Shown here: one piece after another, positions 1-59,862 of the stretch
How positions within the stretch are numbered: the stretch's first letter is position 1
Layout: every line of letters starts with the position of its first letter
NCBI GenBank assembly: GCA_001512555.1
Contig: LFSK01000132.1
Coordinates: 1-59,862 of the forward strand
Length of the DNA: 59,862 nucleotides
Direction of reading: 5' to 3'
Origin: Clostridiaceae bacterium DTU059
Lineage (GTDB): Bacteria > Bacillota > Clostridia > DSM-8532
Translations under genes and position numbers: made by a program
The notes under the pieces: generated by a model
The model's database searches: none
What the model was told of the DNA's origin: nothing
What the model saw: only the letters and a program-made list of their open reading frames with translations

Positions 1-110
1 ATACCATGTTTATATCTGTCAGAATGGTTTTTGACTGACAGGCGCTTTATAAGCCCATTGCAGCGCACCAGAATTGACAGAGACCACAGCAACCCTTTTT
101 ATTCCACCTA

Positions 111-153
111 TAAAAATATGGGATACCGAACTTCTATGCTTCGGTATCCCATA
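111..153 (-). terminator. Rho-independent terminator after the Flp1-type pilin gene
   Basis: A 14-bp perfect inverted repeat (117-130 TATGGGATACCGAA pairing with 140-153) encloses a 9-nt loop. On the minus strand it is followed by a short T-run at 111-116. It lies about 60 bp downstream of the minus-strand pilin stop codon. No gene was seen in 1-214. Confidence 0.7.
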
Positions 154-214
154 ATCATCTGCATTATAGACGGAGTCTTTACAGGGTTTGTTAATCACCT
201 TGGGGTGCGGGCCA

Positions 215-403
215 TTATGTAGCTTTTGTAGGGTCAAGATCTATAGGAATGTCGCGGTTGAAAATAACATCAAATAGTTCCTTGACAAAACTCGTTATCT
301 CTTTTCTGAATATCAGAGCTATTCCCAGAACAACTGCCAGTATGACAACCACTTCAACCGTATTCAAGCCTTTTCTTCCCAAAAGGAATTGCTTAATCCG
401 CAT
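215..403 (-). CDS. Flp1-type (type IVb) pilin-like small membrane protein
   Basis: A 62-residue protein: a short basic N-terminus (MRIKQFLLGRKGLN), then a segment with T-V-E and a continuous hydrophobic stretch (about residues 15-33), then a charged C-terminal tail. This is the pattern of Flp/Flp1 pilins, where a Gly-x(n)-E site precedes the hydrophobic assembly helix. I chose the internal ATG at 403 because a GAAGGGGTGG ribosome binding site lies just upstream; an in-frame start 16 codons earlier lacks one. Family knowledge: such pilins are normally cleaved by a TadV-type prepilin peptidase and assembled by a Tad apparatus. No tad gene is in this window, so the gene is an orphan here and its partners must lie elsewhere. 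A terminator follows it. The assignment rests on sequence pattern only; a generic one-span membrane peptide is the alternative. Confidence 0.6.
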   Translation of the reverse strand: MRIKQFLLGRKGLNTVEVVVILAVVLGIALIFRKEITSFVKELFDVIFNRDIPIDLDPTKAT

Positions 404-539
404 CTTTCCGCCACCCCTTCTTATTATGGAACAACATCCTATAAATTCCATGTTATTTTTATGTAATAATTATATAAATTAAATCAAATAGTGTCAACTA
501 GAAGTTGGTGGGGATTTTACCATAACGGTACCGGATGGT

Positions 540-1163
540 TTAATCAAAAATTCTGCCCTGTAAACGCCTGATCACCATGCTAGATGTATCATAGGAAAAG
601 CCCCTGTGCATTAAAAATTTGAGGGCCTTGGATTCTATAGACTTATCATGCAGATCATACTTGCCAAATTTCTTTTTGGCCGCCCGGAACGCAATCTCTT
701 CCTCATCCTGCTCAAACTCCTTCAGGACAGTATCTATCAGATCCCTGTCTATGCCCTTTTGTTCCAGTTCATATTTCAGAGCTTTTTTTGACAGGGCTTT
801 GGTTCTAACCCTATCCGCAGCATATTTGAGAACAAACCGGCTGTCGTCAATATATCCGATGGTCTTGAGGTCTTCCACTACCTTCTTTGCAATATCCTCA
901 TCGTATCCTATCTTCATCAGCCTGGTTTTGATCTCGTATTGGCTCCTGTCTCTGGCCATCAGAAGGTTGACCGCCCGTTCCCTCGCGCTCTGAACCAGCA
1001 CGTTCTGTTTTATATGTGCCACCTGCTCTTCCGTTAATTCTTCCTTTTCATAGAGATGATTGGCCATATAGGCACCGGCAGGGATACTGAAGGCATACCG
1101 GTCATCCAGGAATATCCTTATCATTCGGCCATCTCTTGATTTTTCCCGTGATGTGATTTTCAT
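540..1163 (-). CDS. recX: Regulatory protein RecX
   Basis: The product is 207 residues, typical for Firmicutes RecX, and consists of three-helix repeats (for example the YEIKTRLMKIGYDEDIAKKV segment and the following IGYIDDSRF motif). RecX binds inside the RecA-DNA filament groove and limits or remodels RecA activity during recombinational repair. The gene lies directly downstream of recA on the same strand, the usual recA-recX order, with a 152-bp gap that holds a hairpin which could lower read-through. The start ATG at 1163 has an AGGTGG-type site just upstream. Nothing about the protein looks broken. Confidence 0.9.
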   Translation of the reverse strand: MKITSREKSRDGRMIRIFLDDRYAFSIPAGAYMANHLYEKEELTEEQVAHIKQNVLVQSARERAVNLLMARDRSQYEIKTRLMKIGYDEDIAKKVVEDLKTIGYIDDSRFVLKYAADRVRTKALSKKALKYELEQKGIDRDLIDTVLKEFEQDEEEIAFRAAKKKFGKYDLHDKSIESKALKFLMHRGFSYDTSSMVIRRLQGRIFD

Positions 1164-1245
1164 AGAGCCACCTGCCTCTTATTGGTTTCTACAGATAATC
1201 ATAGCATAAATCGTGAATAGGGGACATGGCTTTTATATCAGCAAA

Positions 1246-1293
1246 AGGACGCTCTATTCGGCACTTTCCTAAAAGCACCGAATAAAACGTCCT
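1246..1293 (-). terminator. Hairpin between recA and recX
   Basis: Imperfect inverted repeat (AGGAC...CGAATAAAACGTCCT type) with GGACG/CGTCC ends and an inner ATTCGG/CCGAAT stem. On the minus strand it is followed by only a short T-run (TTTTGC). It probably acts as a partial terminator that reduces recX expression relative to recA; this is inferred from structure only. Confidence 0.5.
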
Positions 1294-1315
1294 CTCTTTG
1301 CCGGCTCATAATTAT

Positions 1316-2344
1316 TCAGGTTTCCTCATCGGCAGCATGAGCTTCTATGCTGTTCAGAAAAGCCTTATCGTACTCAGCTTTGATTTTCTCCTCTATCTCT
1401 TTCATGATCACCGGATTGTCCCGCAGGAACCTTTTCACATTCTCCCTGCCCTGACCAATCCTCTGATCACCATATGAGAACCATGCGCCGCTTTTCTTAA
1501 CAATATCCAACGAGGTTCCCACATCGAGAACACAGCCCTCCTTGGATATGCCATGACCATAGATGATATCGAACTCCGCTTCTTTGAAAGGAGGAGCGAC
1601 CTTGTTCTTGACCACCTTTACCCTGGTCCTGTTACCTACGGCCTCACCGTTATCTTTCAATGTTTCAACCCTTCTGACATCCAAACGTACCGAGGAATAG
1701 AATTTCAAGGCACGCCCGCCGGGTGTTGTTTCCGGATTACCAAACATGACTCCAACCTTTTCACGGAGCTGATTGATGAAAATAGCAACCGTCTTGGATT
1801 TGCTGACTACACCCGACAGCTTCCTCATAGCCTGGGACATCAAACGCGCCTGAAGTCCCACAAACTGATCGCCCATCTCTCCGTCGATTTCAGCCTTTGG
1901 AACCAGCGCTGCTACCGAGTCGATTACAATGATATCGATGGCGCCGCTTCTCACCAATGCTTCGGTGATTTCCAGGGCCTGCTCGCCGGTATCGGGCTGG
2001 GATACTATCAGATTATCGATATCCACACCCAAATTCTTGGCATATACAGGATCCAGTGCGTGCTCGGCATCGATAAAGGCGGCATCCCCTCCCGCTTTCT
2101 GTGCCTCTGCCACGGCATGAAGCGCTACTGTTGTTTTACCTGATGATTCGGGACCAAACACTTCAATTATTCTTCCTCTGGGAAGACCGCCAACCCCAAG
2201 GGCTATATCCAGGGATAGCGCCCCGGTGGATATGGCATCGGTGTTCACATGGGAAACCTCCCCCAGTTTCATGATTGCACCCTTGCCGAACTGTCTTTCT
2301 ATTTGGTTCATTACAAGTTCCAATGCCTTTTTCTTTTCGTCCAT
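1316..2344 (-). CDS. recA: Recombinase RecA
   Basis: The 342-residue product has the Walker A motif GPESSGKT at residues 64-71, the conserved INQLREK segment and the DNA-binding loop [10 protein letters not shown]. RecA forms an ATP-dependent filament on single-stranded DNA, carries out homologous strand exchange and triggers LexA self-cleavage in the SOS response. Length and motifs are normal, and the acidic C-terminal tail is present (HAADEET). The ATG at 2344 is preceded by an AAGGAGG site at 2354-2360. A consensus promoter and an overlapping LexA box lie upstream, so the gene is expected to be SOS-induced. recX follows on the same strand. Confidence 0.98.
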
Positions 2345-2364
2345 GGATCCTTGCCTCCTTTGCC

Positions 2365-2376
2365 GAACATTTGTTC
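2365..2376. promoter_or_regulatory. LexA (DinR-type) SOS operator
   Basis: The sequence GAACATTTGTTC matches the Firmicutes LexA box core GAAC-N4-GTTC. It sits directly downstream of the recA -10 box, around the expected transcription start, where a bound repressor would block initiation. No second copy was noticed near recN or uvrC in this window. Confidence 0.85.
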
Positions 2377-2378
2377 TT

Positions 2379-2407
2379 ATTATATGCTAATAAATCTTAT
2401 AAGTCAA
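2379..2407 (-). promoter_or_regulatory. recA promoter (sigma-A type)
   Basis: On the minus strand TTGACT (2402-2407) and TATAAT (2379-2384) are separated by exactly 17 bp. This is a near-perfect vegetative promoter that reads into recA and overlaps the LexA operator region. Confidence 0.85.
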
Positions 2408-2438
2408 TACCTGATTGTCACATTTTTACACTTTTATT

Positions 2439-4055
2439 TCATTTTATGACATCAGTCGGTTCATGCCTGCTGAACATGGATCTTACCCGCTTAAGACCTG
2501 ACAAGACCATTCTGTTCACCGTATCAATTTCCGGAATCCTGATCTTCATACAGAGATACCAGAATATTGAGAGACCTGCTGCCAGAGGTATTGCAATACA
2601 CACAATCTGGCTCAGCTTTGAAGCAGTGTTAGGCCTTATCAGCACAGAAAACAAGAATACTGCAATGCCAGAGGGAACGGTAGCAATCAGCGAACGCAGG
2701 GCGTATCGGCCATTGTCAAAAATAATGTGTATGCCTGTCTTCCTGTGGAAGGCAAAAACCAGCACGCTCATATTTACAACCGATGCCATGGAATAGGACA
2801 GAGCCGTGCCTGCAATGCCTATTGGGGTAAATCTTCTGAAAAACCAGTTGAATAAAAAGTTGGCTGCAATCCCGACAAGACCGCTAAGAAGCGGAGTTCT
2901 GCTATCCTGTATGGAATAAAAGGCTCTGTTGAGAAGTGCAGTCATGGAAGCAAAGATCAGTGCTGATGCATAGGCTAAAAGACAGGCTCCTCCATACAGG
3001 ACATCGCTTTCCGAAAGATCGCCCCACTTGAAGAGAACTCTCATTATGTCCTGGTTGAGAACCATCATAAAGAGCGAGGTAGGCAGAGAAAGCAGAAATA
3101 CAACCCGGATTCCCTTATTAAGAACCTTCGAAAACTCGCCCCCGTTATTAGAGGCATAATGCTCGGACAGGGTGGGCAGCATGGCTATGCCGATGCTCTG
3201 GGCGAATATACCCAAAGGAAGCTGCCAGGTTCGGTTGGCATTATTCAAAAGGGTCAGCATGCCTTCATCAAAAAATGTGGCATAGCCCCTGGATATCATC
3301 AAATTCAGTTCCAGAATGAAGGATGACAGAAGCGAAGGAATAGCCAGACTAAACATTTTTCTGAAGGCTTTGCTGTTAAGATACAAACGGGGCTGATATA
3401 GACTGAAATGCTTTATGGTTGCCGCCATTTGTATGCAAAAGAACAGAGCCGCACTTGCCACCACACCCCAGGCCGTAGCATTCGGGCTTACCGTCCCGAA
3501 TATGGCAATGCTGATGACAGTGGAAATATTATAGATAACCGGGCCGAAGGCGGCAACAGCAAATCTTTTATAGGAATTGAGTATGCCATTGCACTGTCCG
3601 GCCAGCATCATGAAAGGAGCCGATAAAAGAAGAATTCTCGTCAGATCGACGAGGAGAGCTTTGTCCCCGCTGCTGCTCTCATTGTACCCTGCCGCAAGGA
3701 CGCTCAAAAGTTCATCGGTCCAGATAAAGAAAACAACCTCAAGGATCACCATGAACACGATGGTGAGGTTCATGAATGTGCTTACGGCCTTCCATCCTAT
3801 ACGTTCCTTTCCCCTTGTGATATAAGAGGAGAGAACGGGTATCAGAGCTGCTGCAATGGCTCCTCCTGCCAGAAGGTCGTAAATAGTGTCCGGGAGGGTA
3901 AAGGCCATGAGAAACTCATCAGAATAGCCGCCGGGCCGCATTCTGGTATAGATGAGCAGTGTTCGTAAAAAACCGGTAATACGGCTCATGAAGGTGGCGA
4001 CCATCACAATGGCCGCAGCACCTGTCAGCCTCCTGTTTCTCTCGAGTTGATCCAT
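2439..4055 (-). CDS. murJ: Lipid II flippase MurJ (MviN family)
   Basis: A 538-residue polytopic membrane protein with about 14 hydrophobic segments. The N-terminus has the family pattern ATFMSRITGFLRTLLIY and then DEFLMAFTLPDTIYDLLAGGA. MurJ belongs to the MOP exporter superfamily and flips the peptidoglycan precursor lipid II from the inner to the outer face of the cytoplasmic membrane. The length fits the family (about 510-540). The ATG at 4055 has a GGGAG site upstream. It lies between cinA and recA on the same strand; recA has its own promoter, so murJ probably closes the upstream transcription unit. Spore formers often carry several MOP-family proteins (SpoVB, MurJ), so a paralogue role cannot be excluded. 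Confidence 0.88.
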   Translation of the reverse strand: MDQLERNRRLTGAAAIVMVATFMSRITGFLRTLLIYTRMRPGGYSDEFLMAFTLPDTIYDLLAGGAIAAALIPVLSSYITRGKERIGWKAVSTFMNLTIVFMVILEVVFFIWTDELLSVLAAGYNESSSGDKALLVDLTRILLLSAPFMMLAGQCNGILNSYKRFAVAAFGPVIYNISTVISIAIFGTVSPNATAWGVVASAALFFCIQMAATIKHFSLYQPRLYLNSKAFRKMFSLAIPSLLSSFILELNLMISRGYATFFDEGMLTLLNNANRTWQLPLGIFAQSIGIAMLPTLSEHYASNNGGEFSKVLNKGIRVVFLLSLPTSLFMMVLNQDIMRVLFKWGDLSESDVLYGGACLLAYASALIFASMTALLNRAFYSIQDSRTPLLSGLVGIAANFLFNWFFRRFTPIGIAGTALSYSMASVVNMSVLVFAFHRKTGIHIIFDNGRYALRSLIATVPSGIAVFLFSVLIRPNTASKLSQIVCIAIPLAAGLSIFWYLCMKIRIPEIDTVNRMVLSGLKRVRSMFSRHEPTDVIK

Positions 4056-4123
4056 AAACGTCTCCCGTATTTTATATACAAATAAAAACTGCGTTTGGCA
4101 GGTCTTTATCCACTATACCATTT

Positions 4124-5362
4124 TTATCTGGCACCGAGAAGCATTTTTCTCAATAGATCAAGGGCATGAAGACATGAAACGGTACGCACTCTATGCCGAT
4201 CCCCCCGCAGGTTAAGCTGCAGGGACTCAATTCTCCCGTTGAGGCTTGCTGCCACATACACAAGGCCTACAGGCTTTTCAGGTGTCCCCCCATCCGGCCC
4301 CGCAATTCCGGTAATGGCAAGACCCGCAGTGGTTTTTGTTCTCTCTACCAACTTTTCCACCATCTCTTCGGCCGTTTCTCTGCTGACAGCGCCCCATGTA
4401 TCTAAAGTCTTCTGACTCACTCCCAATTCCTGAACTTTGGCTCCATTGGAGTAAGTCACAAGCCCCCGGTCAAACACCCGGGATGCCCCGGGGACATTTA
4501 TAAGCCTGGAGGCCAGCATTCCGCCGGTACAGGATTCAGCTGTGGAAAGGGTCCATCCCCTTTCCGACAAGAGCCTTAAAACAACCTCCTCCAATGTCTC
4601 TCCTTTATCGGAATAGACATGGGAGCCCAATCTCTCCCGGATTCTCTCAACCACGGGAGCAATCAATGCCTCAACTTCATCCCGGGTATGGCATTTGGCC
4701 GTTACCCGCAGACTGATCTCTCCTGAACCCGCATAGGGGGCAATGGTGGGATTGGTCTGCTGTTCCACCAGATCCATGATCCGCATTTCCATCTCAGATT
4801 CACCGATACCGAAGACTTTAACCACTCTTGACCCAATAGTATAATGGGTTTTTCCCTCGAAGTAGGGAAAAACCGTGTCCTCGAACATGGGTATCATCTC
4901 TTTGGGAGGACCGGGCAGCATGACCACAGTCTTTCCTCCCTTTTGGACAATACAGCCGGGGGCAGTACCGTTTCGGTTGGGAATGACTTTGCATCCGGAA
5001 GGAAGATAGGCCTGTTTGACATTGTTATCACACATACGGCGGTGCTGCTTCTCAAAAAAGCACCTGATGTAATCCAGGGACTCCTGATGTATGGCCAGTG
5101 GCAACTCCAAAGCCTCTGCGATAGTTTCCTTGGTCAGATCATCCTTTGTAGGCCCAAGCCCGCCGGTGGTAATCACAATGTCCGATCTTTCCAGCGCCTG
5201 TTCCAGGCAGGCCTTAAGGCGTCCGGGATTGTCTCCCACAACGCTGTGATAATATACATTTATGCCCAGATCCGCCAGACGTGACGACAGGTACTGGGCA
5301 TTCGTATTGGTGATCTGCCCCATGAGCAGTTCGGTACCGACCGCAATAATTTCCGCATTCAT
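4124..5362 (-). CDS. cinA: CinA: competence/damage-inducible protein, NMN-deamidase-type
   Basis: A 412-residue, two-domain protein. The N-terminal molybdopterin-binding-like (MoCF) domain begins with GTELLMGQITNTNAQYLSSR and contains TTGGLGPTKDD. The C-terminal CinA domain contains STAESCTGGMLASRL and GIAGPDGGTPEKPVG. Full-length CinA proteins of this type hydrolyse nicotinamide mononucleotide to nicotinate mononucleotide (C-terminal domain) and ADP-ribose-type substrates (N-terminal domain), serving pyridine nucleotide recycling. In many Firmicutes cinA sits directly upstream of recA; here murJ lies between them. Domains appear complete and the length is typical. Confidence 0.93.
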   Translation of the reverse strand: MNAEIIAVGTELLMGQITNTNAQYLSSRLADLGINVYYHSVVGDNPGRLKACLEQALERSDIVITTGGLGPTKDDLTKETIAEALELPLAIHQESLDYIRCFFEKQHRRMCDNNVKQAYLPSGCKVIPNRNGTAPGCIVQKGGKTVVMLPGPPKEMIPMFEDTVFPYFEGKTHYTIGSRVVKVFGIGESEMEMRIMDLVEQQTNPTIAPYAGSGEISLRVTAKCHTRDEVEALIAPVVERIRERLGSHVYSDKGETLEEVVLRLLSERGWTLSTAESCTGGMLASRLINVPGASRVFDRGLVTYSNGAKVQELGVSQKTLDTWGAVSRETAEEMVEKLVERTKTTAGLAITGIAGPDGGTPEKPVGLVYVAASLNGRIESLQLNLRGDRHRVRTVSCLHALDLLRKMLLGAR

Positions 5363-5414
5363 ATTAAATCACTGCCTTCCGGTTTGGAATGATAAACGTT
5401 GGGCAAGACCCGGC

Positions 5415-6002
5415 TCACAACTGCAGGGTCTCTTCGATCTTCTGCCAGAGGGCTTCAACTCCTGTCTTTTTGAGAGCTGAGAAAGGCAGAATTTCAATGT
5501 TTTCATCCAGATTCAGCGACGCCCTTATCTGATCTATATGCTTCTTCAATCCCGATCTTCCAATCTTGTCAGCCTTGTTGGCAACCACGACAAACTTTCT
5601 GCCTGATTCCCTGATGAACCGTAACATGACCTGATCGTCCCGGGTAGGCTCATGCCTGATATCAACCAGCAAAATAATGATTTTCAGCTGTTTCCTGGTG
5701 GTAAGATAAGTTTCGGCAAGCTTACCCCAGGATTCCTTTTCGACAGCCGAAACCTTTGCGTAGCCATAACCCGGCAAATCCACAATCATAAGGGCATCAT
5801 TTATATTGTAGAAGTTTATGATGCGGGTCTTCCCGGGAGTATTTCCCACCCTGGCAAGCCCTTTGCGGTTGACCAGGGCATTGATAAGAGATGACTTTCC
5901 CACATTGGACCGGCCGGCCAGCACAATCTCCGGAAACCCCGTGTTGGGGTATTGAGACGGGCCTGCCGCGCTGATAACATGTTCTGCTTTCTTTATTATC
6001 AT
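5415..6002 (-). CDS. engB: Ribosome-biogenesis GTPase EngB (YsxC/YihA)
   Basis: The 195-residue product has all expected G motifs: G1 GRSNVGKSS (residues 30-38), G2 with KTRIINFY, G3 DLPGYGYA and G4 NKADK. EngB is a small essential GTPase that binds the 50S subunit and is needed for its late assembly. It is on the same strand as recN, whose stop codon is about 20 bp upstream, so the two are probably co-transcribed. No truncation or unusual residues were seen. Confidence 0.95.
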   Translation of the reverse strand: MIIKKAEHVISAAGPSQYPNTGFPEIVLAGRSNVGKSSLINALVNRKGLARVGNTPGKTRIINFYNINDALMIVDLPGYGYAKVSAVEKESWGKLAETYLTTRKQLKIIILLVDIRHEPTRDDQVMLRFIRESGRKFVVVANKADKIGRSGLKKHIDQIRASLNLDENIEILPFSALKKTGVEALWQKIEETLQL

Positions 6003-6022
6003 TTTGATGATCCTCTTTGTTC

Positions 6023-7708
6023 CTATTGTTTTTCCTGTCCAAGCAATTCCCGTGCCAGTTTTTTTGCCGCATCGGTGGCATGCTCCCCGGACAGAAGCCT
6101 TGTAATCTCATCCTCCCTGTCCTGTCCCTTAAGCTGATGAACCATGGTAACGGTTCGCTCTCCCTGGATCTTCTTGGTAATGAGGATGTGATGATGGGCA
6201 AGGCTTGCGATCTGGGCATGATGTGTAATGCATAGCACCTGATGCTTCTCGGCAAGGGTCCTGAGTTTTTCTCCCACACTGGATGCCGCCTTGCCGCTGA
6301 CCCCAGTATCAATCTCGTCAAAGATCAGGGTGGGAATGCTGTCCATATCTGCCAGCATGGCCTTAACAGCGAGCATGACCCTGGACATCTCGCCCCCTGA
6401 AGCAATTTTGGAGAGGGGTTTTAAGGGTTCCCCGGGATTGGGTGAGATCAGAAATTCTACCTGATCTGTTCCATCTGCCGTAAAGCCCAGCTCCGGCACG
6501 CTGTTGACTGCCACCTTGAAAACGGTCTTTGGCATTTCCAGTTCGGAAAGCTCTTTCATGATGCCTTCAGCAAGCTGTTCTGCCGCCTCAGTCCGTAAGC
6601 TGTTCATTTGCCGGCATTTTTCAGTCAGGCTGGCCTCAATGGTTTTTATCTTTGCCTTTATGGATTCAATCAATTCCTCATTATTCTCCAGTTCATCCAG
6701 CCTTTTGGCGGCATCTTCCCCATAAGCCAGTATCTCGGGTATGGTCTCACCATACTTCCTTTTAAGTCCTTGTATCAGGCTGATCCGCTCTTCAGTATCT
6801 TTGTGGAGTCTGGGGTCATATTCAGTGCCGTCCCTGATACGTCGAAGTTCCCTTGAAATATCGCTCAGTCTCTCGTCAATATCTTCAAGGGTGGAACAGA
6901 TGGATGCATAGGAAGCATCTATGCTTTCGACCTTTCTTATGGAATCCAGCGCCGATTGTACCTTGTCCAGGGCGCCGGCATCATGGTCGTCCTCCCCTCT
7001 GATGGCCTGGTATGCTGTGTTGAAAGCGTTGATGATGTCCTCAGCGTGGGCCAGGATCCTGCTTCTATTTTCCAGTTCCTCATCCTCGCCCTCATACAGA
7101 GCGGCCTGGCTGATCTCTTCAATCTGGAATCTGAGGGTATCCATAAGCCTTTCCCTCTCCTTGCCCTCGCCTGTGAGAGACCTGAGCCTTGTCTGGTGCT
7201 CTTTTAGATTCTCAAGTTCCTGCTGGTATGTGGTTTTTAGAGCCAGAAGCCTGTCACCGGCAAAAAGATCCAGAAGATGAATATGGGTCTCGACCCTCAA
7301 AAGGGATTGATTGTCGTGCTGCCCATGAACATCGATGAGGTGTTGGCCAATTTCCCTGAGCATTGCTACAGTCGCAAGATTTCCGTTGACCCGGCATATG
7401 TTTTTTCCTGATTCGGTTATGGTGCGGGAGATGATTAGGGTATCGTCATCTCCGGTATCAAAGCCATATTCCTGCAGGATGGGGTCAAGGTTCGGCGGTT
7501 TAGAAAAAAGCCCCTGAACGGTGGCTTTTTCCGTGCCTGAACGGATGAGTTCCCTTGATACCCGAGAGCCCAGAAGCGCATTAATGGAATCAATTAGGAT
7601 TGATTTGCCGGCGCCGGTTTCCCCTGTCAGAACATTGAAGCCCGACTCCAGGGTTATATTCAGGCGCTCAATAATGGCAACATTCTCTATCTCCAACTGG
7701 AGCAGCAT
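6023..7708 (-). CDS. recN: DNA repair protein RecN
   Basis: The 561-residue product is an SMC-like ATPase. Walker A is TGETGAGKS (residues 28-36), the middle is a long charged coiled-coil region, and the C-terminus has the signature ASGGEMSRVMLA followed by Walker B LIFDEIDTGVSG. RecN acts early at double-strand breaks, holding DNA ends and promoting repair. The ATG at 7708 has a GGGGAGTG site. The argR stop codon is only 3 bp away, so argR-recN are translationally close; the order nadK-argR-recN is conserved in many Firmicutes. No LexA box was seen directly upstream. Confidence 0.95.
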   Translation of the reverse strand: MLLQLEIENVAIIERLNITLESGFNVLTGETGAGKSILIDSINALLGSRVSRELIRSGTEKATVQGLFSKPPNLDPILQEYGFDTGDDDTLIISRTITESGKNICRVNGNLATVAMLREIGQHLIDVHGQHDNQSLLRVETHIHLLDLFAGDRLLALKTTYQQELENLKEHQTRLRSLTGEGKERERLMDTLRFQIEEISQAALYEGEDEELENRSRILAHAEDIINAFNTAYQAIRGEDDHDAGALDKVQSALDSIRKVESIDASYASICSTLEDIDERLSDISRELRRIRDGTEYDPRLHKDTEERISLIQGLKRKYGETIPEILAYGEDAAKRLDELENNEELIESIKAKIKTIEASLTEKCRQMNSLRTEAAEQLAEGIMKELSELEMPKTVFKVAVNSVPELGFTADGTDQVEFLISPNPGEPLKPLSKIASGGEMSRVMLAVKAMLADMDSIPTLIFDEIDTGVSGKAASSVGEKLRTLAEKHQVLCITHHAQIASLAHHHILITKKIQGERTVTMVHQLKGQDREDEITRLLSGEHATDAAKKLARELLGQEKQ

Positions 7709-7711
7709 GTG

Positions 7712-8170
7712 TTATGACACTCCCCTCACCATGCGTGTGAATTTTTCCATCAGATCCTCAGCTATCTTTTCGGCGCGACATACAATCATCAGAGTATTAT
7801 CGCCGGCTATGGTGCCCACCACGTCATTCCATCCCAGGGAATCAACAATCTCGCCCACTGCCTGAGCCATTCCCGGAAGCGTTTTTACCACCAGAATGTT
7901 GTTGGCGTAATCACATGACACAAAGGCTTCCTTCAGAATAACCATCAATCTTTCACCGGTATTGGACGATTCACGGTTCATGGATGAATAATGGTATTTC
8001 CCACTGGGGGAGAGAACCTTAACCAGACGCAGCTCCTTGATGTCACGGGAAATGGTGGCCTGGGTCACATCCATCCCCAGTTCTCTGAGTTTTTCCGCAA
8101 GCTCGTCCTGTGTCTCAATTTCGTATTTATCAATAATGTCGAGGATTCTTGCATGTCTGTTATACTTCAC
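7712..8170 (-). CDS. argR: Arginine repressor ArgR (AhrC)
   Basis: The 152-residue product has an N-terminal winged helix (ARILDIIDKYEIETQDELAE, then TQATISRDIKELRLVKV) and a C-terminal oligomerisation/arginine-binding domain with VGTIAGDNTLMIVCR. ArgR hexamers bind ARG boxes with arginine as co-repressor, repressing arginine biosynthesis and activating catabolism. The start is GTG at 8170, with an AGGAGG site 9 nt upstream. It lies between nadK and recN as in many Firmicutes, where it appears to be linked by operon structure and not by pathway. Confidence 0.95.
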   Translation of the reverse strand: MKYNRHARILDIIDKYEIETQDELAEKLRELGMDVTQATISRDIKELRLVKVLSPSGKYHYSSMNRESSNTGERLMVILKEAFVSCDYANNILVVKTLPGMAQAVGEIVDSLGWNDVVGTIAGDNTLMIVCRAEKIAEDLMEKFTRMVRGVS

Positions 8171-8200
8171 TTTAAATATCCTCCTAAAAAATAATTTTGG

Positions 8201-9052
8201 CTAGCATCCATGTATCTTGGCCCGAAGCACATCGTAAAAGTTGACATTGTTGACTGATGCAAAGAGAACATCCTGAGCAGCCGCCCTAACCTCCACAAGA
8301 TCTCCGGGAAACAGTTCCGCACCCTTTTGCCCGTCCATGGTGAGCATAGCCTGCATCTCACCGTCGTCACCGAAGGTGATGCGGATAACCCTGTCCTCGG
8401 GTGTTATGAACGACCTGGAATACAGAATATGAGGGCATATGGGGGTAGTTATCATGAGCCGCATATCAGGCTGTACTATAGGACCTCCCGCCGACAGGGA
8501 GTATGCTGTTGAGCCGGTAGGTGTGGATACGATAATTCCATCGCCGGGAAAAGAATCCACATATTTGTCGTCCATATTCACCTTGAGTTTCAGTATCCGG
8601 GAAACGCCAACCCGGGAAACAACCGCATCGTTGATGGCTATATCCCTGAAGACCGTTTCTCCTTCCCTGATAACGCGGGCATCCAGTACCATCCGGGATT
8701 GGACAGTAATTTCCCCGCAGGCCATTTTCTCAACAGCAAGCTGGATATCACTGGTTTCAACCTCGGCAAGGAATCCAACAGAGCCCCTGTTGATCCCCAG
8801 AATCGGAACCCGGTACTCATAGGCAGCTCTGGCAGTGCTTAAAAATGTACCGTCACCACCGACACAAATAATAAAGTCAGCATCCTTATAGATGTTGCTG
8901 GAGGCAACCGCATAATGGCCGGCATGGCGTTTGACCTCCGGGGATACAATGGGCGTAAACCCCTTATAATACAGGGCTTCAATGATGATTTTGGTGTGGG
9001 TATAACCGATATCTCTATCCTTGTTAACCACAACTCCCACTTTTTTCAACAT
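8201..9052 (-). CDS. nadK: NAD kinase
   Basis: The 283-residue product phosphorylates NAD to NADP using ATP or polyphosphate. The diagnostic GGDGTFL motif is near residue 65; further family motifs are ILGINRGSVGFLAEV, the NDAVVSR segment and the STPTGSTAYSLSAGGP loop. The ATG at 9052 is preferred; a TTG one codon upstream is in frame but neither has a strong ribosome binding site. It is the first gene of the nadK-argR-recN-engB run on the minus strand. Length and motifs are complete. Confidence 0.95.
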   Translation of the reverse strand: MLKKVGVVVNKDRDIGYTHTKIIIEALYYKGFTPIVSPEVKRHAGHYAVASSNIYKDADFIICVGGDGTFLSTARAAYEYRVPILGINRGSVGFLAEVETSDIQLAVEKMACGEITVQSRMVLDARVIREGETVFRDIAINDAVVSRVGVSRILKLKVNMDDKYVDSFPGDGIIVSTPTGSTAYSLSAGGPIVQPDMRLMITTPICPHILYSRSFITPEDRVIRITFGDDGEMQAMLTMDGQKGAELFPGDLVEVRAAAQDVLFASVNNVNFYDVLRAKIHGC

Positions 9053-9132
9053 CAATCACATCCAAGGTTTATTATACAGTTGAAATGCATGTAAATACAA
9101 CAGCAAAAAAAGAGAGCCGCAGTGAGAAGTGA

Positions 9133-9174
9133 GAGATTGGAGATTGGAGATTGGAGATTGGAGATTGGAGGTTG
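9133..9174. repeat. Short tandem repeat, 7-bp unit GAGATTG
   Basis: Five perfect head-to-tail copies of GAGATTG (9133-9167) followed by one variant copy GAGGTTG (9168-9174), in the intergenic region between nadK and the metG leader. The unit length is not a multiple of three codons in any gene and no ORF crosses it. It is likely prone to slippage; function unknown. Related G/A/T-rich text recurs around 31600-31640. Confidence 0.8.
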
Positions 9175-9235
9175 GGTGTGAAGGCGAGAGTATAAAAATG
9201 GCTTTGAGGACAGGTTTGAATAGCAGAAAAGACTA

Positions 9236-9264
9236 TTTACAAGTATTGCGACATATCGTATAAT
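9236..9264 (+). promoter_or_regulatory. Promoter of the metG T-box transcript
   Basis: TTTACA (9236-9241) and TATAAT (9259-9264) with an exact 17-bp spacer. It lies about 20-30 bp upstream of the start of the T-box stem I. Confidence 0.75.
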
Positions 9265-9284
9265 ACTGCCAATATCAAAAAGCT

Positions 9285-9592
9285 TTGAAAGGGAGAGTAG
9301 GTATTGGAAATACCCTTGGGGATGGCATCATCCCCTGCAAGAGAGTCCGGCTGGTGGGAAAGGACGGGGAAAACCTATACCGAACATGGCCCTGGAGCTG
9401 CGCACCGAACGCTTTTTAGCCTTAGACTGCGACGGATGCACCCGTTAGCGTGCCGGAGTATAAACATGTATCTTTCATGTCGTACTCGTTGAGGCCTTTT
9501 CCCGCGAGGGAAGGGGTGAACAGGGGTGGTACCACGAAGCCTTTATAGCTCTCGTCCCCAAGTATAGTGCTTGGGGTTGGAGAGCTTTTTTA
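9285..9592 (+). promoter_or_regulatory. T-box riboswitch, methionine type, controlling metG
   Basis: A leader of about 300 nt that senses uncharged tRNA. It shows the stem I start (GGGAGAGTAGG), a specifier region with GAAC-ATG-G (candidate Met codon at 9386-9388), the conserved T-box GGGTGGTACCACG near 9525-9538, and a terminator hairpin followed by a T-run at the 3' end. Known mechanism: uncharged tRNA pairs its anticodon with the specifier and its CCA end with the T-box bulge, favouring the antiterminator so that metG is transcribed. The specifier was assigned by position relative to the conserved GAA and by agreement with the downstream gene. Confidence 0.9.
9547..9592 (+). terminator. 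Terminator of the metG T-box
   Basis: Stem AGCTCTC (9547-9553) pairs with GAGAGCT (9580-9586) and inner stem CCCCAAG pairs with CTTGGGG, followed by a T-run. It is mutually exclusive with the T-box antiterminator that uses the upstream T-box sequence. Confidence 0.88.
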
Positions 9593-9737
9593 TGTCTTCT
9601 ATCACGATTTTCGACCGCAGTTCATAATGTCGGCTGACGGGTTTTGTCCCATACGGAACAACTGGGATAAAGGCTTCCCGCAGAGGACGAATATTTTCGC
9701 ATAATCCCGGTAAATCATTAAAGAAAGGAAGGATATT

Positions 9738-11390
9738 ATGAAGATATTTATAGGGGGCGCCTGGCCCTATGCCAACGGATCCCTTCATATTGGTCATCTG
9801 TCCTCCCTGATCGGAGGGGATGTCCTTGCAAGATATCACAGACTCAAGGGGGACACGGTATGCTATGTTTCGGGCAGCGACTGCCACGGCACGCCCATCA
9901 CTATCAAGGCGAGAAAGGAAGGGGTGCATCCCTCCTCCATCTCAGACCATTATCACAGGGAGTTTGAGGATTCTTTCAAACGGCTGGGGTTTACCTATGA
10001 CAACTATGGGAGGACCAATTCCTCATCCCATAAGGCATTCGTTCAGGAATACTTCACAGTCCTTCAGCAGAAAGGCTTTCTCTATGAGAAGGAGGTTGAG
10101 CAGGTCTTTTGCAGCCGATGTAATCAATTCCTCCCCGACCGGTTTGTAGTTGGAAAATGCCCAGAATGCGGGAAAGACGCCAAGGGCGACCAATGCGATC
10201 ATTGCGGAAGCCTCTTGGATCCAGCACAGCTGGAGGACAGAAAGTGCGGGATCTGTAGCGCTGAGCCAGACTTCAAAGCTTCCACCCACCTTTTCATCCC
10301 CCTTAGCAGACTGGAAAAGGACATCAGAGATTTTCTCGGAAGGGCAGAGCATTGGAGGACTAACGCCATTGGTCTGACCGGAAGATACCTGGATGAAGGA
10401 CTTCCCGATCGGGCCGCCACAAGGGATATTGACTGGGGTATTGATGTCCCCCTCCCCGGCTTTGAGCATAAGAAGATATACGTCTGGCTGGAGGCAGTTC
10501 TGGGCTATCTTTCCGGATGCAGGCAGTGGTGTAGAAAGACCGGAAACAGCTTTGAGGGCTTTTGGGATCCGGATAGCACAGATATACGGCATTACTATGT
10601 CCACGGGAAGGATAATATCCCTTTCCATACGGTTATTCTGCCTGCACTTCTGCTGGCTCACGGCAACTTAAGGCTTCCGGACAGGATCCTATCCGCAGAG
10701 TATGAAACACTTGAGGGCAGAAAGATATCTACCAGCGGCAACTGGGCTGTGTGTGTTCCATATCTTCTGGAGCGTTATCAGCCTGATTCAATACGCTATT
10801 TCTTCGTGGCAAACGGTCCGGAGAAAAAGGATTCCGATTTTTCGTGGCAGGAATTCATAAACACCCATAACTCGGATCTTGCGGGGCAGTTTGGCAACCT
10901 GATAAACAGAACCCTTGTATTCATCAGGAAAAACTATGATTCAAAGGTGCCGGAAGGCTGTCTGGAGAATCAGGTCGGAGTGACCATTGAAGAAGCATTC
11001 AGGCTTTGTGGAAAGTTCATTGAGGAAGGATCCTTCCGTGATGCGCTTCAGGCTGCCTTTTTGCCTGTCCGGTTTGCCAATAAATACCTTGATGAAAGAA
11101 AACCCTGGATCAGCATTAAAGAGGACCCTGACGACTGTGCCCAGGTAATGTTCAATCTTGTTCAGATCATCGCAAGCCTCAGCCTTCTCCTGGAACCATT
11201 TATTCCATTTTCCTGCGTAAGGATAAGGGATATGCTGGGCGGAGTTGAGCACCCCGGATGGAAGCCCGTGTCAATCGAAGCAAACCGCAAATTGAATGAT
11301 CCTGTGATTCTGTTCCAACGCCTGGATAAGAAGGTGGCGCAGGAGGAAATAGATAGGTTGAAGGGTAACCTCTGCCTTGACAAAAACTAG
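9738..11390 (+). CDS. metG: Methionyl-tRNA synthetase (short form, KISTS variant)
   Basis: The 550-residue class I synthetase has the HIGH motif at residues 17-20 (LHIGHLSS) and a double zinc-knuckle insertion with four CxxC pairs (CSRC, CPEC, CDHC, CGIC, about residues 125-175). The second catalytic motif reads KISTS near residue 330 instead of canonical KMSKS. The anticodon-binding helices follow, but there is no C-terminal EMAP/tRNA-binding domain, which many bacterial MetRS carry. A GGAAGG site precedes the ATG. Expression is controlled by the Met T-box immediately upstream. The four-Cys-pair, KISTS form resembles archaeal-like or second MetRS types seen in some Firmicutes; whether this is the only MetRS of the organism cannot be told from this window. 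Confidence 0.93.
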   Translation: MKIFIGGAWPYANGSLHIGHLSSLIGGDVLARYHRLKGDTVCYVSGSDCHGTPITIKARKEGVHPSSISDHYHREFEDSFKRLGFTYDNYGRTNSSSHKAFVQEYFTVLQQKGFLYEKEVEQVFCSRCNQFLPDRFVVGKCPECGKDAKGDQCDHCGSLLDPAQLEDRKCGICSAEPDFKASTHLFIPLSRLEKDIRDFLGRAEHWRTNAIGLTGRYLDEGLPDRAATRDIDWGIDVPLPGFEHKKIYVWLEAVLGYLSGCRQWCRKTGNSFEGFWDPDSTDIRHYYVHGKDNIPFHTVILPALLLAHGNLRLPDRILSAEYETLEGRKISTSGNWAVCVPYLLERYQPDSIRYFFVANGPEKKDSDFSWQEFINTHNSDLAGQFGNLINRTLVFIRKNYDSKVPEGCLENQVGVTIEEAFRLCGKFIEEGSFRDALQAAFLPVRFANKYLDERKPWISIKEDPDDCAQVMFNLVQIIASLSLLLEPFIPFSCVRIRDMLGGVEHPGWKPVSIEANRKLNDPVILFQRLDKKVAQEEIDRLKGNLCLDKN

Positions 11391-11439
11391 ATAGTCCAGG
11401 TATAATAGGTGTACTATATGTATTAGTACACCTATTATA
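11377..11439 (+). promoter_or_regulatory. gntR-ABC operon promoter with a perfect 16-bp operator palindrome
   Basis: TTGACA (11377-11382, inside the last codons of metG) and TATAAT (11401-11406) with an 18-bp spacer form a promoter. The -10 box is itself the first part of an uninterrupted inverted repeat: TATAATAGGTGTACTA (11401-11416), 7-nt centre, and its exact complement at 11424-11439. The core GTGTAC...GTACAC type fits operators of YtrA-subfamily GntR repressors. It lies 38 bp upstream of the regulator gene, so autorepression is the natural inference. Confidence 0.8.
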
Positions 11440-11476
11440 CTTTACTGAGAGCGACTGAGCAGAAGGAGGGATTATC

Positions 11477-11863
11477 ATAATAATCATTGATATCCGGAGT
11501 CCTAAACCCATATACGAACAGATAAAGGACAATATCAAGCAGCTCATCGTCACCGGAGCCCTCTCGGAAGGTGAAAAACTGCCTTCGGTTCGGGAATTGG
11601 CACAATCCACCTCCATCAATCCAAACACCATACAAAAGGCCTACAAGGATCTGGAGTCCGATGGATTCATCTACTCTGTGGTGGGAAGGGGCAGTTTTGT
11701 TGCCGCTCCGCCTGGGAAGAAGGATCCGGAACGGATTGAATCCCTCATGTCATCCATTAGATCCGGAGTAAGAGAACTGCATTATCTTGGCCTGACCAGG
11801 CAGGAGATTCTTGAATTTATTGATAAAACCATTACGGTTGATAAGGAGGGTAAAAACCCATGA
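11477..11863 (+). CDS. GntR-family regulator, YtrA subfamily, with apparent non-canonical start
   Basis: Translation of the frame ending at 11863 gives about 128 residues: IDIRSPKPIYEQIKDNI, then a GntR winged helix (EGEKLPSVRELAQSTSINPN, NTIQKAYKDLESDGFIYSVV), then a short C-terminal dimerisation tail typical of YtrA. The frame has no ATG, GTG or TTG between its upstream stop (11456) and a TTG at 11597, which lies inside the helix-turn-helix. A strong AAGGAGGG site at 11463-11470 points to a start at ATA (11477) or the neighbouring ATC (11474) or ATT (11471); alignment with the usual YtrA N-terminus favours 11477. A single base change (11479 A to G) would restore ATG, so a sequencing error is possible. 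The stop overlaps the ABC ATPase start (ATGA). It probably represses its own operon through the upstream palindrome. Confidence 0.85.
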   Translation: MIIIDIRSPKPIYEQIKDNIKQLIVTGALSEGEKLPSVRELAQSTSINPNTIQKAYKDLESDGFIYSVVGRGSFVAAPPGKKDPERIESLMSSIRSGVRELHYLGLTRQEILEFIDKTITVDKEGKNP

Positions 11864-12756
11864 TTCAAGTAAGAGATCTGAAAAAATCCTTTGATGGTTT
11901 TTGGGCCTTGAATGGCGTAGATATTACAGCAAGAAGGGGTTCAGTCTATGGGCTGGTGGGGCCAAACGGGGCAGGAAAGACCACTCTTATCAAGCACCTG
12001 GCCGGCGTCTTCATACCTGACGGGGGAACCATCATGATTGACGGCCAGCCCAGCTTCGAAAATATCGGGGTAAAAGCTAAAACCGTCTACATTCCTGACG
12101 ATATCTATTTCTTCCCCCAGGCAAACCTGCTGGATATGAAAAAATTCTATCAATCCATATATCCGGTTTTTGACGAGGATCGTTTCAACAAGCTCTATGA
12201 TGTGTTCCCCTTCGATCCAAGGAAGAGTCTCAGACGTCTGTCCCGGGGTATGAAGAAGCAGGCGGCATTCTGGTTGGGGATTTGTTTGAAACCCGATCTC
12301 ATGCTGCTGGATGAGCCTGTGGACGGGCTTGACCCGGTAATGCGCAGGAAGGTGTGGAGTGTTCTCCTTCAGGATGTGGCAGACAGGAATATGACAGTAT
12401 TCGTTTCATCCCATAACCTGCGGGAATTGGAGGACGTCTGCGACCATGTGGGCATAATGCATGAGGGCAGAATCATACTTGAAAGAAATCTGTCGGAGAT
12501 CCAGAACAATATTATGAAGCTTCAGGTAGCCTTCGACGGACCGCTGCCTGAGGAGATGAATGAGCTTGATATTTTAAGCAGGCAATCCAGCGGCCGTGTA
12601 TGGGTTCTGATTGTTCGTGGCGACAGAGACAGTATAGTCAGCCATGTCAATAAGCTCCGCCCGATTATTATGGACGCTCTTCCCCTTACGTTGGAAGAAA
12701 TCTTTGTTTACGAGCTGGGAGGTATGAACTATGCAGTTAAAAACATCATCCTTTAA
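11860..12756 (+). CDS. ABC transporter ATP-binding protein (YtrB-like)
   Basis: The 298-residue ATPase has Walker A GPNGAGKTT (34-42), a modified signature LSRGMKKQ, Walker B LMLLDEPVDGLDP and the H-loop SSHNLRE. The ATG overlaps the stop codon of the GntR gene by four bases, implying translational coupling. Family context: GntR(YtrA)-ATPase-permease cassettes in Firmicutes respond to cell-wall-active agents or export small molecules; the substrate here is unknown. Its 3' end overlaps the permease gene by 26 bp, so the three genes form one operon. Confidence 0.93.
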   Translation: MIQVRDLKKSFDGFWALNGVDITARRGSVYGLVGPNGAGKTTLIKHLAGVFIPDGGTIMIDGQPSFENIGVKAKTVYIPDDIYFFPQANLLDMKKFYQSIYPVFDEDRFNKLYDVFPFDPRKSLRRLSRGMKKQAAFWLGICLKPDLMLLDEPVDGLDPVMRRKVWSVLLQDVADRNMTVFVSSHNLRELEDVCDHVGIMHEGRIILERNLSEIQNNIMKLQVAFDGPLPEEMNELDILSRQSSGRVWVLIVRGDRDSIVSHVNKLRPIIMDALPLTLEEIFVYELGGMNYAVKNIIL

Positions 12757-14668
12757 TAAGGGAATCTACTTTTTTAACCTGAAGCGTTTCTGGCTGATAG
12801 CCTTTTCATTCACCTTCCTGCTGACATTGAACATCATCGACTTTTTGGGTTTTGCATCGGAAAACACCTGGGGAAGATACGCTACCTATGCTCCAAATGA
12901 GATTGCCCGTGCGATTTTTGCACACAGCGATATGACGGCAACCCTGCTGTTCCCCTTTTTCAGCCTGGTATCAGCGCTGGCGGTCTTCTCCTATATACAC
13001 TTTCAAAGGAATACTGCCATGATCCACGCACTGCCCATAAACAGGAACAGCCTTTTTACGACCCATTACCTGTCTGGGCTGACCCTTGTTCTGCTGCCTT
13101 TGGCAGTATCAGGAGTGGTTCTGGTTGTAGGAGAGCTGCTGATGGGAATCACCCATGTCGGCTATTCACTTCTGTGGATTCTCGTCTCAGCCGTCATTCT
13201 GTTGCTTCTTTATTCCTTTGCAGTATTTGCCGGCATGTTCACAGGGCATCTGGCAGCCCACGCCCTCTTCTTTCTGATATTCAATTTCCTCGCAGTGTTT
13301 CTGGAAGAAGTTATAGGGACGGTTTTATCATCCCTTTTGTTTGGTTATGTCAGACCATATAACAGCCCTGTTGAACCCCTCTCGCCCATAGTTTATATTG
13401 AGAATCTCTTCTCAGGCTTCTCAAATGCCGAGGGCAATTATGTGCTTGTTACCTGCTATCTATTGGCGGGACTTGCCTTCACACTGGGAGCCCGTGCCAT
13501 CTACAGGAGACGTCATATGGAGACAGCCAGTGACGTCATCAGCCTCCAGATTATGAAGCCCGTCTTCAAATACAGTGTGGCCTTCTGCTCCTCCGCGCTT
13601 CTGGGCGACATTATTGTAAGCTTGATGAACTTCGGAAGAAGTTTTACCGTATTTGTTGTCAGCTACCTCATTGGCGGACTTATTGGCTATTATGCTGCCG
13701 AAATGCTTCTTAGAAAAACCTTCCGTGTTTTTAAAAACAATAAGGGATTTATTGCTTTTGCACTCATTATCGTACTGCTTCTCTCGGGAGTCCATTTTGA
13801 TTTCTTCGGTTATGAGACCTACGTTCCCGACGCCCGGGACGTGGAGATAATGCATGTGGGCAGTTATCGGGATGAATATGTCACAGTCGCGCTGGATCCC
13901 GAGAGCTATAGCCCTGAAAAACACAGATATTTTTTCTGGGACAGCGACTATATTGATAATCCTCCGGCCAAACTTGATGAAAACATGATCCGGATGCTCA
14001 GGCTGAAGGCCGGTGTTTTGGAAAAACCCGAGACCATTGAAAAAGCAGTAGCTCTCCATAGGACCATTGCACAGAATGCTTCATCCTTCAGCAACATGGG
14101 TGAAGAGAATGGCTTGTATCACTATAACGAATCCTCCGGTGTCCGCTATTTCAATCTTTCCATCACCTACCGCCTCAAAAACGGCAGGATAGTTGAAAGA
14201 GCCTATTACCTTCCCTATGCGGGCAACAGCAGCGTCGATCTTAAAACCAGCCTTCAGGAGTTGTTCACATCGGACGAGTACATGGAAAAGGCCAATCCCA
14301 TGCTCTTGGTTGAGCCTGAAGATCTAAACTTTATACATGTTTTGTTTTATGATGAGAGCGACACAGTTTTGAATCTGGCATCCACTGAGGAACTGGAGGG
14401 GTTCCTGGCGGCCTTTAAGCAGGACATCCTGAACACAGACCCGTTGGACCTGTTCCTGAATTACAAAGAGGTCAATCCCACCAGTATAGAAATCACCTTC
14501 AGTTTTAAGGAAGACAGGGCTCCCGTTATCCAGGAAGGCGGGATAACCCATATAACCGGTAATACCCGAACCATCAGGCTTTGGTTCGATTACCATCATA
14601 CCCTTGAGTATCTTGCAAAAAAATCGGCCATTGATCAGGCACTATGGCAAAAGATGGTTGATTACTGA
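12731..14668 (+). CDS. ABC transporter permease with large extracytoplasmic domain
   Basis: A 645-residue protein. The first ~330 residues hold several hydrophobic spans (for example 23-40, 69-90, 110-135, 140-175, 285-345 region) and the last ~280 residues are soluble and predicted to face outside, starting after the span that ends with LLLSGVHFDFFG. This is the plan of YtrC/YtrD-type permeases with a C-terminal domain. The gene overlaps the ATPase gene and has its own GGGAGG site inside that gene. It presumably forms the membrane channel for the ATPase. A terminator follows, so the operon ends here. Confidence 0.85.
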   Translation: MQLKTSSFNKGIYFFNLKRFWLIAFSFTFLLTLNIIDFLGFASENTWGRYATYAPNEIARAIFAHSDMTATLLFPFFSLVSALAVFSYIHFQRNTAMIHALPINRNSLFTTHYLSGLTLVLLPLAVSGVVLVVGELLMGITHVGYSLLWILVSAVILLLLYSFAVFAGMFTGHLAAHALFFLIFNFLAVFLEEVIGTVLSSLLFGYVRPYNSPVEPLSPIVYIENLFSGFSNAEGNYVLVTCYLLAGLAFTLGARAIYRRRHMETASDVISLQIMKPVFKYSVAFCSSALLGDIIVSLMNFGRSFTVFVVSYLIGGLIGYYAAEMLLRKTFRVFKNNKGFIAFALIIVLLLSGVHFDFFGYETYVPDARDVEIMHVGSYRDEYVTVALDPESYSPEKHRYFFWDSDYIDNPPAKLDENMIRMLRLKAGVLEKPETIEKAVALHRTIAQNASSFSNMGEENGLYHYNESSGVRYFNLSITYRLKNGRIVERAYYLPYAGNSSVDLKTSLQELFTSDEYMEKANPMLLVEPEDLNFIHVLFYDESDTVLNLASTEELEGFLAAFKQDILNTDPLDLFLNYKEVNPTSIEITFSFKEDRAPVIQEGGITHITGNTRTIRLWFDYHHTLEYLAKKSAIDQALWQKMVDY

Positions 14669-14715
14669 TTGCCTGTGTTTATCCATAAACCCAATAAAAC
14701 CCTATTATACGTTCC

Positions 14716-14745
14716 GGACTGCCTGAACAGGCAGTCCCCCTTTTT
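14716..14745 (+). terminator. Terminator of the gntR-ABC operon
   Basis: GGACTGCCT (14716-14724) pairs with AGGCAGTCC (14729-14737) around a GAAC loop, followed by CCC and a T-run ending at 14745. Confidence 0.85.
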
Positions 14746-14746
14746 C

Positions 14747-14775
14747 TTGCCACAAAAATAACAATAATATATATT
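14747..14775 (+). promoter_or_regulatory. Promoter of the LuxR-type regulator gene
   Basis: TTGCCA (14747-14752) and TATATT (14770-14775) with a 17-bp spacer, immediately after the preceding operon's terminator. Confidence 0.55.
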
Positions 14776-14817
14776 TATTAGTAATGCCAGAGAGTTTCCA
14801 CTATCAAGGGAGGATTT

Positions 14818-16347
14818 ATGAACAGGGAATTGGATATTATCCTTTCAAATATTGAAAATGCTGTTGAAAAAAAAGAATACGACACTGCCCTCTCGCTGAT
14901 TGAAGAAAACGTGGCAATTCTTTTTTCATCCCGCAACGTCAAGCCAGTAATTATTCTATTGGGAAATATCCCGGAAGACCGGTTTGTGACCCCTCTCCAG
15001 AAACTGATAAGGGGCTGGGTCAGTTTTATGTGCGGGGATGGTCAGGGTGTAATTAAGGTACTGGAAGAGTTGGAGCCATACGTTCTGACCTCTCCAGTGG
15101 AAAACTCGGTATACTGCGCCCTTAAAGCCGTATCAATATTTATGGACAATCAGGAGGAAGCGCTGAGCTCCGCAAAGCTTTCTGTTGAGGTGATGGAAAA
15201 GGACGCCAACAGTTTCTATATGGCAAACGCCAGGCTTACATACGGCCAGCTTCTTTCAAGCGTTGGGGATCACAGGAAGGCCGCCCATGAGTTCTTCTCC
15301 GCATACCATATTTTTAAGAAACACAAAAGTTACTTTCCGGCTGTGACATCCCTGGTTAATTACGGCATAAAGAAGCATGCTCTGGGTGAGATTGCCGATA
15401 TCGTAACCCTGTTCAGAAATGAATTGGCAGCATCCAGCAAATTTGATGATGATGGTGTATTCGAACTGCTCAAACTGCCGTTGGGCATTGCGTTCTTTGA
15501 GATGAACAGACAGAACCTGGCTGTTGAATACCTGGAAAGCGTAAAGCCGTTGATGTACCAACTGGATTTCGTTCATATGTATGGCGTGCTTGAGATGTAT
15601 CTGGCATACGCCTATGGTATCAGCGGATTATACAGTCGGGCCTATTCCCTGATAGATGAACTGGCCGGCAGGTTGTCCCGGCTGGGCTTCGAAAACGTCA
15701 ACACCTTATGTGCCGCACTGAGAGCTCATATCAACCTTCTTGAAGGTGTGCCGGTTTCGGATTCCGATAAGCAGCTTTTGGAGGCTGATTATCTGGCCGG
15801 CGGGAAACACACGCCCATAGGCACCTTGCTGATTCTGGCCAGATTAAAGCTGAACTCAGATATGGAAAGCTTCAGCATGAACGATCTTATAGCCTGGCAG
15901 GAATCACCGGCAACGGTTAAAAACGTTCCCTTTGCACAGACAGCAGCCATTTTGACGGCAGAATACTATTATCAGCTGAGGGAAATGGCCTACTGCCGGG
16001 AATATCTGGAGAAGGCGGTTGCCATCTATACCAACTACAGGCTATCCGCGCGCTTTCTGATAGAAAAGGTCGAATGCCTGAATCTTCTTAAGGAAATCAA
16101 CAGAGATTTGTATCACCTGGTGAATTCCCGGTGGGATGTAGAAGCTATTCCGGTGTCATTAACCCAAAGAGAGCATGAGATACTCTCCCTTATGGCTCTG
16201 GGTCTTTCCAGCAAGCAGATTTCCAATCAGTTGTGCATAGGGGCTGGCACCATCAAGTGGCATGTCAACAACATCTTCAACAAGCTCCATGTTAAAAGGC
16301 GCTCCCAGGCTGTAGCTCAGGCAAGAAAGCTGGGATTGTTGCGATGA
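14818..16347 (+). CDS. LuxR-family regulator with TPR-like helical N-terminus
   Basis: The 509-residue protein ends in a LuxR helix-turn-helix (about 445-505: LTQREHEILSLMALGLSSKQ, then GTIKWHVNNIFNKLHVKRRS). The first ~430 residues are all helical and repeat-like (for example the DAN..YMANARLTYGQLLSSVGDHRKA segment), resembling the TPR region of MalT-type regulators but without their ATPase (Walker A) module and without a receiver domain. It is therefore probably controlled by protein or ligand binding to the helical region, not by phosphorylation. It starts with a GGGAGG site at 14809 region, has its own promoter and stands as a single gene behind the ABC operon; a link to that exporter is possible but not shown. 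Confidence 0.82.
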   Translation: MNRELDIILSNIENAVEKKEYDTALSLIEENVAILFSSRNVKPVIILLGNIPEDRFVTPLQKLIRGWVSFMCGDGQGVIKVLEELEPYVLTSPVENSVYCALKAVSIFMDNQEEALSSAKLSVEVMEKDANSFYMANARLTYGQLLSSVGDHRKAAHEFFSAYHIFKKHKSYFPAVTSLVNYGIKKHALGEIADIVTLFRNELAASSKFDDDGVFELLKLPLGIAFFEMNRQNLAVEYLESVKPLMYQLDFVHMYGVLEMYLAYAYGISGLYSRAYSLIDELAGRLSRLGFENVNTLCAALRAHINLLEGVPVSDSDKQLLEADYLAGGKHTPIGTLLILARLKLNSDMESFSMNDLIAWQESPATVKNVPFAQTAAILTAEYYYQLREMAYCREYLEKAVAIYTNYRLSARFLIEKVECLNLLKEINRDLYHLVNSRWDVEAIPVSLTQREHEILSLMALGLSSKQISNQLCIGAGTIKWHVNNIFNKLHVKRRSQAVAQARKLGLLR

Positions 16348-16357
16348 ATATGATCAT

Positions 16358-16386
16358 TTGAAATCCCTATAGCCCCCTGCTATACT
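16358..16386 (+). promoter_or_regulatory. Promoter of the DUF6485 gene
   Basis: TTGAAA (16358-16363) and TATACT (16381-16386) separated by 17 bp, upstream of the small Cys-rich gene at 16422. Confidence 0.6.
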
Positions 16387-16421
16387 ATGGTCAGGGAAAA
16401 CATAGTCAAAGGAGTAGATCT

Positions 16422-16610
16422 ATGGATTGCAACAACCGCAACACATGTGCCTGTACATACCCTTGCTCACGGCATGGAAGATGCTGTGAATGCGTAGCTT
16501 ACCACCGAAGGAACGGTGAGGTTCCCGGCTGCTTCTTCTCCAAGGAAGGCGAGAGAACCTACGACCGATCCATTGAGAATCTTTACAGGGATTATACACG
16601 CGGCAGGTGA
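16422..16610 (+). CDS. Small Cys-rich protein, DUF6485-type
   Basis: A 62-residue protein with a dense Cys/His N-terminus: C3, C9, C11, C15, H18, C21-C22 and C24, then C37 ([20 protein letters not shown]). This pattern matches the small DUF6485 family found in Clostridia and is likely a metal (zinc or iron) site. An AAGGAG site precedes the ATG and a promoter lies just upstream. Its role is unknown. It is convergent with tyrS and ends 12 bp from the tyrS stop codon, with no clear terminator between them. Confidence 0.8.
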
Positions 16611-16622
16611 ATCAGGCACAGC

Positions 16623-17837
16623 CTACGACTTGCTCAACCTGACAAAATGTTTCTTGCCTGCCTGAATTACATCTCCGTCCCGGACAGGGATTTTGAACCG
16701 ATCCGTCCTTTCAGAGTTCAGCCTGACACCGCCCTGGAGGATCAGCCGCCTTGCCTCGCTGGAACTGGATACGAATCCTGCCTCAACAAGAATCTTGACC
16801 AGATCGGTGTTTCCCTGATCGTCGGTGAATAGGGAAGCATCAAGACAAATCATATCCTTGGGAAGTTTCCTGTCCCGGAAAACGGTATTGAAATGTTCAA
16901 GGGCGCTATCTGCCGATTCCTTTCCATGATAAAGTCTTACGATTTCATGGGCAAGGCAGGCTTTGACGTCCCGCGGGTTCTCTCCCCTCTCCAGCTGCTT
17001 TCCATATTGGTCCACCTCATCGGGATGCAGATCGGTGCAGAGTTCAAAATACCGTATTATCAAATTGTCAGGAATGGCCATAACCTTTTCAAACATAAGA
17101 TTGGGCTCTTCATTGATGCCAATACTGTTTCCAAGGCTCTTGCTCATCTTTTCAACACCGTCTATCCCCTCCAGAATGGGCATGAACAGAGCAACCTGAC
17201 TCTCCTGATCATAATGTTTCTGAATATCCCGTCCCATAAGGATGTTAAACCTCTGATCGGTACCGCCCATTTCGATGTCGGCACGAATCATTACCGAATC
17301 ATAACCCTGCATAAGGGGATAGAAGAGTTCATGGAGTCCGATGGTCAGATTTGCATCGAACCGTGATTTAAAGTCGTCCCGTTCCAGGATCCTTGCCACC
17401 GTTGTCTTGCCCGCCAGCTCCAGAAGGTCGGCAAGGTTCATGGCGGATAGCCATTGGCTGTTGAAGCGGATCTCGGTTCTCTCCGACATCAGTATTCTGA
17501 ACAGCTGATCCCTGTATGTTTCAGCGTTCTTCAAGGTTTCCTCATGGGTCAATGGCTTTCTCGTCTTGGATTTTCCCGAGGGGTCGCCGATCATGGCTGT
17601 AAAATCACCAAGGATGAGCACCGCCCTATGACCCAATTCCTGTATCTGCCTGATCTTTCTTAACACCACTGCATGCCCCAGATGGAGGTCAGGAGCGGTA
17701 GGATCCAGGCCAAGCTTCACAACAAGGGGCTCCCCCTTCTCGGCAGCGGCAAGAAGCTTCTTCATAAGCTCTTCCTGATGGATGATTTCTGCCGCTCCTT
17801 TGGAAATGATTCGCATTTGCTCATGGACTTTTAACAT
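16623..17837 (-). CDS. tyrS: Tyrosyl-tRNA synthetase
   Basis: The 404-residue class I synthetase has the HLGH signature (PTAPDLHLGHAVVL), the KMSKS loop (KMSKSLGNSIGI) and a C-terminal S4 RNA-binding domain (VSSSSEARRLILQGGVRLN). The start at 17837 was chosen because AGGGAGGG lies just upstream; an in-frame start 11 codons earlier lacks a site. It charges tRNA-Tyr. Transcription is controlled by a tyrosine T-box leader on the same strand. The sequence is the TyrZ-like group by the long HLGH region and length, which is a judgement by eye. Confidence 0.95.
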   Translation of the reverse strand: MLKVHEQMRIISKGAAEIIHQEELMKKLLAAAEKGEPLVVKLGLDPTAPDLHLGHAVVLRKIRQIQELGHRAVLILGDFTAMIGDPSGKSKTRKPLTHEETLKNAETYRDQLFRILMSERTEIRFNSQWLSAMNLADLLELAGKTTVARILERDDFKSRFDANLTIGLHELFYPLMQGYDSVMIRADIEMGGTDQRFNILMGRDIQKHYDQESQVALFMPILEGIDGVEKMSKSLGNSIGINEEPNLMFEKVMAIPDNLIIRYFELCTDLHPDEVDQYGKQLERGENPRDVKACLAHEIVRLYHGKESADSALEHFNTVFRDRKLPKDMICLDASLFTDDQGNTDLVKILVEAGFVSSSSEARRLILQGGVRLNSERTDRFKIPVRDGDVIQAGKKHFVRLSKS

Positions 17838-17950
17838 TTCAAATACCCTCCCTAAAAACTCTAAGCCCATACGGAATGCCCAGCCTATACTTTTAAGAAG
17901 CTACGATACCTCCTGCCGGAAAGCACGGTCAAAACTCATCAATGAAGCAA

Positions 17951-17986
17951 TAAAAAAAGCTCCCATCCTCCCATGAGGACGAAAGC
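17951..17986 (-). terminator. Terminator of the tyrS T-box
   Basis: On the minus strand GCTTTCGTCCTC (17986-17975) pairs with GAGGATGGGAGC (17970-17959) around a 4-nt loop, followed by a long T-run (17958-17952). Confidence 0.88.
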
Positions 17987-18250
17987 CTGTCGCTTCGCGG
18001 TACCACCCCAGTTTATTGATGTCAAAGCATCAACCTTTGTCAGGTACGGCCATAATGGCGTATACCCTAGCACGGTAACGTGTGCAAGCAGACGGCGCAG
18101 CCTACTGGCTAAAAAGCGTTGGGTGCGCGGCTCAAAGATGTATTCAGATGCCCGTTTCCTGCCCCTCTCACCAACCGGGAACTCTCTTTTGGAACCTTAA
18201 AGCATCCTACTTCTTCTTATCAAAGCCTTTAAACCAGGTATTCCGTTATT
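17951..18250 (-). promoter_or_regulatory. T-box riboswitch, tyrosine type, controlling tyrS
   Basis: On the minus strand the leader shows an AAGAAGTAGGATGC stem I entry, a distal GAGAG loop, a specifier region GAA-TAC-A (Tyr codon at 18142-18140), the conserved T-box GGGTGGTACCGCG at 17996-18010 and a terminator with T-run. The specifier agrees with the downstream gene. It lets uncharged tRNA-Tyr raise tyrS transcription. Confidence 0.93.
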
Positions 18251-18258
18251 TGTGAAAG

Positions 18259-18288
18259 ATTATACTTCCAACATCTTTATCTTGTCAA
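18259..18288 (-). promoter_or_regulatory. Promoter of the tyrS T-box transcript
   Basis: TTGACA (18288-18283) and TATAAT (18264-18259) on the minus strand with an 18-bp spacer, just upstream of stem I. The promoter sits about 45 bp downstream of the RNase G stop codon. Confidence 0.82.
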
Positions 18289-18334
18289 GCATAAAAAACT
18301 TGGCATTTCATATCTGGTGCGGAACCACACCTGA

Positions 18335-19804
18335 TCATTCCACTCCCTTTATCCGTATGTCGCCATAACCCACATCGGTGGAAGGGGTGATTTGAATACT
18401 GCAGCTATAAATCTCACCGATTCTCTCCAGGTTCTTCTTCTCATGTCCCGAGAGCACCCTGTGAACATCGGGATGGACAAGGATTTCCAAAAACCCGGCC
18501 CGGTTCTGCGAAATATAGCCCATGATTCTCTTTTCCACTCTCCGGGCAACTACCTCGGGGGACAGATGCCGGCCTGAGCCACCGCAGCATCGGCAATCAA
18601 CCGTCATATAACTGGCAAGAGGCTGCCTTACCTTTTTCCGGGTCATCTCCACAAGACCCAGACTGGTCATCCCCACCACCACGGTCTGCGTCCTGTCCTG
18701 TTTGACGGCTTCCTTAAGTGCAGCCACCACTTCTTCCCGGTGGCACTCATCCTTCATATCAATGAAATCAATGATGATAATTCCGCTGATATCCCTGACC
18801 CTTATTTGCCGTGCAATCATTTCTGCTGCTTCCTTGTTAATCTTAAGAGCTGTTTCTTCAAGGCTTGTACGCCCCACATACTTGCCGCTGTTGACATCTA
18901 TGACCGTCAGGGCCTCGGTTGTATCAAATACAATATAGCCGCCGCTTTTCAGAAAAACCTTTCGGGCAAGGGCCTGGTTTATGGCGCTCTCCACATGGTA
19001 GTACCCGAACATGTCATAGTCCTTGTCAAAGTATTCCACCTTCGGTTTAAACCCTGGAGAGGTTGAATCCAAAAACCGGATGATCTGCTCCCATACATCC
19101 CTGTCATTTACTATAAAACGATTGAGATCAGGTGAAAGATGCTCTCTGATCATGTGGATTACAAAATCAGGCTCCCTGTACAGGCAGCGGGGAACAACAC
19201 CCTTTGATTGCTGTTCCAGTACCATGTCCCACTTTCTTATGAGGGCATCTATCTCATCCCTCAGCCATTCTATGGGAACATGCTTTGCTGCAGTCCTGAT
19301 AATGAGTCCTGCACCCTCGGGTTTGAGCGAATGGGCAAGTTCCTTTAGCCGCTTCCTTTCCTCGCTGTCATCCATGCGCCTTGATATCCCTGCGGTATTC
19401 CGGCCGGGGAGCAACACAGAAAACCGCCCGGGCAGCGAGATGCGGGTGGTTACACGAGGCCCTTTATGTCCGGACATTTCCTTTACAACCTGCACCGTCA
19501 GCTCCTGTCCAGCTTTCAGAAGATCCTGAATGCGGGGAGGTCCACCGGCCTTTTGGACACGTTTTTTTTCATATCCTTCGGGCAATAAATCCTTGACATA
19601 TAAAAATGCGTTTTTGGAAAGGCCGATGTCGATAAAGGCTGATTGCATACCCGGGAGCACCCGCTCAACCTTTCCACGGTAGATGTTGCCCAGTATGCTC
19701 TCATCTTCACGCTTTTCAATATAGAATTCCGCAAGCTCGCCATCTTCCAGAACTGCCAGACGTACCTCGCCCATGCCTGCGTCCATCAGAACTTCCTTAG
19801 TCAT
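18335..19804 (-). CDS. rng: Ribonuclease G (Rne/Rng family)
   Basis: The 489-residue product has an N-terminal S1 RNA-binding domain (GNIYRGKVERVLPGMQSAFI), the catalytic metal site in GIIIIDFIDMKDE, and a Cys-rich zinc-link region VDCRCCGGSGRH. RNase G/E cleaves single-stranded A/U-rich RNA and matures rRNA and mRNA. The start overlaps the preceding gene by 8 bp, so the three genes TIGR03960-TIGR03936-rng form one unit, an arrangement common in Clostridia. In many relatives rplU and rpmA follow; here the next gene is tyrS with its own leader. Confidence 0.93.
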   Translation of the reverse strand: MTKEVLMDAGMGEVRLAVLEDGELAEFYIEKREDESILGNIYRGKVERVLPGMQSAFIDIGLSKNAFLYVKDLLPEGYEKKRVQKAGGPPRIQDLLKAGQELTVQVVKEMSGHKGPRVTTRISLPGRFSVLLPGRNTAGISRRMDDSEERKRLKELAHSLKPEGAGLIIRTAAKHVPIEWLRDEIDALIRKWDMVLEQQSKGVVPRCLYREPDFVIHMIREHLSPDLNRFIVNDRDVWEQIIRFLDSTSPGFKPKVEYFDKDYDMFGYYHVESAINQALARKVFLKSGGYIVFDTTEALTVIDVNSGKYVGRTSLEETALKINKEAAEMIARQIRVRDISGIIIIDFIDMKDECHREEVVAALKEAVKQDRTQTVVVGMTSLGLVEMTRKKVRQPLASYMTVDCRCCGGSGRHLSPEVVARRVEKRIMGYISQNRAGFLEILVHPDVHRVLSGHEKKNLERIGEIYSCSIQITPSTDVGYGDIRIKGVE

Positions 19805-20498
19805 TGGCTACCTCAAAAGGATCCTTCCATTCATTGAAGGTCGATGCAAACATGGCCTTGCGGTGCATGGACTCAACGGCAAGATCAAGGCCGGTTATTT
19901 GGCCAAATGCCTTCATCAGTAGATCTGGCCGTAAGTTGTTTTCAGCCCCGGCGCTCAGGAAGGCATCCAGAATATAGATGTCCTTATCAGTTTTTCGGAC
20001 TGAGAGGGAGTATATCAACGGTCTGATATTAACAGGCCTTGAACCCTTCTTCGTTTTTTTCATCACAGTTATGTCTTCATTATCCAAAAATTCTATCACA
20101 ATGCCGTTTATCTCATCCTGGCCCATGAACCGGGGCATGCTGAATGCTATTTCATACTTGGCAGATGTGATCTGGCTCATGATTTTGCCCTTTTTCAATA
20201 AGGGTACCGCATCCAGCACCTCAATGCCATCAGGCAGGTGCTGGTTAAGGCGCAGGATAAAGGTTTCAGGAGCTAAATCCTCATCAAATTCGATGTCTGC
20301 ATATTCAGCGGAACTGGTAAGCCCCACTCCGATGGGAAGTCCAAAGACAATTTTCTGGCGGGGATTGAAGCCCTGGGTATAGGATACGGGCAGTTCGGAG
20401 CGCTTAAGAGCCCGCTCAAACAGCCGCAGCACATCCAGATGTGCGATATATTTCAGCCTTTCATCCCTGGAGAAACGGAACCTTAATGCCCTGGCCAT
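19797..20498 (-). CDS. TIGR03936-type radical-SAM-linked protein (DUF2344)
   Basis: A 233-residue protein beginning RFRFSRDERLKYIAHLDVLR and containing SELPVSYTQGFNPRQKIVFG, both hallmarks of the DUF2344/TIGR03936 family. It has no radical-SAM cysteine triad itself. Family knowledge: it is nearly always next to, or fused to, the TIGR03960 radical SAM protein and near RNase G, ribosomal proteins L21/L27; the exact reaction is not known. An AGGAGG site precedes the ATG, and its stop overlaps rng. Confidence 0.9.
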   Translation of the reverse strand: MARALRFRFSRDERLKYIAHLDVLRLFERALKRSELPVSYTQGFNPRQKIVFGLPIGVGLTSSAEYADIEFDEDLAPETFILRLNQHLPDGIEVLDAVPLLKKGKIMSQITSAKYEIAFSMPRFMGQDEINGIVIEFLDNEDITVMKKTKKGSRPVNIRPLIYSLSVRKTDKDIYILDAFLSAGAENNLRPDLLMKAFGQITGLDLAVESMHRKAMFASTFNEWKDPFEVAND

Positions 20499-20501
20499 TT
20501 G

Positions 20502-22382
20502 TCAACCTCCTGCCTGTCTTCTGCTTCTCTGTTTTGCAAAGCATATCCCCGTTTGATACACTGAAGCACCGCAATTCGAACAGCCGCTGGCGCAATTACG
20601 GGTTAAATCACCTTCGTAGGCCTTTTTACATTCCCGCACCAGGAAAGCCTTGCTCACCCCTGTGTCAATATGATCCCATGGTAAAACCTCTGAGAAGTCC
20701 CGCCTTCTGTTGGCATAAAAAGCAGAGTCAAGGCCATTCTCCTCAAAAGCCCGCTGCCACCGTTCGAAGGAGAAGTGCTCGTCCCACCCATCAAACTTGG
20801 CCCCCAGTTTCCAGGCAGTATGGATGACCTTCCCCAGCCGTCTGTCGCCCCTTGACAGCACAGCCTCCATATGGCTGATTTCAGGATCATGGTAGTTGTA
20901 CCGGATATTGCGCGTCCTCTTGCGAATCAGATCCTTCAGATGATACTGCTTTTCGTTGAGGACCGAAATATCGTCCATGGGTTCCCATTGGAAGGGCGTA
21001 AAGGGTTTGGGCACAAAGCATGAGGTGCTCAGAGTTATATGAAGTCCTCTTCCCCCGTCTCTGTTGGCGATGGGTCTGCAGGATTCGATCAGGCTGATCC
21101 CCATATCGGCAATACCTTCCACATCCTCCATTGTCTCAGTGGGAAGTCCCACCATAAAGTACAACTTTACTGTGTTCCAGCCGCCTGCAACAGCCAATTG
21201 TACCGACGATTTAAGATCCTCGTCGGTTATACCCTTATTGATAACATCCCTCAGCCTCTGTGTACCGGCTTCCGGGGCAAATGTCAGCCCACTTTTGCGA
21301 ACCTTTGACGCCCGTTCCATAAGCCCCAGAGAGAAATTGTCCACTCTCAGGGATGGCAGGGACAGATTCACATGTTCTTTTTCTGCAAAATCCAGCAAAT
21401 TGTCGCAAAAAGCGGGCAGAGCCGAATAATCGCTGGTGCTCAGGGAGACCAGTGATATTTCATCATAACCTGTTTTTTTAACTGAACTTCTTGCCAATTC
21501 ATTGAGCTTTTCGGGGGATCTTTCCCTGACTGGCCTGTAGATAAAGCCGGCCTGGCAGAACCTGCAACCCCGGATACAACCCCTGAAGAGCTCCAGCATA
21601 ATCCTGTCGTGAACGGTTCCAATGTAGGGGACAATGATATCATCCGGGAAATCAACCTGATCCAGATCGGCGACAATACGTCTTCTGACCACATCCGGAA
21701 CCTTTTCGGATTTCGGCATGATGTCCATAATGGTTCCATCCTCGTAGTATACAACCTGATACAGGGAAGGGACATAAACCCCTTCAATGCCGGCAACGAG
21801 CTCCAGGAACGCTTTTCTGTCCTGCCCTGAGTCCTTCCAGACCTTATACGTATCAACGATTTCATGGATCACTTCTTCCCCCTCGCCTATGACAAAGAAG
21901 TCGATAAAATCTGCAAGGGGCTCGGGATTAACCGCACAGGGGCCTCCCGCACAAACAAAGGGATGGCTCTCGTCCCTGTCCTCTGCCAGAATCGGAATAC
22001 CGCCCAGATCCAGCATATTGAGGATATTGGTATAGCTCATCTCATATTGCAGGGTGAATCCCAGAATATCAAACTCGGAAAGGGGGGTATAGGTTTCAAG
22101 GGTATAAAGAGGGATGCCTCTCTCACGCATGAGCCTCTCCATATCAACCCAGGGCGCAAAAACCCTTTCGCAGTAGGTATCCTTCCTCTTATTCAAAATA
22201 TGGTAGAGGATTTTCATGCCTAGATGGGACATACCGATCTCATAGTCATCAGGAAAGGCAAAAGCAAAGCGAACCTCCACATCTTCGAGGTTCTTTCTTA
22301 CCATATTCCATTCGTTTCCTGTATATTTGGCAGGTTTCTCAACCTGTAACAGCAGTGCATCGTCAAGTTTAACTCTCATCAT
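20502..22382 (-). CDS. TIGR03960-type B12-binding-domain radical SAM protein
   Basis: A 626-residue protein. The N-terminal ~200 residues resemble a cobalamin-binding-like domain; the radical SAM triad is C-x3-C-x2-C in FRGCIRGCRFCQAG (about residues 270-277). A further Cys cluster lies near the C-terminus (TRNCASGCSNCGAS). It probably cleaves S-adenosylmethionine to drive an unidentified RNA or protein modification, with the DUF2344 neighbour as partner. The two genes are separated by only 3 bp. The first of two adjacent ATG codons is listed; the second (22379) is equally possible. Confidence 0.9.
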   Translation of the reverse strand: MMRVKLDDALLLQVEKPAKYTGNEWNMVRKNLEDVEVRFAFAFPDDYEIGMSHLGMKILYHILNKRKDTYCERVFAPWVDMERLMRERGIPLYTLETYTPLSEFDILGFTLQYEMSYTNILNMLDLGGIPILAEDRDESHPFVCAGGPCAVNPEPLADFIDFFVIGEGEEVIHEIVDTYKVWKDSGQDRKAFLELVAGIEGVYVPSLYQVVYYEDGTIMDIMPKSEKVPDVVRRRIVADLDQVDFPDDIIVPYIGTVHDRIMLELFRGCIRGCRFCQAGFIYRPVRERSPEKLNELARSSVKKTGYDEISLVSLSTSDYSALPAFCDNLLDFAEKEHVNLSLPSLRVDNFSLGLMERASKVRKSGLTFAPEAGTQRLRDVINKGITDEDLKSSVQLAVAGGWNTVKLYFMVGLPTETMEDVEGIADMGISLIESCRPIANRDGGRGLHITLSTSCFVPKPFTPFQWEPMDDISVLNEKQYHLKDLIRKRTRNIRYNYHDPEISHMEAVLSRGDRRLGKVIHTAWKLGAKFDGWDEHFSFERWQRAFEENGLDSAFYANRRRDFSEVLPWDHIDTGVSKAFLVRECKKAYEGDLTRNCASGCSNCGASVYQTGICFAKQRSRRQAGG

Positions 22383-22453
22383 TTATAAAGGATGCCTTCA
22401 TGCATCCCCTTCCTCCAAAAAATTTCCATTAATGTTTTTACAGAACACTTTTT

Positions 22454-22482
22454 ATGATACAGTATCTTAGGGAAAAAGGCAA
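22454..22482 (-). promoter_or_regulatory. Candidate promoter for the TIGR03960-TIGR03936-rng unit
   Basis: On the minus strand TTGCCT (22482-22477) and TATCAT (22459-22454) with a 17-bp spacer, about 75 bp upstream of the start codon. The match to consensus is moderate. Confidence 0.45.
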
Positions 22483-22620
22483 GGTATGAACCCATCCCCG
22501 AAATTGACCCGAAAGGGGCTGACCATGGGAATAAGCCATCAGCCAGGGCTTTCTGCCACAACAGCCTTCAACCAGAGCAGACTCCTAACCGGATAATGTT
22601 CCATGAATCCATTATACGCC

Positions 22621-22650
22621 TTGTCTGAGGTTCCTGTTGAATATTATAAT
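22621..22650 (+). promoter_or_regulatory. Candidate vegetative promoter of the sigma-fusion gene
   Basis: TTGTCT (22621-22626) and TATAAT (22645-22650) with an 18-bp spacer. It would give a leader of about 170 nt. No ECF-type promoter was found upstream of this gene. The rest of 22383-22825 contains no supported gene. Confidence 0.4.
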
Positions 22651-22825
22651 GGAGTTGTGGCAATAAATTTGGACAGTATGTTGAGGTCTGCCAAGCATTT
22701 CTTTTGTTATTGCATCACTGCCAAAGGGCCTGAACACTCCCATGGGAAGCAATACTCCAACATACGGTATTGCTTTCAGTTTAGCAGTAGCTGCAACCAC
22801 CAACATGAATAAGGAGTATGATAAG

Positions 22826-25800
22826 ATGAACAGTGACAGGCTGCTTGTGGAAAAAGTGCTTGAGGGTGATGCCCGGGCCTTTGAAGAGCTGATAACATCA
22901 TATTATCCCGGACTGTACGGGTTCCTGATAAAAATGGGAATCCCTGCTTCCCAAACCCGGGATCTTGCGCAGGATATTTTTCTTAACACTTTTCGCAGCC
23001 TGTATCGGTACAATGACCGGTGGCCGTTTTCCACCTGGTTCTACAAGATGGCTGCCGGCATGGTCAGAAGTTATAAGCGCATACACCCCCAGCCTCTGGT
23101 ATCTCACCCCGATATCCCCGAATTCCTTCTCAGGCAGGAAAGAGATCTGGGTGAAGACCAATCTTTAAATGCCCTTCTCGACCCCCTCCACGATGAGGTG
23201 CGCTCCATGTTCATCCTGCATTACTACAACCGACTATCACTCCGGGAAGTTGGCCGGATATTTGGTCTTTCAGTTAGCTCTGTCAGGATTAGAATGGTCC
23301 GTGCTCGGGAATTCCTGATTGAACAGGTTCTGGCAACAGAAAGCCGGCACCCTGGGTCTTTTGGCCAACTCATAAGAAAAATAAAGGGAGAGGTTTCCTG
23401 CGGTGCTGTGCCTGTGGATTCAATCATGAGGATAATCGGGAATGAAGCCGACCACAGGCCCGGCTTTTGGAGGCTCGCCGCCAGCCCCAACTTTCTGCGG
23501 AAGATATGGCTCTTTGTGGTTCCCGCAACTCTTGGGATACTTCTCATCTGCCTGTTGTGTGTCCAGGATGTTTCAAAACCCTTTTGGGGCTCGGTAATGA
23601 CCATCTTCGACAATCAGGAAGAGCCGGCCAACGCAGACCTGACCAATGAAAGCACCGGCGTGGCCTTTACATTCACAGCCGTATCAGGCCTTCTGTCGGG
23701 CGACGAACTGGTTGAAAAACTCAATGAGATGGGCGATCCTTCCTGGAAAGTACTTCACGCCAATGAAACTCAGGTTATAATCGGGAACAGCCATATCATA
23801 GCCCGCTATGGAAGCGGTGAGTTACACCAGTTGATTGACCTGAGCAGCTTTGCTCTTAAAAACTCCCATGATTCCTTTGAAGCCGAATTCAGCTTTTCCC
23901 CGACGGGAGAGTTCATGGTTGCCGGAAGTCGTGTAACTGATGGGGATGATTCCACCGGCAATGGTGTATATCTTTTCAATACAACGGACGGAGGGTATTA
24001 TCAGCTATCCCCGCTGAGCATGGAACAGGTGGTTCATGCCTGGTCCCCCAGCGGCAATTATCTAGCATATGCCACCAGAAACAGTCCTGGTTCCATCTAT
24101 CTGCTGGACATGCAGAACCTGTTGTTTGAGGAACTGGAAGCAGATGTTCCGGTCAGAAACCTCTATGTCTCTAACAACGGCGGAGTAGGCGTCTTTTCGG
24201 GGGATATAGCGATGACAGCTTTTGCGGGTGACTCCGCATGGAAAACCGAAATCATACAGCACGAGCCCTTTTATATCAACCCTGATTCAGGTACGGTCTG
24301 GTATATCTTAAACGGCGTGATCATGAAGCATGTCATGGGAAATGACCAGGATACTCCCATCACTCCAGACCAGGAAGCCGGAAATCCTGGTATGCAGGAC
24401 ACATATATCACCGATTACCGGCTTATGGGCGATCATCTTGTTTTCAGAATGAGGAACGGGAACTCCGGAACTCTGAATATGCGGACTGGAAAGCTCAGTG
24501 TTTTCCACTCCAGCAGGGAAATGAAATCGGATCAACTGCCCTGGTGCCGCTCCACACCATCGGGGGCCCGGGTGATGATCGATAATGAAGGCTCATTCCT
24601 GATCGTTTCAGAAAGCAGCGTTACCACACCCCACATACCGGGATACAGCACATTATCTCCACGCCACACAAACTGGGTCAACGAAGAAAAAATTGCTTAT
24701 GTTCGCATGGTTAACGAAAAGGAACCCCAGACAGGAGAACTGTCCATTTATACCATAAATGTTCTGACTGGCGAGGTAACTGAGATCTATCGTTCTGTGG
24801 ATAAAGAGCCTGTTTTAAACACTGATGTACCCGGTTCCTCAGGAAGCATTCCCCCCGTTCAAAGCGCTCCACAGGAAGATGATAAAATATATGAGACAGA
24901 TAAGGCCACGGGAAGCCGGGTGGAGTCATTTGTTGTAAAAACCTGCAAGGTAAAGAGCGGCCCCGGTGACGGTTATGCTGACATTGGTGAAATCAAGGAA
25001 AACGAGGTCATCATCTATAACAACAGGGTGGTTAACGGCTGGTGCCTGGCCCAGAAGGTATCAGGTATGCTGAACTATTACGATACGCGCAACCAATTCT
25101 GGATCCGTGCCGAAAACATACACTTCTATGACCGTAACAGCCTGCCCGCCGGAATCATAACTGCCGACAAAGTCATGCTGGCAAAGACATCCCTGAACAG
25201 GGGCAATCTGATCCGGATAATAGTTAAGGGAGAGCAGAAGAGCTATGTGATTGCCGACACCATCGACACCAAGTTTGGTATAACGGGCTGGATCAGCAAT
25301 GATAGCTTCACCCGTGATTTAAACGGTGTCTACTTCAACCAGGCTTATTTAAAGAGCAGGAGCATTGTTTACAGCAAACCCGATCCGAGTTCCGAACCCG
25401 TATCGGATTTCACCCGGTATATGGCCGACATCGGGACTGACGCTTTTGTTAACCTGACGGGGCAGGCCGAGAATGGATTCTTATACGTCAAACATACAGC
25501 AGATATGGCCGGTTGGGTGAGGGAGCGGGATATATATCTTCCAGGTGGTAGCAGCATGCCAGCCCCGGTGGAATCGAAGGATCTTGATCTCAATGGCGAC
25601 GGTATTGCAGATAGGATCAGTTTCACCACCGATGGAAAGAGATACACCCTGACCGTAAACCAAAGCAGGATGGATGGCCACGGATCCGGTGTACAGTCTG
25701 GGTATAAGATTATTGATGTCGACCTGTCGGATACCTATTATGAAATAGTTGTTGAGGAACATGGCTCCGGCAGTGACTTTATGAGCACCTTCTACTATTA

Positions 25801-26251
25801 TGACGGGCAGAGACTGATCAACATGGGCAAGGTGGAGGGTCTGTGCGGGAATACGGATGCCGTAAAGGGTGACGGCATCATACGTTCCAGAACCCGTGGA
25901 AACGTCCTTGAAACATGGTTCTTTATCAAGGAATACCGTCTCAACTCACAGCATAAACTGGTTGGAACGCCCAGTGCCTTTTATGAGAAAATTGGGTACA
26001 GGAATGCAAACACCCTAAAGCTAAGAATTGAGTCCCTGCCCTTTGTCATATCCCCAGGCAGCAATGAAGTCTCCTTTGTGCTGAACCGTAATGAAAATGT
26101 GCGCTTTGTAGGCAGCGACAACCAGAGATGGTGTCTGTTCCAGACAGACGATGGCCGCAACGGCTGGCTGGAGGTGCGTGACTACCTGTACATCGGGGGT
26201 ACCGGGCTTGCCGCATGGGATGTCTTCGATGGCTTGAACATGGCTGATTAG
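22826..26251 (+). CDS. Membrane-tethered ECF sigma factor fused to a beta-propeller/SH3-like sensor
   Basis: One uninterrupted frame encodes 1141 residues. Residues 1-90 match sigma-70 region 2 (ARAFEELITSYYPGLYGF, then RDLAQDIFLNTFRSLY, then FSTWFYKMA) and 113-168 region 4 (LHYYNRLSLREVGRIFGLSV, SSVRIRMVRAREFL), i.e. an ECF sigma core. About residues 227-246 form one hydrophobic span (WLFVVPATLGILLICLLC). The remaining ~890 residues would lie outside: a repeat region with WSPSGNYLAYATR-type blades (about 340-660, WD40/TolB-like), a Pro-rich linker (about 665-695), SH3-like modules (about 700-760 and 850-905), a calcium-loop-like DLDLNGDGIAD (about 917-927) and a final SH3-like module (about 1085-1125). 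The start ATG has AAGGAG 9 nt upstream; earlier in-frame ATGs lack one. Release of the sigma part by proteolysis, or direct control while tethered, is an inference. A terminator follows. Confidence 0.82.
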   Translation: MNSDRLLVEKVLEGDARAFEELITSYYPGLYGFLIKMGIPASQTRDLAQDIFLNTFRSLYRYNDRWPFSTWFYKMAAGMVRSYKRIHPQPLVSHPDIPEFLLRQERDLGEDQSLNALLDPLHDEVRSMFILHYYNRLSLREVGRIFGLSVSSVRIRMVRAREFLIEQVLATESRHPGSFGQLIRKIKGEVSCGAVPVDSIMRIIGNEADHRPGFWRLAASPNFLRKIWLFVVPATLGILLICLLCVQDVSKPFWGSVMTIFDNQEEPANADLTNESTGVAFTFTAVSGLLSGDELVEKLNEMGDPSWKVLHANETQVIIGNSHIIARYGSGELHQLIDLSSFALKNSHDSFEAEFSFSPTGEFMVAGSRVTDGDDSTGNGVYLFNTTDGGYYQLSPLSMEQVVHAWSPSGNYLAYATRNSPGSIYLLDMQNLLFEELEADVPVRNLYVSNNGGVGVFSGDIAMTAFAGDSAWKTEIIQHEPFYINPDSGTVWYILNGVIMKHVMGNDQDTPITPDQEAGNPGMQDTYITDYRLMGDHLVFRMRNGNSGTLNMRTGKLSVFHSSREMKSDQLPWCRSTPSGARVMIDNEGSFLIVSESSVTTPHIPGYSTLSPRHTNWVNEEKIAYVRMVNEKEPQTGELSIYTINVLTGEVTEIYRSVDKEPVLNTDVPGSSGSIPPVQSAPQEDDKIYETDKATGSRVESFVVKTCKVKSGPGDGYADIGEIKENEVIIYNNRVVNGWCLAQKVSGMLNYYDTRNQFWIRAENIHFYDRNSLPAGIITADKVMLAKTSLNRGNLIRIIVKGEQKSYVIADTIDTKFGITGWISNDSFTRDLNGVYFNQAYLKSRSIVYSKPDPSSEPVSDFTRYMADIGTDAFVNLTGQAENGFLYVKHTADMAGWVRERDIYLPGGSSMPAPVESKDLDLNGDGIADRISFTTDGKRYTLTVNQSRMDGHGSGVQSGYKIIDVDLSDTYYEIVVEEHGSGSDFMSTFYYYDGQRLINMGKVEGLCGNTDAVKGDGIIRSRTRGNVLETWFFIKEYRLNSQHKLVGTPSAFYEKIGYRNANTLKLRIESLPFVISPGSNEVSFVLNRNENVRFVGSDNQRWCLFQTDDGRNGWLEVRDYLYIGGTGLAAWDVFDGLNMAD

Positions 26252-26261
26252 AAGAATACCG

Positions 26262-26294
26262 GGACGATTCCCTACCAGGGGATCGTCCTTTTAT
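26262..26294 (+). terminator. Terminator after the sigma-fusion gene
   Basis: GGACGATTCCC (26262-26272) pairs with GGGGATCGTCC (26278-26288, one G-T wobble) around a 5-nt loop, followed by TTTTATT. Confidence 0.82.
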
Positions 26295-26336
26295 TACATA
26301 AGTGTGCCATCCCATCATACTTCTCCCCCTTGGGTA

Positions 26337-26384
26337 TGTCATTGCAGTTTTTGGTAGATTGCCGTGCCTTCTCTCACAATGACA
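26337..26384. repeat. MITE-like inverted-repeat element, copy 1
   Basis: A 48-bp intergenic element with ends TGTCATTGC (26337-26345) and ACAATGACA (26376-26384), an imperfect inverted repeat. The inside includes GATTGCCGTGCCTTC. This wording is typical of a widespread class of short non-coding elements with TGTCATTGCGAG/CTCGCAATGACA ends. A second copy lies downstream of the neighbouring gene. Confidence 0.65.
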
Positions 26385-26394
26385 GTAAAAAAGC

Positions 26395-26419
26395 AAACCA
26401 AATGATCCCATATGCCGTC
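26395..26419 (+). promoter_or_regulatory. Candidate ECF-type promoter upstream of the alpha-2-macroglobulin gene
   Basis: An AAAC motif (26395-26398) and CGTC (26416-26419) are separated by 17 bp. This resembles the AAC...CGTC promoter pattern used by several ECF sigma factors (for example SigM-like). It lies about 50 bp upstream of the start codon. No convincing TTGACA/TATAAT pair was seen in this gap. The match is short and could be chance. Confidence 0.4.
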
Positions 26420-26467
26420 TAATTAATATGAGGTGTGCTTTAATAGATTCTTAGGAGGTAGAGTGTT

Positions 26468-29400
26468 ATGCGGAACAAGCTTTTAGCCGTTGTTCTGATC
26501 CTGGCAATAAGTGTCTCGATCCTATGGGTTGCAAGCCCATTGGGAATAGTTGAGGCCAGTGCGGACACCTATAAAAGTGGCTTTCTAATAACAGCATCCA
26601 AGTATGATGCTTCGGGCATTGCCCTGGATACTGAGTTTTATCTTACATCCCAGGCCCCTGTTACATTGGATTACTTAAAGGAGAACCTTTCCATAAGGGG
26701 ACAGACGCCACCGGAAATAACGCAGCTGGCTGATGGAAGGTTTGTGATCAAACCCTCAGAGGCATTGGAGAAGAGCAGCCTATATGTGATTGATCTGAGG
26801 ACACCCGAGGGATCAACCGTAAGCTTTGCCTTTCAGACCCCAAGGGAACTTGCCGCTATCGGCTGCCTTCCGCAGAACATGTCGTCCAATGTTCCTGTTG
26901 ATACTGGAATAGAGATCTATTTCACCTATCAGGATGTGGAGGATATTGAGAAGTTCTTCGAGATTACCCCTAAAGTGGAAGGCAGGTTCGAGGAACACGG
27001 TTATGCCCGGAGCTTCGTCCCGAAAAAGCTGGAGCCGGGAACCATTTATTCGGTTACAGTAAAAAAGGGACTTAAGGCGGCCAATGGTTCTCAAAAATTG
27101 AAGGAGGACTATACCTTTTCATTTGAAACCAGCCATGATAGTTCAAAAACAGCAGATCCCAGTCCCGGCAACCTGGGGATTACTGATATTTGGTTCGATT
27201 ATTCAACCCGCGAAAAGCCCGTCATACCATTCTACCTCTACCACCCCGGCATAAGAGAGCAGAAGAATATACCGGTGAAAGCAGCCGTATATCGCTTTCC
27301 CAATGAGGATGCCCTGATCAAAGCCGTAAGGGAAAGAGAGAAGGTGCCTTCCTGGGCATTGTATTCCTACAGTAAAGTAAAGACCGACGTTTCTTCTCTG
27401 GAGAAGGTAATGGAGTTCACCCAGGACTTCGAAACCGATACATGGGGCTCTAAATACATGATGCTGCCTGATAGCCTTCCCCATGGCTTCTATATAATAG
27501 AGTTAACCTGTGAGGACTTGTCGGCTCAAGCCTTTATCCAATCCTCAGACACATCGGCATTCTTCCTGGAGGACAGTGACGGAGGTCTTTTCTGGGTCAA
27601 TAATCTGGTTACCGGTCAGGCTTCGGTATCGGCCGTCATTGAGGATCCGGCAACAGGCAAATCCGCAAGAACTGACACAAATGGTCTTGCAAGGCTTGAA
27701 GGAACATCGGCAGACAAGGATCCGGCCAATATGGATTTCTATAAGATTACCACCACCGACGGCAGGGTCTCCCTTCTGAATGCCGGATATCTGTATATAC
27801 CCTATTATGATGGCAGCGACAGCATGGGCCTTAACTGGCGCTATCTTCAGACAGACCGCACCCTCTACAAGCCCGATGACCAGGTCCAGTTCTGGGGCTT
27901 TGTAAAAAGCAGAGTGGATAACACCTCACCTGCCAAAGTAACAGTGGAACTCTCGGAAGGCGGATATTTCCGTCCCATGTACGACAGCTTTGTACGGAGT
28001 TTTCTGCCCTTCGTTATGGGCAAGCCTTTGGAAACCTTTACCCTGGACGTAAAGGATGGCTTTTTCAGCGGCGAACTCCAGCTTCCTGTGCTGGATCCTG
28101 GCTCTTATAATCTGGTGGTCAAGTCCAATGACAGTATTCTGGTTTCCAGCTATATCCAGGTAGAAAACTATGTGAAGCCTCAATACAAATTATCCATTAC
28201 CTCCGATAAAAAGGCGGTATTTGCCGGTGAGAAGATCAATTTCACCATCAGGGCCTCATTCTTTGACGGTACCCCTGTTTCCAATGTTCCCATAAGGTAC
28301 AGTATCAACGGATATATGAACAATAAATCCGGTGAAGGTATTACCGATCAGAACGGTATTCTGTCAGTGGAATACACACCCGCATACCAGAGCGGCATGC
28401 AGGGAAGCAACTATTTTGGCATCAGCGCTTCCACAACACTCCCCGAGATAGGAGAGATCTACCAATACCACAATTTCCGGGTGTTTGCAAACCATACCGA
28501 ACTTGTTCCCAGCGGTGAGATCAAGGATGGAAACGGTACTGTCTCCATTACAGCCCACCAGGTGGAACTTGATACTTTGAACGATGAGGACTCATCCAAT
28601 GATAATCATCTGGGCGAGGTGGTCTCTGGAATAAATGCAGAAGTACGGGTCTACCACATCACCTGGGATAAGATAGAAGTGGGCGAAGATTACGATTTCA
28701 TCAATAAAGTGGTACGCAAGCGTTATGAATACCGGGAGAGAAAAACCTCGGTCACCAAAAAGACGCTGATAACCGACGCCAATGGCCATGCAGGTTTTGA
28801 ATTTCCTGTCGACAAGGATTTGGAAGGCTATTACACAGCTGAAATAGCATCACAGGATCAAAAAGGAAGAGCACTGAAATACCAGATAAGCCTCTATGAC
28901 CGCTCAAGGCTCCATTACCCTGTAACAGGCGATCACTATTATCTAAAATCCGACAAGGATTACTATGGCTCAGGGGAACAGGTAAACCTTATGTTCTATA
29001 ACAATGAGGAGCCTATAACTGGTTTCAGAACCCTGTTTGTCGAAGCCAGAAACGGCATCATTGATGCCGAGGTAAAAGATCAGCCTGTATACAGCAAGGC
29101 CTTTGATGCTGCCCTGTCCCCCAATTACTATGTGGAAGGAATCATGTTTACAGGAGTTGGCTACATTCGCTCAAGCAGCTGGGTTTCCTACGATTACGAG
29201 GAAAAGAGGATTACCCTCGATGTGAAGACCGACAAGGATAGTTATAAACCCGGTGAAGCCTGTACAGTGACCATCACGGCTACCGATCCTGATGGCAGGC
29301 CCGTTGCTGCCATGGTTAATGTTTCCCTGATTGATGAAGCACTTCTTCAACTGTCGGGACAGCATATCGATCCTCTGAAACAGCTTTATTCATGGATGGG

Positions 29401-31468
29401 CAGCGGCATCATCCGATACAGCACCAGCCGCAGAAATACCCCCATGTACCTTGTCAGGACGTCTCTCGGCGGGGCGGCTGGGATAGATGATATGGCAGTT
29501 AGTACGGAAAAGGCGGCCGATGCCCCTGTACCGGCTCCTTCGGCTGCACCCGATGCCGGTGGAGGAATGTCTATTTCCGAGGGAGTGGATGTCCGTTCGG
29601 ATTTCAGGGATACAGCCTGCTTTGAAACCATTCAGTTGGACGAAAACGGAAAGGGGATCCTGACCTTTACCCTTCCCGACAGCGTCACATCCTTCAGGCT
29701 TGCAGCTGCTGCCATATCCACCGATTTGCACGCAGGATCGGAAATTGCTTCAACCAAGGTATCCATGCCCTTCTTCATAAACGATGCCATGAGCCTTACC
29801 TATCTTTCAGGAGACAGGCCATATATTGGGGTAACTGCATACGGTGAGAAGCTAGAAGAAGGCGAGATTGTTGACTTTGAAATACGCTGCAAAGAGCTGA
29901 ATGATTATGTGAAGACAGCCTCGGCAAAAGCATTTGAACGGGTTAACATTCCTCTTCCAAGTTTGTCGGAGGGCACTTACAGTCTGGAGATATACGCCAA
30001 AACCAGAACCGGACTGGCTGACGGCATCAGGAGAACCATTCAGGTTTACGACTCCTATCGTACCATGGAGACAACATCGTACAAGGAACTGGTGCCGGGT
30101 GTTAAGATAGATGCCGGCGAAAGCGGCCTGACCTCTCTCATCATTACGGATAAGGGACGTGGCAGGCTCATCAATGAACTCCACGGTCTTGCCTGGGGCT
30201 ATGGTCATAGGCTGGATCAGAAGCTCACTGCATATCATGCACGTAAGCTTTTGAAGAACCTTGTAGACGATCGGGGATTCTATTACGATCCCATCGATCC
30301 CGATGCATTGAGCTACAGGAACCCGGATGGGGGCTATGGCATTCTGCCCTATTCCACAAGCGACATCAGAATGTCCGCTCTTCTTACACCCTGGCTCAGT
30401 GAAGTAACCGATACTACCTCGCTTAAAATGTATTTCTATAACGCCCTTCTGAGCGAAGAAACAATTAATGCACGGGCGCTTTACGGTCTTGCAGCCCTGG
30501 GAGAACCAGTGCTTACTGAGCTTGAAACAGCTAGGAATACAGAGAATCTATCGCTGACCGACTATATGCTTGTGGGCATGGCTTACCAGCTGTTGGGAGA
30601 AACAACTATAGCCAGAGAGATCTACAGTACTCGCATTAAGCCACATCTTGAAATCATGGATCCATATATCCGAATAAAGGTGAAGAATGGGGATACCGAC
30701 GCTTGCCTTGAGCAAACCGCCCTTCTTGCTGCCTTTACTGCAGGATTGGGTGCTGAGGAATCCGATAAGATGTATGCCTATGTAAACAGCAGGTATTCAA
30801 AAAATGTTTATACCGGTGTTGAGCGCCTCATCTACCTGTCAGAAAGGCTTCAATCGGTTCCGGGAGACACCGTGGAATTTGATTACACCTACGACGGAAA
30901 AAGCTATCAGGTGAAGCTTGAGAAGGGACAATCCGAATTTATCAAGATCCCGTCGGTGAAGGCTGATAATTTCCAGGTAACCCGGGTTGAGGGGGATGCC
31001 TCCATTTTGTCCATGTACAGGGCTCCCCTTAGCCAGAGCGGGGAGAATGATAGTAATGTAATAATAACAAGGAAGTTCTACAACGCCATAACCGGGGAGG
31101 AAACCACCACATTCAAGCCCAATGACATTGTGAAAGTTCAGATTGATTACACCATAAAGGATGCGGCCATGGACAACACCTATGAGATTAGCGATTATGC
31201 ACCCTCCGGGCTAAAACCGGTCTCCAACCCCTGGTCCTATGGCATTACAAGGGATTATGGGTGGTTCTACAGAAATATCGACGGGCAGAAGGTAACCTTT
31301 GTGGTTGGTAAGCAGATGGACAAATACAACAATTACAAGCCCCTCGTCTACTACGCAAGGGTCGCCAGTCCTGGTGAATATACGGCGGAAGGCACAGTGG
31401 CGCAGGGTTCCATAGTGAAAACCAGCCTCACTGTTAACGATAGCACCATGATTGAAATTCTCCCCTGA
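26468..31468 (+). CDS. Secreted alpha-2-macroglobulin-family protein
   Basis: The 1666-residue product begins with a signal peptide (about residues 1-31, ending VEASA); no lipobox is present. An N-terminal Big_5-type Ig-like domain (PQNMSSNVPVDTGIEIYF) is followed by a run of macroglobulin-like beta domains (RTLYKPDDQVQFWGFVKSR; YKPGEACTVTITATDPDGRP), a low-complexity Ala/Pro linker (about residues 1010-1040), the A2M-type segment FRDTACF...LPDSVTSFRLAA, then an all-helical thioester-domain-like region. At the position where the thioester motif GCxEQ is expected the sequence reads GYGHRLDQ (about 1244-1251) with no Cys. A C-L-E-Q motif occurs 160 residues later (Cys1413). Family members trap proteases or stabilise the envelope. 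A TAGGAGG site precedes the ATG. Confidence 0.9.
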   Translation: MRNKLLAVVLILAISVSILWVASPLGIVEASADTYKSGFLITASKYDASGIALDTEFYLTSQAPVTLDYLKENLSIRGQTPPEITQLADGRFVIKPSEALEKSSLYVIDLRTPEGSTVSFAFQTPRELAAIGCLPQNMSSNVPVDTGIEIYFTYQDVEDIEKFFEITPKVEGRFEEHGYARSFVPKKLEPGTIYSVTVKKGLKAANGSQKLKEDYTFSFETSHDSSKTADPSPGNLGITDIWFDYSTREKPVIPFYLYHPGIREQKNIPVKAAVYRFPNEDALIKAVREREKVPSWALYSYSKVKTDVSSLEKVMEFTQDFETDTWGSKYMMLPDSLPHGFYIIELTCEDLSAQAFIQSSDTSAFFLEDSDGGLFWVNNLVTGQASVSAVIEDPATGKSARTDTNGLARLEGTSADKDPANMDFYKITTTDGRVSLLNAGYLYIPYYDGSDSMGLNWRYLQTDRTLYKPDDQVQFWGFVKSRVDNTSPAKVTVELSEGGYFRPMYDSFVRSFLPFVMGKPLETFTLDVKDGFFSGELQLPVLDPGSYNLVVKSNDSILVSSYIQVENYVKPQYKLSITSDKKAVFAGEKINFTIRASFFDGTPVSNVPIRYSINGYMNNKSGEGITDQNGILSVEYTPAYQSGMQGSNYFGISASTTLPEIGEIYQYHNFRVFANHTELVPSGEIKDGNGTVSITAHQVELDTLNDEDSSNDNHLGEVVSGINAEVRVYHITWDKIEVGEDYDFINKVVRKRYEYRERKTSVTKKTLITDANGHAGFEFPVDKDLEGYYTAEIASQDQKGRALKYQISLYDRSRLHYPVTGDHYYLKSDKDYYGSGEQVNLMFYNNEEPITGFRTLFVEARNGIIDAEVKDQPVYSKAFDAALSPNYYVEGIMFTGVGYIRSSSWVSYDYEEKRITLDVKTDKDSYKPGEACTVTITATDPDGRPVAAMVNVSLIDEALLQLSGQHIDPLKQLYSWMGSGIIRYSTSRRNTPMYLVRTSLGGAAGIDDMAVSTEKAADAPVPAPSAAPDAGGGMSISEGVDVRSDFRDTACFETIQLDENGKGILTFTLPDSVTSFRLAAAAISTDLHAGSEIASTKVSMPFFINDAMSLTYLSGDRPYIGVTAYGEKLEEGEIVDFEIRCKELNDYVKTASAKAFERVNIPLPSLSEGTYSLEIYAKTRTGLADGIRRTIQVYDSYRTMETTSYKELVPGVKIDAGESGLTSLIITDKGRGRLINELHGLAWGYGHRLDQKLTAYHARKLLKNLVDDRGFYYDPIDPDALSYRNPDGGYGILPYSTSDIRMSALLTPWLSEVTDTTSLKMYFYNALLSEETINARALYGLAALGEPVLTELETARNTENLSLTDYMLVGMAYQLLGETTIAREIYSTRIKPHLEIMDPYIRIKVKNGDTDACLEQTALLAAFTAGLGAEESDKMYAYVNSRYSKNVYTGVERLIYLSERLQSVPGDTVEFDYTYDGKSYQVKLEKGQSEFIKIPSVKADNFQVTRVEGDASILSMYRAPLSQSGENDSNVIITRKFYNAITGEETTTFKPNDIVKVQIDYTIKDAAMDNTYEISDYAPSGLKPVSNPWSYGITRDYGWFYRNIDGQKVTFVVGKQMDKYNNYKPLVYYARVASPGEYTAEGTVAQGSIVKTSLTVNDSTMIEILP

Positions 31469-31480
31469 CTCCCTTTCAAA

Positions 31481-31508
31481 AGAGCCGGCACAACCGGCTC
31501 TTTTTTTA
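31481..31508 (+). terminator. Terminator after the alpha-2-macroglobulin gene
   Basis: AGAGCCGG (31481-31488) pairs with CCGGCTCT (31494-31501) around a CACAA-type loop, followed by seven T residues. Confidence 0.92.
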
Positions 31509-31567
31509 TTGCGGTAAGAAGCAAAAAGTCCTTCCTCTTGTCGTTGATAGTATCACTTTCCTCTTCA

Positions 31568-31727
31568 TGTCATTGCGAGAAGCAATCTCGCTTTCTGGAG
31601 GTGGAAGTGGGAGGTTGGATATGAGAGTGCAAGAAGGGTTTCGAGGTCGGAGATGACACCTCTTTGTTCAGCACAGCGACCGGGCTTTATGGGATCCCTG
31701 GATACACTTGCCACGCTCGCAATGACA
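31568..31727. repeat. MITE-like inverted-repeat element, copy 2
   Basis: About 160 bp with perfect 12-bp inverted ends TGTCATTGCGAG (31568-31579) and CTCGCAATGACA (31716-31727). Next to the left end is AGCAATCTCGC, which can pair internally. No ORF is present. The internal G/A-rich text (around 31597-31640) resembles the region around 9150-9180. It lies between the A2M terminator and the pseudouridine synthase stop codon. Confidence 0.75.
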
Positions 31728-31754
31728 GCTCTTCGCACTGCATAGCAATCGGCT

Positions 31755-32447
31755 TTACAGGATCTCTGAAAGCGAGATATTGAAAAGATTCCAGGGGTAG
31801 GTATCTGGGGGAGGCGCGGTAAAGGCCACCCTTTCCTTTTTCACAGGGTGCTCCACCTCCATGCGCCACGACCAGAGAGCCAGATCGTTCATGTTCCTTT
31901 CCCCGAACCCGCGGTATTTAACATCCCCGTAGAGGGGTGTTCCCATTTCCGCCATCTGGACACGGATCTGATGGGGTCTTCCCGTTTCGAGCTCAACACG
32001 GATCAGGCTTAAACCCTCCCTGCTATCCAGAACAGTATAGTTCAGCACAGCCTCTCTGGCTCCCGGGGTGCCGGGCTCCACAACCGAGACCCTGTTTCTT
32101 GCCCTGTCCTTGAGAAGATAATTGACCAGGCGCTCCCGCCTGCTTTCCGGACAGCCGTGTACCACGGCCAGGTAGGTCTTCGCAGTTACGCGCCGTCTGA
32201 TCTGATCCGACAGCCGGGATGCAGCCTTGGAGGTTTTGGCAAAAACCATGACACCCCCGGCGTTCCTGTCCAACCTGTGTACTAGGCCAAGATAGACGTT
32301 CCCGGGCTTATTGTACTTATCCTTGATATAGGCTTTCAGTATGCTGAGAAAATCATCCGCACCGCTGCTATCAGCCTGCACTGGGACCTCCGGCGGCTTG
32401 ACTGCCACCAGCAGATGGTTATCTTCATACAGTATATTGGTTTCCAT
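31755..32447 (-). CDS. RluA-family pseudouridine synthase
   Basis: The 230-residue product has the RluA/RluD catalytic motif HRLDR (residues 57-61, catalytic Asp60) and the terminal motif GRPHQIRVQMAEMG. It lacks an N-terminal S4 domain, which RluD carries, so it is more like the short RluA/YqcB-type enzymes. It isomerises uridine to pseudouridine in tRNA or rRNA; the exact target cannot be assigned. The start at 32447 (ATG) was chosen because GGGGAGGG lies just upstream; a TTG 9 codons earlier is in frame. Two TGTACATA-type palindromes lie upstream, around a possible -10 TATACT. Confidence 0.9.
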   Translation of the reverse strand: METNILYEDNHLLVAVKPPEVPVQADSSGADDFLSILKAYIKDKYNKPGNVYLGLVHRLDRNAGGVMVFAKTSKAASRLSDQIRRRVTAKTYLAVVHGCPESRRERLVNYLLKDRARNRVSVVEPGTPGAREAVLNYTVLDSREGLSLIRVELETGRPHQIRVQMAEMGTPLYGDVKYRGFGERNMNDLALWSWRMEVEHPVKKERVAFTAPPPDTYPWNLFNISLSEIL

Positions 32448-32531
32448 ACAGTCCCTCCCCAATCCTGAACTCAACGGTTTTGGCAGGATCTGAACTTCGG
32501 TTCAGACTCCTATTCTCTAGAACGAATAGCC

Positions 32532-32596
32532 TATGTACATATCAACCACTTCTTGTCACCTCAAGTATAGCATATACGTACATAACGTATGTACGT
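32532..32596. promoter_or_regulatory. Operator-like palindromes upstream of the pseudouridine synthase gene
   Basis: TATGTACATA (32532-32541) is a self-complementary 10-mer, and ACGTACATA-ACG-TATGTACGT (32576-32596) is a perfect 9-bp inverted repeat with a 3-bp centre. Both contain GTACATA. A minus-strand TATACT (32569-32564) lies between them, so both could flank a promoter reading into the pseudouridine synthase. No regulator gene with a matching site is evident in the window. Confidence 0.5.
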
Positions 32597-32662
32597 CATG
32601 TTCACTGTGATTATAGTAATTGGCAAGAGGAAGGATGATTTGACAAAACAAAGTCCTGTACA

Positions 32663-32697
32663 CGAAAAACAAACAGGCCGTCCCATCTGAGACAGCC
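32663..32697 (-). terminator. Terminator after spoIIR
   Basis: On the minus strand GGCTGTC (32697-32691) pairs with GACGGCC (32682-32676), with one G-T wobble, around an 8-nt loop, followed by TGTTTGTTTTT. Confidence 0.7.
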
Positions 32698-32726
32698 TTG
32701 GCAGGTGAATATTATCTTTGTCGTCC

Positions 32727-33422
32727 TTAAAACAGGCTTGAAATGAGTTCTGCCAGCTTGAGCCTGGAGCTCTGAACCAATTCGACAATCCGGAACTTTA
32801 TCTGAATCTCTTTATTATCAGCATCACTAACATCGGTTACCAGTCTGTAACCTTCCTCTCCCAGGGTTTCCTTCAACTGCTCCTGAGATTCCAGGGGCAT
32901 ACGCAACGTATTATCATCGGCTACGCAAAGGGGTGGAAACATAACGCACCACCAGTTTTGTCCTTTGGCCTCTCCCAGCTCAATCCGTACAGACCTGTAG
33001 ATTCCCGCCGGCAGTGTGATGTTCTCATATGTCCTGGTAGGAAAGGGGAATTCACCATAACGAGCCACAACCTTCGAGTCGGATCCATTATCCCTCAATA
33101 CATCCTCAGCTATTTTCTGAATCTCGGGGAGGCTGTTCTGGAGGTATTCCTCGGCTTCATCCCGGGATGAACCGCCCGGATATTTGCTTTGCATATGGTC
33201 AATGATTGCATCTCTCACCTTCAGCTTCAGATCCTGGTCTGCAGTATTATCACTGCTGGCAATGATATGAAGCCTGACAATACTATCGCTGATTCTCTTC
33301 TGGGCAAGACCCCCATATACAATGCAGAGCGCAAGAATAACGGCTGCCCCGCGCATCGCCAGCGACAGAAATCGCGAGAGGGAACCTGTTCTTTTCCTTT
33401 TTCGATCCATTTCGAGCTTCAT
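32727..33422 (-). CDS. spoIIR: Stage II sporulation protein R
   Basis: The 231-residue product has one N-terminal membrane span (about residues 20-42) and the diagnostic SpoIIR segment SDSIVRLHIIASSDNTADQD. It is exported from the forespore and activates the SpoIIGA protease, which cleaves pro-SigE in the mother cell, so its presence points to a spore former. In Bacillus and Clostridium it is transcribed by SigF; I could not identify a convincing SigF promoter by eye. It is a single gene with a terminator downstream. Region 33423-33680 upstream holds no supported gene. Confidence 0.93.
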   Translation of the reverse strand: MKLEMDRKRKRTGSLSRFLSLAMRGAAVILALCIVYGGLAQKRISDSIVRLHIIASSDNTADQDLKLKVRDAIIDHMQSKYPGGSSRDEAEEYLQNSLPEIQKIAEDVLRDNGSDSKVVARYGEFPFPTRTYENITLPAGIYRSVRIELGEAKGQNWWCVMFPPLCVADDNTLRMPLESQEQLKETLGEEGYRLVTDVSDADNKEIQIKFRIVELVQSSRLKLAELISSLF

Positions 33423-33680
33423 GCAACCACCGCCTGTTATCCTTTTGTTTTAATTATTCTCATAAACTGATTTTTCAATTCAGCCGGTGGAATTTCCCAT
33501 GGCAAGCATTATCGCTGCCGTTATTAAATAACACTGCCAATCAATTACTGTGTCCGGTACCCTTGTAAATTGGGTGGGGCCGTTTATGAAGGAAGAAACA
33601 AAAAAGGAAAACAGGCGAAGATTTTCCTGAATGATCATCCAAAGCAGAAAGATCCGGAAAAGCCGTTTATATTAGCTGTT

Positions 33681-33709
33681 TTGTAGTATGGCTCATTTTC
33701 CGATATAAT
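33681..33709 (+). promoter_or_regulatory. Promoter of the lytic transglycosylase gene
   Basis: TTGTAG (33681-33686) and TATAAT (33704-33709) with an exact 17-bp spacer, about 55 bp upstream of the start codon. The rest of the gap from 33423 holds only short ORFs with no ribosome binding sites. Confidence 0.6.
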
Positions 33710-33763
33710 AGATAGAAGAATGTCGAATCACTCTTCAGAAAAAATGATTTGCAGGTATTCGAG

Positions 33764-34414
33764 ATGAAGGTATCCGATATATTGGCTCAGAAGATTGCTG
33801 AAATTGAAAGCAGGCTGCCTGTTAAACTTAAAGGCTCTTCCAAGGACTCTTTCGCGTCGGTTCTGGGAGACTCGATGACCTCTCAGACAGCCAGCAATGC
33901 GCCGATCATTGATTCTGCCCTGCTGGAATCCACAAAGTCCTCGACCACAAAATATCCGCTGGTCTCAGGATCCTATGAATCGGTCTATCCCAGGCTGTCC
34001 CAGACCGAAATCCAGGAATTGATGCCAAGAATCGATGCCGCCATCGAAGCCTTTTCTGAACAATTCAACGTGGATCCCCTCCTGGTTAGGGCGGTTATGA
34101 AGCAGGAATCCTCCTTCCAACCCTTCGCCCTCTCCACCTCCGGAGCCATGGGGCTTATGCAGCTCATGCCGGGCACAGCGGAAGGTTTGGGAGTCTCCGA
34201 CCCATATAATATCGAGGAGAATATCCGCGGTGGAGTGCAGTATCTGAGCTATCAGCTGAAGGCCTTCGATAACGATCTGAAACTGGCTCTTGCCGCATAT
34301 AACGCCGGCCCCAACGCCGTGAGAAGATTTGGAGGCATCCCGCCCTACGAACAAACCCAAAAGTATGTGGAACTGGTTCTCAAGTACTACGATATGTATA
34401 AAGCGCTGAAATAA
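33764..34414 (+). CDS. Lytic transglycosylase (SLT domain)
   Basis: The 216-residue product ends in an SLT/lysozyme-like domain (about residues 90-215): FNVDPLLVRAVMKQESSFQP with catalytic Glu115, then GAMGLMQLMPGTAEGLG, and AYNAGPNAVRRFGG. It cleaves the MurNAc-GlcNAc bond of peptidoglycan, forming 1,6-anhydroMurNAc. There is no clear signal peptide or membrane span, so the export route is unclear; several Firmicutes SLT proteins share this feature. The ATG at 33764 is preferred over a TTG at 33749; neither has a strong site. The terminator stem overlaps the last codons. Confidence 0.88.
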   Translation: MKVSDILAQKIAEIESRLPVKLKGSSKDSFASVLGDSMTSQTASNAPIIDSALLESTKSSTTKYPLVSGSYESVYPRLSQTEIQELMPRIDAAIEAFSEQFNVDPLLVRAVMKQESSFQPFALSTSGAMGLMQLMPGTAEGLGVSDPYNIEENIRGGVQYLSYQLKAFDNDLKLALAAYNAGPNAVRRFGGIPPYEQTQKYVELVLKYYDMYKALK

Positions 34415-34426
34415 CAGCGCTTTTTT
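34401..34426 (+). terminator. Terminator overlapping the end of the lytic transglycosylase gene
   Basis: AAGCGCTG (34401-34408) pairs with CAGCGCTT (34415-34422), followed by TTTT. The left arm encodes the last residues of the protein and the loop contains the stop codon. Confidence 0.88.
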
Positions 34427-34447
34427 ATGTAATAACAAGGTTTTCCT

Positions 34448-34560
34448 GATCCCCGCTTGCAATTTGTTATTGCTTAGCGGGGTGCGTTATTATTATGAAA
34501 TAGCAAGATCCCGAATCCCCGCCTGCACTCTGTAATTACTTAACTGGGCGTTGATCTTTT
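34448..34560. repeat. Degenerate direct duplication next to the DnaA-box cluster
   Basis: Two ~50-bp stretches (34448-34496 and 34512-34560) share the word order CCCCGC-TGCA-TGT-ATT-CTTA-GGG with scattered differences. They lie back to back between the transglycosylase terminator and the DnaA-box-like cluster. They look like an old tandem duplication; no coding sense is apparent. Confidence 0.55.
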
Positions 34561-34674
34561 TTATGCACGGACAAAATCCGCTTTGCAAGCGCTTTTCCAC
34601 AGTATCCACAAGGTTATCCACAGGCAGGATGGGCAATACAAGCCTTTTTCATGACTATTTCCACAGAATTCACA
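34561..34674 (+). other. Cluster of DnaA-box-like 9-mers (possible DnaA-binding locus)
   Basis: The consensus DnaA box TTATCCACA is present at 34614-34622. Immediately before it are GTATCCACA (34602-34610) and TTTTCCACA (34593-34601), each with one mismatch and directly abutting. ATTTCCACA (34657-34665, two mismatches), GAATTCACA (34666-34674, three mismatches) and TTATGCACG (34561-34569, two mismatches) follow the same orientation. The block is non-coding, between the convergent transglycosylase and tsaD genes. No dnaA or dnaN is in the window, so this is more likely a DnaA titration/regulatory site than the main origin, but an origin is not excluded. Confidence 0.6.
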
Positions 34675-34704
34675 GGTAGAAACCTGTTGAAATTTGTTCG
34701 CGGT

Positions 34705-35727
34705 TCAGCCGGATTCTCCGATTTTCAGAGACGGAACGGCATTCAATTTCCAGTCGGCAGTCCTCCCGCTTTCCAGGGCGTAAAAACCGGCACTGGCAAT
34801 CATAGCCGCATTATCGGTGCAAAGTATCAGTTTGGGATACAGAACCCTTATATTATCTTTTAAAGCCCTTTGAGACATGCTCTCCCGCAGCTGGGAATTG
34901 GCAGCCACACCGCCTGCTATGCAGATGGTGTCGGCCTTAATCTCTTTTGCCGCGGATACTGTATGATCCACAAGTACATCTGCTACAGCCTGCTGAAAAG
35001 AGGCACAGATATCTTCCACAGGCAATGGCTCCCCTTTCTGTCTCAACTGATGTACCGTATTGATCACCGCTGTTTTTAGACCACTGAAACTAAAATCATA
35101 GGGGGCATCTGTGAAATTAACCCTTGGAAAATTGAAGGCTTTCGGATCTCCATCCTTTGCTGCCCTTTCTATGGCAGGTCCTCCCGGATATCCCAGCCCA
35201 AGCACTCTGGCGATCTTGTCGAAGGCCTCCCCTGCAGCATCATCACGGGTTCTCCCCATAATCCTGAACTCGGTATAAGAGACCACGTGCACAATATGGC
35301 TATGCCCTCCGGATGCAATCAGGCACACATAGGGAGGTTCCAGATCCGGATGGGCTATATAATTGGCTGCAATATGCCCTTCAATATGGTTGACCCGCAC
35401 CAGGGGCTTGTTCAGCGAAAAGGCAATGGCCTTGGCCGCCGAAACTCCTACCAGGAGAGCACCCACAAGCCCCGGACCATAGGTTACGGCTATGGCATCC
35501 ACCTCCTCAAGGGTCACATCGGCTTCCCTCAAGGCATTATCAATTACGGGGAGAATAAGTTCAACATGTCTCCGGGAGGCAATCTCCGGAACCACTCCCC
35601 CGTATTCTGCATGTAAGTCCACTTGTGAAGATATGATATTTGAAAGCACCTTCCTGCCGTTTACCACTACCGAAGCTGCTGTCTCGTCGCAACTTGTTTC
35701 TATGCCGAGAACTATTGTATCCTTCAT
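34705..35727 (-). CDS. tsaD: tRNA N6-adenosine threonylcarbamoyltransferase TsaD
   Basis: The 340-residue ASKHA-fold enzyme has the metal-binding HIEGH motif (residues 114-118), [14 protein letters not shown] at the start and [12 protein letters not shown]. TsaD transfers threonylcarbamoyl from TsaC-made threonylcarbamoyl-AMP to A37 of ANN-decoding tRNAs, acting with TsaB and TsaE; these are not in the window. Its start is 13 bp from the uppP stop codon, so uppP-tsaD are probably one unit. The length is typical. Confidence 0.97.
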
Positions 35728-35740
35728 ATAGTCATCCTTC

Positions 35741-36550
35741 CTAACTCAACCAGGGGAACTGCTCCTTGAAAAAGACCTGGGCTATAACCACCAGTATCCC
35801 CAAGACAATTACATACAAAGCAAAATACTTGAGCTTCATTTTTTTAACCGCCGACAGCATGACCTTGATCGCCGCAAAGCCAGTAACGGCGGCGGCTGTT
35901 ACCCCAACAATGAGGGGTACTATCCCGATGCTTGATATGGCCGCTGTTTCACCCCGTACCACATCTATAACATCCAGAAATGCCCCTCCCAATATTGCCG
36001 GAATGCTTAACAAAAAGGCATAGTCCGCCGCAAACCCTCTTTCAAGGCCAAGGGCAAGTCCTGTGGTAATGGTCATGCCTGAGCGGGATACCCCCGGCAT
36101 CAGAGCCAGTCCTTGTCCTGCACCGATGAGAAGTGAATCCACGAGCTTCATTTCCTTTATATCTTTCCTTCCATTTCCGATCCTTTCAGCCCCTATAAGA
36201 ACCAGACCGGTGAAAATGAAGCCGGGTCCCAATAAAGACCCGCCGGCATAGTACCCTTTAATTGTATCCTTGAGCAGCAGCGCGATAATTACGGTTGGGA
36301 TGGTTCCCAGGACTATATATACGGGCAGCTTGGAAAAGGGATGCTTGATCATTTCCCATATCTTTTTCCAATAAACCACAAATACAGCAAAAAGAGTTCC
36401 CACATGAAGAGCCACATCGAAGGTAAGAACCATATCACCTTTTATTCCGAACAGTTGCTGGAACAAAACAAGATGACCCGAACTGCTCACCGGCAGAAAT
36501 TCGGTAAGACCCTGGATGATACCCAACACAACAGCCTCAATTATACTCAT
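35741..36550 (-). CDS. uppP: Undecaprenyl-diphosphatase UppP (BacA)
   Basis: The 269-residue membrane protein has about eight hydrophobic spans and both conserved family motifs, [15 protein letters not shown] near residues 16-30 and [20 protein letters not shown] near 155-175. It removes one phosphate from undecaprenyl diphosphate so the lipid carrier can be reused for cell-wall synthesis, and confers some bacitracin tolerance. A GGAGG site precedes the ATG and a good promoter lies upstream. Confidence 0.95.
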
Positions 36551-36612
36551 CAGTCATAATCCTCCAAAATAACGCGTTTTGGAAAATACCACCATGGTAC
36601 AAATCCTATGAA

Positions 36613-36641
36613 GATTATACAGCATGAATAACCCGATAACA
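36613..36641 (-). promoter_or_regulatory. Promoter of uppP-tsaD
   Basis: On the minus strand TTGTTA (36641-36636) and TATAAT (36618-36613) with a 17-bp spacer, about 60 bp upstream of uppP and just after the glycoside hydrolase stop codon. Confidence 0.6.
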
Positions 36642-36658
36642 AACATTGCTTTATTCAT

Positions 36659-38008
36659 TTATTCGGGTAAAAAGGCTGACTCCACATAAGTGTTGGGAGA
36701 GTTCCAGAATATCCACTCATCATATCCCGCATCATATACTGCCTGAATCTGAGCCCTGTATGCCTCCACCCCATAGGTCATGTAATAACCTTCTGGCAGA
36801 TAGGAAGCCGTGAACCCCTGGATATACGGGCGCACATTAAGATTATAGCCCTCAACTTTCTCAATCCTGCTCTTTCCAACAATCAGAGTGTTGTAGACCA
36901 CATCATAGGGCTTGAGATCGGGATGGGTAAACTTGATGCCATTTATGGTCTGCCCGACACCATTTCCCATGGTGCCCTTAGAATTATTGGCAAAATGGGA
37001 CGGATAGATCATGGGACAGATATAGTCAAGACTCCAGCCGATGGTTTCCAGGGTCTGACCAATCTCACCGTAATCCCTGCTACTGATGAGGGGCATTCCG
37101 AAGATATCGGCGCTGAGCACGGTATCAGGAGGCAGATTATTGCGTATATAACGGATGAATTCCTCAATGACCTCATGACGCTCCTTGCCTTCCTCCAGGT
37201 TGATCACATAGTTCTTGTACAGGGTGGTTTCGGGGAAGCGTATATAATCAAACTGGATCTCATCAAACCCGAATTCAACCGCTTCCTGGGCGATGCTCAG
37301 AATATAGTCCCAGGTATCCCTGTTGGTGGGATCCAGCCAGCGCGATTTACCTCCACCGGATTCGGGGGTTTCGAGTATCCCGCCGTCGACGGTCTTTATT
37401 GCCAGTTCGGGTTTATATTTTGTGATGGTAGTATCCTTGAATGTAACCATTCTGGCAATGACGATGATATCATTGTCATGAAGCTTCTTTGTGACCTCCC
37501 GAATATCAAAGTCGGGAGTGTCCCCCTTGGCGGCGTTCACATCAGGAATATCGGAATCATAGGAAATAATACCTTCATCCCTCTTGATGTCTATAACAAA
37601 GGCATTGATCTCGGTTTTGTTTGCCAGCTCAATATAGTGGTCCAGATTCTGTCTGACACTTCTGGGGTTTAGGTATAGCGCCCTGACCTTAACATCATTC
37701 CTCCGGGTGCTCCTCCTGTCTTCGTCAGGATCTGGAGCGGGCTCAGGCGTGGGTGTAGGTGTGGGCTCCAGGTCAGGTGTTTCTGTTGGAACAGGCTCAG
37801 GTGTGGGTAATTCAGTCTCGATAGGAGCTGGCGCCGAGGGACTGGGAGTGGGTGTCTCCTCAGCATCTGGCTTATTTCTTCCCTGAATATAGAAAAAGGC
37901 TAACGCAATCCCTACAACCAATGTCAGAATGGTCAGAAGGATCACAGCGCGCCGGTTTCTCATTTTCCGTCTTTTTTGGTTTTTTGACCTCATTCTTCTC
38001 TCGTCCAT
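36659..38008 (-). CDS. Putative glycoside hydrolase (DUF4015 type), membrane-anchored
   Basis: The 449-residue protein has a basic N-terminus, one membrane span (about residues 18-41), a Pro/Thr/Glu-rich linker (about 48-95, PTPEP-type repeats) and a C-terminal domain that matches the putative TIM-barrel hydrolase family DUF4015: VRALYLNPRSVRQNLDHYIE, FVIDIKRDEGIISYDSD, FDEIQFDYIRFPE. The DEIQFDYIRFP segment resembles glycosidase active-site strands. The substrate is unknown. It begins 24 bp after the spoVAE stop codon, suggesting co-transcription with spoVA and a role at the spore or forespore envelope; this is inferred. Confidence 0.8.
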   Translation of the reverse strand: MDERRMRSKNQKRRKMRNRRAVILLTILTLVVGIALAFFYIQGRNKPDAEETPTPSPSAPAPIETELPTPEPVPTETPDLEPTPTPTPEPAPDPDEDRRSTRRNDVKVRALYLNPRSVRQNLDHYIELANKTEINAFVIDIKRDEGIISYDSDIPDVNAAKGDTPDFDIREVTKKLHDNDIIVIARMVTFKDTTITKYKPELAIKTVDGGILETPESGGGKSRWLDPTNRDTWDYILSIAQEAVEFGFDEIQFDYIRFPETTLYKNYVINLEEGKERHEVIEEFIRYIRNNLPPDTVLSADIFGMPLISSRDYGEIGQTLETIGWSLDYICPMIYPSHFANNSKGTMGNGVGQTINGIKFTHPDLKPYDVVYNTLIVGKSRIEKVEGYNLNVRPYIQGFTASYLPEGYYMTYGVEAYRAQIQAVYDAGYDEWIFWNSPNTYVESAFLPE

Positions 38009-38032
38009 TTAAAAATCCCCCAATTCGTTTAA

Positions 38033-38389
38033 TTACTTCAACTTAGGTTTTGAAACAATTGCCATGATATAGCCAAAGGTGATGGCTGAGCTTATCCCTG
38101 CGGAGGCAGCTTTCACTCCGCCAGTCAGCACACCTGCCAGCCCGGTCTCGTTCACAGCCTTGATAACGCCTTTTGCCAGGGTATTGCCAAAACCTGTTAA
38201 AGGAATTGTCGCCCCGGCCTGACCAAATTCCACAATGGCAGGATATATTCCCAAAACGCCCAGAACAACTCCTGTTACAACAAACAAAACCATGATTCTG
38301 GCAGGCGTAATCTTGGTGTAATCGATCAGCAGCTGCGCAATCACGCAGATTATGCCACCTGTTATGAATGCCTTAATTATATCGGTCAT
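38033..38389 (-). CDS. spoVAE: Stage V sporulation protein AE (SpoVAE/SpoVAEb)
   Basis: The 118-residue hydrophobic protein has about three spans and the SpoVAE features AFITGGIICVIAQLLIDYTK and IPLTGFGNTLAKG. SpoVA proteins form the channel that imports dipicolinic acid into the developing spore and releases it on germination. It is the last of spoVAC-D-E on this strand and is followed closely by the glycoside hydrolase gene. Confidence 0.93.
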   Translation of the reverse strand: MTDIIKAFITGGIICVIAQLLIDYTKITPARIMVLFVVTGVVLGVLGIYPAIVEFGQAGATIPLTGFGNTLAKGVIKAVNETGLAGVLTGGVKAASAGISSAITFGYIMAIVSKPKLK

Positions 38390-38428
38390 TTCAGCCCTCC
38401 TTTATATATACCAAGGGACATTTTGCCG

Positions 38429-39442
38429 TCATTGGATATTTTCCAGGCTCACAGCATGAGCTATACAGGGTATGCTGTCGCCCTGCTGAATCCATGTGGG
38501 ACTCAGAAGAGCCCCTGTGGCTACAAATAAGACTTTATTTATCTTCCTTTGGTTCATCAGTTCCAACACATAGGATGATAATACCGCAGCACTGCATCCG
38601 CAGCCGCTGCCGCCGCATACCACATCCTGACTTTCAAGGTCAAAAATCATGCAGCCGCAGTCATTATATCGATCCCCGGGTTCTACGCCATTGTCCTTTA
38701 GGAGCCTTATCAGAATGGATCGTCCGAAGCTTCCCAGATCGCCCGTGAGAACCATATCATAGTAATCTATGTTTCTGCCTGTGTCCTCCAGATGCCTGAG
38801 TATGGTATCGCAGGCCGCCGGCGCCATGGCTGCACCCATATTATTGGCATCCTTTATCCCCATGTCAATGATTGTTCCATTGGTCAGGTGGGTGATCACG
38901 GGCCCATTCCCCTGCTTTTCAAGGAGAATGCAGCCTGCCCCCGTCACAGTCCATTGGGCGGTGGGAGTTCTTTGGGAGCCGAATTCCAGCGGATAGCGGA
39001 ACTGTTTTTCTGCCGAGCAGAAATGGCTGGAGGTAATACATGCCGTCATTTCAGCGGCACCGCCATCGATGAGGATGGCACCGATGGACAGGGATTCAGC
39101 CATGGTTGAACAGGCACCGTAGATCCCCAGAAAGGGAACCTGTACATCACGGAAGGCATAACTGGCAGCGGTACACTGATTCTGAAGGTCTCCTGAAATA
39201 ATGAAATGAAGATCACTAGCTGATTTTCCGCACTTATCAAGGGTTTTTACCAATGTATCCCTGAGGAGCCTGCTCTCGGCCTTCTCAAAGCTTTTTTCTC
39301 CAAAGTATTCATCATCGATAATCTGATCAAAATACCTGGCCAGGGGACCGTCGCCTTCCTTTTTCCCCACAATGGCCGCACCTCCAATAACCACCGGAGG
39401 ATTGCTCAATACGACTGTCTGCTTTCCTGTTCTTGTGCTCAT
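38429..39442 (-). CDS. spoVAD: Stage V sporulation protein AD
   Basis: The 337-residue soluble protein has the thiolase-like fold of SpoVAD: FGEKSFEKAESRLLRDTLVK, GACSTMAESLSIGA, CSAEKQFRYPLEFGSQR and the Gly-rich GGSGCGCSAAVLS. SpoVAD binds dipicolinic acid and works with SpoVAC and SpoVAE in its movement. The gene order C-D-E on one strand is the usual minimal clostridial spoVA set. Length matches the family. Confidence 0.95.
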   Translation of the reverse strand: MSTRTGKQTVVLSNPPVVIGGAAIVGKKEGDGPLARYFDQIIDDEYFGEKSFEKAESRLLRDTLVKTLDKCGKSASDLHFIISGDLQNQCTAASYAFRDVQVPFLGIYGACSTMAESLSIGAILIDGGAAEMTACITSSHFCSAEKQFRYPLEFGSQRTPTAQWTVTGAGCILLEKQGNGPVITHLTNGTIIDMGIKDANNMGAAMAPAACDTILRHLEDTGRNIDYYDMVLTGDLGSFGRSILIRLLKDNGVEPGDRYNDCGCMIFDLESQDVVCGGSGCGCSAAVLSSYVLELMNQRKINKVLFVATGALLSPTWIQQGDSIPCIAHAVSLENIQ

Positions 39443-39489
39443 GACGCAACATCAATCCTTTACGGAATAAATATCTTTCTATCAGGCTT

Positions 39490-39942
39490 TTACATTACCT
39501 GAATCCATAAATAGTAGATCAAACCTGCTACCACCGATGCAAAAATCCCATAGACCAGAACCGGCCCGGCAATTAAAAACATCTTTGCGCCCACGCCCAT
39601 CACATAACCCTCTTTCTTGTACTCCATGGCAGGGGACACAATGGAATTGGAAAAACCGGTAACAGGTATGGATGCTCCCGCTCCCCCGAACTTTCCTATT
39701 TTGTCATAGATGTTCAGACCTGTCAGCACGGCTCCCAGAAAAATCATGATCACAGTGGTCAGCATATATGCGGTCTCCTCATCAACACCCAGGCTCTCCA
39801 TGCCCATGAAAAAAATCTGGGCTATGGCGCATATCAGCCCCCCTGTAACAAAAGCGGCCAACACATTACGAAGCACTCTGGAGGGGGGCATGGTTTTTTC
39901 CACAAGATGCCGGTACTCGTGCTGGGTGATTTTCCTGCTCAT
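39490..39942 (-). CDS. spoVAC: Stage V sporulation protein AC
   Basis: The 150-residue membrane protein has about four spans and the family segment NVLAAFVTGGLICAIAQIFF and SIPVTGFSNSIVSPAMEYK. In Bacillus SpoVAC acts as a mechanosensitive channel for dipicolinic acid. Its ATG overlaps the stop of a previously unlisted small gene (ATGA overlap), so that small gene belongs to the same operon. Confidence 0.95.
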   Translation of the reverse strand: MSRKITQHEYRHLVEKTMPPSRVLRNVLAAFVTGGLICAIAQIFFMGMESLGVDEETAYMLTTVIMIFLGAVLTGLNIYDKIGKFGGAGASIPVTGFSNSIVSPAMEYKKEGYVMGVGAKMFLIAGPVLVYGIFASVVAGLIYYLWIQVM

Positions 39943-40112
39943 AAGCTTTTCACCTCTTGATACCGGGCAAAGACATAAGTGCCCCTGTTTGGTTCGTTGC
40001 TTCTTCCTGACCCGAAGAGAAAATAGATACCGGCGGCCAGGGCAATGACCAGCAAAAAGGCAAGTACTAAGAATAATGCGTTAATCTTTGGCTTTCTGGC
40101 CGTTCTTTCCAT
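39939..40112 (-). CDS. Small single-span membrane protein at the head of the spoVA operon
   Basis: A 57-residue protein beginning MERTARKPKINALFLVLAF, with a basic N-terminus, one strong hydrophobic span (about residues 12-34) and a hydrophilic tail ending YQEVKSL. Its TGA overlaps the spoVAC ATG (ATGA), implying coupled translation. A GGGGTG site precedes the ATG. I do not recognise a family; SpoVAA and SpoVAB are much larger, so it is not a fragment of them. It may be a small sporulation membrane protein. Confidence 0.75.
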   Translation of the reverse strand: MERTARKPKINALFLVLAFLLVIALAAGIYFLFGSGRSNEPNRGTYVFARYQEVKSL

Positions 40113-40163
40113 AAAAACACCCCGCGCTAAGAAATCTAGTTTTATAATTTCATAAGCGCAGGG
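40113..40163 (-). terminator. Terminator between the ClpE-like gene and the spoVA operon
   Basis: An imperfect stem pairs CCCCGCGCTAA (40120-40130) with TAAGCGCAGGG (40153-40163), with a ~22-nt loop. On the minus strand it is followed by TGTTTTT up to the small gene's ATG. A T-run also follows on the plus strand, so it may act in both directions. Confidence 0.65.
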
Positions 40164-40232
40164 TTTTTATTCTGTTTTGACCAGTTGAAAAAACGAAGTC
40201 CCGAGGGCTCCGGTTGGAGCATGTGGTTTGGG

Positions 40233-42590
40233 CTAGGACTTATCCGGCAGACTGGCTACTGCAAACCTGATATTAGTGCCGTCCATTGACGTATCAATAC
40301 TGCAGCCTTTCCCGATCCTGCCAGACAGGAACATCTCTGCCAGTTCGTCTTCAATATAGCGCTGAATAGTCTTCCTCAACGGACGCGCTCCATACTTGGG
40401 ATCATAACCCTTGTCGATCAGGAAATTCTTAACCTCATCAGTAAAGGTGATATTCATACCCTTTGCCCGCACATCATCGGCCACTTCTTTGAGCATGATA
40501 TCCGCTATCTTGCTCAGCTGATCCTTGGTGAGCCTGTCAAATACCACTACCTCGTCCACGCGATTGAGAAACTCAGGCCTGAAGATCTCTTTTACCGCCC
40601 GATCTACACTCTCTTTGAGTTCATCATAACCCTCCTGATTAAAACCGATGTTCCCTGCCTTAAAACCGGTTCCCGCATTGGAGGTCATTATCAGCAGGGT
40701 ATTTTCAAATCCTACTGTCCTGCCCATACTGTCGCTCAATCGTCCGTCTTCCATAATCTGAAGAAGTATGTTGAATACATCGGGATGTGCCTTTTCTATC
40801 TCATCCAGCAACAGTACCGAGTAGGGCTTTCTGCGGACCTTCTCAGTCAGTTGGCCGCCCTGGTCGTAACCCACATATCCGGGAGGTGCTCCGATGAGCT
40901 TGGAAACCGTGTGTTTTTCCATAAATTCTGACATGTCCAGCCGGATCATGGCATCATCACTTCCAAAAAGCTCATTTGCCAATGCCCTGGCCAGCTCTGT
41001 CTTACCCACTCCGGTGGGACCGACAAAGATAAAGCTTGCAGGCTTCTTCTTGCTCCTGAAATCCGACCGTGTTCTTCTGATAGCACGGGACAGGCTGGAA
41101 ACAGCCATATCCTGCCCAACCACCCGCTGATGAAGGCGTTCTTCAAGCTTTAGAAGTCTTTCTGCTTCACCCTCGGTTATGCGCTGCACTGGTATACCCG
41201 TCCACGCCTCAATGACCTGGGCTATATCATCAACGGTCACATCCAAAGTACCTATTTCGCTTTCAAGTTCCTTTATACGGTCGGTAATCCGGCATTCCTC
41301 CACCTTGTAACTGGCAGCTAACTGATAGTCATCATGCAGAGCCGCCTGTTCCTTCTTTTCCTGGATGGATCTGAGCTGAGCACGGAGATTATCCAGTTCA
41401 AGACTCCCCTCGTTCTTCAGGTTAACCCGTGAACCGGCTTCGTCTATTACATCAATAGCCTTGTCGGGCAGGAATCTGTCCTGAATATAGCGGGCAGACA
41501 TCCTGACAGCAAACTCAATCACATCATCGGGATAGTTGACCTGATGGAAGTCCTGATAATATTCCCGTATTCCTTTGAGCATCTCTATTGATTCATCTAC
41601 GGAAGGCTCTTCCACAATAACAGGCTGGAATCGTCTTTCCAGCGCGCTGTCCTTCTCAATATGCTTTCTGTAATCCTCCAGAGTGGTGGCGCCGATGATC
41701 TGGATATCTCCGCGGGCCAAAGCAGGCTTCAGGATATTGGCGGCATTCATGGCGCCTCCTTCAGCCTCTCCCGCTCCAACAATATTATGGATCTCATCAA
41801 TTACAAGTATCACATTTTGCTGTGCCCTGGCCTCATCAAGAATAGCCTTCATCCTTGCTTCAAATTGGCCTCTGAATTGGGTCCCGGCAACTATAGCAGC
41901 CAGATCCAACAGATAAATCTCCTTATCGGCCAGCTTTCTGGGAATCCTGCCTTCAACAATTCTCAGGGCAAGTCCCTCGGCTATGGCAGTTTTGCCCACA
42001 CCGGGTTCACCGAGAAGAACCGGATTGTTCTTGGTCCTCCGGTTAAGTATCTGAATGGTTCTTTCTATTTCCTTTTCCCGGCCGATAACCCTGTCAATAC
42101 TGCCCGTTCTGGCTCTTTCATTGAGGTTGGTACCAAAGGCATTCAGATTCTTCCTGGGATTTTTCACTGGCTTTTGCTGAACCGGCCTGGTAGCTTTTTC
42201 AGAAACTGGCTCCTGCTTTCCGGGTTTTCCGGAATCCCTGGCATTCCCTGATCCGAACCCGGGAAAAGTCGCGTTCATGAAACGAATCATTGAATTCCTG
42301 TTTTCATCATCGGAATCCTGACTGTCGTCTGTGCTGACCGGAAGGGATTGAATAAATTCATCCATATTGATATCGCCAAAAAAAGCGGACATCTGTTCAT
42401 TAAGGTTTTCAAGATCCTCCTGGGTCAGTCCGGATTGGCTTATCATCTGTTGCAGTGGAGCAAGTCCCTGTTTCTGCGCACAGGTTATGCATAAACCCAT
42501 TGGTTCAGTTTTTCCATCTATAACTCGCGTGATAAATACCACAGCGACATTTTCTTTACAAACAGAGCATTTCATCATCTTTTTTCTCAT
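40233..42590 (-). CDS. ClpE-like ATP-dependent Clp protease ATP-binding subunit
   Basis: The 785-residue AAA+ protein starts with a zinc finger C8-x2-C11...C34-x2-C37 (CSVC / CITC), then a linker, then two AAA+ modules with Walker A motifs GEPGVGKTA and GPTGVGKTE, a middle UVR-like coiled coil ([20 protein letters not shown]) and a C-terminal D2-small domain ([20 protein letters not shown]). It has no Clp-N repeat pair, so it fits ClpE better than ClpC. It would unfold proteins for ClpP. Start choice is uncertain: the AGGCGAGGAG site abuts the first ATG, and ATG codons 4 and 5 positions later are alternatives. No CtsR box was recognised upstream. Confidence 0.9.
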
Positions 42591-42688
42591 CTCCTCGCCT
42601 TAATTGTATCACAAAACTATGGGTCTGAATAGATCCGAGTTTGCCCTTCCCTAACCTTTGTTTGAAATTGCGAAGTCCGGGGAGAAGC

Positions 42689-42732
42689 AAAAGGACGATT
42701 CTCCTGCTCCCATGAAGGTTTGAGAACCGTCC
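42689..42732 (-). terminator. Terminator after the RsbW-like ATPase gene
   Basis: On the minus strand GGACGGTTCTC (42732-42722) pairs with GAGAATCGTCC (42703-42693) around an 18-nt loop, followed by TTTTGC. The loop is large, so strength is uncertain. Confidence 0.55.
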
Positions 42733-42753
42733 CTCTACTTCAGGAAATCCACC

Positions 42754-43209
42754 TTAGTGAGAGTTTAACCGTTTTTTTACTGTAATAGCATTCCCCACGG
42801 GATTGAACTGAATATCATCACAAAGACGCTGAACAATGAGCAGACCTCGTCCTGACTCATCCATGGCCAGGGAATCACAGTCTATTGGCTTTTCACTGCT
42901 CCCAACGGTACGCTTCACATCAAAACCCTGTCCCTGATCGGCTACACATATGAACAGAACACGGCTGTTATCTTGAAGCCATACGTCAACAAGCACCTTC
43001 TTATTGCTATCCATGGCGTTTCCATGCCTGATGGCGTTCTGCAACAGTTCGCTTAAAATCACCCTTATATCGAACTGCTGATCGTCATCAATGCCAGGAA
43101 TTCTCTTAAGCCTGTTCAGGATGATCTTGACCTGGCGACATACCTCATAGGCGTCACTATTGATCATTTCGCTGTATATTTTTGTACCCTCTCTCTGGTT
43201 GACACTCAT
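42754..43209 (-). CDS. RsbW/SpoIIAB-type ATP-binding protein (intact HATPase motifs)
   Basis: The 151-residue protein has the GHKL motifs complete: N-box with Glu54 and Asn58 (SELLQNAIRHGN), G1 box D91-x-G93-x-G95 (ADQGQGFD) and G2 box G120-R-G122 (GRGLLIVQRL). The family phosphorylates an STAS antagonist and/or binds a sigma factor. The ATG at 43209 is preceded by GGAGG about 11 nt upstream; a TTG three codons earlier is in frame. It lies downstream of the SigB-type sigma gene and is probably part of its switch. Confidence 0.85.
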   Translation of the reverse strand: MSVNQREGTKIYSEMINSDAYEVCRQVKIILNRLKRIPGIDDDQQFDIRVILSELLQNAIRHGNAMDSNKKVLVDVWLQDNSRVLFICVADQGQGFDVKRTVGSSEKPIDCDSLAMDESGRGLLIVQRLCDDIQFNPVGNAITVKKRLNSH

Positions 43210-43278
43210 ACTTAACAATTCCTCCGCTCGAAGGGCGAATCGGTCTAAGAAATCCTCTCAATAATACTTACCCATTTT

Positions 43279-44037
43279 TCACTTCTTTAAAATATGGCGG
43301 AATTTTTCAAGGGTTCTTTTTTCCAAACGGGATATGTACATTTGAGATACATTGAAATGCTTGGCGATATCCTTTTGGGTCTTATTCTCAAAGAACCTCA
43401 GCTTGATAAAAAGTTTTTCAGCCTGATTGAAGTTCTCCATGGCCTTTTCAAGAAAATCCCGGTTGTTGATCCTTTCAAAGGTTTCATCGTCCTGCCCCAC
43501 AGTCTCGTGAAGCTCCAGGTCATCCTCCTCAAACACAGTCTGATCAAAGGATTGGATGTTATATACATTCCAGGATTCAATGATCTCCAGGATGGTTTCC
43601 TCTTTCATCTTAAGATACTCTGCAATCTCATCTATCCTGGGCGCCCGCTTATGCTTTTGCATAAGATATTCACGAGCCTGGTTCACTTTCTGATAGACTT
43701 CATATATACGCCTGGGTATGCGTATTACCGAGGCCTTATCCCGGAAATATCGCTTGATTTCACCAATGATGGTTGGTGTGGCAAAACTTACGAACTTCAC
43801 CTCGGCATCAGGATCAAAGCGTTCTACGGCATTAATAAGCGCTACACAGGCAACCTGATAGATATCATCACTCTCAACACCCCTGTTGGTGAATTTCTTG
43901 GTGATGATATCCGCAAGATACATATATCTGGAAATTATCTCATTCCGGATGGCAAGATCACGATCCCTGTGGTAGGCTTCAAACAGTTCTTTCTCTGTGC
44001 GCTCCCGGTTTTCAGCAGATTCTGGTTTTTTGCTCAT
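43279..44037 (-). CDS. SigB/SigF-family RNA polymerase sigma factor
   Basis: The 252-residue protein has sigma-70 regions 2, 3 and 4: LFEAYHRDRDLAIRNEIISR, FATPTIIGEIKRYFRDKASV (the SigB/F/G signature), then NKTQKDIAKHFNVSQMYISR in region 4. Closest by eye is SigB rather than SigF or SigG because of the RDKASVIRIPRRI wording. The ATG at 44037 lies just after the upstream anti-sigma stop; a TTG seven codons earlier is also in frame. It is flanked by one degenerate and one intact RsbW-like protein and an RsbV-like antagonist, and is probably governed by partner switching. Confidence 0.9.
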   Translation of the reverse strand: MSKKPESAENRERTEKELFEAYHRDRDLAIRNEIISRYMYLADIITKKFTNRGVESDDIYQVACVALINAVERFDPDAEVKFVSFATPTIIGEIKRYFRDKASVIRIPRRIYEVYQKVNQAREYLMQKHKRAPRIDEIAEYLKMKEETILEIIESWNVYNIQSFDQTVFEEDDLELHETVGQDDETFERINNRDFLEKAMENFNQAEKLFIKLRFFENKTQKDIAKHFNVSQMYISRLEKRTLEKFRHILKK

Positions 44038-44041
44038 ATCT

Positions 44042-44428
44042 TCAGACAGCCCTTTCAAGCTTTTTTATCATGGATAACAAAACACTGTCATCCCTGTTCA
44101 GGTTCACCTCATCCATCAGGGAACGAATAATTTCAAAAGCGAAGTTGTCCTCTTCGCTTTCAAAGATATCCCGCGGCGAACTGCCTGAAAGCCTGAAATC
44201 AATCCTGATAAGATCACTGTATAGACGGAAATCAATCCTGATACCATCGGACGAAATACGCTTATCTATCATTCTGTTGATGACTTCTGAAATTGATACC
44301 TTAATGTCCTCAATATCATCGATATCAAACCCCATCCTGCTGGCTATGCCAGAGGCTGTCAGCCGGACAACGCTGACATATTCGGGCTTAGAGGGGACAA
44401 TGACAGATACTGTATCCAATGGCTTCAT
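44042..44428 (-). CDS. Degenerate RsbW-like anti-sigma protein
   Basis: The 128-residue protein has the RsbW-like N-terminal region (VRLTASGIASRMGFDIDDIE) and the C-terminal SLMDEV wording. The kinase motifs are missing: the N-box reads SEVINRM without Asn four residues after Glu48, and no DxGxG or GRG motif is present in 81-100. It probably cannot bind ATP normally, so it may act as a binding-only anti-sigma factor. Its start codon overlaps the RsbV stop (ATGA) and the sigma gene follows at once. Confidence 0.75.
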   Translation of the reverse strand: MKPLDTVSVIVPSKPEYVSVVRLTASGIASRMGFDIDDIEDIKVSISEVINRMIDKRISSDGIRIDFRLYSDLIRIDFRLSGSSPRDIFESEEDNFAFEIIRSLMDEVNLNRDDSVLLSMIKKLERAV

Positions 44429-44742
44429 TTTAACTCCTCCATTATGAATACTTTATCAAGCCCGGTGATCTTAAAGAGTTTTTTTACATTGGGCCGGGGG
44501 TCTCTGATCTTTATATTGCTGTCATTCTGCCTTGCACGCTTCAAAGCAGCTACCATAATGCCCAGTCCCATGCTGTCTATGTAGCTTAATTCCGAACAAT
44601 CCAGAACGATGTCCTCCCTGCAGTCACCCATGGCCTGAAAAAGGTTGTCCTTGAAGTCTGGAGCCGAATAAATGTCAATTTCACCCCGTAAGAATATTAC
44701 CTTTTCACTGCCCCCATTGCTGCCCAAGACCAACTCAAACAT
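44425..44742 (-). CDS. RsbV-type STAS anti-anti-sigma factor
   Basis: The 105-residue STAS protein has the phosphorylation site motif YIDSMGLGIM (Ser in DSMGLG) and the typical LRGEIDIYSAPDFKD N-terminus. Unphosphorylated, it would bind an RsbW-type protein and free the sigma factor. It is followed by the degenerate RsbW with an overlapping stop/start and preceded by the J-domain-like membrane protein 21 bp upstream. Confidence 0.9.
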   Translation of the reverse strand: MFELVLGSNGGSEKVIFLRGEIDIYSAPDFKDNLFQAMGDCREDIVLDCSELSYIDSMGLGIMVAALKRARQNDSNIKIRDPRPNVKKLFKITGLDKVFIMEELK

Positions 44743-44763
44743 AGGTTCCCCTCCTCAAAAATA

Positions 44764-45633
44764 TTAGTGAACCGATTCCACCAGTGTCTTTATATATTCT
44801 ACAGCATTTTCGACATTCTCTGCACTTACCGTCATCACGGCAATCAAAGAGTCCCCAAGAATACCCTGCTCTTTCAGTATACGGCTTCCGGATACATCCA
44901 CGCCATACAGCCTGGGAGGGAGGCTCTCACCATCCTCCGTTTGAATTGACATAACAAGGTGCTCATGTTCATTATAGGACACAACTCCCAATTCCTCCAG
45001 CCTGTCATCCAGAGGAGCAAAGATGCCAAAGGGTACCAGTCTCTTATATAGGTTCATGTCAAGAATAAAGACATCATTATTACCTGCCATTATTTCCACC
45101 GAAAGCTTTTGCTCGAAAACTGGCTGGACGGTAGGATCCATCTTATCACTGATGGGAATGTGCTGAGCCTGGGGCTCGTTAGCGGCAATCAGCGTCTTAA
45201 GCGATTCTTCAGCGGCTTCTATATTCTCAACGTAAATCTCCCCGGCAAAAATAAGCTTGAAATCCGGATCAACACGGCTGCCCATGCTAATGATGATCCA
45301 AACCACAAATGCCAGTGCGAGGACACCAACAATGAATTTCCATTTGTTGTAGTGTATAAAATTTGACAGTTTATCATAATCAATGCCGAGAGCTTTAAGT
45401 ATCGGGTTGGGATTCTGTTGCCGGGCCAATTTCTTTCTCTCTGCCTCCGGATCCCGGTACTCATAGCCCATCAGCAGTTTATAGGCTTTATCCAGCTCTT
45501 CTCGGGTATAACCCAAGTCTTCGGCGTCTGAGTGTCTAAACTTCTTAAACAGGACATTGTATCTTTTAACAATAATCTCTTTAGTTGCGTCTTCACGCAG
45601 ACCGAGGATCTCCAATGCCCTCTTTCTGTCCAT
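44764..45633 (-). CDS. Membrane protein with N-terminal J-domain-like region (HSD instead of HPD)
   Basis: The 289-residue protein starts with a DnaJ-like fold (RALEILGLREDATKEIIVKR...LDKAYKLLMGYEYRDPEAER). At the place of the invariant HPD loop it has His34-Ser35-Asp36 (FRHSDAED). One membrane span follows at about 110-132, then an extracytoplasmic domain of about 155 residues with no recognised family. Loss of the Pro suggests weak or no DnaK stimulation. It lies between lysS and the rsbV-type gene, 18 and 21 bp away, so it is likely co-transcribed and may be a sensor feeding the partner switch. Confidence 0.7.
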   Translation of the reverse strand: MDRKRALEILGLREDATKEIIVKRYNVLFKKFRHSDAEDLGYTREELDKAYKLLMGYEYRDPEAERKKLARQQNPNPILKALGIDYDKLSNFIHYNKWKFIVGVLALAFVVWIIISMGSRVDPDFKLIFAGEIYVENIEAAEESLKTLIAANEPQAQHIPISDKMDPTVQPVFEQKLSVEIMAGNNDVFILDMNLYKRLVPFGIFAPLDDRLEELGVVSYNEHEHLVMSIQTEDGESLPPRLYGVDVSGSRILKEQGILGDSLIAVMTVSAENVENAVEYIKTLVESVH

Positions 45634-45651
45634 ATGAAGACCTCCTCATCA

Positions 45652-47145
45652 TCATTCCTTTGGTTTCATGGTAGGGAACAGAAGCACATCACGAATGGAG
45701 TAGGAGTCAGTAAGAAGCATGACAAGCCTGTCAATACCTATTCCAAGACCACCTGTGGGCGGAAGCCCATGTTCCAGAGCAGTGAGAAAGTCTTCATCCA
45801 TCATATTGGCCTCTTCATCTCCTGCTTCCCTCTTTCTTACCTGTTCAAGGAACCGCTCCCTCTGATCCAGGGGATCATTCAGCTCAGAATAGGCGTTTCC
45901 AAACTCTCTTCCTGTGATGAATATTTCAAACCTTTCGGTTAATTGGGGATCGTCGGGTTTCCTCTTAGCCAGTGAAGATATCTCCACGGGATAGTCCATG
46001 ACAAAGGTGGGCTGAATCAGCTGTGGTTCCGCAAACTCTTCGAACAACAAGCTCATGACCTCACCCTTAACCGGGTTGCCTTCCAGCTGTATCCCCTTCT
46101 CCCTGGCGATGGCACGGGCTTCCTCATCACTGGAAATCTTGTCGAAATCCACGCCTGCATACATCAGTACCGCCTCCTGCATGGTTATACGCTTCCATGG
46201 AGGGGTCAGATCTATCTCCTGTCCCTGGTAATTCACCTTCATGGTACCAAGAACCTCCCGGGCAACAGTGGAGATCAAATTCTCCGCCAGTTCCATCATA
46301 CCATGGTAATCAGTGTAGGCCTGGTATATCTCCATCATGGTGAACTCGGGATTGTGCTTTACATCCATGCCCTCGTTTCTGAACATGCGCCCCAATTCGT
46401 AAACCCTCTCAAGGCCTCCTACGATGAGCCTCTTGAGAAACAGTTCCGGTGCAATGCGCAGGTACATGTCGATATCAAGAGTGTTGTGATGGGTGATGAA
46501 CGGGCGAGCCGCAGCGCCTCCGGCAATGGTGTTCAGGATTGGGGTATCCACTTCAAGGAAATCATGGTCATCCATGTACCTTCTGATGGCCGAAATGATT
46601 TTACTCCGGGTGATGAAGGTTTTCTTTACTTCTGGATTCACGATCAGATCCAGGTACCTCTGCCTGTATCTGATATCAGTATCCTTGAGGCCATGGAATT
46701 TCTCAGGCAGAGGCCTGAGGGACTTTGACAGCAGCACATAGTCGTCTATCTTTATGGAAATCTCGCCCATGCGTGTTCTGAAGACTGTTCCTGACACACC
46801 CAGCAGATCTCCAATGTCCAGCTTTTTAAAACTGGTGTACTTGTCCTCCCCCACCTCATTGATGCGTACATATAACTGTATCCTGCCATCCCTGTCCTGA
46901 ATATCGCAGAAAGATGATTTCCCCATATCTCTCTTGCTCATTATACGGCCGGCAACCGAAACCCTCTTTCCATCAAGGTCTTCAAACTGTGACACGATTT
47001 CGGCTGTTCTGTGGGTCACATCATATTTGACTATGCGGAAGGGGTCTGCACCTGAGTTCTGTAGCTCAATAAGCTTTTCCCGCCTTATCCTCATTATTTC
47101 ATTAAGATCCTGCATCTGAGCAGTGTTTTCAATGATTTCAGACAT
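45652..47145 (-). CDS. lysS: Lysyl-tRNA synthetase (class II)
   Basis: The 497-residue class II synthetase has an N-terminal OB-fold anticodon domain, motif 2 ([16 protein letters not shown]) and motif 3 ([14 protein letters not shown]). The start at 47145 was chosen because GGGAGG lies just upstream; the 55-codon N-terminal extension seen in the longer frame has no family counterpart and includes its leader. The order greA-lysS is common in Clostridia. It has a candidate promoter of its own. Confidence 0.96.
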
Positions 47146-47301
47146 ATTATTCCTCCCGGGTGTGCATATTTCGCAGCGATGGCCTTTAGCTGCACAGCCT
47201 CTTATTTTATCCCATGGACTTAGCAGCCAGGAATTCAAAGAAGGCCATAAAAGAAAACAGCTTACATTTGTTATGTAAACTGTGTTTCGTATCAAAAGTA
47301 T

Positions 47302-47330
47302 ATTATACATGATTACTGCTTGACAAACAA
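47302..47330 (-). promoter_or_regulatory. Candidate promoter of lysS
   Basis: On the minus strand TTGTTT (47330-47325) and TATAAT (47307-47302) with a 17-bp spacer, giving a leader of about 150 nt before lysS. The leader shows no T-box sequence. It lies downstream of greA. Confidence 0.45.
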
Positions 47331-47337
47331 TAGTACC

Positions 47338-47814
47338 CTACTTATGAATGTCAATAATCTTGTATTTCAGCTTTCCACCAGGCACTTCCACCTCTACGGT
47401 GTCTCCTACCTTGTGCCCCATAAGGGCTCTTCCTACAGGTGATTCATTGGAAATCTTGAATTTAATGGGGTCGGCCTCGGCAGAACCCACGATGTGGTAT
47501 TCAACCTCTTCCTTTGACTTGGTCTCCCTGATCCTTACATGGGTTCCGAGATTGACCGTCTGGGTGTCCACCTCATCTTCATCAATCACCGTAGCCTGTT
47601 TCAGCAAGGTTTCCAGCTGTATAATGCGAGCCTCATTCTGCGCCTGCTCATTCTTTGCTTCGTCGTACTCTGAGTTCTCAGCTATATCTCCAAAGCTCAG
47701 TGCCGCTTTTATTCTCTCGGCAATCTCCTTGCGTTTTTCACCCTTAAGATACCCAAGCTCATCCTCAAGTTTTTTCAGACCTTCATAGGTAAGAAGGACT
47801 TCTTTACGATTCAT
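47338..47814 (-). CDS. greA: Transcription elongation factor GreA
   Basis: The 158-residue protein has the N-terminal coiled coil ([20 protein letters not shown], with [17 protein letters not shown] at its tip, including the acidic residues that enter the RNA polymerase secondary channel) and the C-terminal FKBP-like domain ([20 protein letters not shown]). It rescues backtracked RNA polymerase. The start at 47814 has AAGGGGAG upstream; an earlier in-frame start adds 19 unlikely residues. Confidence 0.96.
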
Positions 47815-47879
47815 TTTTTTCTCCCCTTTATAGTATTTCGTGCCCCCAGAAATACATATCCTTTTTTGCATTACGTTCC

Positions 47880-47908
47880 ATTATAGATTACGCCACAACC
47901 CGTGTCAA
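47880..47908 (-). promoter_or_regulatory. Promoter of greA
   Basis: On the minus strand TTGACA (47908-47903) and TATAAT (47885-47880) with exactly 17 bp between them. The -35 box overlaps the stop codon of the upstream unrecognised gene (ends 47905). Confidence 0.82.
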
Positions 47909-48780
47909 GGTTTAACGGAAAGCCGCATATTCAGCCGAATTGAGGCTTCCGCCGCACTTTCACCCCAGGCATTGGCACAGTTTGCCGCAAGAAAACCCGG
48001 AAGTCTGTGATATCTCAGCTGGTCGGGCAATGATCCCATTTCATCCAGGAAGGATTCCGGCAACTCCAGGCATATATCGTAAATCCTTTTTGCCCTTGTG
48101 TCAATAATCTTGAGCGCCCCCAAATCAATGATTCTGCCCCGGTACATGGAAGGCAGGCTGTCGAAGCTCTCATGGTCGTTGGGAAACCGTATCCATAGAG
48201 GAGTTCGGTTAAGAACGTCAGGGTCGGTGGTAATATGAACGGGAATTCCGGTTTCCTCAAATGCTTCTTCAGCCTTCCCGGGTTCCGGGAACCCATCGGG
48301 AATAAGCACATTAATGGTCTTAACCAACGATATCAACCTTGTGATGGCATATTCCAGATGACGCTGGTTCCCGGTAATAGCTATCTCAATACGGTTTAGG
48401 TTCATCCCTCTGTGCACCATACTAATAAGTTCTGTAAAACGTGACACAGCAATGTCGGCCAGATATGATTCGTATCTGGTTTTATGAGAACCATACAGGT
48501 TTTTGATGATCGGATGCTCTATAACAGAAAGAACCCCCTCCTGGGCAAATATTCTGTCCAGTTTTCGTTTCAGCCGCCTCTTAAGACCGTTATGATGCAT
48601 AGCATTACCACAGACAACAGGAATATTACAGATAATCAGTCCTATATTTGGGCACAACTGAAGCCTTCTGACATCAATGGCCAGGGGGGCTATTGAAAGG
48701 ATCGACAGAATGCGGAACAGCAGATTTTCAGTTTCTTTCCCATGGTTTGTTCTCCGGGGCAGGATCACGCCTAAATTCAT
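47905..48780 (-). CDS. Unrecognised protein of 291 residues
   Basis: A 291-residue soluble protein without signal peptide or membrane span. The N-terminus reads MNLGVILPRRTNHGKETENL and a middle segment IAITGNQRHLEYAITRLISL resembles a dinucleotide-fold strand-loop-helix; RGRIIDLGALKIIDTRAKRI is another distinct stretch. I do not recognise its family. The frame is long and lies on the same strand as, and between, uvrC and greA. The start has no strong ribosome binding site. A role with uvrC or greA is not shown. Confidence 0.7.
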   Translation of the reverse strand: MNLGVILPRRTNHGKETENLLFRILSILSIAPLAIDVRRLQLCPNIGLIICNIPVVCGNAMHHNGLKRRLKRKLDRIFAQEGVLSVIEHPIIKNLYGSHKTRYESYLADIAVSRFTELISMVHRGMNLNRIEIAITGNQRHLEYAITRLISLVKTINVLIPDGFPEPGKAEEAFEETGIPVHITTDPDVLNRTPLWIRFPNDHESFDSLPSMYRGRIIDLGALKIIDTRAKRIYDICLELPESFLDEMGSLPDQLRYHRLPGFLAANCANAWGESAAEASIRLNMRLSVKP

Positions 48781-48848
48781 TAGTCCGGCTCGCAGGAAAA
48801 GATTCTACCCTATCATACTGCGACGTGTTCCAAATAATGACCCATTCC

Positions 48849-50681
48849 TTATTTTTGGAGTCTTTCCTTGATTATGACCGCAAGTCCCGGACCGATCCCC
48901 TTAACTGCGCTTATTTCCTCAAGGCTTGCTTCCCGGATTTTCTTCACCGAGCCAAAAGCCCTCAAAAGAGCTTTCTTTCTGGCTTCTCCAATCCCCGGGA
49001 TTTGATCCAGTACAGATTGCCGATGCCGCTTTCTTCTAAGATTCCTGTTATACTCAAGTGCATACCTGTGAGCTTCGTTTTGTACTGATGCTATGAACCT
49101 AAGTATCTCATGGTCTTGACCCAGATCTATGCCCGTCTGTCCATTCACCAGCCGGTGGGATCTATGCCTGTCGTCCTTGGCCATACCCCACACAGGAACC
49201 TCTATTCCCAAATCAGCCAACACCTCTCTGGCAGCACTCACATGGGCCGCACCCCCATCTACCAGCAACAAGTCCGGAAGTGTCCCGAAAGCATCATCTT
49301 CGGAGCCGTCCAGATACCGCATGAACCTTCTCATAAGAGTTTCCTGCATGCTCCCATAATCATTCTGCCCGGTGATAACCTTCATCTTGAAACGCCTGTA
49401 AAGGCTGCGCTCAGCCCGGGCATTTCTGAACACCACCATTGAGGCCACGATCTCGGTGTCACCTGTATTGGAAATATCATACGCCTCAATCACCTCAGGG
49501 ATTTTATCAAGCCTGAGCACCGATTTAAGCTTCGTTAGAACCTCCTGTGACTGGGCATTCCTGATCAGAACTGCATTTCTGAACAATTCCAGCTCTTCCC
49601 TGGCATTTTGTTCAGCCATATCCACCAGCTCTGCCTTCACACCCCTTTGAGGAACCAGTATGGATACTTTCCCGCCACGCTTTTTGGACAGGATTTCAGC
49701 CAGAACATCGGTGGATTCAGGTTCATACTGCAGTGCAATCTCCCTGGGTATCTCAGGATTTGCATCATAATACTGGAGGACGAATGAATCCATAACCGCC
49801 CCCCGTGTTGATGCCCCCATCCCTTCCAGAACAAATGAACGCTTGCCCACAAGACGGCCTGAACGGATGGACAGAACACTGGCTGCACAGTTCCAGTCAT
49901 CGAAGAACAACCCGATAACATCCCTCTCTTCAGCCTTGGTGGAATAGACCACCTGTTTTTTCAGCAACTCGGATACACTTTTGAGGCGGTCCCGTATGGC
50001 TGCCGCCTTCTCGAACTTCAGTTCCTCGGCATAGCCCTTCATCTCGTCTTCAAGCTTTTTGATTACTTCATCCTGCCTGCCATCAAGAAAAGCACAGGCG
50101 TTTTGTACCATCCGGTTATAATCCTGCTTTGAGATATTCCCGCTGCAGGGTGCAGAGCATAATCCGATATGGTAATAGAGGCAGGGTCTTTGCTTCTTGT
50201 CGGGGGATATACTTCTCTTGCAGGTTCTGATGGGAAAGAGCCTCCTTATGAGCTCCATACTCTCCCTGACAGCACCCACATTGACATAGGTTCCAAAGTA
50301 TCTGGCTCCATCCTTTTGTATCTTCCGCACGATCTCTATACGTGGATAGTCCTCCTGGACACTGATGCGGATATGGGGATATGTCTTGTCATCCTTCAGC
50401 AGGATATTGTATTTAGGCCTGTATTTCTTGATCAGGGTGTTCTCGAGAATTAAGGCTTCTTCCTCGGTATGGGTGACAATATACTCCAGGGACTGCACAT
50501 TGGACACCAATGTGGCGGTTTTCACATCCCTGTCCTTCATTTTTCGGAAGTAAGACCTTACCCTGTTCTTAAGGACCTTGGCCTTACCCACGTAGATGAC
50601 TTCATTGTCTTGATCTCGCATTATATAGACTCCCGGTGAATCGGGAAGGTTTTTCAGTGTCTCTTTAATGGTTGCTTTCAT
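48849..50681 (-). CDS. uvrC: Excinuclease ABC subunit C
   Basis: The 610-residue protein has the GIY-YIG nuclease domain at the start (SPGVYIMRDQDNEVIYVGKA), a UVR coiled coil (EELKFEKAAAIRDRLKSVSE), the RNase H-like middle nuclease (EAYDISNTGDTEIVASMVVF, LLLVDGGAAHVSAA) and a C-terminal helix-hairpin-helix pair (LDQIPGIGEARKKALLRAFG). It makes both incisions in nucleotide excision repair with UvrA and UvrB. No LexA box was seen upstream. Family length and all domains are present. Confidence 0.97.
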   Translation of the reverse strand: MKATIKETLKNLPDSPGVYIMRDQDNEVIYVGKAKVLKNRVRSYFRKMKDRDVKTATLVSNVQSLEYIVTHTEEEALILENTLIKKYRPKYNILLKDDKTYPHIRISVQEDYPRIEIVRKIQKDGARYFGTYVNVGAVRESMELIRRLFPIRTCKRSISPDKKQRPCLYYHIGLCSAPCSGNISKQDYNRMVQNACAFLDGRQDEVIKKLEDEMKGYAEELKFEKAAAIRDRLKSVSELLKKQVVYSTKAEERDVIGLFFDDWNCAASVLSIRSGRLVGKRSFVLEGMGASTRGAVMDSFVLQYYDANPEIPREIALQYEPESTDVLAEILSKKRGGKVSILVPQRGVKAELVDMAEQNAREELELFRNAVLIRNAQSQEVLTKLKSVLRLDKIPEVIEAYDISNTGDTEIVASMVVFRNARAERSLYRRFKMKVITGQNDYGSMQETLMRRFMRYLDGSEDDAFGTLPDLLLVDGGAAHVSAAREVLADLGIEVPVWGMAKDDRHRSHRLVNGQTGIDLGQDHEILRFIASVQNEAHRYALEYNRNLRRKRHRQSVLDQIPGIGEARKKALLRAFGSVKKIREASLEEISAVKGIGPGLAVIIKERLQK

Positions 50682-50709
50682 CGCTCCTCAAATCCTTATA
50701 ATATGCACG

Positions 50710-50741
50710 TTTAATAAAACCGCCGGCCTAAGCCGACGGTT
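50710..50741 (-). terminator. Terminator after the HPr-like gene
   Basis: On the minus strand AACCGTCGGC (50741-50732) pairs with GCCGGCGGTT (50727-50718) around a 4-nt loop, followed by TTATTAAA-type T-rich sequence. Confidence 0.78.
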
Positions 50742-50751
50742 CTATTATTAT

Positions 50752-51015
50752 CTAATCTGTCATTCCTTTTTCTGCAAATGCCTCCAGCTCATTGAGAGCT
50801 GTCTCTTCGTCCCGGCCATCGGTTATGATGGTTATTCTGTCTCCGGGACTGATTCCCAGGGAAAGAAGCCCCAGCAGGCTTTTGGCGTTGGCCTTTCGAT
50901 CTTCCTTCTGAATCCATATATTGGACTCATATTCTGAAGCTTTTTGGATCAGCTTGGCTGCCATCTTGGACTCCAGACCAGTTTTGCTCGATATTGTGAC
51001 TTCTCTTGATACCAT
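50752..51015 (-). CDS. HPr-family protein with Glu at the catalytic position (Crh-like)
   Basis: The 87-residue protein has the HPr fold pattern. At position 15, where HPr has the PEP-phosphorylated His, it has Glu (KTGLESKMAAK), and at 17 Lys instead of Arg. Ser46 in KANAKSLLGLLSLG is kept, the site phosphorylated by HPr kinase. It therefore cannot pass phosphate to PTS enzymes by the His route, and is comparable to Bacillus Crh, which has Gln15. It may act as a regulator with CcpA; no kinase or CcpA gene is in the window. GGGAGG precedes the ATG. Confidence 0.85.
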   Translation of the reverse strand: MVSREVTISSKTGLESKMAAKLIQKASEYESNIWIQKEDRKANAKSLLGLLSLGISPGDRITIITDGRDEETALNELEAFAEKGMTD

Positions 51016-51104
51016 AGTTAAAACTTCCTCCCGCCTGTTCCCAAGTAAACTGCACTACTTATTATATAATAGGACAATAAAAAATAAAAGTCCATATACA
51101 GGCT

Positions 51105-51650
51105 TCAGCCCGATTGGCGTGCCGTTCTTCCTTTTACTAGCAGCAGAATGAAAGCTGCAACCAGCAAGGTTGTAGTCACCATGAATAAAGGCAACAGCCC
51201 CCGGGAGCTGGCCATGATATTGCCGAAGAGCCTGATCAATACGCTGGGGTCAATGCCGATTGCACTTAAAAAGTTATATAACACAACAGACAATGCTTTC
51301 AAAAGATTGGATGCCATCCCTGACAGCAGAGGCCGCAAAAAAGGACGGAAAATACTGTACAGGATGGCCGAAAGGATGATAGCAACCGCCAATCCCCGTT
51401 TTGCTTCCACGGTTCGGGCAGGAAGAATCCTCTCATTAGTGATACGGGACATCACCTTTTCCTTGAATCCATCAGGTATGGTTATGCTGGATACAGTATT
51501 GAGCTTCTCTTTCAATTCTCTCCATGATTCCAGCTTCCCGGCGCATGTTCGGCACTTCCTGCAATGGGCTTGAAGCCTTGCAAGGGAGCCTGGATCCAGC
51601 GAGTCTTCGAGAAACCTGTTAAAACTTTTAGAGGTCATACATCTCTTCAT
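51105..51650 (-). CDS. Zinc-finger anti-sigma factor, membrane protein
   Basis: The 181-residue protein has the zinc-binding anti-sigma motif H29-x3-C33-x2-C36 (LQAHCRKCRTCAGK) and then three hydrophobic segments (about 88-108, 115-135 and 155-172). It starts about 4 bp after the sigma factor gene. It should hold the neighbouring ECF sigma at the membrane until a signal breaks the complex; the signal is unknown. Confidence 0.85.
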   Translation of the reverse strand: MKRCMTSKSFNRFLEDSLDPGSLARLQAHCRKCRTCAGKLESWRELKEKLNTVSSITIPDGFKEKVMSRITNERILPARTVEAKRGLAVAIILSAILYSIFRPFLRPLLSGMASNLLKALSVVLYNFLSAIGIDPSVLIRLFGNIMASSRGLLPLFMVTTTLLVAAFILLLVKGRTARQSG

Positions 51651-51654
51651 TCCG

Positions 51655-52191
51655 TCAATCCTCCATCGCCTGCCTCAGCATCTTTCTCGCCCTGTATATC
51701 CGGTTTTTTACTATGCTCATGGGAACATCCAAATATTCGGCAATCTCATCATATTTCATTCCCGACAGATGGTAGAGCATCAAGGGTTGTTTATACTTGG
51801 GATCAAGGCCGTTTATGAGGGTTTCCAGCCTGTTTTTTGTTTCCCTGCCTATCACCTGCTGTTCGGGAGTATCCTCAGGATCTGTCACCTCAAAGGCATC
51901 GTCTATGGGACACAAATCCTTTCTTTTTCTTAAAAGTTCGGTGCAGGTATTGGTTGTAATGCGGGCAATCCAGGTTGAAAACTTGTATTCCGGATTATAT
52001 GAGGCCAGATGCTTATAGGCTTTTACAAAGGCTTCCTGAGAGGCATCCTCGGCAAGCTGCGGATCCTTCAAATAAGTCCAGGCCAATGAATAAACAAGCT
52101 TTTGGTATCGGTCAACCAATTTTTCAAAATATTCAGTCCTACCCTGAAGACAGAGCCTGACTATCTCATAATCCTGCATATCCTTTTCCAT
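51655..52191 (-). CDS. ECF RNA polymerase sigma factor (SigW-like)
   Basis: The 178-residue protein has region 2 (YFEKLVDRYQKLVYSLAWTY, EDASQEAFVKAYKHL, FSTWIARITTN) and region 4 (LMLYHLSGMKYDEIAEYLDV, VKNRIYRARKMLRQ). It is paired with the downstream zinc-finger anti-sigma gene (4-bp gap). I could not identify an autoregulated ECF promoter in the 219-bp upstream gap; a TATAAT (52241-52246 region on the minus strand) lies there but without a clear -35. Confidence 0.92.
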   Translation of the reverse strand: MEKDMQDYEIVRLCLQGRTEYFEKLVDRYQKLVYSLAWTYLKDPQLAEDASQEAFVKAYKHLASYNPEYKFSTWIARITTNTCTELLRKRKDLCPIDDAFEVTDPEDTPEQQVIGRETKNRLETLINGLDPKYKQPLMLYHLSGMKYDEIAEYLDVPMSIVKNRIYRARKMLRQAMED

Positions 52192-52309
52192 AACTCATAA
52201 ATAATACGGCTTTCGGAGGCGATTGTCTGATGCCATTCCTATTATACCAAAATCCGGATGATGAAGGACTTGCTGAATGGTTTCTATGGGTGCACGGCTG
52301 CTCGAATCC

Positions 52310-52348
52310 AAAAAGAGGCCGTCAGCATTTCACTTTGCCGACGACCTC
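52310..52348 (-). terminator. Terminator of the rnf operon
   Basis: On the minus strand GAGGTCGTCGGC (52348-52337) pairs with GCTGACGGCCTC (52326-52315), a 12-bp stem with two G-T wobbles and a 10-nt loop, followed by TTTTTGG. Confidence 0.85.
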
Positions 52349-52410
52349 GCAGTTTAAACATCATCCCCGCCTGACGTCATAAGGACTGGAACCCATGAGG
52401 ACTGCACTCC

Positions 52411-53244
52411 TCAAATCTTGGCTTCCTGTGGCTGGGGCTCATATGGAAAGCGTTCATGCATGGCATCATGTATGGTGGACTGAGGACAAACCTCTGCACA
52501 CTTGCCGCAGTTAACGCACTTTGTAAAGTCAATCTCAGCAAGGAACTCCTTAACCATTATGGCATCATTGGGGCACACCTTCTGACACTTCATGCAACCG
52601 ATGCAGGAAACTTTACAGTTCTTCTTGGCAATACCGCCCTTTTCATGATTGGCACACAGTACGGTATACCCTGTAAGTACCGGAACCATTTTGATGATGC
52701 CCTTGGGGCACTCGGCCACGCAAATACCACAGCCCTTACATTTTTCGGGAATGATATGCGCCAGCCCGTTTATCATTTCTATGGCATCAAAAGGGCATGC
52801 ATGCTGACATGAGCCCAGGCCTATACAGCCGTAATAGCACTGGGACATTCCTCCCGCCAGCTGATTGGCAGCATGGCAGTCATGAATACCGTCATAAACA
52901 TATTTCATGTCGGCATTTGTCCAGGTTCCCTGGCAGATGACCCGGGCAACCATCTGGGATACATCCCCCTCTTCAAGACCCATAACATCCGAGATGGCAG
53001 ACAGTATTTCCTTGCTGCTGACCGGACATTTATTGGAAGGAACACCCTCATTAACAATTGCCTCAGCAAACCCATCACAGCCTGAATATCCGCATGCGCC
53101 GCAATTGGCTCCCGGAAGCAGTTCCTTTATCTTCTCCACTCTTTCGTCAGCCTTCACTTCAAAAACCTTGGATGCATAGGCAAGACCAATGCCAAAGAAT
53201 AAACCAAGGCCCGATATGACGGCCACCGGAACGATTATACTCAT
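52411..53244 (-). CDS. rnfB: Rnf complex subunit RnfB
   Basis: The 277-residue protein has an N-terminal hydrophobic anchor and a first Fe-S motif (LLPGANCGACGYSGCDGFAE), then several ferredoxin-like motifs (CQHACPFDAI, CKGCGICVAECP, CIGCMKCQKVCP, CVNCGKCAEVCP). It accepts electrons from ferredoxin for the membrane complex that reduces NAD+ and pumps Na+ or H+. The ATG has AAGGAGG upstream. It is the last gene of rnfCDGEAB; the terminator follows. Confidence 0.96.
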   Translation of the reverse strand: MSIIVPVAVISGLGLFFGIGLAYASKVFEVKADERVEKIKELLPGANCGACGYSGCDGFAEAIVNEGVPSNKCPVSSKEILSAISDVMGLEEGDVSQMVARVICQGTWTNADMKYVYDGIHDCHAANQLAGGMSQCYYGCIGLGSCQHACPFDAIEMINGLAHIIPEKCKGCGICVAECPKGIIKMVPVLTGYTVLCANHEKGGIAKKNCKVSCIGCMKCQKVCPNDAIMVKEFLAEIDFTKCVNCGKCAEVCPQSTIHDAMHERFPYEPQPQEAKI

Positions 53245-53260
53245 TGTCTATACCTCCTTC

Positions 53261-53848
53261 CTACTGAATCACCAATCCCGCAAAACCCACAAAGGCCACT
53301 GAAACCAGGGATGCGGCGATCAATGCTATGGGCATGCCCTTGAAGGATTCCGGAATGTCGCAGGTTTCCAGTCTTTCCCTGATCCCCGAAAACAGGATCA
53401 GGGCCATTGTGAAGCCAAGCCCGGCGGAAAAGCCGAAGAAGATGGCTTCCAAAAGGCTGTAATTTCTTTCCGGATCCACATTGATCAGGGCTGATCCCAG
53501 TACTGCACAGTTGGTGGTAATCAGCGGCAGATAAATACCAAGGGCTTTGTAGAGCGGCGGAACAAGCTTCTTCAGAACAATCTCCACAAACTGTACCAAT
53601 GCAGCGATAACCAGAATGAAGGCGATAGTCTGCAGGTACTCCAGATCATTTGGCTTCAGTAAAAGGTCATTAACCAGGTAGGTGGCTGCTGAAGACAGTG
53701 TCATGACAAAAACCACTGCTCCGCTCATTCCCAGGGCTGTACTGGTTTTTTGCGATACACCCAGGAAAGGGCAGATCCCCAAAAACTTTGACAGTACAAA
53801 GTTCTCTATGAACATGGCTCCGATTAATATGACAAAAAGTTCTTTCAT
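53261..53848 (-). CDS. rnfA: Rnf complex subunit RnfA
   Basis: A 195-residue membrane protein with about six spans. Family wording is present at the start (FIENFVLSKFLGICPFLGVS) and at LITTNCAVLGSAL. RnfA and RnfE pair as inverted subunits in the membrane core and hold an Fe-S cluster between them. Confidence 0.96.
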   Translation of the reverse strand: MKELFVILIGAMFIENFVLSKFLGICPFLGVSQKTSTALGMSGAVVFVMTLSSAATYLVNDLLLKPNDLEYLQTIAFILVIAALVQFVEIVLKKLVPPLYKALGIYLPLITTNCAVLGSALINVDPERNYSLLEAIFFGFSAGLGFTMALILFSGIRERLETCDIPESFKGMPIALIAASLVSVAFVGFAGLVIQ

Positions 53849-53887
53849 ATTATCAATTCCTTTCGATATATCCCGGATTAATGCTCA

Positions 53888-54559
53888 TCAGGAAGCCTTC
53901 TCGCACCCGGGACAGCCCATGGCGCATTTTTCTGGATCTCCTGCGATGCTGGCCTTTTTCTTCCTTCTTGAGAGCTTGTTGACAAGGGCTATAAGGCAGC
54001 CCATGACCAAAAATCCTCCGGGAGGCAGAATCATAATGGTCGCCGGATCAAAGAGATCTGCGGTCAGTGTGATTCCCATCCAGGTTCCGGCACCAAGTAT
54101 TTCACGAACCGAGCCGATAACAAACAGGGCAGCGGTGAATCCTATACCCATACCCAGTCCATCCAGGGCAGACAGAAGCGGTCCGTTCTTACTGGCAAAC
54201 ATCTCTGCCCGGGCAAGGATGATACAGTTAACAACAATTAGAGGAATAAAGATACCCAACTGTTTGTTCAGATCAGGGAAATATGCCTCCATCAACATCT
54301 TAACGATGGTTACGAAGCCAGCAATAACTGTGATAAAAACAGGTATGCGCACCTTGTCGGGTACAATTTTTCTTATAAGTGATATAACCACATTTGAACC
54401 TATGAGCACCACCGTAGCAGCAATACCCATCCCGATGCCGTTTTTGGCCAGGGTTGTAACCGCAAGCGACGGACACATGCCCAGCAGCAGCCTCAGGGTT
54501 GGATTTTCCTTAAGGAATCCATTGGCTAAAACGGTTAATGCCTTTGACTTAACTGCCAT
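53888..54559 (-). CDS. rnfE: Rnf complex subunit RnfE
   Basis: A 223-residue membrane protein of about six spans, similar in plan to RnfA. It contains NPTLRLLLGMCPSLAVTTLA and IVVNCIILARAEMFASKN. The C-terminus carries extra cysteines (KCAMGCPGCEKAS), which is longer than the minimal family and may be organism-specific. The gene abuts rnfG with no gap. Confidence 0.95.
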   Translation of the reverse strand: MAVKSKALTVLANGFLKENPTLRLLLGMCPSLAVTTLAKNGIGMGIAATVVLIGSNVVISLIRKIVPDKVRIPVFITVIAGFVTIVKMLMEAYFPDLNKQLGIFIPLIVVNCIILARAEMFASKNGPLLSALDGLGMGIGFTAALFVIGSVREILGAGTWMGITLTADLFDPATIMILPPGGFLVMGCLIALVNKLSRRKKKASIAGDPEKCAMGCPGCEKAS

Positions 54560-55153
54560 TTACTCCCCCTCCTTCATCAAATTGCGAACCAATTGTGCCG
54601 CCTCGGAGATAGCGTTTGATATGGCACGGCTGGTAACGGTAGCACCGCTTAAGACTTCAATGTCACCATCCTGACTTTTTTCAGTCTTAACAACGCGGTA
54701 TAAAGTTTCAGGAATCTCTCCAAGATACTGTTTCATATATTCATCATCATCGGCTTTGGAGCCAAGCCCCGGAGTTTCGTTGTGTGACATTATGGCTGTA
54801 CCGGTAATGGAAAGACTGCTGTCGATGCCGACCAACATGACTATATTTCCTCCATACCCTCTTGAAGCGACTTCCACAACATATCCAAAGGTGTCTCCGC
54901 CCACACTGGCCGTATAGAGATTCCTCACCCTCTCCCCGGGCTCGTATCCCTGGCTGATCAGCGCCTCACGATCCACAGCCTCGGAGTACTCATCGGCGCC
55001 GGGCAGAACAACTGAAAGAGACTCCTGGAGTGCTGCTTTCTGGCTTTCCTCAATAATGGGCTTGGTAATCCCGTTGACAACAGCCAGGGCGCCTGTGATA
55101 ATGGCACATATCAAAAACAGGGTGATGGCCGGTTTTACGATTTCCTTAAGCAT
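54560..55153 (-). CDS. rnfG: Rnf complex subunit RnfG
   Basis: The 197-residue protein has one N-terminal span and the covalent FMN site motif SGATVT (the second Thr is the flavin-linkage residue in the family). The ATG at 55153 has GGAGG upstream; a longer in-frame start lies inside rnfD and is rejected. It overlaps the end of rnfD by 8 bp. Confidence 0.95.
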   Translation of the reverse strand: MLKEIVKPAITLFLICAIITGALAVVNGITKPIIEESQKAALQESLSVVLPGADEYSEAVDREALISQGYEPGERVRNLYTASVGGDTFGYVVEVASRGYGGNIVMLVGIDSSLSITGTAIMSHNETPGLGSKADDDEYMKQYLGEIPETLYRVVKTEKSQDGDIEVLSGATVTSRAISNAISEAAQLVRNLMKEGE

Positions 55154-56099
55154 GCTTATCACCTCCGAAACGTTTCGGAACCGTGTATCGGTCAATGAGC
55201 GGAACCGCTGTGTTCATCAGCAGAATAGCATAGGATACTCCCTCGGGCATATTGGTATAGAGTCTGAATATAATGGTCAGAAGCCCGCATCCAATAGCAT
55301 ATATGATTGCTCCTTTTCTTGTCATGGGGCTGGTAGTATAATCAGTCGCCATGAAGATGGCACCTATCATCAGTCCTCCCGCCAATATATGGAACAGGGG
55401 ATCCCCCGTCATGAAGCCCTCCGGTCCCAGAATCCAGGACAGAAGTGCCACAGTACCTATGTATATAACGGGAATCTCCCAGGATATCACCTTACGGATC
55501 AGAAGATAAAGCCCTCCGATAATCAGTGCAAGGGCAGAGGTTTCACCCAGGGAACCCCCGACATTACCCAAAAACATATCCAGATAGCCGGGAAGCTCTC
55601 CTCCCTCTTTCAGAACCCCCAAAGGTGTTGCGGAAGCAATGGCATCGGTTCCACTAAATCCTCGGGGCGCTGTCCACTGGGTCATCTTTGTACCATAAGC
55701 TACCAGAAGGATAACGCGGGCGCCAAGGGCAGGATTGATGAAGTTCTGCCCTATGCCACCAAAAAGCTGTTTTATGACCACAATTGCAAAGAACGAGCCC
55801 ACAACAGCCATCCATTTTGGAATAGCCGGCGGCAGATTCAACGCAAGAAGAAGCCCTGTAACAGCAGCGCTTAGGTCTGAGAGGGTATTGCTTCTCTTAA
55901 GGATTCTTCTTGCCAAATACTCGAATGCTACTGAAGAGACAACACAAACTATAATGGTCAGAGCCGCATCCAGTCCGAAAAAGTACACTCCTGCCAAGGA
56001 AGCCGGTAACAAAGCGATCAGTACATCCAGCATGATTTTTGAAGTGGAGGCATCGCTTCTGATATGCGGTGACGAACTCATAGATAATCTGTTTTCCAA
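55146..56099 (-). CDS. rnfD: Rnf complex subunit RnfD
   Basis: The 317-residue membrane protein has about eight spans and the covalent FMN site region ATDYTTSPMT. It begins MENRLSMSSSPHIRSD. It carries electrons through the membrane part of the complex. It lies between rnfC and rnfG; all genes have short gaps or overlaps, so one operon is inferred. Confidence 0.95.
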   Translation of the reverse strand: MENRLSMSSSPHIRSDASTSKIMLDVLIALLPASLAGVYFFGLDAALTIIVCVVSSVAFEYLARRILKRSNTLSDLSAAVTGLLLALNLPPAIPKWMAVVGSFFAIVVIKQLFGGIGQNFINPALGARVILLVAYGTKMTQWTAPRGFSGTDAIASATPLGVLKEGGELPGYLDMFLGNVGGSLGETSALALIIGGLYLLIRKVISWEIPVIYIGTVALLSWILGPEGFMTGDPLFHILAGGLMIGAIFMATDYTTSPMTRKGAIIYAIGCGLLTIIFRLYTNMPEGVSYAILLMNTAVPLIDRYTVPKRFGGDKHA

Positions 56100-56114
56100 T
56101 TCATCCCCACCCCT

Positions 56115-57416
56115 TTACTTTTTTGTATTTCTTCTGATGTAGTCCTTGCCGATACGAATGGATTGAACCATCAGCCGCTTGGCCGGACAGGCATATACAC
56201 AGCAGCCACATTCAATACAGTCCATTATGTGGATCTTCTGTGCTTCCTCATACTTTTTAGCGTCCACCAGCCTGTCCAGTTCAAAGGGCAGAAGCCCCAT
56301 AGGGCAGGCACGCACGCAACGTGCACAGCGTATACAGGCTGATCCCTCAGGGATCCTGCTTTGGGTTTCATCTAAAGCCAACAGGGCATTGGTGTGCTTC
56401 AGCACCGGCAGATCAAGTGAAAACTGAGAAACTCCCATCATGGGACCACCCATAACCACCTTCTCTGGGTTGGATTTGAATCCTCCACAGAATTCAAATA
56501 CTTCCCTTAGGGGCGTTCCGATCAGCACTTCAACATTCTGAGGGTTTTTTACAGCTGAGCCGTCGATGGTGACTCTCTTTTTAATAAGCGGCATTCCGGT
56601 CTTTAAGTATGATGCCACAAAAGAAGCGGTAGTCACATTCATGACAATGCACCCAACATCGGCAGGCAGCTTTCCGGATGAAACCTCTCTTCCCGTAAGG
56701 GCATAGATCAGTGTCTTTTCAGCTCCCTGCGGATACCGGGCGGGAAGGGAATGGACTGTTATGGACGGTATATCGGAAACAGCCTGTGACAATGCCTTTA
56801 TCGCCTCAGGCTTGTTGTCTTCAATTCCGATCATGGCCTTTTCAATACCGGTCCATTTCAGAACATGGAGAATGCCTTCCACAATCCCATCGGTATTCTC
56901 GATGCACTCCCGGTAGTCGGAGGTTATGTACGGTTCACATTCTGCCCCGTTGATGATCAGAGTGTCCACCTTGGTGCCCTTGGGCGGATTGAGCTTGACA
57001 TGAGCAGGAAAGCCAGCTCCTCCAAGCCCTGTGAGCCCGGAAGCCCTGATTGCTGACAAAAAGCTCTCCCTGCTGTCCACCGCAGGGGGTTTGATCTCTT
57101 CAAATACCTCCTGCAATCCGTCAGGCTTGATCTCAACACACATTACCGGTTGGTTGCCCGATAATACCACGTTGTCCACCCTGGTCACAGTACCCGATAC
57201 ACTGGAATGGACAGGGGCGGAAACGTAGGCCTCAGAATCTCCAATGAGCTGGCCAACCTTGACGGTATCGCCTCTTTTCACCTTGGGTTGGCAAGGTGCA
57301 CCCAGATGTTGAACCATGGGTATGACAACCACAGATGGAACACCCATTGCAACGGTTTTCATCTCGGTGGTGTTTTTTTGCTGGGGAGGGTGTACGCCTC
57401 CTTTGAACAACTTCAT
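56115..57416 (-). CDS. rnfC: Rnf complex subunit RnfC
   Basis: The 433-residue soluble subunit has an N-terminal biotinyl-like region, a Rossmann NADH/FMN domain (GGAGFPAHVKLNPP) and two 4Fe-4S motifs near the C-terminus (CIRCARCVRACP, CIECGCCVYACP). It is the NAD+-reducing end of the Rnf complex. The ATG at 57416 fits a GGAG site 8 nt upstream; a GTG three codons earlier is in frame. The order C-D-G-E-A-B matches other clostridia. The operon promoter is not clear. Confidence 0.96.
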   Translation of the reverse strand: MKLFKGGVHPPQQKNTTEMKTVAMGVPSVVVIPMVQHLGAPCQPKVKRGDTVKVGQLIGDSEAYVSAPVHSSVSGTVTRVDNVVLSGNQPVMCVEIKPDGLQEVFEEIKPPAVDSRESFLSAIRASGLTGLGGAGFPAHVKLNPPKGTKVDTLIINGAECEPYITSDYRECIENTDGIVEGILHVLKWTGIEKAMIGIEDNKPEAIKALSQAVSDIPSITVHSLPARYPQGAEKTLIYALTGREVSSGKLPADVGCIVMNVTTASFVASYLKTGMPLIKKRVTIDGSAVKNPQNVEVLIGTPLREVFEFCGGFKSNPEKVVMGGPMMGVSQFSLDLPVLKHTNALLALDETQSRIPEGSACIRCARCVRACPMGLLPFELDRLVDAKKYEEAQKIHIMDCIECGCCVYACPAKRLMVQSIRIGKDYIRRNTKK

Positions 57417-57962
57417 ATCTATCACTCCAATAAAAAGTCATCACTGATGTCTCAGCAGTCGCCATAATGGGATCTAAGCCCGACAGGGTCATAACAATGG
57501 CAGATAAAGGAAGTTCTATAATATAGTTTTTGCCCGATTATAAAGCTACATAAAAACGATTCCCTTTTTGTTAAAAAGATGACAAAAATATCTGTTGCCA
57601 ACGTCTTTATAATAGCATAGCGCGTATGAAAATGGTACAACTAAAAAATACTATGAAATCATTTTAAAACCATTATTCCGGCGCATTCTGAGCAAGACAT
57701 TCATCAGGCTAAGGCTGTCGTCTCATGCATATAGAAATGTATGTGAAGTGCCCCCTCTGTCCTTACCCGGCTGTTGACTCATTTATGCTTATAATATACA
57801 TTATACATTATACTCAAGATCATATGTTTTTCATATATCAGGACACACAATTTTATACCCCAGGAAAGCGAAATAACCTGAGTCATACTTAGCCCTCGGC
57901 CTTCAATCCAAAACCCGGCCGGGATCTTGAAAAAATGCTTTTCTTTTTATACTACATGCAGG

Positions 57963-57991
57963 TGTGCAACGCAGGCTAAAAATGGTATACT
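57963..57991 (+). promoter_or_regulatory. Weak candidate promoter of glnA
   Basis: TATACT (57986-57991) with a poor -35 TGTGCA (57963-57968) at 17-bp spacing. It would produce a leader of about 135 nt that contains the hairpin described next. A weak -35 could suit an activator or a different regulator. Confidence 0.3.
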
Positions 57992-58047
57992 TATTCAGTA
58001 ATGAATCGATATATTGCGAACCGGCTTATGCATATGCAAAACCAAAT

Positions 58048-58097
58048 GGTATATTGCACATTTTAGGATTCACCTGTGAATTTATGCAATCCATACC
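58048..58097 (+). promoter_or_regulatory. Structured leader upstream of glnA
   Basis: GGTAT (58048-58052) and TTGCA (58054-58058) pair with TGCAA (58085-58089) and ATACC (58093-58097); inside is a second hairpin ATTCA (58068-58072) / TGAAT (58077-58081) with loop CCTG. No T-run follows, so it is not a plain terminator. It could be a protein- or RNA-binding element. No known riboswitch class was recognised. Confidence 0.4.
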
Positions 58098-58129
58098 GCT
58101 TTAACATATAGGCAGGGAGTGAAACTTGA

Positions 58130-59464
58130 ATGGTAAAGAAAATGAGCGTACAGGATGTCCTGAGCCAGGCAAGGGGGAATAATGTAGAATTTGTCCGGCT
58201 GCAATTCACCGACCTTTTTGGCATGACCAAAAATGTGGCTATAACCGTGAATCATCTTCAGAATGCTCTGGAGAACAAGTTCATGTTTGATGGCTCTTCT
58301 ATCGACGGATTTGCCCGTATCGAGGAATCCGATATGATCCTTTACCCCGATCTGGATACTTTTAAAATCTTCCCTTGGCATCATAACGGCGGTCGGGAGG
58401 CCAGGTTAATATGTGATATATACCGCCCGGACCGGACACCCTTCGAGGGAGACCCGAGATATATCCTGAAACGCGCCCTTAAGCAGGCTTCTGATATGGG
58501 TTATACTTTCAATGCTGGCCCGGAATGTGAATTCTTTCTGTTTCATACAGATGAAACCGGAAGACCCACCACTCTGACCCATGATATGGGTGGATATTTC
58601 GACTTGAGCCCAATGGATCTGGGGGAGGATGCCAGAAGGGATATCTGCCTCACCCTTGAGGATATGGGATTTGACGTGCAGGCCTCCCATCATGAGGATG
58701 CAAACGGCCAGCACGAAGTTGATTTCAGGTACGACGAGGCTCTACGCGCAGCCGACAATTTCATGACATTCAAGATAATTGTAAAAAAAGTTGCTAAACG
58801 CCATAACCTTCATGCCACATTTATGCCTAAGCCCCTCTCGGGTATGGCGGGGAGTGGTATGCATATCAACATGTCCCTTTCAAGAGACGGTGAAAACGTT
58901 TTCTGGGACAGCAAGGATGAGCGAGGATTATCCCGGGAGGCATATAGTTTCATGGCAGGTATTATGAATCATATCAAAGCCATAACAGCTATTTCCAATC
59001 CCATTGTCAACTCTTACAAGCGTCTTGTACCCGGGTACGAGGCACCGGTTTACATCACCTGGGCCACCAGAAACCGAAGCCCTCTGATCCGCATCCCTGC
59101 AGCTCAGGGCGAGGCAACCCGGATCGAGCTTAGAAGTCCTGATCCATCCTGCAATCCTTATCTGACCTTTGCCATCATTCTTGCTGCCGGGCTGGATGGA
59201 ATAAAAAAAGGGCTTACCCCACCTGCTCCGGTGGAGAGAAATATCTACCAAATGACAGAGGAGGAACGCAGTACAGCAGGAATCGAGAGCCTGCCGAAGA
59301 ACCTGTATGAGGCCTTGATGGAACTTCAAAAAGACGATTTCGTCACTGAAATACTTGGTTCTCACGCCACCTCCCGGTTCATCCAGGCAAAACTGAAGGA
59401 ATGGGATGAATACAAGCATCAGGTGCATTCATGGGAGATCCAGAAATACTTATCCCGTTATTAA
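58130..59464 (+). CDS. glnA: Glutamine synthetase, type I
   Basis: The 444-residue enzyme has the type I motifs DGSSIDGF, the catalytic GPECEFFLF, GSGMHINMSL and NRSPLIRIPA. It makes glutamine from glutamate, ammonia and ATP. There is no adenylylation-site loop of the GSI-beta type, so it is GSI-alpha by length and lack of that motif. GGGAG precedes the ATG 8 nt upstream. A structured leader and a weak promoter lie upstream; no glnR follows. A terminator follows the gene. Confidence 0.96.
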   Translation: MVKKMSVQDVLSQARGNNVEFVRLQFTDLFGMTKNVAITVNHLQNALENKFMFDGSSIDGFARIEESDMILYPDLDTFKIFPWHHNGGREARLICDIYRPDRTPFEGDPRYILKRALKQASDMGYTFNAGPECEFFLFHTDETGRPTTLTHDMGGYFDLSPMDLGEDARRDICLTLEDMGFDVQASHHEDANGQHEVDFRYDEALRAADNFMTFKIIVKKVAKRHNLHATFMPKPLSGMAGSGMHINMSLSRDGENVFWDSKDERGLSREAYSFMAGIMNHIKAITAISNPIVNSYKRLVPGYEAPVYITWATRNRSPLIRIPAAQGEATRIELRSPDPSCNPYLTFAIILAAGLDGIKKGLTPPAPVERNIYQMTEEERSTAGIESLPKNLYEALMELQKDDFVTEILGSHATSRFIQAKLKEWDEYKHQVHSWEIQKYLSRY

Positions 59465-59520
59465 ACAAAGATGCAGGTTTCAAATGCTTAACTTCCATAC
59501 CGGATATATTCAAACCAAAC

Positions 59521-59561
59521 AAAAACAGTTGGAATGTATGAATTCATTCTAACTGTTTTTT
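59521..59561 (+). terminator. Terminator after glnA
   Basis: AAAAACAGTTGGAATG (59521-59536) pairs with CATTCTAACTGTTTTT (59545-59560), one wobble, around an 8-nt loop, followed by T residues. Confidence 0.9.
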
Positions 59562-59647
59562 AATGCACTTATAAGAAATCTCATAGGGGACTGTAAAGTT
59601 TGTAACATATAATTAACCCATAAGGAGTATTAAGGAGGTCAGGGCAC

Positions 59648-59862
59648 ATGGTGGACCGCTTAGTGGAGATCAAAAACAACACTGTAAAAAAATTTGGTCC
59701 CGTCCTCGGGTACGTCATTCTCATCGCAGGGGCTCTCGCTATTCTCAGTGTGTTGGGGTTCCTTCTCAAATCGCTTATTAAGATGGTCATCGTTCTTGCT
59801 ATAGGAGCCATTGTGGTTTTTGGCGCATATAAGCTCTATGAACTAATGAGTTCAAAAAAGGC
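59648..59862 (+). CDS. Small membrane protein, truncated by the window end
   Basis: The frame starts with ATG at 59648, preceded by a consensus AAGGAGG, and stays open to the last base (71 codons so far). The product has a charged N-terminus (VDRLVEIKNNTVKKFG) and two adjacent hydrophobic segments (about residues 18-40 and 45-60). I do not recognise its family. The full length and the stop codon lie beyond the window. Confidence 0.65.
   Translation, partial: MVDRLVEIKNNTVKKFGPVLGYVILIAGALAILSVLGFLLKSLIKMVIVLAIGAIVVFGAYKLYELMSSKK

Follow-up and report, generated by a model that had tools for sequence, protein, structure and literature searches.

A single gene in the window, that is, the whole 59,862-nucleotide stretch of DNA analysed here, encodes an ECF sigma factor fused to a membrane span and a large outer region. 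The features of this locus are as follows.

22621 to 22650, forward strand: housekeeping-type promoter, TTGTCT-N18-TATAAT, conserved in five species
22744 to 22777, forward strand: hairpin of the 5' leader, partly kept by paired changes, with weak covariation
22826 to 26251, forward strand: fused ECF sigma/membrane sensor gene, 1141 residues, stop-free translation
22889 to 23080, forward strand: sigma region 2 (residues 22-85), Pfam Sigma70_r2 at 29.4 bits (cut-off 24), fold similar to that of E. coli sigmaE and SigW
23057 to 23059, forward strand: codon of residue 78, which is Gly here and Asn in almost every ECF of the set
23162 to 23317, forward strand: sigma region 4 (residues 113-164), Pfam Sigma70_r4_2 at 36 bits (cut-off 25.7)
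23333 to 23503, forward strand: cytoplasmic stem (residues 170-226), homologous from about residue 179 to the stem that follows the zinc finger in separate anti-sigma proteins
23504 to 23560, forward strand: single membrane span (residues 227-245), mean hydropathy 2.67
23699 to 24805, forward strand: extracytoplasmic beta-propeller (residues about 292-660), AlphaFold2 model, with homology to the propellers of ZAS anti-sigma factors
24806 to 24919, forward strand: variable Pro/Ser-rich linker (residues 661-698)
24923 to 25549, forward strand: SH3-like modules (residues about 700-908), with homologues in the outer part of BlaR1-like M56 proteins
25580 to 26248, forward strand: C-terminal module (residues 919-1141); calcium-type loop at 25580-25612, SH3_3-like towards its end
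26261 to 26289, forward strand: intrinsic terminator after the fused gene, 13 pairs

The frame is unbroken from 22826 to 26251 and yields 1141 residues, as the original prediction had claimed. A ribosome site, AAGGAG, lies 9 nt before its ATG at 22826, the position of the frame's first start in two of the four orthologues. The mechanical ORF start, earlier in the frame at 22742, was rejected, being missing from two orthologues. Each of the four further species of the genus with a sequenced genome has a full-length orthologue free of internal stops, at 92, 71, 69 and 66% identity (two of the genomes are the deposited Clostridiaceae MAGs JAAYFY010000037 and JAAYTP010000022), and the gene lies at the same genomic place in all five species. 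The prediction had been exposed on two sides, to a stop or frameshift between residues 170 and 250 and to a lack of homologues with the fused plan; four such homologues were found, and the congeneric genomes agree across the join. The dN/dS ratio of the whole gene is about 0.2 over the five orthologues, indicating purifying selection, with values of 0.2-0.5 for the join and span (residues 170-260) and 0.11-0.33 for the sigma part. Judged by these alignments, the fused frame is confirmed as real and as under purifying selection throughout, including the join.

Sigma regions 2 and 4, both of which had been proposed, score above their Pfam cut-offs, and the sigma part also passes the cut-off of TIGR02937, the general ECF model of NCBIfam. 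The single hydrophobic span expected after about residue 227 is equally clear at 227-245, since the next-best segment reaches a hydropathy of only 1.16 versus 2.67. We infer a topology in which the stem is cytoplasmic and the propeller extracytoplasmic. An AlphaFold2 model of the first 690 residues, built from 19 sequences (mean pLDDT 76), contains a sigma part whose fold matches E. coli sigmaE, SigW and AlgU; the stem falls below a pLDDT of 50 at residues 188-212, and confident docking of the stem onto sigma is absent from the model. The predicted beta-propeller-like repeats were modelled as a propeller with pLDDT mostly 85-95, and VIA-align matched residues about 295-658 to beta-propellers with Z scores of 11.8-13.9. 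No WD40 Pfam family scored above its cut-off in the fused protein. The top Foldseek matches of the propeller are eukaryotic WD40 proteins, which are uninformative on function. FecR, the type of outer domain associated with IutY-like single-span hybrids, had no match among the Pfam and NCBIfam matches listed, and the outer part was modelled as a propeller.

The more distal claims stood in part. A Pro-rich linker is present but short and variable (about residues 668-690), and SH3-like modules are detectable, albeit only below the SH3_3 cut-off of Pfam (26.2 bits vs 27 at residues 1081-1116, and 21.6 bits at about 708-742). The calcium-loop-like DLDLNGDGIAD lies at residues 919-929 as described, with D921, N923, G924, D925, G926 and D929 invariant in the five orthologues. 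When the C-terminal half was searched by sequence against solved structures, the only match was a weak one to the bacterial SH3 domain 2krs (E 0.0017). No carbohydrate-binding module, a C-terminal feature of ECF52 (SCO4117), was matched in Pfam, and the model of the C-terminal 458 residues is weak (mean pLDDT 49.7).

ECF signalling is usually described in terms of a sigma factor and a separate anti-sigma factor. Searching 391 genomes of the class with the sigma part alone, leaving the outer domain aside, gave as best matches outside the genus two sigma factors from another family, G115:C19 (144.7 bits) and G347:C1 (125 bits). Each is encoded directly upstream of a protein, of 535 and 554 residues respectively, that consists of a zinc-finger (ZAS) head, stem, span and propeller; zf-HC2 scores above its cut-off in the G115 anti-sigma factor and below it in that of G347. 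A profile of the fused outer part matched these two neighbours with E values of 5.6e-40 and 1.8e-23. In the G115 anti-sigma factor, whose zinc finger occupies residues 19-40, the matching part begins just beyond it, at residue 49, and takes in the stem (LLRYLKEDN..IPVNSIVSQI vs LIRKIKGEV..VPVDSIMRII). A maximum-likelihood tree of 54 ECF domains recovered the fused sigma clade with support of 100/100 and placed it as sister to the G115 and G347 sigmas (99/92). This split persisted after five long rows were dropped, and a constrained tree joining the fused sigmas with five ECFs of their own family was rejected (p-AU 0.006).

The two halves of the fused protein thus have as their nearest relatives the products of neighbouring genes, and we conclude that a cognate pair fused, an origin that the original prediction had missed along with the lost head. 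As shown by comparison with the separate pairs, the sigma gene and its downstream anti-sigma gene were joined with loss of the zinc-binding head and of the end of sigma, whereas the stem, span and propeller sensor were kept and the SH3-like and C-terminal modules joined on. The G115 and G347 pairs, which may be compared with SigW-RsiW, share the sigma clade and a homologous stem, span and propeller with the fused protein; they differ from it in being two genes, in keeping the zinc-finger head and in lacking SH3-like and C-terminal modules. The fused protein has a body homologous to that of ZAS anti-sigma factors but not their head: zf-HC2 has no Pfam match in it, and the HxxxCxxC motif is absent from the stem in all five species. 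With the anti-sigma head lost, sigma must be restrained by something other than the usual mechanism. The sole zf-HC2 match in the genome adjoins another ECF, and therefore no unpaired ZAS anti-sigma factor was found to replace the lost head.

The outer modules recur on other surface proteins. BlaR1-like M56 proteins of G205 have matches to residues about 700-908 in their outer part. For residues 919-1141, matches stand at the end of M56 proteins in G068 and G236 and occur in SLH-domain proteins (G036, G074, G101) and lipoproteins (for example in G389 and G396). The propeller also occurs on its own in lipoproteins. BlaR1/MecR1-type M56 sensor peptidases therefore resemble the fused protein in having homologous SH3-like modules (G205:C13) or a homologous C-terminal module (G068:C1), but their inner part is an M56 metallopeptidase where the fused protein has a sigma factor. 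The presence of the same outer modules on ZAS anti-sigma factors and BlaR1-type M56 proteins strengthens the sensor role at the cell surface that had been proposed for the outer region, and supports it as a prediction. Also supported is the idea that a single polypeptide unites signal sensing with the control of transcription. The architecture is intact in all five species. Modules common to anti-sigma factors, M56 sensors and a fused sigma factor suggest that one pool of sensor modules may serve several Gram-positive signalling routes.

Taken together, we consider the protein most readily explained, and with reasonable probability, as a membrane-tethered ECF sigma factor with its own sensor that is freed by proteolysis after an outside signal. 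In the resting state, the span would keep sigma at the membrane, inactive or short-lived. An outside signal, be it the state of the cell wall or surface or a ligand recognised by the propeller or the SH3-like modules, would permit a first cut on the outer side. A second cut, made within or close to the span by a protease of the RseP/RasP type, would then release a fragment of about 220-235 residues that joins RNA polymerase. Proteolytic release is plausible because the genome encodes an RseP-like M50 protease (G000:C35) and two PrsW-like proteins; neither a site-1 protease nor a cut site was identified.

The closest precedent for such a route is IutY of Pseudomonas putida, an ECF243 hybrid composed of a sigma factor, a single span and a periplasmic domain (PMC5411451, PMC8999054), which is cut by Prc and RseP and is constitutively active when truncated (PMC5411451). 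Both proteins are sigma/anti-sigma fusions in which an ECF sigma at the N-terminus, on the cytoplasmic side, is followed by one span and a regulatory domain outside. However, IutY has an outer domain of the CSS anti-sigma type, to which an outer-membrane receptor passes the signal (PMC5411451, PMC8999054), whereas the fused protein carries propeller, SH3-like and C-terminal modules, about 890 residues outside; intramembrane proteolysis is demonstrated for IutY and predicted here. Other groups also unite sigma and sensor. SCO4117 of Streptomyces coelicolor (ECF52) has a sigma factor, a span, a Pro-rich part and an outer sensor-like domain in one protein (PMC5826349), and ECF48 and ECF53 are further fused groups (PMC8999054). 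All three are actinobacterial and keep a zinc finger between sigma and span, unlike the clostridial protein, which is without one. ECF57 has a WD40-like C-terminal extension (PMC8999054) and thus shares a propeller-type extension with the fused protein, but it also has a conserved Cys pair that is said to link sigma2 and sigma4 (PMC8999054), and the fused protein has no Cys in residues 1-170. Fused sigma/sensor proteins are therefore already known. Set against the descriptions in open-licence papers, what appears to be new is the loss of the zinc finger, in Clostridia, with separate relatives that show the source. The fused form can be set beside its unfused relatives, and what it has lost is the defining part of an anti-sigma factor. 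Control of a sigma factor by tethering alone thereby becomes open to test and, if this is true, the plan could serve for building single-protein sensors.

A second peculiarity, likewise missed by the original prediction, lies within sigma itself. Across the five fused proteins, residue 78 reads G, S, G, G and D, while Asn occupies this site in 46 of 47 separate ECFs (49 of 50 by another count). Through the motif W-x-x-x-I-x-x-N, residue 78 can be equated with N88 of M. tuberculosis sigmaH, the wedge residue that opens the promoter and whose replacement in N88A impairs transcription (PMC6411747). The fused sigma thus lacks the near-invariant Asn of region 2.3, which is common, not universal, in ECF group 4. 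The stem branch of its clade is long (1.22 changes per column), and the region 2.3 W, F52 and most sigma4 positions are retained. Its activity may accordingly be unusual and its promoter requirement changed; a loss of function is the less likely alternative. One unlikely reading is a sigma factor that is held by its own sensor, has no anti-sigma domain, has lost the promoter-opening Asn and works in a new way, either unreleased at the membrane or only at promoters that do not need the Asn. More doubtful still is a sigma part that no longer initiates transcription alone and serves as a regulatory or structural domain, for instance by sequestering RNA polymerase or competing at promoters. The replacement of the wedge Asn in all five species and the long stem branch would fit such a domain, but the low dN/dS of the sigma part and the conserved W, F52 and sigma4 positions argue against it, and other ECFs also do without this Asn, carrying H or R at the N88 site (PMC6411747).

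Release by proteolysis, the reading that we prefer, must also be weighed against action at the membrane. For regulators that act there uncleaved, CadC and ToxR are the comparison systems. Here, a signal-induced change in the outer domain would allow the tethered sigma to draw RNA polymerase to promoters located at the membrane. The long stem and the lone span suit this arrangement, and with the anti-sigma head lost, nothing needs to be degraded for release. Nevertheless, we regard it as rather improbable: M50 and PrsW-like proteases are encoded, the single-span hybrid IutY requires RseP (PMC5411451), and a stem of about 57 residues would presumably give an elongating polymerase little reach.

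Expression of the fused gene would start at the housekeeping-type promoter, which is separated from the gene by a leader of about 170 nt. Rfam gave only two chance-level matches on this leader, and no ECF-type promoter was found upstream of the fused gene. The two separate sigma/anti-sigma pairs (G115, G347) share an upstream GTTACT-N16-CGTAT, as read by eye. Downstream, the terminator is followed by a gene for an A2M protein; a similar sequence was also present in two other species, G001 and G004. The fused gene is adjacent to A2M in all five species.

This adjacency, together with the ECF-type promoter AACC-N15/16-CGTCTAAT that precedes A2M in all five species, could suggest that the fused protein senses or controls the A2M system and that its sigma drives A2M. 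We consider this very unlikely, and a functional link to A2M is not supported. A terminator separates the two genes in the window, A2M is present in 30 of the 32 genomes of the family, and the A2M genes of three sister-genus genomes, in which no fused protein was found, have the same promoter type. The pattern had 13 exact matches in the five genomes, versus 2 for its reverse; those not at A2M lie before genes for SLH-type proteins in five species, for a WalR-like regulator in two and for a serpin-like lipoprotein in one. The gene of another family-wide ECF (G000:C192 and relatives) is itself preceded by GAACC-N15/16-CGTC in each of the seven copies scored. Because a similar promoter stands before the gene of this ECF, and also before A2M where the fusion is missing, an ECF of the G000:C192 type is the better candidate for the regulator of A2M.

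Finally, an error of sequencing or assembly that joined two genes is practically excluded: the genome of the window consists of 215 contigs and is probably a metagenome assembly, but four other genomes, at 66-92% identity, have the same frame and join. No fusion of this kind was found outside the genus among 56 further relatives, in a class sample of 391 genomes or in a phylum sample of 398 genomes. When the class was searched with only the sigma part, the matches listed from outside the genus lay in frames of at most about 260 residues. A 518-residue ECF frame in G045 was set aside as not the same fusion, its extension being different. Among the genomes sampled, the fusion is confined to one genus of uncultured Clostridia. 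The window also contains spoIIR, and the lineage belongs to the spore-forming Clostridia.

An ECF-type promoter motif, AACC-N15/16-CGTCTAAT, lies upstream of the A2M gene in 5/5 species of the genus. The same motif is found upstream of SLH-type proteins in the five species, and it precedes a WalR-like regulator in two species and a serpin-like lipoprotein in one (loci L136-L148 for all of these); it gave 13 matches versus 2 for a control pattern. Judged from sequence, the genes behind it form a putative small regulon with envelope and protease-inhibitor functions. GAACC-N15/16-CGTC lies directly upstream of the family-wide ECF's own gene at all loci listed here, and this ECF is, on sequence grounds, the best candidate for the sigma factor reading the A2M promoter.

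Window 26396-26423, + strand: ECF-type promoter upstream of A2M
G000:C192:5132-5545 (L004, in the window's genome): family-wide ECF gene; further loci L149, L150, L155-L158

The window encodes another ECF sigma factor, and the product of the next gene could be its anti-sigma factor.

Window 51655-52191, - strand: other ECF sigma factor, 178 aa
Window 51105-51650, - strand: next gene, 181 aa

The leader upstream of the fused gene (~170 nt) contains a conserved hairpin with some paired changes, but covariation is weak overall; no Rfam family was matched.

Window 22744-22777, + strand: leader hairpin

In BlaR1-like M56 proteins (L058 and L068 in G205:C13; L060 in G068:C1), the outer part has SH3-like or calcium-loop modules with homologues in the fused sigma factor, and L064, L065 and L066, proteins with SLH-type repeats, share the C-terminal module of that factor. 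A propeller protein in another genome (L063/L072, G125:C3), with a single span and without a zinc-finger head, is possibly another headless relative; an ECF gene lies ~1.5 kb from it.
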